From Mariprofundaceae bacterium (GTDB taxonomy: Bacteria; Pseudomonadota; Zetaproteobacteria; Mariprofundales; Mariprofundaceae): 33,636 nt of DNA. Of this stretch, positions 1 through 33,636 are shown piece by piece. The position numbers were made by a program, and so were the translations under genes. Location: NCBI GenBank assembly GCA_027018935.1, contig JALUXZ010000234.1, positions 1-33,636 on the forward strand. The letters run 5' to 3'. The notes under the pieces were generated by a model, which was given only the letters and a program-made list of their open reading frames with translations, had not been told where the DNA came from and did not search any database. The stretch's first letter is position 1. Each line of letters opens with the position of its first letter.

Positions 1-10
1 GTGTTGAGAT

Positions 11-373
11 ATGAAACATGATTTGGTATTGATTGAAGGTTTGGAAATTCGCACAGTTATTGGCATTTATGACTGGGAGAGAGAAATTCGTCAAACAGTC
101 CGTTTGGATATTGAAATGGCATGGGATGTTTCTAAGGCAGGGCAAAGTGATGATATTGCTGATACGTTGGATTATTTTGCTGTGTCTCAACGCTTGATTG
201 AGTATGTGGAAGGCTCTGAGTTCGCGCTTGTGGAAGCTTTGATTGAGAACTGTGCAAACTTGATACTGCAGGAGTTTTTTGTGCCGTGGTTGCGTATTAA
301 AATTACCAAGCCATTAAAAAACTTAGGCATGGATAGCGCGGCTATTGTGATTGAACGGAGAATAAACAAATGA
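11..373 (+). CDS. folB: Dihydroneopterin aldolase
   Basis: 120 aa; 'LIEGLEIRTVIGIYDWEREIRQTVRLDIEM' and 'KPLKNLGMDSAAIVIER' are FolB-like; starts a folate-type cluster. Confidence 0.9.
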   Translation: MKHDLVLIEGLEIRTVIGIYDWEREIRQTVRLDIEMAWDVSKAGQSDDIADTLDYFAVSQRLIEYVEGSEFALVEALIENCANLILQEFFVPWLRIKITKPLKNLGMDSAAIVIERRINK

Positions 374-1104
374 GTGTAGAGCTTAGGTTTATTGGCACTG
401 GTGATTCGGAGAGTTTTGATTATTACAATACCAACTTGTTAATTGAGCATGAAGAAAAGAGTTTGCTAGTGGATTGTGGCTGGACTGCTAAGCGGGCACT
501 GCATGACTTGGGAATAGGTATTACTGATATTGATGCGATTTTTATCACGCATGTGCATGGGGATCATGTGTTTGGTTTGGAGCGTTTTGGTTTTGAAAGT
601 CGTTATGTGCATAATGGGTATCGGATCAAATTATTTGTGCCTAAAAGTGTATTTCCATTGCTTTGGGATGAAACACTGAAAGGCAGTATGGGCTATTCAT
701 CCGATGGGCTGAACATTATGCAGGACTTTTTTGATGTAATTCTGGTGGAGGATAGCTTTCATTGGCAAGGTTTAGACTTTCAGCTTTTTCCCACACCGCA
801 TACCCAAGGAAAACCATCATTTGGTATGCGTTTGCCGCATCGGTTTACATTTACGTCCGATAGCAATGTAATTCCACACTTTGAACGCTTGGTAGAGAAT
901 GATGTTTATATTTTTCATGACTCCTATGTTGCAGGGGAGTTTCACCCTGCTCATGCGACAGTACAAGAAATGCGCGATGCTTATTCGATGGAGCTTTTGA
1001 AACGCATACGTTTGATACATTATGATGATGCAATTGCATCTCATCAGGATAAATTAAAAGGATTTGCTGGTTGGGTGAAACAAGGCGAGATTTTTCAGTG
1101 TTAA
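370..1104 (+). CDS. MBL-fold metallo-hydrolase (RNase Z-like)
   Basis: Metal-binding motif 'ITHVHGDHVFGL', later 'FTSDSN' and 'HDSYV...HAT'; 4-bp overlap with folB. Confidence 0.85.
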   Translation: MSVELRFIGTGDSESFDYYNTNLLIEHEEKSLLVDCGWTAKRALHDLGIGITDIDAIFITHVHGDHVFGLERFGFESRYVHNGYRIKLFVPKSVFPLLWDETLKGSMGYSSDGLNIMQDFFDVILVEDSFHWQGLDFQLFPTPHTQGKPSFGMRLPHRFTFTSDSNVIPHFERLVENDVYIFHDSYVAGEFHPAHATVQEMRDAYSMELLKRIRLIHYDDAIASHQDKLKGFAGWVKQGEIFQC

Positions 1105-2780
1105 GGCGGGGCACATGTATCGGTTTTTTGCCAGAAGCGGGTTGCGGATTGATTTATGGTGATGATGATGAGGCTGGGACACATATTGTATTTGTACACT
1201 TTCGGGATATTGAACCGCAACAAGGCTGGCAAGGGTTGGAACTGGGTGAGCGGGTTGAATATGTTTTGGACAAAACTTTAGGCGAGCATTTCCATCGGAG
1301 TTTTGCTGCGAGTGGTGAGGATGGTGGTTTTGTTCGACGGTTGGGGTGTGAGGAAGGAGGCTTTGATGCTCCTGAAGTGATGCAGGTCTGCTCGCCAAAG
1401 GGTTGGCAACCACCCAAGCAGGGCGATGTTATTTTTTATCAATGTGAGTGGTTGGAGCATGCCAATTTCTCAAGCTGGAATGTGAAGGGCGATTTAGTGT
1501 TTCTAGGTTGTACTTTTCATCAATCGTTCACATTAAAAGGTGCGAGGGTGACAGGTTCTGTGCATATGGAAGGCTGTGACTTTTCGGGCGCAGGTGGGGC
1601 AAGTTTTCGAGGGCTTCAAGCCAAGGCTTTGTACCTTGATTTTGGTGTAAAGGGCCCTCGTGACATGGTCTGGCTAAATGAAATGTGGATTCAAAATGAT
1701 GTAGTGCTTGGTGGTGAATTTGAAGGGGCAATACAGGTGATGCGAGTGCAAGACAACCGTGTCATCACGCAGACATGTCGAGACAATGATGCCAAAGGGC
1801 GGGCTTGTTTTCAAAACTTGTATGTGGGTAAGGAGTTTTATAAAAGCCAAAATATCAATCGCAGTGTGTTATCAGCGGGCTTGGATGTGCAAGGCTTGGC
1901 ACATCAAGAGTGTATTGATATTGAGTATAGTGAAGTGGGCTCACTACAACTGATTGATGTGTCCGGTGAGGTGCTTCTTTCTTGTGTGCATAGCAAGATC
2001 TTGGGAAGTGTAAGCGTCGAAGGGCATGGTAGGCATGCGAAGCTTGAGTCGGTGGACTTTCAGGGTAGTTACATTGAAGGGCATTTGAGCATAAAAGAAG
2101 TGAATATAAGGGGAGCTTTGAACTTAGATGATGCTACGGTTGAACGTGTGGTGCGTTTACATCAAGTAAGCTTTGACGAGAAAAATGGCAATATGGGCGG
2201 TTTGAAGCTGGCGAGGTTGAGTGCAAACCGTTTTGTAATGGATGACTTTTCGGCCTTGTATGGTTTGAACTTGGGAGAGTCGGTTTCAAAGTGGAAGAAC
2301 CCACCGTTTAATATGTTGTGGAGAGAGCATCAGAAGCAAGGGTTGCAGCAAGGCTGTAATATTGAGTTGGTGCAAGAGTATGTGTTACTCAAAAACTTAC
2401 TGTCTCAAGAAGGGCAACTTAAGCTTGAGGATGAAGCTTTTTATAATATGCGTAAGTTAGGGCATTGGTATCAAGATGCAGGTATGATGGTATTTAACTA
2501 TATGTTCGGCTGGGGGGTACGCTTACAAAACATCCTTATTTCTGTTCTGCTTGTTCTGGTTGCGTATGCAGTTATTTACCACTTGAATTTTCCATCATTA
2601 GACATTTCGGATGCCTTTCAATTAAGCACACAATCAATGTTTATGGCATTTTTTGGTGAAATGGTTCCTAAGGTTGTTGCTGGCGGTTCTTTGAGTTGGC
2701 TTGTATTAACCGAGAGTGTGTTAGGTATTATTTTTGTAACTGTTTTTGTTGGTGCTTATGTTAGAAAGTTGTTGCGATGA
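1098..2780 (+). CDS. Fusion protein: N-terminal cold-shock-like domain, pentapeptide-like beta-helix region, C-terminal two-TM channel-like domain
   Basis: GTG start at 1098 (ORF opens at 1071) overlaps the upstream stop; 'RGTCIGFLPEAGCGLIYGDDDEAGTHIVFVHFRDI' is CSD-like; the middle has repeated 'F..C.F...F.G..V.GS..M.GCDFSGA' patterns; the C-terminus has two hydrophobic helices around a pore-like segment. Confidence 0.6.
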   Translation: MLRRGTCIGFLPEAGCGLIYGDDDEAGTHIVFVHFRDIEPQQGWQGLELGERVEYVLDKTLGEHFHRSFAASGEDGGFVRRLGCEEGGFDAPEVMQVCSPKGWQPPKQGDVIFYQCEWLEHANFSSWNVKGDLVFLGCTFHQSFTLKGARVTGSVHMEGCDFSGAGGASFRGLQAKALYLDFGVKGPRDMVWLNEMWIQNDVVLGGEFEGAIQVMRVQDNRVITQTCRDNDAKGRACFQNLYVGKEFYKSQNINRSVLSAGLDVQGLAHQECIDIEYSEVGSLQLIDVSGEVLLSCVHSKILGSVSVEGHGRHAKLESVDFQGSYIEGHLSIKEVNIRGALNLDDATVERVVRLHQVSFDEKNGNMGGLKLARLSANRFVMDDFSALYGLNLGESVSKWKNPPFNMLWREHQKQGLQQGCNIELVQEYVLLKNLLSQEGQLKLEDEAFYNMRKLGHWYQDAGMMVFNYMFGWGVRLQNILISVLLVLVAYAVIYHLNFPSLDISDAFQLSTQSMFMAFFGEMVPKVVAGGSLSWLVLTESVLGIIFVTVFVGAYVRKLLR

Positions 2781-3247
2781 AATATTTGTTAGCCGTGGGC
2801 AGTAACTTGCACCCCAAAGTGAATGTTCGTTGGGTGCTATCGAGGATGCAGTGTGAGTTTGATTATGTGAGAGTTGGGCGTTTTTATCATTCGCAGCCAA
2901 GTGGTATGAAGTCGGGGCATAGCTTCTGGAATGGTGCGGTGATGGTTGAGTCGAGAATGGATATAATTGATTTGAAGACGTGCTTATGTATGTGGGAGGT
3001 GGAAAGTGGGCGTGACCGGATGCATCCCAAATGTTCGCTACGTAACCGTACACTAGATGTTGATATTACATGGAGTGATTGTGATGGATGGGTGGAGCGT
3101 GTTGAAACCATTATGAAACATTCTTATTTGCATGCCCCCCTATCTTCCTTGATGTTTTTGCCCCCAGTTCGAAAAGGTACTTTAAAGCCGATATATTTTT
3201 CTTTTCAAGGTCGATTGCTGGGTGGGCGACCAGTATCTTTAAAATGA
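2777..3247 (+). CDS. Divergent HPPK-like protein (FolK paralog)
   Basis: 'LLAVGSNLHPKVNV...' start and 'RNRTLDVDI' resembling the HPPK signature; 4-bp overlap with upstream gene. Confidence 0.7.
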   Translation: MKYLLAVGSNLHPKVNVRWVLSRMQCEFDYVRVGRFYHSQPSGMKSGHSFWNGAVMVESRMDIIDLKTCLCMWEVESGRDRMHPKCSLRNRTLDVDITWSDCDGWVERVETIMKHSYLHAPLSSLMFLPPVRKGTLKPIYFSFQGRLLGGRPVSLK

Positions 3248-3927
3248 AGCTTTATTTGGTCAGGCATGGGCAGAGTGTGGCGAATGAGACAGGTGGTGAA
3301 TATCAACATTTAATGCCTGATCCCGATTTGACAGATCAAGGATGTATTCAGGCTAAATTAACATCTGATTTTTTGAGAGAGCATCATTATATGGTCGATG
3401 AATTTGATAAAAAGCATCAGCCTTTCATTCCCAATGCTATTTATTCTAGCCCCACTCGTCGGGCTTTAAAGACATCTCGTTTCTTAGGTGAAGCTCTTAA
3501 TGTGCCAGTGGGTATTGATGTGCGCTTGCATGAAGTAGGAGGGGCTGTTTCAACAGTTAAGGGGGAAGTTTGGGGTGGGTTACCTAGAACCGATGCGTTG
3601 AAGGTGGCTGGGGATTCATATTGTGTACGAGACTATTCTATTTTGGGCTGGTGGTTTCTCTGCGAAGAAAGCCATAAGGAAGCTCTGGAGAGGGTGAGTG
3701 TGTGGTTGAAATGGCTGCAAAAAAAACATCAAGAGGATGTTGTGGTGGTTGTGGGTCATGGGGCATTATTTGATCGTGTCTTTTCTGTAGCTTTTGGTTG
3801 TTCTGATAATATGCCATGGATGTCGATGCATAATGCTGCGGTTGCAAGAATTGATTGTAATAAAAATGTCTGGAAAATGGTCTTTTGGAATCAGCACCTT
3901 CATCTAAAAGATATATTGAGTTATTAA
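3244..3927 (+). CDS. Histidine phosphatase family protein
   Basis: 'LYLVRHGQSVANE' catalytic RHG motif, 'SSPTRRALKTS', 'VVVVGHGALFDRV'. Confidence 0.88.
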   Translation: MKLYLVRHGQSVANETGGEYQHLMPDPDLTDQGCIQAKLTSDFLREHHYMVDEFDKKHQPFIPNAIYSSPTRRALKTSRFLGEALNVPVGIDVRLHEVGGAVSTVKGEVWGGLPRTDALKVAGDSYCVRDYSILGWWFLCEESHKEALERVSVWLKWLQKKHQEDVVVVVGHGALFDRVFSVAFGCSDNMPWMSMHNAAVARIDCNKNVWKMVFWNQHLHLKDILSY

Positions 3928-3928
3928 C

Positions 3929-4351
3929 GTGACAACGGCGCTTATTGGCATGGGCTCGAATATTGAGCCTGAGAAATATTTGCAAAATGCCAGTCAGGAT
4001 ATGCGGCAATATTTCTCAGCTGTTAGATATTCGCGAGTGTATCAATCTGCGGCGATTGGTATGGATGGTGATGATTTTCTTAATGCCTGTTGTTTGCTGA
4101 GTGGTGTTCCAGAGAAAGAGGAGCTGCTTCATTGGCTGAAGTCATTGGAAGATAAGTATGGTAGGGATCGTACGAAAGGCTCTTGGAAACCACGTACGCT
4201 GGACTTGGATTTGCTGATGTATGGCGATGATATATTGGATGATGATTTGTCCCGTTACGCGCATGTGTTTGTTCCAGCATCCGAATTGATTGATTTAAGG
4301 TTGCCTGTTGTTAGGGCAAACGTACTCACGCAGGTGTCCTTACGCTTGTAA
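3929..4351 (+). CDS. folK: 2-amino-4-hydroxy-6-hydroxymethyldihydropteridine diphosphokinase
   Basis: 'ALIGMGSNIEPEKYL', 'RDRTKGSWKPRTLDLDLLMYGD' HPPK signature; GTG start. Confidence 0.93.
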   Translation: MTTALIGMGSNIEPEKYLQNASQDMRQYFSAVRYSRVYQSAAIGMDGDDFLNACCLLSGVPEKEELLHWLKSLEDKYGRDRTKGSWKPRTLDLDLLMYGDDILDDDLSRYAHVFVPASELIDLRLPVVRANVLTQVSLRL

Positions 4352-4407
4352 ATCACCGTGGCGCGTTTAAGGTTCTGCTTTCTTTTATCCAGTGAGGGGG
4401 ATCTCTG

Positions 4408-5565
4408 ATGCGCATTGCTGTTCCAACTGAAACCTTGGCTTATGAAACGCGTATTGCGGCAACACCTGAAACGGTGAAGAAGTTTATTACTGCAGGTTGT
4501 GAAGTTGTGGTTCAAAAAGGTGCTGGCGAGCATGCGAATCTAACCGATGCTGCGTTTGTTGATGCAGGTGCGCGTTTGGCTGATTCGTTTGCGGAAACTT
4601 GTGAAAATGCCGATCTTGTTGTGAAAGTGCGTGCGCCTTCGAAAGAAGAGTTGGCGCAATTGGCATCGGGTACGGCGGTAGCTTCTTTGTTTGCGCCTTT
4701 TTCCAATCCACTATTGAATGATTATGCCAAAGCAGGTTTAAGTTGTTTCTGTTTGGAAATGATTCCTCGTATTTCGCGTGCGCAAAGCATGGATGTACTT
4801 TCCTCACAAGCCAATATTGCAGGTTATAAAGCGATATTTCTGGCACTTGAGCATTACAAATCATTTATGCCGATGTTGATGACAGCAGCTGGCACCGTTC
4901 AGCCTGCTAAAGTGTTAATTATGGGGGCAGGCGTTGCAGGTTTGCAGGCGATTGCTACGGCACGTCGCTTGGGGGCGATGGTTGAAGTGTTTGATGTGCG
5001 TGCCGCTGCCAAAGAGCAGGTGGAAAGCTTGGGTGCGAAGTTCGTTGAAGTACCCGTAGATGATGCTGACGGTGAAGATGCGGGTGGTTATGCCAAAGAA
5101 ATGTCGGATGAATACAAAGAAAAACAAGCGGCATTGATTGCCGAGCATGCTGCTAAATCAGATATTATTATTACCACAGCATTGATTCCTGGTCGCCCTG
5201 CGCCTGTATTGGTAACCGAAGGAACGCTTTCTAAGATGAAAGCTGGTAGTGTAATTGTGGATATGGCAGCTGAAGCAGGCGGTAATTGCCCGCTTACTGA
5301 AAAAGATGCTGTATGGATTAAAGATGGTGTGACCTTGGTTGGTATAAGTAATATTCCAGCCTTGATGGCAACCGATGCTAGCCAGCTGTTTGCACGCAAT
5401 GTATTCAATTTTATCTCTCCGATGTTGGCTGCTGAATCAGATGGGGAGTCAGACGATGAGCCAGTCAGCTTCAACATCAATATGGATGATGAGGTGATTG
5501 CAGCATCATTGATTTGTAAAGATGGCGAGTTTCTAAAACCGCAATTATTGGGCGAGAAGGAGTAA
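4408..5565 (+). CDS. pntAA: NAD(P) transhydrogenase alpha subunit, part 1
   Basis: 'MRIAVPTETLAYETRIAATPETVKKF', 'VLIMGAGVAGLQAIATARRLGAMVEVFDVR'. Confidence 0.95.
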   Translation: MRIAVPTETLAYETRIAATPETVKKFITAGCEVVVQKGAGEHANLTDAAFVDAGARLADSFAETCENADLVVKVRAPSKEELAQLASGTAVASLFAPFSNPLLNDYAKAGLSCFCLEMIPRISRAQSMDVLSSQANIAGYKAIFLALEHYKSFMPMLMTAAGTVQPAKVLIMGAGVAGLQAIATARRLGAMVEVFDVRAAAKEQVESLGAKFVEVPVDDADGEDAGGYAKEMSDEYKEKQAALIAEHAAKSDIIITTALIPGRPAPVLVTEGTLSKMKAGSVIVDMAAEAGGNCPLTEKDAVWIKDGVTLVGISNIPALMATDASQLFARNVFNFISPMLAAESDGESDDEPVSFNINMDDEVIAASLICKDGEFLKPQLLGEKE

Positions 5566-5568
5566 ACA

Positions 5569-5907
5569 ATGTCTGATACTTTAATGAGTGATGCTGTAGG
5601 TCACGCTGCACAAGCAAGTCAGGTAGCTGATCCCTTTGTGATGTCATTTTCTGTCTTTATATTGGCTATTTTTATTGGTTATCATGTTGTTTGGAACGTA
5701 ACACCAGCTTTGCATACGCCGTTGATGAGCGTCACCAATGCGATTTCCAGTATTGTGATTGTCGGGGCGATTATTGCGGGTGGGCCTCTTGAAATGAATT
5801 TAGCAACAGTGTTGGGTTTGATTGCTGTTGGACTTGCATCGGTGAATATTTTTGGCGGTTTTATGGTGACACAGCGCATGCTTGCCATGTTTAAAAAACG
5901 CTCGTAA
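5569..5907 (+). CDS. pntAB: NAD(P) transhydrogenase alpha subunit, part 2 (membrane)
   Basis: Small hydrophobic ORF between pntAA and pntB; 'WNVTPALHTPLMSVTNAISSIVIVGA...GGFMVTQRMLAMFKK'. Confidence 0.95.
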   Translation: MSDTLMSDAVGHAAQASQVADPFVMSFSVFILAIFIGYHVVWNVTPALHTPLMSVTNAISSIVIVGAIIAGGPLEMNLATVLGLIAVGLASVNIFGGFMVTQRMLAMFKKRS

Positions 5908-5931
5908 GACACATAAGGTAAAGGGGAAGTT

Positions 5932-7332
5932 ATGTTATCCGCAAATATGGTGGCATTGGCCTATTTGGTCGCATCGGTCTTAATTATTTTAGCACTCAAA
6001 GGTTTGGCATCGCCTGAATCATCACGTCGTGGTAATACCTTTGGCATGGTCGGCCTGTTTATTGCAGTGGTTGTAACCTTGCAATTATCATCGGTGCAGA
6101 ATTACGCATGGATTTTTGCAGCTATTGCAGTGGGCGGCTTGATTGGTGCAGTGACGGCGAAGAAAGTACCCATGACACATATGCCACAAACAGTGGCATT
6201 TATGCATGCTTTGGTTGGTTTGGCGGCGGTATTTATTGCGGTATCTGCTTTTGCTAATCCTGTTGGTTATGGTATTGCTGATGCAACGGGAAGTTTACAT
6301 GTTGCTAGTCGGATTGAATTATTCTTAGGGACATTTATTGGTGCGATTACTTTTACCGCATCCTTGATTGCCTTTGGTAAATTGCATGGCTCACTATCAG
6401 GTAGCCCTGTGACGTTTGCAGGTCAGCATTTGATAAATTTATTGTTGGGCATTGTAATGATTACTGCGGGTGTGATGTTTTGCATTGAGCCATCATGGAC
6501 ACCATTCTTGATTATGCTGGCTATTGCGATGCTCTTGGGTGTATTGCTGATTATTCCTATTGGTGGTGCAGACATGCCTGTGATTGTATCGATGTTGAAC
6601 TCCTATTCGGGTTGGGCAGCAGCAGGGATTGGTTTTACGCTGGGCAATAATATGCTAATTATTGCTGGTGCCTTGGTAGGTTCATCGGGTGCTATTCTTT
6701 CGTATATTATGTGCAAAGCCATGAACCGTTCATTGTTTAATGTTTTGCTGGGTGGTTTTGGTGGCGATGCACCTGCTGCAGCTGCAGGTGGTGCCAGAGA
6801 AGACCGACCTTTTAAATCAGGTGCGGCAGAAGATGCTGCCTTTTTACTTCAAAATGCACGCAGCGTAGTCATTGTGCCTGGTTATGGCTTGGCAGTGGCA
6901 CGTGCGCAACATGCGCTCAAAGAAGTTGTGGATATATTATTGAAACAGGGCGTGCAGGTGAAATTTGCCATTCATCCTGTGGCAGGGCGTATGCCAGGGC
7001 ATATGAATGTACTTTTAGCAGAAGCCGATGTGCCGTATGATATTGTGCATGAAATGGATGAGATTAATCCTGAGTTTGCCGATACTGATGTGGTGCTGGT
7101 GATTGGTGCGAATGATGTGACCAACCCTTCTGCGAAAACTGATCCAACCAGCCCTATTTATGGCATGCCAATTTTGGAAGTTTCTAAGGCCGCACATGTA
7201 TTGGTTATCAAGCGTTCTTTATCTGTGGGTTATGCAGGTTTGGATAATGATTTGTTTTACATGGATAAAACCATGATGATTTTCGATGATGCTAAGAAAG
7301 CATGTGAGTCACTTATTCAAGTCTTAGATTGA
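5932..7332 (+). CDS. pntB: NAD(P) transhydrogenase beta subunit
   Basis: 'IPIGGADMPVIVSMLNSYSGWAAAGIGF', 'VVIVPGYGLAVARAQHAL', 'FAIHPVAGRMPGHMNVLLAEADVPYD'. Confidence 0.96.
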   Translation: MLSANMVALAYLVASVLIILALKGLASPESSRRGNTFGMVGLFIAVVVTLQLSSVQNYAWIFAAIAVGGLIGAVTAKKVPMTHMPQTVAFMHALVGLAAVFIAVSAFANPVGYGIADATGSLHVASRIELFLGTFIGAITFTASLIAFGKLHGSLSGSPVTFAGQHLINLLLGIVMITAGVMFCIEPSWTPFLIMLAIAMLLGVLLIIPIGGADMPVIVSMLNSYSGWAAAGIGFTLGNNMLIIAGALVGSSGAILSYIMCKAMNRSLFNVLLGGFGGDAPAAAAGGAREDRPFKSGAAEDAAFLLQNARSVVIVPGYGLAVARAQHALKEVVDILLKQGVQVKFAIHPVAGRMPGHMNVLLAEADVPYDIVHEMDEINPEFADTDVVLVIGANDVTNPSAKTDPTSPIYGMPILEVSKAAHVLVIKRSLSVGYAGLDNDLFYMDKTMMIFDDAKKACESLIQVLD

Positions 7333-7357
7333 TTCTTGTGTGCGATTAGACAATAAA

Positions 7358-7519
7358 CCCAAGACCCGACATTGATATTCGGCACATATCGCAAGCCTTT
7401 GATTCGCCTGACATTCCAAGAAATCACTGATTACCAGTGAGGTGACTACATGATTTCTTGAAATACCATACAAAGCAAGTGATTACACCCTATATCCAAA
7501 GTCAATATCGGTTCTTGGG
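7358..7519. repeat. Imperfect symmetric inverted repeat (69-nt arms, 24-nt centre) downstream of pntB
   Basis: Outer ends CCCAAGAcCCGAcATTGA / revcomp CCCAAGAaCCGAtATTGA; inner ends CAAGAAATCA(7417-7426)/TGATTTCTTG(7451-7460); central TCACTG-ATTAC-CAGTGA. Confidence 0.65.
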
Positions 7520-7605
7520 ATAAAGTTGTTTATTTTGTGATGCGGGTCATTTTTTCATAAAGTGAAGCTTGTAAAATCCCTATTTTAATGATTAGGGAGC
7601 TTTTG

Positions 7606-9030
7606 ATGTTTCATTATATATTTCTGTTACTACGTATTTTTATTACTTCTTTTATGCTAATGTTTTTTACATCGGCAGCATGCGCTACGAGCATGGATGA
7701 TGTGGAAAAACGCATGGGAGAAGCAGAGCAGCTTCGAGCCGCTGAATTTTCACCCAGTCATTATAGTGATGCAAAAAAATCTTTGGCAGAGGCTAAAGAA
7801 TATATTCAAATGGGCAAAAGTGATAAAGCTAGAAAATCTTTAGATGAAAGTGCCAATGAGCTTGATCGGGCGATTTTAGCTGTGCAGACGATGAGTTCAC
7901 AATTTCCAAGGTTAGTGGAATCTCGAGATCGTATGCAGATGACCGATGCAAGTTACTTACGTGATGATTTGGTGCTGCGTGCGGAACAAGATTTTAACCG
8001 TGTTGTTGAGTATGTTGAAGATGGAAATATGGAACGGGCAAAGGAGCGAGCTAAATTTGCTTTGCAAACCCTTCGTTCGGCGCAAGTTGTTTCCCTACGC
8101 AAGCAGTTTGTGCGCCCTGTGGTATTGAAAGTGGCTGAAGGGCGTAAGTTAAAAGCTAGAGAGTATGCTCCCAAAGCGACGGGTGAAGCGGTTGCTTTGA
8201 GAAGAGAAATTGAGCGTTTGGTGAAAGATAGCCCAGATAAGCAGGTGAAAATGCATGCGCTTGCAGAACAAGGTCAGTCTAAAGCCGAGCGTGCGATTGA
8301 AGTGGCAAAATTGGGTCGTCATATACGTGAAAATCCATCCATGGTTGAGACATTGCGTGATGCAGAAGAAGCGCGTCTGAGTGCTCTGGGCAAAGATCTT
8401 GGTATTGAGCTTAGTGGCGCAGATAGCGTTGAACAGCAAGCTTTGATGTTGCAGCAGGCAGTGGCACGCATGCAAGACAGTTATAACAAACAGCTTCAAG
8501 ACTCTGATAAAATGATAGCTTCATTAAATGCGAAGCTAGGTGTTTATGAAGGCGATCTTGCTAGCATGAATGAATTACGCAGGAAGTTACAAATTAAGAG
8601 GGACGCTGAAGAAAAAATTAAGCGGCTCACCAAGTTGTTTAACCCTAATGATGTTGAAATTCTTTTGACACCCGATGCGGATGTTATTTTGCGTATGAAA
8701 CGATTAAATTTTCGCAGTGGTAGTGCTGTGATTCCACCAGATACTTACACTATGATTGATGCAGCAGTACAGTCGATTTTAATGTTCTCGGATCGTTCGA
8801 TACGTGTGGAAGGGCATACAGATTCGGCAGGTGGCAATCTTTATAATCAGGCATTATCAGAGCGACGTTCAGAGGCGGTGAAAGCTTATTTAATGGCGAA
8901 GCTTGAGAAGTCTCGTACCGTTGAATCTGTAGGTTTTGGTGAGGAAAAACCGATTGCCAATAATGAAACATTGAAAGGTCGAGAGAAAAATCGCCGTATT
9001 GATATTGTTTTGCTTGTGCCACAATCTTAG
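7606..9030 (+). CDS. OmpA family protein with N-terminal DUF4398-like helical region
   Basis: C-terminal 'SIRVEGHTDSAGGNLYNQALSERRSEAVKAYL...GFGEEKPIANNETLKGREKNRRIDIVL'; RBS AGGGAGC before ATG 7606. Confidence 0.85.
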   Translation: MFHYIFLLLRIFITSFMLMFFTSAACATSMDDVEKRMGEAEQLRAAEFSPSHYSDAKKSLAEAKEYIQMGKSDKARKSLDESANELDRAILAVQTMSSQFPRLVESRDRMQMTDASYLRDDLVLRAEQDFNRVVEYVEDGNMERAKERAKFALQTLRSAQVVSLRKQFVRPVVLKVAEGRKLKAREYAPKATGEAVALRREIERLVKDSPDKQVKMHALAEQGQSKAERAIEVAKLGRHIRENPSMVETLRDAEEARLSALGKDLGIELSGADSVEQQALMLQQAVARMQDSYNKQLQDSDKMIASLNAKLGVYEGDLASMNELRRKLQIKRDAEEKIKRLTKLFNPNDVEILLTPDADVILRMKRLNFRSGSAVIPPDTYTMIDAAVQSILMFSDRSIRVEGHTDSAGGNLYNQALSERRSEAVKAYLMAKLEKSRTVESVGFGEEKPIANNETLKGREKNRRIDIVLLVPQS

Positions 9031-9120
9031 TTTTTTGTAGTGAGGGCAGTATCCAAGTTTTGTGGTAAGAGAGAAATTACTGTTGAGAAAAGTTCTGATA
9101 GTGATGGAATTAAAATAAAT

Positions 9121-9148
9121 GGGCGGCCTTGGGTCGCCCTTTTTTTTG
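9121..9148 (+). terminator. Rho-independent terminator
   Basis: GGGCGGCC-TT-GGGTCGCCC followed by TTTTTTTT. Confidence 0.8.
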
Positions 9149-9195
9149 TTTTGGGTACTATGTCGCCCAGACGGTCACGGTCGTCTATTGTTCCA

Positions 9196-9356
9196 GGGCA
9201 CCTCGAAAAACCTCGCACGAGTTAAACGTCGTTGATTTTCGCTCATAGCAAGGCGCAATAAAATGAGTAATAGCATCGCTATTACCCATTTTATTCAACG
9301 CAGCTAGGGGTGAAAAGCACAAGTTTAGCGAAGTGCCGAGGTTTTTCGAGGTGCCC
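9196..9356 (+). mobile_element. 161-bp MITE-like element, copy 1
   Basis: TIR GGGCACCTCGAAAAACCTCG...CGAGGTTTTTCGAGGTGCCC; flanked by TCCA on both sides; near-identical copies at 13019 and 31067. Confidence 0.85.
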
Positions 9357-9375
9357 TCCATGTTAGGGAGTGAGC

Positions 9376-10779
9376 ATGTCCAAGACATTGTTTGAAAAAG
9401 TTTGGCAGCAGCATGTGGTGAAAGCCAATGATGATGGTTCCGTATTATTGTATATTGATCGGCAGTTGGTGCATGAAGTGACCAGCCCGCAAGCATTTGA
9501 AGGCTTGAGAGTGGCAGGGCGCAAGCCTTGGCGCGTAAGCGCATCTGTGGCAACACCTGATCATAATGTACCAACGACTGGGTTAGAGTTTGGTATTACA
9601 GATCCTGTGGCAAGAACACAGGTCGAAGCATTGGATGCGAATTGCAAAGAGTTTGGCATTAAAGAATTTTCTATGGGTGATATTCGTCAGGGAATCGTGC
9701 ATGTAGTTGGTCCTGAGCAAGGTTTGGTTTTGCCAGGTATGACTGTGGTATGTGGCGATTCACATACATCCACGCATGGCGCATTGGGCGCGATTGCGAT
9801 GGGCATTGGCACTTCGGAAGTTGAGCATGTTTTGGCGACTCAAACATTGATTCAGAAGAAGCCGAAAGTCATGCGTATTTCTGTCGATGGTGATTTGTCA
9901 GTAGGTATTACAGGTAAAGATGTTGCATTGTATATCATTGGTGAAATTGGTACGGCTGGCGGTACGGGTTATGCGATTGAATTTGCAGGCTCGGCGATTC
10001 GCTCATTGAGCATGGAAGGACGTATGAGTTTATGCAATATGACCATTGAGGCTGGGGCGCGTTGTGGCATGGTGGCCGTGGATGATGTGACCATTGATTA
10101 TGTGAAAGGTCGCCCATCAACGCCGACTGGCGATGTGTGGCAGCAGGCGGAAGCAGCATGGCGTGAATTATATTCGGATGCGGATGCTGTCTTTGATAAA
10201 GAATTAAATTTAAATGCCGCTGATATTGTGCCGCAGGTAACATGGGGAACCAGCCCTGAAATGGTTGTGCCGATTACTGGCTCAACACCTGCCTTGGCAG
10301 ATGCCAAAGATGATGTGCAACGTGAAGGTTGGACACGTGCATTTGAATATATGGGGCTAAAAGAAAATACGCCGATGTCAGATATTTTGATTGATAAAGT
10401 GTTTATTGGCTCTTGTACCAATGCACGTATCGAAGATTTTCGTGCAGCAGCAGCTATTGCTAAAGGTCATAAAGTTGCGGGTAATGTAAAGTTGGCAATG
10501 GTGGTTCCTGGTTCAGGTTTGGTGAAAAAACAGGCGGAAGAAGAAGGCTTGGATGTGATTTTTAAAGCGGCAGGTTTTGAGTGGCGTGAACCAGGTTGTT
10601 CGATGTGTTTGGCAATGAATGCAGATCGTTTGAACAATGGTGAGCGTTGTGCCTCTACATCCAATCGTAATTTTGAAGGTCGTCAGGGTGCGGGTGGGCG
10701 CACGCACTTATTAAGCCCAGCGATGGCAGCGGCAGCGGCGATTAAAGGTCATTTTGTAGACATTCGGAATTGGAGTTAA
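9376..10779 (+). CDS. leuC: 3-isopropylmalate dehydratase large subunit
   Basis: '[15 protein letters not shown]', '[29 protein letters not shown]', '[17 protein letters not shown]'; ATG 9376 with upstream GGGAG (ORF opens at GTG 9370). Confidence 0.96.
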
Positions 10780-10782
10780 GTC

Positions 10783-11418
10783 ATGCAAGCATTTACAACG
10801 TTAAACGGACTGGTTGTACCAATTGATCGTGCCAATGTGGATACTGATGCGATTATTCCAAAACAGTTTCTAAAAAGTATCAAACGTACAGGTTATGGTC
10901 CTTTTTTATTTGATGAATGGCGTTATAAAGATGTCGGTCAACCTGAAATGGACTGCACAAATAGACCATTAAAAAAAGACTTTGTACTGAATCAGTCGCG
11001 TTATCAGGGTGCGCAGATTTTGCTGGCACGCGAGAATTTTGGTTGTGGATCGTCACGTGAGCATGCGCCGTGGGCGATTTTGGATTATGGCATTTCATGT
11101 GTGATTGCACCGAGCTTTGCGGATATTTTTTATAATAATTGTTTTAAAAATGGTGTGTTGCCAGTTGTATTAAGTGATGACGAAATGGATGTGTTGTTTT
11201 CTGAAACACAGGCGGCAGAAGGTTATAAGCTTAGTATTGATTTGGCAGCGCAAGCCGTAACTACGCCAAGTGGACAAACCTTTCGTTTTGAAGTTGATGA
11301 CTTTCGCAAACATTGTTTGTTAAATGGTTTGGACGACATTGCGTTGACCTTGCAGAATGCTGAAGTGATTCGTGATTATGAGGGAAAACGTAAGAAAGAA
11401 GCAGCTTGGTTGTTTTAA
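10783..11418 (+). CDS. leuD: 3-isopropylmalate dehydratase small subunit
   Basis: '[31 protein letters not shown]', '[23 protein letters not shown]'. Confidence 0.96.
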
Positions 11419-11554
11419 AGCGGGCTGTTGAGTGTAATGATAGGGTGTAAAAATTTCTTTATGAGGGTGCTTGCAGCAAATTGAGAAAAGTATCAAACTT
11501 GCAGATGTATTGAGTTTTAGTGGTTTATGCGGATTTATAAACAGGAGAGTTGAA

Positions 11555-12229
11555 ATGAAAAAATATATATTGATGGCGACAGTCTTACTTCTCAGCGCAT
11601 GTGTGACAGGCCCTGATGATCCAAACAAGCATACCAAACAAAATGCTGCTGGTGGTGCAGCTGCAGGTGCTTTATTGGGTGCGATTATTGGCTATCAAGG
11701 TGACCATTCTGGCGGCGCATTACGTGGCGCATTAGCTGGAGCAGCTGTTGGTGGTGCGCTTGGAGCTGGTACAGGCATCTATATGGATAAACAGCAGGCA
11801 GAGTTTGAACGTACACTGGCATCTGAGCGCCGTGCTAATCAAATTGAAGTGGAACGTTTGAAAAATGAAAACCTTAAAATAACCATGAACTCTGAAGTAT
11901 CATTTGATTTCAATTCATCTGCATTAAAGCCAGCGTTTAGCCGTACTTTGGACAAGGTGGCGAATATTTTACAGCGTTATCCGCGCTCAAGCATTCGTAT
12001 TATTGGACATACTGATAATGTAGGTTCAGCGGCATACAATCAGCGTTTATCTGAAGATCGTGCCAATGCCGTGGCATGGAGCTTGGAAGATGCGGGGGTG
12101 AGCCCGCAGCGTGTGACTACGGAAGGGCGTGGTGAATCACAACCGCGTGTTAGCAATGATTCAGAAGCAGGCCGTCAACTTAACCGTCGTGTTGAAATGT
12201 TGATTGTACCAGATAAAGATATTCAGTAA
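11555..12229 (+). CDS. OmpA family lipoprotein with glycine-zipper-like region
   Basis: Lipobox 'LLLSACVTG' after 'MKKYILMATV'; 'AAAGALLGAIIGYQGDHSGGALRGALAGAAVGGALG'; C-terminal 'RIIGHTDNVGSAAYNQRLSEDRANAV'; ORF opens at 11471. Confidence 0.9.
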   Translation: MKKYILMATVLLLSACVTGPDDPNKHTKQNAAGGAAAGALLGAIIGYQGDHSGGALRGALAGAAVGGALGAGTGIYMDKQQAEFERTLASERRANQIEVERLKNENLKITMNSEVSFDFNSSALKPAFSRTLDKVANILQRYPRSSIRIIGHTDNVGSAAYNQRLSEDRANAVAWSLEDAGVSPQRVTTEGRGESQPRVSNDSEAGRQLNRRVEMLIVPDKDIQ

Positions 12230-12239
12230 TTACCATGTT

Positions 12240-12266
12240 GAGAAGCGGCTGCTTTAGCCGCTTCTC
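12240..12266 (+). terminator. Strong hairpin, probable terminator (no long U-tract)
   Basis: GAGAAGCGGCT-GCTTT-AGCCGCTTCTC. Confidence 0.6.
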
Positions 12267-12295
12267 GCTGGTTAATTTCGATAAAGGATTCTAAA

Positions 12296-13012
12296 GTGAC
12301 TGTTAAAGTTCAACGCAATGAGCCTTGCCCATGTGGCAGCGGCAAGAAATATAAAAAGTGCTGTATGCTTCAAAAACGTGAGCAGAGCGTGGCAAGTTTG
12401 GGGCGCAAAGAAGGTGTTCAGCTTGCATTGACTTGGCTGAATCAGCATTACAGCGAAGCGATTGAAGCTTGGGTTGAGAAGGTTTGGCTTGATGGTATAT
12501 CGGATGAGCAAAGGGCTGGTATTGCCAGTGCGGATGCAAGAATTCGCAGTATCCATGACATTAACTTGTTAGAACAATTATTATCAGAAGGAAACTTCTT
12601 AGATATAGATGGCGAGTCCTGTGCATTGACATTGGTGCTTGCTGCGGATGATCTGGGCTTGAATGATGCTCAACGTGATTATTTGAAGCAACTACCAACC
12701 TGTGCCTTGCAATTGTATCAAGTAACAGCTTGTCAGGCAGGTCAAAGCTTTACTGTGTGTGACGCTTTGAAAGATAAGGGTAAGGAAATTGTTATTGTTG
12801 ATAGTTATGCCAGCCGCATGTTTGAAGAGGATGATGTTGTTGCTTTAAGATTGCTGGAAACGCCTGCAGGTATGGAAACATCAGGTGCGATTTATCATAT
12901 TCCTGAAGCTTATGTGCAGGAATTAAAAGAGGCTTTATTGACCGCGAAACCAAAAGAGCACGCGAAGGTGCTGACTGCACGTTGGCTGGAGCTTGTCGCA
13001 GCCCATGTTTAG
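12296..13012 (+). CDS. SEC-C metal-binding motif protein (YchJ-like N-terminus)
   Basis: 'VQRNEPCPCGSGKKYKKCC'; GTG start. Confidence 0.85.
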   Translation: MTVKVQRNEPCPCGSGKKYKKCCMLQKREQSVASLGRKEGVQLALTWLNQHYSEAIEAWVEKVWLDGISDEQRAGIASADARIRSIHDINLLEQLLSEGNFLDIDGESCALTLVLAADDLGLNDAQRDYLKQLPTCALQLYQVTACQAGQSFTVCDALKDKGKEIVIVDSYASRMFEEDDVVALRLLETPAGMETSGAIYHIPEAYVQELKEALLTAKPKEHAKVLTARWLELVAAHV

Positions 13013-13018
13013 AGGCTA

Positions 13019-13179
13019 GGGCACCTCGAAAAACCTCGCACGAATTAAACGACGTTGATTTTCGCTCATAGCAAGGTGCAGTAAAATGAGTAATATCATC
13101 GCTATTGTCCATTTTATTCAACGCAGCTAGGGGTGAAAAGCACAAGTTTGGCGAAGTGCCGAGGTTTTTCGAGGTACCC
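13019..13179 (+). mobile_element. 161-bp MITE-like element, copy 2
   Basis: Same TIRs and length as copy 1; flanks GCTA/GGTA (imperfect duplication); begins 7 bp after the SEC-C stop. Confidence 0.85.
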
Positions 13180-13290
13180 GGTATTAAGCAGGCTCTACTC
13201 AGAAACTAAAACACTTCTGTATTTTCATTGAGCGCAGGGTTAGCCAAACTTTTATTGGATACTTCTGAGAGTTTGGGGAATACAGTACCT

Positions 13291-13455
13291 AGGGAGGTGC
13301 TGATTAACTCTGGATGAGTGGATATGCGATTCAAAATTTTCAACCCCAAGGCGGCAAGCGCAAGTAATAGCACCGCTATTGTTAAGTTTGCCAACGCCAG
13401 CGTTGGTAATTTTGGGCGCATAAACACCATGCATTGAGTTAATCAGCACCTCCCT
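13291..13455. mobile_element. 165-bp TIR element, second MITE-like family
   Basis: Perfect 20-bp TIRs AGGGAGGTGCTGATTAACTC (13291-13310) and GAGTTAATCAGCACCTCCCT (13436-13455); arms partly similar further inward. Confidence 0.7.
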
Positions 13456-13465
13456 GATGGAAAGT

Positions 13466-14161
13466 CTAGAAGTCTAGCATCTTTATTTTAAGTTGGAAAA
13501 AAAACAATGCCACCATTTTAGGCTCAACCTTTGGGATGTAGGTCATATTGACTGATACGTATTCTGTCCCTATAGAGAGTACAGGTAATAACCCTAGGAA
13601 TGGTTTGTTATTACGAAATCCTTTTCGTGTCATGAGGAAAGAAACAACTCCCGCATCAACGTGCAAGTTATCCAGCTTTTCAGAAACTGTAAAACGCCGC
13701 ACAATGCCCCCACCTGCATAATAAGAAGCATTTGAATTGGAATCAAGAAACCCTGATGCACTCACAAAGGGAATCCAGTTCTCATGCCATGGGTCAAAAT
13801 CATATTGCAGGCCACCGCCCCAATTATCTTCATTATAGGTTTGGCTGGCTGGGGCAGATTCAAGGTGAATCGCTTTGCCATTTAGTAGCGCATGCAAACT
13901 ACCCGCTTCGGCATGGTCAACGCTAGATAGCATAGAAACACTTATAAGCAGCAATAAAAGTGATAGCCCTGTAGACACACCAAGCTTGTTGCTTTTTGGA
14001 AAATAGGTTGACCTTCTTTGTGCTTTAAAATAGTTGCGAGACTTATCTGTCGCTCTGAATAAACACGACTTTAGTGTCTTGAGCATCAGCTTGGGGACAT
14101 AGAACAAATAAATAGCGGTGTAGCAAGAAGATGTATTGTTAATTTGTAATTGTTTACTCAT
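13466..14161 (-). CDS. PagP-like outer-membrane beta-barrel protein (lipid A acyltransferase-like)
   Basis: 'YNEDNWGGG', 'FLDSNSNASYYAGG', 'LLPVLSIGTEYVSVNMTYIP' parallel recalled E. coli PagP 'YNERPWGGG', 'FKDSWNKWEPIAG', '[20 protein letters not shown]'; internal signal-like hydrophobic stretch; true start probably downstream. Confidence 0.6.
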   Translation of the reverse strand: MSKQLQINNTSSCYTAIYLFYVPKLMLKTLKSCLFRATDKSRNYFKAQRRSTYFPKSNKLGVSTGLSLLLLLISVSMLSSVDHAEAGSLHALLNGKAIHLESAPASQTYNEDNWGGGLQYDFDPWHENWIPFVSASGFLDSNSNASYYAGGGIVRRFTVSEKLDNLHVDAGVVSFLMTRKGFRNNKPFLGLLPVLSIGTEYVSVNMTYIPKVEPKMVALFFFQLKIKMLDF

Positions 14162-14304
14162 GTATGAGCATAAGCATATTACAAGCCAAGATATAAATGA
14201 TTCGGAACTATGGTTTATAAGTGTTTAATTCCATGTTAGAAAATTGTCACCTCAGAGGTGTGGATAGCTTGAGTTGTGTGTTGTTTTCCTGAACTAAGGG
14301 TGAG

Positions 14305-14429
14305 TTTATCATATTTCTGAAGCTCATGTGCAGGAATTAAAAGAGGCTTTGTTGACCGCGAAACCAAAAGAGCGTGCGGAGGTATTGACTGCACGTTGGT
14401 TGAAGCTTGTCGCTGCCCATGTTTAGAGG
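14305..14429 (+). pseudogene. Duplicated 3' tail of the SEC-C gene (remnant)
   Basis: 125 bp aligned without gaps to 12891-13015 with about 11 substitutions, including the same TAG stop and following AGG. Confidence 0.85.
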
Positions 14430-14441
14430 AACCTAAATAAA

Positions 14442-14476
14442 CCCGATCAGCCTAAAGGCTGGTCGGGCTTGTTGTT
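14442..14476. terminator. Bidirectional terminator
   Basis: CCCGATCAGCC-TAAA-GGCTGGTCGGG with T-rich tract on the + side and TTTATTT on the - side; just past the stop of the - strand barrel gene. Confidence 0.75.
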
Positions 14477-14477
14477 T

Positions 14478-15032
14478 TTAGAAGTGATAATTAGCGGTTG
14501 CGGAAATGCCTCTGATTTTAGCTTTAAAATTCTGAGAGCTGTCTGCTTTATTTGAATATTGTACATATTCAGCGCCAATAGAAATAGCATCTTGGATTTT
14601 ATACTCAAATCCTGCGCCGAAACTGACTTGAGTTTTTGTCTGACTTGTGGATGGGTTTCCGCCTCCAGTGACAGTTACTTTAGCCGTTGTCGCACCAATA
14701 AGTCCATAGATGCTGGCTTGTTCTGCAATGGGAAACTGTGGTTTTATCAAATAAGAGATAAAGCTTACTTTGGATGACACGCCTCCTGTATTACTTACCG
14801 TTGATGATTTGATTCCACCAATGCGTAACTCTGCACCAATATATGGGTTGAAATCAGCCCCTCCCTTCAGGAAGCCGCCAAAAGTTGAACTGGTTTTCAA
14901 GCCAGAGCCGAAATCGGTGGTGAAAGTTCCCAAACCAATACCCACATAAGGCTTCACTTCTGAAGCTTGTGCATTCACTGTCGCAAAAGCCACGATAATG
15001 CTGGCAGCAGCCACGTTAAAAAAAGTTTTCAT
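14478..15032 (-). CDS. Outer-membrane beta-barrel (porin family) protein
   Basis: Signal peptide 'MKTFFNVAAASIIVAFATVNAQA'; alternating strands 'KPYVGIGLGTF', 'FGAGFEYKI', 'GISATANYHF' ending in aromatic F; upstream RBS. Confidence 0.85.
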   Translation of the reverse strand: MKTFFNVAAASIIVAFATVNAQASEVKPYVGIGLGTFTTDFGSGLKTSSTFGGFLKGGADFNPYIGAELRIGGIKSSTVSNTGGVSSKVSFISYLIKPQFPIAEQASIYGLIGATTAKVTVTGGGNPSTSQTKTQVSFGAGFEYKIQDAISIGAEYVQYSNKADSSQNFKAKIRGISATANYHF

Positions 15033-15088
15033 ATTAATTCATTCTCCTTACTATTTTTAAGGGTGTTTAAGAAAGCACCAATTATTGC

Positions 15089-15117
15089 AAGCTAAGTGTG
15101 TGGGGGGGGGGAGTCAA
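15089..15117 (-). promoter_or_regulatory. Putative promoter with poly-C spacer upstream of the barrel gene
   Basis: - strand: TTGACT - C10 ACACACT (17 nt) - TAGCTT. Confidence 0.45.
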
Positions 15118-15178
15118 GCATCATCGATGCTATCCTTTTCTGGATGCTTTTTGTATGCGCTTGTTGTAAGATTTTCGC

Positions 15179-16840
15179 ATGTCTTATTTGGTATTGGCTC
15201 GACGCTGGCGGCCACAATGTTTTGCTGATCTTGTGGGTCAGGATGTGGTGGTTCGCACCCTTAAAAATGCTTTAAGCTCAAATAGTTTGGCACATGCTTA
15301 TTTGCTGACGGGAATTCGTGGTGTTGGCAAGACGACCATTGCACGTTTGATGGCAATGTCGGTGAATTGTTCTGATCAACATGATGGTGAGCCTTGTGGT
15401 AAGTGTGATGCATGTGTGGCGATTGCGGCTGGAAGTCATTTGGATGTACAAGAAATGGATGCTGCTAGCCATACGGGCGTAGATGATATGCGCGAAATTC
15501 TTGATGGTGTGCGTTATCCACCTGTGAGTTTGCCGTATAAAGTATATATTATTGATGAAGCGCATATGCTTTCAAAATCAGCATTTAATGCACTTTTGAA
15601 GACGCTTGAAGAACCGCCTGCGCAAGTATTATTTATTTTAGCCACGACTGAATCGGAAAAGTTACCTGTAACCGTGAGATCGCGCTGTCAGCGTTTTGAT
15701 TTGCGACGCTTGGGTGTGCAGGAAATAGCAGATTATTTAAAACATGTATTAACAAAAGAGTCTGTTGAAGCAGAGTTAGAAGCATTGTTGACCATTGCGC
15801 GTGCCGCAGATGGTAGTGTGCGTGATGCACTATCGTTAACTGAACGTGTATTGGCTTATGCGAATGAGAATATTAAGGCGGAGGATGTGCGTCAGGCTTT
15901 GGGGATGATTGGCCCTGAAGTGGTGCAGCAATTATCCGATGCTATTGTAGAAGGTGATGCAGAGGCAGCAGTATTGACCGTGCGACAGGCAGCCATGCAA
16001 GGTAGTGCGCCACGAGCATTGTTGCTGTCATTGTCGGAATTATGGCATCAAGTAGCCTGCATGAAAGTGGATGGTAGTTTGATTTCAGATGTGCCATCGG
16101 AGCAGACCCAGCAATGGCTTGAACAAGCTGTTATGCAGTGTTCTTCTGAAGGTTTGGATATGCGCTATCAGGTGTTGATTCATGGGCTGCGCGACTTGGG
16201 CTTGGTAGATGAACAACGTGGCGTGGAAATGATTGCCATGCGCTTGTGTCATTTGAATACACTGCTTGAAGGTAATCACTCTTTGCAGAAAAAAAAGCCT
16301 GGGCAAGAGGCTTCTTCGGTAAGTCATGCGAGGACTGAAAAATCTGAAACAGTGGTTACGGAGCGGGCGGAGTTGGTGAAGGCTGAGCCTAGTGTTGTAG
16401 TTCCTGTGGTTGAAAGAAAAAACTCTGAAGTAACCGAAAAAGTGCAGCCATCTTATGAGCGTTGGGAAGATGCTGTTGAGGCATATAGCCATGTTCGACC
16501 AGGTATAACGGCTTTGTTGGAGCATGTGATTTGTATTGAATATCAAGCATCGCAGGTGCGTTTGGCACTGGATGCACATCAGCAGCGAGCTATTGTAGCG
16601 CAAGAGCGTAAAGCCTTTGAAACATGGCTGAGGCGTGATGTGTTGTGGGAAAACAAATCGCAGGGTGGGCATGTGGAAACAATTTCTACAGTTCGAGCCC
16701 GACATGCGGATGAAGAGAAAAAGCGTGTATGGCAGGAGGCTGAACAAGATCCTGCGGTACAGCGATTAAAACAAGAACTGGATTGCCGTTTGGTGGATGT
16801 ACAGCCAGCGGCGAAAGAAAATGGAGTGAATGAGTCATGA
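15179..16840 (+). CDS. dnaX: DNA polymerase III subunit gamma/tau
   Basis: 'LARRWRPQCFADLVGQDVVVRTLKNAL', 'LLTGIRGVGKTTIARLMA', 'YIIDEAHMLSKSAFNALLKTLEEPP'. Confidence 0.96.
   Translation: MSYLVLARRWRPQCFADLVGQDVVVRTLKNALSSNSLAHAYLLTGIRGVGKTTIARLMAMSVNCSDQHDGEPCGKCDACVAIAAGSHLDVQEMDAASHTGVDDMREILDGVRYPPVSLPYKVYIIDEAHMLSKSAFNALLKTLEEPPAQVLFILATTESEKLPVTVRSRCQRFDLRRLGVQEIADYLKHVLTKESVEAELEALLTIARAADGSVRDALSLTERVLAYANENIKAEDVRQALGMIGPEVVQQLSDAIVEGDAEAAVLTVRQAAMQGSAPRALLLSLSELWHQVACMKVDGSLISDVPSEQTQQWLEQAVMQCSSEGLDMRYQVLIHGLRDLGLVDEQRGVEMIAMRLCHLNTLLEGNHSLQKKKPGQEASSVSHARTEKSETVVTERAELVKAEPSVVVPVVERKNSEVTEKVQPSYERWEDAVEAYSHVRPGITALLEHVICIEYQASQVRLALDAHQQRAIVAQERKAFETWLRRDVLWENKSQGGHVETISTVRARHADEEKKRVWQEAEQDPAVQRLKQELDCRLVDVQPAAKENGVNES
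16289..16313 (+). other. dnaX: Candidate slippage/frameshift site in dnaX
   Basis: A8 run (AAA AAA AAG in frame) overlapping hairpin AAGCCT-GGGCAAG-AGGCTT; -1 frame stops at 16336-16338, +1 frame at 16320-16322. Confidence 0.55.
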
Positions 16841-17154
16841 TGAATATTGGTAAAATGATGAAAAAAGCCCAAGAAATGCAAGCTAATATGAAAGGTTTGC
16901 AGGAAGAACTGGCGAAGATTGAAGTCAGTGGTGAGTCAGGTGGCGGCATGGTGAAGGTGATGATGTCGGGTGATCGACAGGTGAAATCCATTGTGATTGA
17001 AGATGAGCTATGGGAAGAAAAAGATAAGTCATTGATTGAAGATTTGGTGGCAGCAGCGGTGAATGCAGCGAGCCAAATTGCCGAAGAAAAATCCAAAGAA
17101 GAGCAGCAAAAATTGATGGCAGGTTTGCCATTACCACCAGGCTTTTCGCTTTGA
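16837..17154 (+). CDS. ybaB: YbaB/EbfC family nucleoid-associated protein
   Basis: 'NIGKMMKKAQEMQANMKGLQEELAKIEVSGESGGGMVKV...GLPLPPGF'; between dnaX and recR. Confidence 0.95.
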   Translation: MMNIGKMMKKAQEMQANMKGLQEELAKIEVSGESGGGMVKVMMSGDRQVKSIVIEDELWEEKDKSLIEDLVAAAVNAASQIAEEKSKEEQQKLMAGLPLPPGFSL

Positions 17155-17777
17155 TACAGCATTTCCCAGGCATGCCTTTGCCCTTGGCGCAGTTGGTCGA
17201 GCAATTAAGCGGCTTGCCAGGTATCGGTCCAAAGACTGCCATGCGTTTAAGTCTGAATTTGTTATCCAAACCCGAAGAAGAAGTGAAACAGCTAGCAGGA
17301 ACGTTGGCTGGTTTGCATCAAACAATGGGCTTTTGCTCGCGTTGTGGAAGCTTTGCCGAACATCAACATTGTACGGTATGTGATCAAGTGAGGCGTGATG
17401 GCTCGGTGGTTTGTGTGGTTGAGCAGCCAGTGGATGTTTTAATGCTTGAGCGCGGACAAGGCTTTACGGGGCATTATCATGTATTGCATGGGCGATTAAG
17501 CCCTATAGATGGTATGGGAGCGGAACAATTAAACTTTGCAGCATTGGATAAACGTGTGGCATCGGGGGTGGTTCAAGAGCTTATTTTGGCAACCAGTGCC
17601 ACGGTGGATGGTGAAGCAACAGCACATTTCACTGCACGTCGTTATAGCACCTCTGATGTGAAAGTATCACGTATTGCACGCGGTGTGCCTGAAGGTGGTG
17701 AATTGGAATATTTGGATGAATATACCTTGGCGCGCGCACTGGATCAGCGGGTGTTGTGGGAACAGTTGTCCAGTTAA
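17151..17777 (+). CDS. recR: Recombination protein RecR
   Basis: 'LVEQLSGLPGIGPKTAMRLSLNLL', zinc finger 'CSRCGSFAEHQHCTVC', 'VVCVVEQPVDVL'; TTG start. Confidence 0.95.
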   Translation: MIQHFPGMPLPLAQLVEQLSGLPGIGPKTAMRLSLNLLSKPEEEVKQLAGTLAGLHQTMGFCSRCGSFAEHQHCTVCDQVRRDGSVVCVVEQPVDVLMLERGQGFTGHYHVLHGRLSPIDGMGAEQLNFAALDKRVASGVVQELILATSATVDGEATAHFTARRYSTSDVKVSRIARGVPEGGELEYLDEYTLARALDQRVLWEQLSS

Positions 17778-17781
17778 ATCA

Positions 17782-19275
17782 ATGAGTCGCTGGACTGAGA
17801 AAAGTCTAACGCAGGCTGAGCTAAAACATGCCTCTGTACGCGGTGGTGTGATTACATTTGCCGCACAGTTAGTGAAATTTATACTGAATATGGCGGTAAC
17901 TATCTGGCTCGCCCATATACTTGTGCCAGAAGATTTTGGTTTGGTTGCGATGGTGATGATTATCGTGAATTTCTTTGTCCTATTCAAGGATGCAGGTTTT
18001 TCAGTTGCGACCATACAGCAAGAAACAGTCACACATGAGCAAGTTAGTTTGTTGTTTTGGTTGAATGCGCTGATTGGCTTGTTATTGGCGAGCATTTTAT
18101 ATTTTAGTGCACCTTTTATTGTGTTATTTTTTCATGAGCCTCGCCTGTTGGAGATTGTGCAGGTATTATCTTTAGTTTTTGTACTGGGAGGCTTGGCGAT
18201 TCAGCATGAAGCTTTGATGCGTCGCCAAATGCGTTTTCGAGGGCTAGTTGTGATAGAAGTCTTAGGACTTTTATGTGCGGCAGCAACAGCCGTGTTGTTA
18301 GCGATTTCAGGAGCGGGCTACTGGGCAATGGTTTGGATGCAGGTGGTGGCGATTGTTGTGCGGGTTGTGTTGTTATGGGTTGTGATGGAATGGCTGCCAT
18401 CATTGCCTTCTTTGAAAGTAGGTGTGCGCAAAATGGCGGTGTTTGGTAGTGAATTAACGTTTTCTAATGTGATTCAATATTTATCCAAACAATCGGATCA
18501 GATTTTGTTGGGCTGGTGGTCAGGGGCACATGCGTTGGGTTTGTACAGTACAGCGATGCAAATGCTGATGTTGCCGATACGGCAAATTCTTGCGCCCTTA
18601 ACCCGTGTGGCAGTAGTGACATTAAGCCGTATGCAATCCGATGCTGTGGGATTTAGACGGACTTTTTTACTTTTGGTGAGAATCGTTGCTTATGCAACGA
18701 TGCCATTAATGGCATCGTTGGCAGTATTAGCCGAACCTGTGGTAAAGATATTTCTGGGAAATCAATGGCTGGATGTTATACCGATTGTGGTGATTCTAGC
18801 ATGTGCAGGTTGGATATTAGCTGTGAATAATACTATGGGCTGGATATTGATGGCGCGTGGGCAAGGGCGACGCATGTTGCGCTGGAATATGATGATGGCT
18901 CCAGCCATGCTCTTGGCTTTTGTTTGTGCCCTACCGTGGGGAGCGGTAGGTATGGCATGGGCATTTTTATTGGTTATTTATGCCAGTCGATATTTTCATT
19001 TTCGCTATGTATTGGCTGGTACAGCCATTACGCTGACAGACTTATGTCGAGCCATGCTTTTACCTGCAAGTTTAAGCCTATGTTTGGCACTGGTGGGGTT
19101 TACAGTTGTGCAGTTGGGGGAAAGCTTGCTGGCGTGGCAAACGTTGTTTGTGAGTGCTTTTGGTATGTTGTTGGTTTTATTGTTAGGTTTATTCTTGCTT
19201 GCACCACTTAAGCGTGAATGGGCAGAAATAGGGCAGTTGTTGGTAAGCTTAAAAGAGCGTAAGGAGTTATCATGA
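17782..19275 (+). CDS. Polysaccharide flippase (MOP/Wzx-like)
   Basis: 'ASVRGGVITFAAQLVKFILNMAVTIWLAHILVPEDFGLVAMVMI', many TM helices; ATG 17782 preferred to ORF opening at 17674. Confidence 0.9.
   Translation: MSRWTEKSLTQAELKHASVRGGVITFAAQLVKFILNMAVTIWLAHILVPEDFGLVAMVMIIVNFFVLFKDAGFSVATIQQETVTHEQVSLLFWLNALIGLLLASILYFSAPFIVLFFHEPRLLEIVQVLSLVFVLGGLAIQHEALMRRQMRFRGLVVIEVLGLLCAAATAVLLAISGAGYWAMVWMQVVAIVVRVVLLWVVMEWLPSLPSLKVGVRKMAVFGSELTFSNVIQYLSKQSDQILLGWWSGAHALGLYSTAMQMLMLPIRQILAPLTRVAVVTLSRMQSDAVGFRRTFLLLVRIVAYATMPLMASLAVLAEPVVKIFLGNQWLDVIPIVVILACAGWILAVNNTMGWILMARGQGRRMLRWNMMMAPAMLLAFVCALPWGAVGMAWAFLLVIYASRYFHFRYVLAGTAITLTDLCRAMLLPASLSLCLALVGFTVVQLGESLLAWQTLFVSAFGMLLVLLLGLFLLAPLKREWAEIGQLLVSLKERKELS
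18682..18720. repeat. 26-bp perfect palindrome plus overlapping alternative hairpin inside the flippase CDS
   Basis: CAACGATGCCATT|AATGGCATCGTTG (18695-18720); ATCGTTGC-TTAT-GCAACGAT (18682-18701). Confidence 0.8.
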
Positions 19276-20198
19276 GCAGGTTGGCGGCATGGCATGATAT
19301 GGCGGCAAGATTGGGTAAGATTCTTACGCGCAAGCCTTATCCTTTGCATCGCAATGAAAATATAAGCCCGTTTTTTATCATTGGTTCTGGTCGTTCAGGC
19401 ACAACCTTATTACGTCGAATGTTGGTGGCATCAAAACAGGTGCATATTCCCCCAGAGACCTATGTGTTATCGCAAGTGATTGAGCTTTATCGTCGCAATG
19501 CCTATTTAGAATGGCCGACCTTGGTAAAACAATGCATGGCTTTGTTTGAATTACACCCTGAATTTGAAACATTTCAAATCAGCCTAAGACCTTTATTGCC
19601 TGATTTATTAAGCTTGCCTGAAGCTGAACGTAGCTTGGCAAAAATCTTGGATATGTTTTACCGTTATCATGCTGAGCAAACGGGTGTAGCTTGTGAACGT
19701 TGGGGGGATAAAACACCTATCAATACCTTTGCGCTAGATGATATTTATGCAGTGTTTCCCAAGGCTAAATTTATTCATTTATTACGAGATGGTGTGGATG
19801 TAGTGCATTCATATATAACCACAGGGTTGATTACAAACATTGAGAGTGCAGCAGGGCGCTGGTGTGATACAGTCAAGTTGGCACGTGAGTTTTCTATCAA
19901 ACATGTAGATGCTTGCTTGGAAACGCGATATGAGAAGTTAAGTTGTAATCCTATAGATGAGATGAAGCGTATTTGTGCATTTTTAGAATTGGATTTTGAG
20001 ATGTATATGATTGAGCAACGGGAGCATGTATCGGGTATGGGTGATATGCAGCATTATGCACATTACCAGCATGCCAATGAGGCTATTTCCTCGCAGCATA
20101 TGGGAAAGGGTCGTCAAAAGTTGTCCGTAGAAGATTTGCAAAGCATGGCGAAAGTGATGAATGCTCGCTTGCAAGAAATGGGTTATCCAGCGTGTTAA
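19272..20198 (+). CDS. Sulfotransferase family protein
   Basis: P-loop-like PAPS-binding 'FFIIGSGRSGTTLLRRMLVAS', 'RWGDKTPIN', 'KFIHLLRDGVDVVHSY'. Confidence 0.9.
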   Translation: MSRLAAWHDMAARLGKILTRKPYPLHRNENISPFFIIGSGRSGTTLLRRMLVASKQVHIPPETYVLSQVIELYRRNAYLEWPTLVKQCMALFELHPEFETFQISLRPLLPDLLSLPEAERSLAKILDMFYRYHAEQTGVACERWGDKTPINTFALDDIYAVFPKAKFIHLLRDGVDVVHSYITTGLITNIESAAGRWCDTVKLAREFSIKHVDACLETRYEKLSCNPIDEMKRICAFLELDFEMYMIEQREHVSGMGDMQHYAHYQHANEAISSQHMGKGRQKLSVEDLQSMAKVMNARLQEMGYPAC

Positions 20199-20707
20199 AG
20201 GCATTCTGGTTATGGTTTGCTAATGTGGTGCCGATGTTGCCAGTTTGTAACCGCTGGCGGCGTTTTTGTTTGCGTATGAGTGGTATGCATATTGGTGTAG
20301 GTAGCAAGTTTTGGTCGCCGCTTGTGATTCGACCGCTAACGGCTGCCAAGCACATTTATATAGGGGATCATTGTTTTATTAATTCTGAAGTGCGTTTTGC
20401 CTGTGCATTTGCCAAGGTTAGCTTGGGTAACGGAGTGCTTGTTGGACCTAGGGTCAGCTTTGAAACAGTGAATCATAGCTTATCCCATGATACTCATGGT
20501 TTTAGAGATGTGAGTAGTACAGCTATTCGCGTGGATGATTTTGTTTGGATTGGTGCTGGGGCAATGCTTATGCCAGGCGTACATATTGGCGAGGGCGCAG
20601 TGATTGCTGCGGGGGCGGTGGTGACAAAAGATGTGCCTGCATATGTATTGGTGGCAGGTGTACCAGCCAAGATCATCAAAACATTAGAGCCTCCTGTACA
20701 TGTCTAA
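20192..20707 (+). CDS. Hexapeptide-repeat acyltransferase
   Basis: 'IGVGSKFWSPLVI', 'VDDFVWIGAGAMLMPGVHIGEGAVIAAGAVVTKDVPAYVLVAGVPAKIIK'. Confidence 0.9.
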   Translation: MLKAFWLWFANVVPMLPVCNRWRRFCLRMSGMHIGVGSKFWSPLVIRPLTAAKHIYIGDHCFINSEVRFACAFAKVSLGNGVLVGPRVSFETVNHSLSHDTHGFRDVSSTAIRVDDFVWIGAGAMLMPGVHIGEGAVIAAGAVVTKDVPAYVLVAGVPAKIIKTLEPPVHV

Positions 20708-21929
20708 GCCTTTGCGCATTGCTTATTTTTTAGGTGATTTTCCGAGTGCTTCGGAAACATTTGTGCTGCATCAAATTGCAGGCATGTTTGCGGCAAATCA
20801 GGATGTAGAGGTTCATGCTTGGCAGGGTTCGACACGGATGCGTCATAGCTTGTTGGATAAGTATGGCATACTCAAATATGTGTCATTCCGCCCGACTGTC
20901 CCTGATGTGAAATTATGGCGTGTCTTCAAAGCCTGCTATTTGGCTATATTTCTATTGTATAGCGATAGGCAGCGCACCTCGGCATTGTTTAATATGCGTC
21001 GAGATATGCCTTTAGGTGAATGGGTTGAATTATTCTTTGTAGCTTTTTCATTACGTGGTGGACGTACATATGATGTGATTCATGCGCATTTTGGACCCAA
21101 TGGCTTAATGGCGGTACGTTTGCGGCAGGCAGGCTTTTTGCAAGGCAAAATTGTAACATCCTTTCATGGTTTTGATGCCAATGTCGTGCCGCATTTATTG
21201 GGCAAACATTATTATGAGCAGCTTTTTAAGTTGGGTGATGGTTTTATTGTTAGTTCATTGTTTATTCATCGAAAGCTTGAGATGCTGGGCTGTGCGAATC
21301 ATAAAATTCATCGTATTGCGGTAGGTGTTGATGTCGAAAAATGGGGCTTTAAGGAGCCTCGGACGAGTGTGAGTGATAAGCCCGTGCTTATCAGTGTTGG
21401 GCGTTTGGTTGAAGTAAAAGGTTTTGCCTATGCCATCGCTGCGATGCAGCGTGTGAAAGAGGTCTTTCCAGAGTTGCGTTATGATGTGGTGGGAGATGGC
21501 CCTTTGCGAGAGCAGCTAGAGCAGCAAGTGAGAGACTTGAAATTACAAGACAGTATACGATTTTGTGGTTTAAAGAGCCAAGATGAGCTGGTAGATATGT
21601 ATCATGGTGCCGATATATTTGTGATGCCATCGGTGCGTGGGCATGATGGTGCTGAAGAAGGGCAGGGGATGGTTTTATTAGAGGCACAAGCATCAGGGTT
21701 GCCTGTGGTTGCAACCAATAGCGGTGGCATTGCTGAAAGTGTGCCTGATGGAGTATCACTGGTAAAAGAAAAGGATAGCGATGCCTTGGCACAAGCAATC
21801 ATTGATTGCTTGCAAGCCCACCAAAACAAGGGCTATGACGGCATTAAAGGGTATGATTTTGTGTGCAAGAACTTTGATATTGAAGCTTTGAACAAACAAC
21901 TATTAAAGCTGTATAAGCAGGTTGCATAA
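20700..21929 (+). CDS. Glycosyltransferase family 4 protein
   Basis: 'VIHAHFGPNG', 'LISVGRLVEVKGFAYAIAAM', 'MPSVRGHDGAEEGQGMVLLEAQASGLPVVATNSGGIAE'. Confidence 0.92.
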   Translation: MSKPLRIAYFLGDFPSASETFVLHQIAGMFAANQDVEVHAWQGSTRMRHSLLDKYGILKYVSFRPTVPDVKLWRVFKACYLAIFLLYSDRQRTSALFNMRRDMPLGEWVELFFVAFSLRGGRTYDVIHAHFGPNGLMAVRLRQAGFLQGKIVTSFHGFDANVVPHLLGKHYYEQLFKLGDGFIVSSLFIHRKLEMLGCANHKIHRIAVGVDVEKWGFKEPRTSVSDKPVLISVGRLVEVKGFAYAIAAMQRVKEVFPELRYDVVGDGPLREQLEQQVRDLKLQDSIRFCGLKSQDELVDMYHGADIFVMPSVRGHDGAEEGQGMVLLEAQASGLPVVATNSGGIAESVPDGVSLVKEKDSDALAQAIIDCLQAHQNKGYDGIKGYDFVCKNFDIEALNKQLLKLYKQVA

Positions 21930-23106
21930 GAGCATGACGATGAGAATTTTATATCTTACCGATGGTGATCTTGCGCCGCATAAAGCCCCACAAATTCATG
22001 TCAGTCAATTCTTGAAACATTGGCATAGATTTGGTTGTGAAGTCTTACTGCGTGCGCCGCGTACGCGAGATGTCATGCCTGAATTTGAGTTTCCACATGT
22101 ATGGTTGCCGTATTCGGGTATCCGTTTGCTGGGGGATTGGTTTTTTCAGCGGCGTATATACCGACAACTCAAAAAGGAGTTGCAAGAAAAGCGTTGGGAT
22201 GTGGTTTATACGCGCCAAATATCTACGTTTCCTGCATTGTATCGTTTATGTCAGCAGTTCTCTGTGCCTGTATTGTGTGAAGTGAATGGTTTTTTATTAG
22301 AAAACTATCAAACAGGCGGGGCAGCAACTTGGAAAATACGCATGGTGGAAAAAATGGAAGCGGCAATCATGGAAGCAAGCAGCCTTGTGATTGTGCCGTA
22401 TGAAGCTTTAAAGCAAAGGATGATGAGGCATTACCAACTTGCTGATGATAAGATTATGGTAGTGGAGAATGGTGTTGACCCTGATGTGTTTTGCCCATTG
22501 AACCAACAAGATTGTCGGCAGTCATTGGGGCTTGAATCGGATGCTATATATATTGGTTATGTAGGAAGCTTTGATTTTTACCATGATATGGAGACGATTT
22601 TTGAGTCATACAAAGCCATTGCAAAAGCCGTAAACCGTAAGGTTTATTTTTTAATGGTTGGGGATGGCGAGCGTAAAGTTGAGATGGAAAGACTAGCTGA
22701 TACTTTAGGCATCAGCGCATTTGTACATTTTATTGGTGCGGTGCCCAATGCTCAAGTACCTCAATATATCAATGCTTGTGATGTGATGTTGGCATTACAG
22801 CCCAAAGAGCGTTTGCAAAAAATGGGTGAGGCAGGTTTTTTGAAAACCCGTGAATACTTGGCGTGTGAAGTGCCTGTAGTATTATCACATATTCAAGGTG
22901 AGCCTTATCCATTTGCTGAGAGTGCGTGTGCTTATATTGAGCCTGAATCATCCATGCCATTGGTGGATGCTGTCGTAAAGATTGTGAACCATCGGCTATG
23001 TTTGTCTTCGATGCGTGATGAGATTGTAAGGCATGGTTCTTGGGCTTATTCAGCAGAAATTTTAAACAAGAGAATGCAAACCTTGGTGGAGAATAGTGAT
23101 GCTTGA
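21922..23106 (+). CDS. Glycosyltransferase (GT4-like)
   Basis: 'MRILYLTDGDLAPHKAPQIHV', 'VVENGVDPDVF', 'IGYVGSFDFYHDMETI', 'LMVGDGERK'; start may be ATG 21940. Confidence 0.88.
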   Translation: MHKSMTMRILYLTDGDLAPHKAPQIHVSQFLKHWHRFGCEVLLRAPRTRDVMPEFEFPHVWLPYSGIRLLGDWFFQRRIYRQLKKELQEKRWDVVYTRQISTFPALYRLCQQFSVPVLCEVNGFLLENYQTGGAATWKIRMVEKMEAAIMEASSLVIVPYEALKQRMMRHYQLADDKIMVVENGVDPDVFCPLNQQDCRQSLGLESDAIYIGYVGSFDFYHDMETIFESYKAIAKAVNRKVYFLMVGDGERKVEMERLADTLGISAFVHFIGAVPNAQVPQYINACDVMLALQPKERLQKMGEAGFLKTREYLACEVPVVLSHIQGEPYPFAESACAYIEPESSMPLVDAVVKIVNHRLCLSSMRDEIVRHGSWAYSAEILNKRMQTLVENSDA

Positions 23107-23761
23107 ATCAGTTGTGGAACAAACCCAAGAAAACTTAAAAGAACGCGCTCTATCGCTATTCAAACATGATAAAGTCTTGATTGTGGGGAGTGCAGGTAGT
23201 GGGCGGATGCCGCGTTATCAGGTGGATTTTCCTGCGGGGGCGATTGGGCTTGATATAGATGAACCAGCAAAACCCGATGTATTGGGTGATGCCTTGTATT
23301 TACCCTTTGCTGAGGCATCCATGCCATTTGTACATTGCGAGGCGCTTTTAGAACATGTGCCTGAGCCGCATCGGGTGGTTGATGAAGTGTACCGTGTATT
23401 GCAAGAAGGTGGGCAAGCATTCTTTTATGTGCCGTTTTTATATCCATACCATGAATCACCGGATGATTATTTTCGCTTTACCAAAAGTGGTATAAGCTAT
23501 CTTTGTCGAAATTTTTCACAGATTAAAATTCAGGCAGCTGATGATGGTTATGCAGGTGTAAGCATGCGTTTTTTGGGTGGTTTTACCTCACCTGTAGGTA
23601 GTATTTTAAGTAAGCTTGTTCGTTATCCAGCTTGGTGGTGTATTGCTGGAGCTTATTCATTGTTGCGTGTGTTGCAGGGGCGAAAACCTGAACTCGACCG
23701 CGTTCGGCAACATTTCTTTTTTGAAAACTGCTCGGGCTTTAATGTGTTGGTGAAGAAGTAG
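23099..23761 (+). CDS. Class I SAM-dependent methyltransferase
   Basis: 'LIVGSAGSGRMPRY', 'CEALLEHVPEPHRVVDEVYRVLQEGGQAFFYVPFLYPYHESPDDYFRFT'. Confidence 0.85.
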   Translation: MLESVVEQTQENLKERALSLFKHDKVLIVGSAGSGRMPRYQVDFPAGAIGLDIDEPAKPDVLGDALYLPFAEASMPFVHCEALLEHVPEPHRVVDEVYRVLQEGGQAFFYVPFLYPYHESPDDYFRFTKSGISYLCRNFSQIKIQAADDGYAGVSMRFLGGFTSPVGSILSKLVRYPAWWCIAGAYSLLRVLQGRKPELDRVRQHFFFENCSGFNVLVKK

Positions 23762-25575
23762 TGTGTGGATTAGCTGGCTACGTTGGTGAGGGCAAACAAG
23801 CTGTTTTATTAGGGATGGCGAGTGTATTGCATCATCGAGGACCTGATGCACATGGAACTTGGCTCGATGAGCATGCAGGCTTGGCACATGCTCGGCTTTC
23901 GATTCAGGATTTAAGTGAGGCTGGAGCGCAGCCCATGTCGGAGCAAGGCCTGCACATGGTTTTTAATGGTGAGATTTACAATGCACCAGAGTTAAGACAG
24001 CAGTTAATAAGAGCAGGGCACACATTTCGTGGGCATTCTGATACAGAAGTGATTTTGCATGGTTATATGCAATGGGGAAAAGCTATTCTTGCGCGTCTAT
24101 CAGGTATGTTTGCCATTGCATTATGGGATGAAAAAGAACAATCCATGTTGCTGGCAAGGGATAGGGTTGGCATCAAGCCGTTATTTTATGCCGAGCATCA
24201 TCAAGGACTGGTATTTGGTTCGGAAATAAAAGCAATTTTTAAGCATGAAAGTATTACAAAGGTGCTGAATACCCCAATGATTGATGCTTATTTGGCTTTG
24301 GGTTATGTGCCTCGTCCGCAAACAATATTCACAGGTGTATGTGTATTGCCACCAGCCCATGCATTGATTTGGCAAGCTGGAAATATTCACATTGAGCCTT
24401 ATTGGCAGCTACCGGATGGTGAAACATTGCAGGGGAGCGAGCTTGAGCTCACCGATGAGTTGGATAAGCGGCTTAATGATGCTGTTGCTTCGCACTTGTT
24501 GGCAGATGTGGATATTGGTGCTTTTTTGTCGGGCGGTGTTGATTCATCGTTGGTGTGTGCGATGGCTGCAAAGCAGATGGATGTGCCACTGAAAACATTC
24601 ACGATTGGTTTTGATGGTGGCGGTGATGAACGCGGCTGGGCGAAGATGGTCGCCGAACATATTGCTAGTGAACATCATGCCCATGTGGCGAGCCTAGATT
24701 TGGTGGAAAAGCTACCGATATTTTTGCAACACCTTGAGCAGCCTTTATTTGATAATTCAATTTTGCCTACCTATTTGGTATCCAGCGTTGCCAGTGAAAA
24801 AGTGAAAGTGGTCTTGGCTGGGGATGGCGGCGATGAGCCATTTTTGGGTTATGACTGGACACGTCGCGCTTTAAGTTTACCGCGCTTATTGCCGAATATT
24901 TCTTATACTGGTTGGGAGTGGGCATATCAAACGGGCAAATTGGGTTTATTACAGCGCGGGCTGTTTGATATTTCGCATGATGAAGATGCGCGTTATGTCA
25001 GGCGTATGACAACATCACAGGCTTTTCGCCATCATTTATACTCGGATGATTATCGCTCTAGCTTATTGAGTGAGCCAATAGATGTTTTATCTGACGCTTT
25101 GGCTTTACAGGCTGATGAATCACGCTTCTCGCATGTGGATTTACAGTGGTACTTGCCTGAGGATGTATTGTTTAAGGTGGATCGCATGAGTATGGCACAT
25201 GGTCTGGAGGTGCGTGTTCCATTGCTGGATCATAAGCTGCTAGAATGGGAAATGTGTTTGCCCTTAGAGCTACGATTCAAAAATGGGCAGGGCAAATATT
25301 TATTGCGCAAAGTAGCAGCACGTTATTTACCTGCTGATATTTTAAAACCACGCAAGCAAGGCTTTACCATTCCAATAGGTGAATGGTTGCGAGGTGACTT
25401 GGGACAGTGGGCAGAAAGCTTGTTTGTATCTGATAGTTTCTCCCAGCGTGGCATTTTTAAACCTGAAAAGGTCTTAGCGTTATTACGTCTGCATCAAAGC
25501 GGAAGCTATGAGCTAGGACACCGTATTTGGAGTATGATTGTGCTTGAGATGTGGTTTCGAGAGTGGATGGACTGA
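23761..25575 (+). CDS. asnB: Asparagine synthase (glutamine-hydrolysing)
   Basis: GTG start then Cys2 'MCGLAGYVG', 'HHRGPDAHG', 'FLSGGVDSSLVCAMA', 'LAGDGGDEPFLGY'. Confidence 0.93.
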   Translation: MCGLAGYVGEGKQAVLLGMASVLHHRGPDAHGTWLDEHAGLAHARLSIQDLSEAGAQPMSEQGLHMVFNGEIYNAPELRQQLIRAGHTFRGHSDTEVILHGYMQWGKAILARLSGMFAIALWDEKEQSMLLARDRVGIKPLFYAEHHQGLVFGSEIKAIFKHESITKVLNTPMIDAYLALGYVPRPQTIFTGVCVLPPAHALIWQAGNIHIEPYWQLPDGETLQGSELELTDELDKRLNDAVASHLLADVDIGAFLSGGVDSSLVCAMAAKQMDVPLKTFTIGFDGGGDERGWAKMVAEHIASEHHAHVASLDLVEKLPIFLQHLEQPLFDNSILPTYLVSSVASEKVKVVLAGDGGDEPFLGYDWTRRALSLPRLLPNISYTGWEWAYQTGKLGLLQRGLFDISHDEDARYVRRMTTSQAFRHHLYSDDYRSSLLSEPIDVLSDALALQADESRFSHVDLQWYLPEDVLFKVDRMSMAHGLEVRVPLLDHKLLEWEMCLPLELRFKNGQGKYLLRKVAARYLPADILKPRKQGFTIPIGEWLRGDLGQWAESLFVSDSFSQRGIFKPEKVLALLRLHQSGSYELGHRIWSMIVLEMWFREWMD

Positions 25576-26588
25576 TGTTTCGTTGGAAGATAGCAGGCTT
25601 ATTATTATTTATTTTGTTGCTTTGGGAATTGATTATACGATTCTTTGTATTATCCCCTGCCCAAGAAGTATTTGAGCCACGCTTGGGTTATGTGCATGCC
25701 CCTTATGCAAGTATTTTACGTACTTATGAGGGTTATGCACGTTTTACATTGGACCAATTTGGGCTGAATAATGAGCCGCTTCCAACAGTGTTGCCTACAA
25801 ACCGCGTGTTTGTGGTAGGCGATTCGTTTGTAGAAGCTTATCAAGTGATGCGTGATGAGAACTTTGTTAGCCGTTTGGGAAACAAGTGGCAACATAGCCT
25901 GTTGTTTAATGCGGGAAGTTCGGGGGCAGCACCTGATAAATCACTGATTTCCTATGATATGCTTGCGCCACTTGTAAAACCAACGCATGTCTTATTATGT
26001 GTGAATGCTAGTGATTTATATGAAATATTATCAGCACAAGAGCGGCGTGATGCAGCTGGTGACTTAACGGCATTGGTTCGACCAGTGGATAAGCCTAGTC
26101 GTTTTACACCGCTAAAATTATGGCTTTATGGGCATTCTGCATTGATTACTCACTTAAAATGGAAATATGAAAATGATATTCGTGCTTGGCTGACAGGTTT
26201 CAATGAAAAGAAGGTGGCACGCAAAAGCCATGAACTGGCGGGGAAAGATTTGCAAAAGGCAGTGGAGCACTGGCACTTTGTGCTTCGATCTTTACAGAAA
26301 ACAGGTGTGAAATTAAGTATATTAATGATGCCAGAGTTAGAGTACCTACCCAATAAACAAGTGCATTTACGTGTTCGGCAAGGGCGTACGATATTGGCTA
26401 GCGAGGCTATCAAGCTTGGTATTCCTGTATTGGATAGTAATGCAGTCTTTGCCCAAGATTTTGAGAAAAGTGGTCAACCTGCTATTGGTTTTGCCAATAC
26501 GCATTACGGTAAAGGGCATATCAATGCTCACGGACATCAAATATTGGCGAACTGGCTTGATGAGCAGCGCAGTGTGATTTTACGATGA
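25575..26588 (+). CDS. SGNH/GDSL-like membrane-anchored hydrolase/acyltransferase
   Basis: N-terminal TM helix, 'VFVVGDSFVEAYQV', later 'NTHYGKGHINAHGHQILANWL'; paired with MBOAT. Confidence 0.75.
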   Translation: MFRWKIAGLLLFILLLWELIIRFFVLSPAQEVFEPRLGYVHAPYASILRTYEGYARFTLDQFGLNNEPLPTVLPTNRVFVVGDSFVEAYQVMRDENFVSRLGNKWQHSLLFNAGSSGAAPDKSLISYDMLAPLVKPTHVLLCVNASDLYEILSAQERRDAAGDLTALVRPVDKPSRFTPLKLWLYGHSALITHLKWKYENDIRAWLTGFNEKKVARKSHELAGKDLQKAVEHWHFVLRSLQKTGVKLSILMMPELEYLPNKQVHLRVRQGRTILASEAIKLGIPVLDSNAVFAQDFEKSGQPAIGFANTHYGKGHINAHGHQILANWLDEQRSVILR

Positions 26589-27973
26589 TTTTCTCAAGTG
26601 TAGATTTCCTATTATTTTTCATAGGGCTTATTGCAGCCTTGTGGCTTGTCTCTAAACGATTCCATGCTTGGGTATTATTGCTCTTTTCCTATGCTTTTTA
26701 CGCGGTTTGGGATGTGCGCTTTTTGCTGCTGCTTGGTTTTGTTTCATGGGTCGGTTATGCCTGTGGGATGGCGATTGAGCGTAACCATCAACATCATCAA
26801 AAAAAGAATACTGCTTTGTGGTTGGGTATTTTTAGTATGTTGTTGGTGCTGGGCTATTTTAAATACGCCAATTTTTTCATCGATAATGCTGCTGTATTAT
26901 TGGCTGTTCAGGCTGAGAATTTGGATATTATCCTGCCTGTTGGTTTATCCTTTTTTACTTTCCAGGTTATTTCCTATTTGGTGGATGTGTGGCGTGGTGA
27001 TATTCGTGCCTGCACATCGAAAAAAGAGTTTTTCTTGTATGTGGCATTTTTTCCGCAACTGGTAGCAGGGCCGATTGTTCGCGCCAAAGATTTCTTGCCA
27101 CAATTGCAGCAACATGTGGGGGTCAACTGGGATTATATTTATCTTGGCGCGCAGATTTTTGCTTTGGGGTTTATCCAAAAAGTTTTTATTGCAGATAGGT
27201 TGGCGATGTTTTGTGACCCCGTGTTTGCGATGCCATCATTGTATGATGCGGCAACACTGTGGTTGGGCTTGCTGGCTTATGCTGTGCAGATTTTTTGTGA
27301 TTTTTCAGGTTATTCGCATATGGCGATTGGTATTGCTTTGCTGTTGGGATTTAAGCTTCCAGAGAACTTCCGCATGCCCTATTTAGCGACATCGGTTGCA
27401 GAATTTTGGCGGCGTTGGCATATCTCGCTATCAAGTTGGTTGCGTGATTATTTGTATATTCCTTTGGGTGGTAGTCGCGTTGCGCCGAGCATGATTTATG
27501 TTAATTTGATGATTACCATGTTGCTCGGTGGTTTGTGGCATGGTGCATCGTGGAATTTTGTGCTGTGGGGTGCGATGCATGGTTTGGCATTATGTGTACA
27601 CCGTGCTTGGAAGGCGGTGGGTGGAGATATGCCAGCATTGCCAGCTTGGGGTTTATGCTTTTTGTTTGTATTGCTTACGTGGGTGCCCTTTCGCTGTGTA
27701 GATTTTGAAACAAGTTTATCCTACTTTTCAGGGCTTTGCTCGGGTGAAGGTATACGCTGGATGATGCCGCAAGTGTTGGGGTTGTTGGCACTGGTGGCAG
27801 CAGTGCATATTGTAATGGCATACAAGCAGCAGCATATTGGAGCATGGCACGTATCCTTGCCTATATCGGAAAAGGTAAAAATACTGCATATTGCGGCATG
27901 GTTTTGGTTGGTGATGGCATTATTGGTGTGGTCACCAACACATAGTTCGCCATTTATTTATTTTCAGTTCTAA
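26585..27973 (+). CDS. MBOAT family O-acyltransferase (AlgI-like)
   Basis: 'MIFSSVDFLLFFIGLI', 'LPVGLSFFTFQVISYLVDVWRGD', 'FFPQLVAGPIVRAKDFLPQL', 'FWRRWHISLSSWLRDYLYIPLGG', 'GGLWHGASWNFVLWG'. Confidence 0.94.
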   Translation: MIFSSVDFLLFFIGLIAALWLVSKRFHAWVLLLFSYAFYAVWDVRFLLLLGFVSWVGYACGMAIERNHQHHQKKNTALWLGIFSMLLVLGYFKYANFFIDNAAVLLAVQAENLDIILPVGLSFFTFQVISYLVDVWRGDIRACTSKKEFFLYVAFFPQLVAGPIVRAKDFLPQLQQHVGVNWDYIYLGAQIFALGFIQKVFIADRLAMFCDPVFAMPSLYDAATLWLGLLAYAVQIFCDFSGYSHMAIGIALLLGFKLPENFRMPYLATSVAEFWRRWHISLSSWLRDYLYIPLGGSRVAPSMIYVNLMITMLLGGLWHGASWNFVLWGAMHGLALCVHRAWKAVGGDMPALPAWGLCFLFVLLTWVPFRCVDFETSLSYFSGLCSGEGIRWMMPQVLGLLALVAAVHIVMAYKQQHIGAWHVSLPISEKVKILHIAAWFWLVMALLVWSPTHSSPFIYFQF

Positions 27974-27976
27974 GGG

Positions 27977-28924
27977 GTGAATGTGCCACGTAATTTTGAA
28001 CAATTATTTAAAGAAGCAGACTGGTTCTCGCCTGAATTAAAACGTGATTGGGTGCGCTATCGCAATGATGATAATCCAAGCGGTGTTTGTTGGTTCGTAG
28101 CTTCTGCAAGTGAGTCGCCAGTCCTTTCTGTGATTATCCCAACTGCCGATGCAGATCGTGGTGGTTATTTTGTCAAACTGATGGAATCACTCACGCAGCA
28201 GGATATGCAAGATTTTGAGTTGATTGTGCTTAAAGGTGATAAACGACAAGGGCGTGGTATTAATATTTGTGCGGCGATGGCAAAAGGTAAATATTTGCTG
28301 ACAGTGGATGATGATTCATCGCTGCCAGATGCTCAAACGTTTACGAAAATGATTACTGCTATGGATGCGCATAGCGATATTGGCATGGCAGGTGGTAATA
28401 ATACGGTGCCAGATTGGGCAACGCCATTTGTAAAACGAGTGATGATTCAGGTTCCGCGTCGTAGCTGGCAGCCTGTGGAAGAAATTATTGATTCGGATTT
28501 GGCAGAGCATCCATGCTTGATTATGCGCGCTGATTTATTTCGTAAAGTTGGTGGAGAAAATGAAGTGATTCCACGTGGGCTGGATCCTTATTTACGACAA
28601 GTCTTTCGTGAAGCGGATGCCCGTGTTGTGGTGCTTCCTGATATTATTTACCATCATTTACCGCCTGAAACTTGGGGTGGCTTGCTTGGGCAAATGTATC
28701 GCAATGGTTATCAGGCAGCCTATGCCAATATTCATTCGCCTGAATGGGTGATTGAAACACCTGCTGAACATGGTGATTTCACGCTGCGTGTGCCTTTATG
28801 GCAACGCATATTACGTTTCCCATTGAATATGTTGAAGAGTTTATTGCAAGGAAAATGGCTGTGGGTGTTATGTGAAACATGTTATGCGTGGGGATTTTTG
28901 CGTGGTTGGTTGAAAGAGCGTTAA
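27977..28924 (+). CDS. Glycosyltransferase family 2 protein
   Basis: 'SVIIPTADADRGGYFVKLMESLTQQDMQDFELIVLK', 'LLTVDDDSSLPD'. Confidence 0.88.
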   Translation: MNVPRNFEQLFKEADWFSPELKRDWVRYRNDDNPSGVCWFVASASESPVLSVIIPTADADRGGYFVKLMESLTQQDMQDFELIVLKGDKRQGRGINICAAMAKGKYLLTVDDDSSLPDAQTFTKMITAMDAHSDIGMAGGNNTVPDWATPFVKRVMIQVPRRSWQPVEEIIDSDLAEHPCLIMRADLFRKVGGENEVIPRGLDPYLRQVFREADARVVVLPDIIYHHLPPETWGGLLGQMYRNGYQAAYANIHSPEWVIETPAEHGDFTLRVPLWQRILRFPLNMLKSLLQGKWLWVLCETCYAWGFLRGWLKER

Positions 28925-28926
28925 AC

Positions 28927-29757
28927 ATGTATATTTCTGACAGACTTGTTTACCTAGAGTTGGAAAAGACGGGCAGCACACATGTGATTCGGATGTTACG
29001 CAAACTTGAAGAAGGTGGCGTGATTGAAGGCAAGCATAACCGTGCATCGCTTGAACTCTTAAAAAGTGGGCGCGCCATGATGGGCTCGATTCGTAACCCT
29101 TGGGACTGGTATGTGTCGCAATGGGGTTTTGGCTGTGAAAGTCAGGGAGGGCTGTTTTTGCGTCAAACAGGCATGGGTATTTCTGGGTATGGTATGCGCG
29201 AACACCCTTACTTTGCCTTACGCTCAATTTTGCATCAGCCATGGAAACCGATAAAACAGTGGCAATATGTTTATGAAGATATCAAAGATCCTGAACGCTT
29301 TCGTTTATGGTTAGCAATGATGTTTGACCCCGCACGCAAGCAGGACATTGGCAATGGTTATGGGCACTCAAACTTAAGTGTTTTTGCTGGCTATTTCACT
29401 TATTCGTATCTTTATCTTTATAGTCGAAACATTGCGGGTTTATATGATTCTTCTATGCGCCATGAAGGTGATGTTTGTGTGTTTGATCAGCAGCAGAATA
29501 TGCTTGATTATATTATTCGTAATGAATGTTTGGATGAGGACTTGATTCAAGCTGTTGGTAAGTTGGGTATCGTGTTGGATGATGAGAAATATGCGATGTT
29601 ATCCACGGCTTTTCGTACCAATGAATCGGCGAGGGAGCGTGATTTAAGCTTCTATTATGACCAACACTCACTTGATCTGGTAGCCGAACGTGAAAGTTTT
29701 ATTATTGCCAAATATGCTTATGAAAAGCCTCTTCTAAGTGTTGAAAATGGATGCTAG
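28927..29757 (+). CDS. Sulfotransferase family protein
   Basis: 'DRLVYLELEKTGSTHVIRMLRKL', 'MGSIRNPWDWYVSQW' match sulfotransferase nucleotide-binding motifs; start ATG 28927 preferred to 28879. Confidence 0.75.
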   Translation: MYISDRLVYLELEKTGSTHVIRMLRKLEEGGVIEGKHNRASLELLKSGRAMMGSIRNPWDWYVSQWGFGCESQGGLFLRQTGMGISGYGMREHPYFALRSILHQPWKPIKQWQYVYEDIKDPERFRLWLAMMFDPARKQDIGNGYGHSNLSVFAGYFTYSYLYLYSRNIAGLYDSSMRHEGDVCVFDQQQNMLDYIIRNECLDEDLIQAVGKLGIVLDDEKYAMLSTAFRTNESARERDLSFYYDQHSLDLVAERESFIIAKYAYEKPLLSVENGC

Positions 29758-30185
29758 ATGTGAATTTCTGGGATAAAGATTTACAAGATTTAAGTCAATC
29801 CGAGTGGGAAATGCTGTGTGATGGTTGTGGACAATGTTGTATGCATAAATTTGAAGATGAAGATACAGGGGAAATGCTAAGTACAGATATTGCCTGCCGT
29901 TTATTTGATGCAGATAAGTGTGCTTGTAGTGATTACGCGCAACGTTTATTAAAAGTTTCCGATTGTCTTAATATTCGTAACTTTAAAACTGAGCATTACC
30001 ACTGGTTGCCTGAAACGTGCGCCTATCGTTTACGCTTTGAAAAGAAACCACTGTTTGCTTGGCATCCTTTATTATCAGGTGATGCTGAGAGTGTGCATCA
30101 AGGGGGTGTTTCTATGCGCCAGCGTTGTATTTCTGAGAATGATGTGCCGGAAGATGAGTGGGTTGATCATATTCAGGAGTCTTGA
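29751..30185 (+). CDS. YcgN-type cysteine cluster protein (UPF0260)
   Basis: 'LCDGCGQCCMHKFEDEDTGEMLSTDIACRLFD...CACSDYAQR...CLNIR...WLPETCAYRL'. Confidence 0.9.
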   Translation: MLDVNFWDKDLQDLSQSEWEMLCDGCGQCCMHKFEDEDTGEMLSTDIACRLFDADKCACSDYAQRLLKVSDCLNIRNFKTEHYHWLPETCAYRLRFEKKPLFAWHPLLSGDAESVHQGGVSMRQRCISENDVPEDEWVDHIQES

Positions 30186-30281
30186 ATAGCAGAGAGTCAA
30201 GGTGTAGCTAAATTATCGCACCGAGTGCTTAAACCTACGAGTTCGCAGATTTAATAATCAAACCCGCTATTTTAAGTAGGT

Positions 30282-31007
30282 TCTACTCAGAAACTAAGAA
30301 ACGCATATATTTCAACAAAAATAATCGCCATGTATTCCATCGAATGCAAGTTTATAGAGGTGTAAGAAGCTAAAACTTTGCAGAAAATTCTTCATTCTTG
30401 CATGTCCAAGAAAGAACCATAAACCCGCAGGACAGCGGATTTAGACGTACTTAGATTCTACTCAGAAACTAAGAAACGCATATATTTCAACAAAAATAAT
30501 CGCTATGCATTCCATTGAATGCAAGCTTATAGAGGTAAAAGAGGCTAAAACCTTACAGCAAATGCCTCATTCTTTCTTGCATGCCCAAGAAAGAACCAAA
30601 GAAGGGCACCCTAGCAATCTGCTTGTTTCCTTCACTTACATGTTTCAAAAGGGCGCGTGTTACTGCGCTCAACCTTTTGAAATATGACGTTTCGGCGCAT
30701 CTTGAACAGGGATAATGTTGCCTTCACATGTACTTCTCTCTCTGTGCCCTTTGGTGGAAAAATGTAACAAACGATTTTCTGAGGAAGCTCTACTTAAGTG
30801 CGGGCTTGCCCAGAGAGCCACGGATGGCTCGAGTCAAAGAAGGGCATCTTAGCAATATGCTGGTTTCCTGCACTTACAGGGTTCAAAAGGGCACCTGTTA
30901 CTGCGCCCAACCTTTTGAAACCTGACGTTTCGGCGCACATGCTAGCTCATATACTTTCCTCCGCGTCCTCTGTGGTAAAAAATAACTTTCTGAGGAAACT
31001 CTAATTA
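30282..31007. repeat. Three overlapping partial copies of a degenerate ~340-bp repeat
   Basis: 5' half at 30282-30417 and from 30457 (period 175); 3' half at 30597-30795 and 30835-31007 (period 238). Confidence 0.75.
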
Positions 31008-31066
31008 TTTGATTTTGTACGGGAATATTGCCATTCTGGGCTTATGAATAGGTTGGATTATGTATT

Positions 31067-31227
31067 GGGCACCTCGAAAAACCTCGGCACTTCGCCAAAC
31101 TTGTGCTTTTCACCCCTAGCTGCGTTGAATAAAATGGACAATAGCGATGCTATGACTCATTTTATTGCGCCTTGCTATGAGCGAAAATCAATGTCGTTTA
31201 ACTCGTGTGAAGTTTTTCGAGGTGCCC
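31067..31227 (-). mobile_element. 161-bp MITE-like element, copy 3 (inverted)
   Basis: Reverse-complement of copies 1 and 2, same length; flanked by TATT on both sides. Confidence 0.85.
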
Positions 31228-31374
31228 TATTCTAGCCCGAGAATTGTTGTTTTGAGACGCTGGCTTGAAGCACTGAAAATACGCCTTTGATTTGATGAGA
31301 GAGGATGAATGCCAGCTTTTTGCCCCTTCTGAATAATAAATTTATCAAGGTTAGGGTGTGTGGTTATTTAACTT

Positions 31375-31869
31375 TTAAGACTCTTTTCTTCCTTCGCCAT
31401 TGTGTATTTCTATAGTATTCTCAAGCTGGGTCATTTTTTGTTTTTTCGCAGCAGTCATCACTTGGGTTTCCAAGTTTTCAAGAATATCGCACACTTCATC
31501 TGATAATGCATGTAAGAGTGGGATAAGCTTTTCAGCTTGTTTGATTTGCGCTGCTTTTGCTTTTTTTGATTTGCCAAACAAACGCCCCAATGCGGAAACA
31601 TCAGGCTCATCAAAAAGAAGTCTAAATATCTGCATATAGGTTCGGTGTAGTTGATCATGCGGTTTTTCCAAGGCTTTGTAGGCGGGGAGTTTACGCAACA
31701 TTTGCCCAGAGCCATAATACCATTGTCCAAAAATACAATCGGTAGGAAGCATAGGAACTTGTTCTTTTTCCAACTCCATGCCTGCAACAAGAGCTTCTGC
31801 ACGTGCTACCCAAGCTTTGTGCGAAGCTCTAGCGTTATGCAGTCTTGAAACAACATCAGATAATTTCAC
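31375..31869 (-). CDS. Stand-alone CZB (chemoreceptor zinc-binding) domain protein
   Basis: 'ARASHKAWVARAEALVAG', 'DCIFGQWYYGSGQMLRKLPAYKALEKPHDQLHRTY' resemble CZB H...CxFGxWY...H..H. Confidence 0.75.
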   Translation of the reverse strand: MKLSDVVSRLHNARASHKAWVARAEALVAGMELEKEQVPMLPTDCIFGQWYYGSGQMLRKLPAYKALEKPHDQLHRTYMQIFRLLFDEPDVSALGRLFGKSKKAKAAQIKQAEKLIPLLHALSDEVCDILENLETQVMTAAKKQKMTQLENTIEIHNGEGRKES

Positions 31870-31936
31870 GTTTTCTAGCCTCTAGCAAAAATGTATTTAA
31901 AAGTTATATTCGCGAGTCTAGGAGTAGATTTTAAAA

Positions 31937-32992
31937 ATGGAAGTAACATTTATCACAAAAACTGGGGCAACATCTTTAAAAGAATTGTGTGCTTTACATC
32001 CGAATGATCCTACGTTGCATACAGGTTATGGCAAGCAACTGATGGAGGAAGGACGGGAAATTGCTGCAGTTATAAGTCTACGAAATGCCTATCAAATTTT
32101 AATCAAAGAAAACCCAGCTGATGCTCAGCAATTGGTAGAGGAATATGGTGTAGAAGTTTCTTTGGATAGCATGACACCTACGGCTTCTAAAGGCTATTTA
32201 GCATTGCAAAATTTTTATGGACGTTTTTCACAAAAACGCCACAAAGTGAAGTTGACTGAGAGCACCGTGTTATTTCGGCAAGGTGAGTCTGCTGATAGTG
32301 TTTATTTGATTTTAGAGGGCGAACTAGCGGTGACAGCAGAGGTGGATGGTAAGCCTGTATTGCTGAATTATTTACATAAGGGCTGCCTTGTTGGAGAAGG
32401 TGCTATGTTTAAGCAAGCTGTTCGTAGAGCTACAGTGGTTTCAAACACGGAAACATTATTGATGCGTTTTTCGCCAGAAAATTTAGGAAAAGCATTTGAA
32501 GCCTACCCAGATCTCAATTTAACCTTTAGTAAGGAATCGTTGCTTAGGCGGCGTATGGCAGTTCTTTCTTCCAGCCTGTTATTTTCACGCCTGCCTATGG
32601 ATGTACGCTTTCTTATTGCTAAACGTACGTGGAATGTAACTTATAAGTCTGGGGAAACGATTAAAGATAGACTTGATTATATGCCGTATATGGCATTGAT
32701 TGCATCTGGTGTGGTGCATTTGTATGAGGAAACAAGTGATGCGAGAATTTATTGTGGTCGTTTAAAGCCTGGTGCAGTGTTAGGTTTGCATAAGTTTGTG
32801 CGATATGAGGCATCAAACTTGATTTATGTGGCAGAATCCGATTGTGAATTGGAGTGTATTGATTTTACGGTGATTGAAGATGTGATGGATATATCACCTT
32901 GGTTTCATCAAGAGATTAAAATGATGGAAAAAAACTTATCTGATCAAATTACGCGTACAATTATGTTGCAAGGTATGCAGACAGCCCTTTGA
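31937..32992 (+). CDS. Cyclic nucleotide-binding domain protein, probably two CNB-like domains
   Basis: 'TVLFRQGESADSVYLILEGELAVTAEVDGKPVLLNYLHKGCLVGEGAMF'; second region 'YKSGETIKDRLDYMPYMALIASGVVHLYEE...LKPGAVLGLHKF'; no C-terminal HTH apparent. Confidence 0.75.
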   Translation: MEVTFITKTGATSLKELCALHPNDPTLHTGYGKQLMEEGREIAAVISLRNAYQILIKENPADAQQLVEEYGVEVSLDSMTPTASKGYLALQNFYGRFSQKRHKVKLTESTVLFRQGESADSVYLILEGELAVTAEVDGKPVLLNYLHKGCLVGEGAMFKQAVRRATVVSNTETLLMRFSPENLGKAFEAYPDLNLTFSKESLLRRRMAVLSSSLLFSRLPMDVRFLIAKRTWNVTYKSGETIKDRLDYMPYMALIASGVVHLYEETSDARIYCGRLKPGAVLGLHKFVRYEASNLIYVAESDCELECIDFTVIEDVMDISPWFHQEIKMMEKNLSDQITRTIMLQGMQTAL

Positions 32993-33001
32993 GTTCTGGC
33001 G

Positions 33002-33047
33002 AGCACAGGAGGGGTCAGGCACAAGCACAGGAGGGGTCAGTGCTTGT
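33002..33047. repeat. REP-like repeat/hairpin at the 3' end of the Y1 transposase
   Basis: AGCACAGGAGGGGTCAG twice (33002-33018, 33024-33040); stem ACAAGCAC(33021-33028)/GTGCTTGT(33040-33047). Confidence 0.65.
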
Positions 33048-33636
33048 TTCGCGCATTTTCATCTCCTTTTTTAATCATCCTGCTAACGGTTGAGTGGTGT
33101 AGCCCTGCAAAGTTGGCGATTGCTTGCATCGTGTATCCATGTTCTCGATAGGCTTCTCGCATCCAGTCACTTCGCTCTCTGTCATCTCGCGCAATATCAG
33201 AAAGAGCTAGATGCCTTAGCAAAGCCTTTTGCTTCGTAATCCCTAGCGGAACTTTGTCTATTTTTCCTTGTAGTTTGCCTCTAAATTCATCGTTACCCAG
33301 AATATCTGGTCCATTCAGACTCTTCCAAGGGGAGGAAGCATTATCTTTACGAACAAAATCAATATAAGCCACCTTGGCTTCTGTTTTTACATTGCCAAAC
33401 TGTGACAATAACCAGTTAACGTGCAAAAAATTAGGCTTGGCTATTTTGCCTGAGGTAGCCTGATAACTACTCCAAAACCAATCACCAGCATCGTCAACCA
33501 TGTTAGCAGCAACAGGATTGCGAACAATGTAGCGGCTTAGTTCAAGAAGATAGGCATCTTTATCAACAATAATAGACTTGAACCTACCCTGAAACACATG
33601 CCCGACACGCCCATGCTCACGGTTAAATCTTTGTGA
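33037..33636 (-). CDS. REP-associated tyrosine (Y1, IS200-like) transposase with C-terminal HTH, truncated by window edge
   Basis: Open to the window edge: 'SQRFNREHGRVGHVFQGRFKSIIVDKDAYLLELSRYIVRNPVAANMV'; C-terminal 'YTMQAIANFAGLHHSTVSRMIKKG'. Confidence 0.9.
   Translation of the reverse strand, partial: SQRFNREHGRVGHVFQGRFKSIIVDKDAYLLELSRYIVRNPVAANMVDDAGDWFWSSYQATSGKIAKPNFLHVNWLLSQFGNVKTEAKVAYIDFVRKDNASSPWKSLNGPDILGNDEFRGKLQGKIDKVPLGITKQKALLRHLALSDIARDDRERSDWMREAYREHGYTMQAIANFAGLHHSTVSRMIKKGDENARNKH

Follow-up and report, generated by a model that had tools for sequence, protein, structure and literature searches.

Does a run of ten cytosines in front of an outer-membrane protein gene of a member of the Mariprofundaceae act as a slippage switch on that gene? 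Transcriptional phase variation in its simplest form relies on a repeat between the -10 and -35 elements, and expression is maximal when these are 17 or 18 nt apart (PMC4235727). The window, by which we mean the whole stretch of 33,636 nucleotides that was analysed, contains such an arrangement, and we consider it probable that the C10 promoter is a slippage-driven transcriptional phase-variation promoter of the beta-barrel gene that follows it.

The proposed promoter, its tract and its neighbours

On the minus strand, the -35 hexamer TTGACT (positions 15112–15117; five of six bases agree with TTGACA) is followed directly by the C10 homopolymer (15102–15111, read as G10 on the plus strand), the proposed site of slippage. 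The tract and the adjoining ACACACT form a 17-nt spacer (15111–15095) that ends at the -10 hexamer TAGCTT (15089–15094), which is weak, with three of six matches to TATAAT. This layout had been described in the sequence-only reading, and inspection of the letters bears out its coordinates and the 17-nt spacing. The promoter also stands before the barrel gene as claimed there, but the distance of about 65 bp needs correction, the -10 element lying 56 bp and the tract 69 bp from the ATG (15032). The 56 bases in front of the ATG (15033–15088, minus strand) would form the 5' leader, with AAGGAG as the putative ribosome-binding site.

With the -10 element at 17 bp, the promoter scores 9.3–9.5; in a simulation that placed C/G10 in random flanks, a score of at least 8.6 was reached in about 0.6% of trials, compared with 9.3 for the window. 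A strict sigma-70 scan (at least 4/6 in each hexamer) did not list the promoter, because TAGCTT agrees with TATAAT at only three positions. When tract length was varied in silico, a single score optimum was obtained, at C10 (17 bp) in the window and at C12 (17 bp) in the sister species described below; predicted strength depends on tract length by matrix score, the matrices being of E. coli type and their output a prediction.

The gene behind this promoter (14478–15032, minus strand) encodes an outer-membrane beta-barrel protein of 184 aa with a signal-peptide-like N-terminus and a C-terminal Phe. It matches the Pfam families OMP_b-brl (PF13505, E 6.8e-26) and OmpA_membrane (1.3e-8), the match to Opacity is borderline (21.2 bits against a cut-off of 21), and neither OpcA nor any porin family is among its Pfam matches. 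When a profile built from the protein and its ortholog was compared with the PDB, it matched OmpX/Ail and OmpA chains. Because of these Pfam families and profile matches, the product is, judged by its sequence, not a classical porin but a small OmpA/OmpX-type barrel, and the earlier description of it as porin-like has to be given up. A surface location is predicted for the product (PF13505, OmpA/OmpX-like). An AlphaFold model made from two sequences had a pLDDT of 34 and was unusable.

The divergent neighbour is dnaX (clamp loader gamma/tau, assigned by Pfam; 15179–16840, plus strand). The tract was also considered as an element of dnaX and rejected in that role: in genus members without the OMP neighbour, dnaX has another gene upstream and the tract is absent, which assigns the tract to the OMP promoter. 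In the interval that separates the start of the OMP gene from that of dnaX lies the dyad AGCATC-ATC-GATGCT (15117–15131, no strand assigned), which the sequence-only reading had described as abutting the -35 box and as a possible operator. Its sequence and coordinates are right, though one base overlaps the -35 box. A repressor operator at 15117–15131 was rejected: the dyad is absent from the flanks of the sister species, which leaves the operator idea unsupported, and the pattern has one further copy in its own genome, which is not a regulon-like recurrence.

Conservation in a sister species

A class-wide protein search of 78 genomes gave a single close ortholog (76% protein identity), encoded on NVTQ01000050.1 of the same-genus MAG NORP111 (here G002, contig C101). 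The sequence upstream of the ortholog is TTG-C10-TTATGCTT-TATAAT; 70 bp separate the tract from the ATG, and the promoter can be written as TTGCCC-15-TATAAT, with a 15-bp spacer and a perfect -10 element; in the leader alignment, TAGCTT of the window faces this TATAAT. A homopolymer of at least 8 nt lies between the -35 and -10 elements in both sequences, and its length is exactly C10 in both species (one genome each). The two genes are strongly diverged (dN 0.15, dS 1.39), differing at 39/70 fourfold sites (fourfold identity 0.44), and the leaders are 57% identical. A simple estimate from the fourfold (0.44) and leader (0.57) identities puts the neutral survival of an intact 10-mer at p ~3e-4 to 3e-3, a value to be taken as indicative because the renewal of repeats by slippage is ignored. 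That the tract is exactly kept in the one close ortholog, in spite of such divergence, strengthens the case for a switch. At the other OMP homologs of the class that were fetched with flanks, a subset of those from the 78-genome search that included paralogs from the window's own genome, no C or G tract of at least 9 was found.

From the folate, NAD-transhydrogenase and leuCD genes through the OMP gene, the window is for the most part collinear with G002. The divergent dnaX/OMP arrangement is common to both, and an IS-like element now splits that of G002, whose contig ends 116 bp upstream of the tract, within the end of a multi-copy element. The 16-base flank of the element, AAGCTGGCAACAATAC, recurs beside dnaX on another contig, and comparison of the flanks gives a conserved stretch next to dnaX, followed by the -35 box and the tract. 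On contigs C35 and C101 of G002 (L157, L167), AAGCTGGCAACAATAC stands on both sides of the insertion element that separates dnaX from the OMP gene; if it is a target duplication, its 16 bases would be unusually long. Elsewhere in the window, a direct repeat (12891–13015 and 14305–14429), in which the 3' end of a SEC-C-motif gene is duplicated, flanks a PagP-like gene (13466–14161) that was not seen at the corresponding place in G002. A 162-nt repeat with 94% identity (9195–9356 and 13018–13179) has similar sequence (cctcgaaaaacctcg) on other contigs of its own genome and is probably an interspersed element.

We propose that the C10 tract would serve as the variable spacer of a sigma-70-type promoter of the barrel gene, that slipped-strand mispairing would add or remove C's, and that a changed number of C's would alter the -35/-10 distance and with it transcription. 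In the window, C10 would give the 17-bp optimum, for which near-maximal expression (ON/high) is predicted, and lengths outside C9–C11 are predicted to be weaker; G002 at C10, with its 15-bp spacer, is predicted to be suboptimal and would be weak or off. A switch would be expected to leave two sampled genomes in different states, as is predicted here from E. coli-type matrices. Sister cells would then differ in their surface exposure of the barrel protein, a plausible benefit against phage or predators. The phase-variation promoter put forward in the sequence-only reading therefore gains from the C10 at the orthologous place and the perfect TATAAT of the sister, while its operator component falls away. 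Points against a switch are the poor -10 element of the window, the C10 state of both sequences, the presence of only two orthologs among the genomes compared, and a number of G/C tracts of at least 10 per genome (three) that is near chance.

Competing explanations

The tract may instead have no function: a homopolymer that by chance stands between hexamers resembling promoter elements and that both species have from their common ancestor. The window's own genome (G000, 2.57 Mb) has three G/C tracts of at least 10, with 0.84 expected under an iid model or 1.4 under a first-order Markov model; with about one such run expected per genome and three found, the mere existence of the tract is not evidence. 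The weak -10 element and the many other long G/C tracts of the genus at unremarkable places are likewise consistent with chance. On the other side stand the low neutral-survival estimate given above, with slippage renewal ignored, and the position of the tract in G002, where the C10 at the OMP promoter is the sole C/G tract of at least 10 in the genome. We regard the chance explanation as unlikely.

In the window itself, all other G or C runs are of 6 or less. The G/C tracts of at least 9 in the genus were ranked by scoring both strands for a promoter with the tract inside its spacer, the MAG G010 being excluded since its runs resemble contig-end artefacts; the best three of 58 tracts (116 strand views) were a G9 tract on contig C73 of G002, then the G002 ortholog and the window. 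When the class was scanned for TATAAT preceded by C9+ or G9+, the ortholog was the only place found, and backward controls gave 3 and 4 matches, so that the count is no evidence and only the position of the ortholog is. Genus-wide poly-C density was rejected as evidence, since hairpin loops, contig-end artefacts of G010 and unremarkable sites account for most of the tracts.

Several of these other tracts have features of their own. In G010 (L105–L116, L123–L127), long C runs stand beside contig ends, many of them followed by ACTTCCAGAG-like sequence, and look like artefacts. Poly-C tracts of 9–14 occupy the loops of strong hairpins (17–18 enclosing pairs, -22 to -25 kcal/mol) at L057:996-1004, L066:2516-2524, L099:2534-2542, L100:2522-2535 and L118 ~2456 in the genus; several of them are followed by T runs, resembling intrinsic terminators. 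A G10 in the window's own genome (L021:5189-5198, G000:C264) is preceded by A9, has a score that is not promoter-like, and stands 131 bp in front of two genes resembling a ccdAB toxin-antitoxin pair.

The C-run may also be functional but fixed, a spacer or regulator site of one length that is not hypermutable, and the identical C10 in both species could reflect purifying selection. However, the spacers measure 17 and 15 bp, so C10 does not provide a common functional spacing, and in the well-studied case of Neisseria fetA, polyC of 8C or longer switches and 6C is not phase-variable, with high expression at 9C/10C, intermediate at 11C, and low at 8C and 12-14C (PMC13293289). The likeness to fetA is a polyC in the core promoter, and the C10 of the window falls within the fetA switching range; fetA encodes a TonB-dependent receptor, and its length variation is seen across many sequenced isolates, whereas here there is one genome per species. 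At nspA, a small outer-membrane protein gene that likewise has a homopolymer upstream of the -10 element, the promoter poly-A (A5/A6) sets expression, and no switching was detected (PMC6389960); the window has a 10-nt C run in place of A5/A6. By analogy, a fixed effect of the nspA type remains the fallback, and a fixed element appears to us distinctly improbable.

A post-transcriptional role, in which the tract would lie within a leader RNA transcribed from an upstream start and act as an sRNA target or leader structure, has a precedent in such repeats as the G-repeat target of H. pylori mentioned in PMC4235727. The tract, however, is only 67 bp from the dnaX start codon, and the hexamers most like promoter elements are those on either side of the tract; we think this role very unlikely. 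An assembly artefact at the homopolymer, for which the artefact-like C runs at contig ends of G010 and the 7.8% contamination of G000 might speak, is scarcely credible for a tract that lies mid-contig in a syntenic block and occurs at the same place in an independent MAG.

Known switches and an unexpected lineage

The porA gene encodes a trimeric porin and carries a poly-G tract in its promoter. The likeness to the phase-variation promoter proposed here lies in the homopolymer within the -10/-35 spacing, which is poly-C before an OmpA/OmpX-type barrel gene in the window. Varying the -10/-35 spacing changes porA expression (van der Ende et al. 1995, as cited in PMC5084427), and at the poly-C of the opc promoter of Neisseria meningitidis, expression follows tract length (Sarkari et al. 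1994, as cited in PMC5084427 and PMC6389960). Like opc, the barrel gene of the window encodes an outer-membrane protein and has poly-C in its promoter, whereas protein family (PF13505 in the window) and lineage are unrelated, and the length-dependent expression is that of opc. Membership of the window gene in the Neisseria Opc or PorA families by homology was rejected on its Pfam matches. The resemblance to opc, porA and fetA, the Neisseria genes that serve as reference, is, by analogy, one of promoter design: analogous, not homologous.

Spacer-type phase variation has been documented best in host-associated pathogens, with immune escape as the usual explanation. The switch proposed here is of known design in an unexpected lineage, and a full-text search of the open-access literature for phase variation in Zetaproteobacteria gave one incidental co-mention and no paper on the subject, and none joining phase variation, SSRs and iron-oxidising bacteria. 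We infer that the lineage is Ghiorsea (Zetaproteobacteria), MAGs of which have been placed at North Pond (PMC10734525). It is possible, if a little short of probable, that an opc/fetA-type spacer switch on a surface barrel protein arose independently in this marine lineage, which is free-living and probably an iron/hydrogen oxidiser, and has been maintained in more than one species, with phage or predators, not host immunity, as its most likely targets. Conservation of such a switch in a lineage of environmental chemolithotrophs would suggest selection of another kind, for example by phage, and would offer a locus at which to test it.

The sister species has a second promoter-tract candidate. 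On contig C73 of G002 (L064:225-233), a G9 tract enclosed in TTGACT-18-TATGGT precedes, by about 40 bp, a gene for a secreted acidic protein, of which no homolog was found in other genus members; if true, it would make a small phase-variable repertoire.
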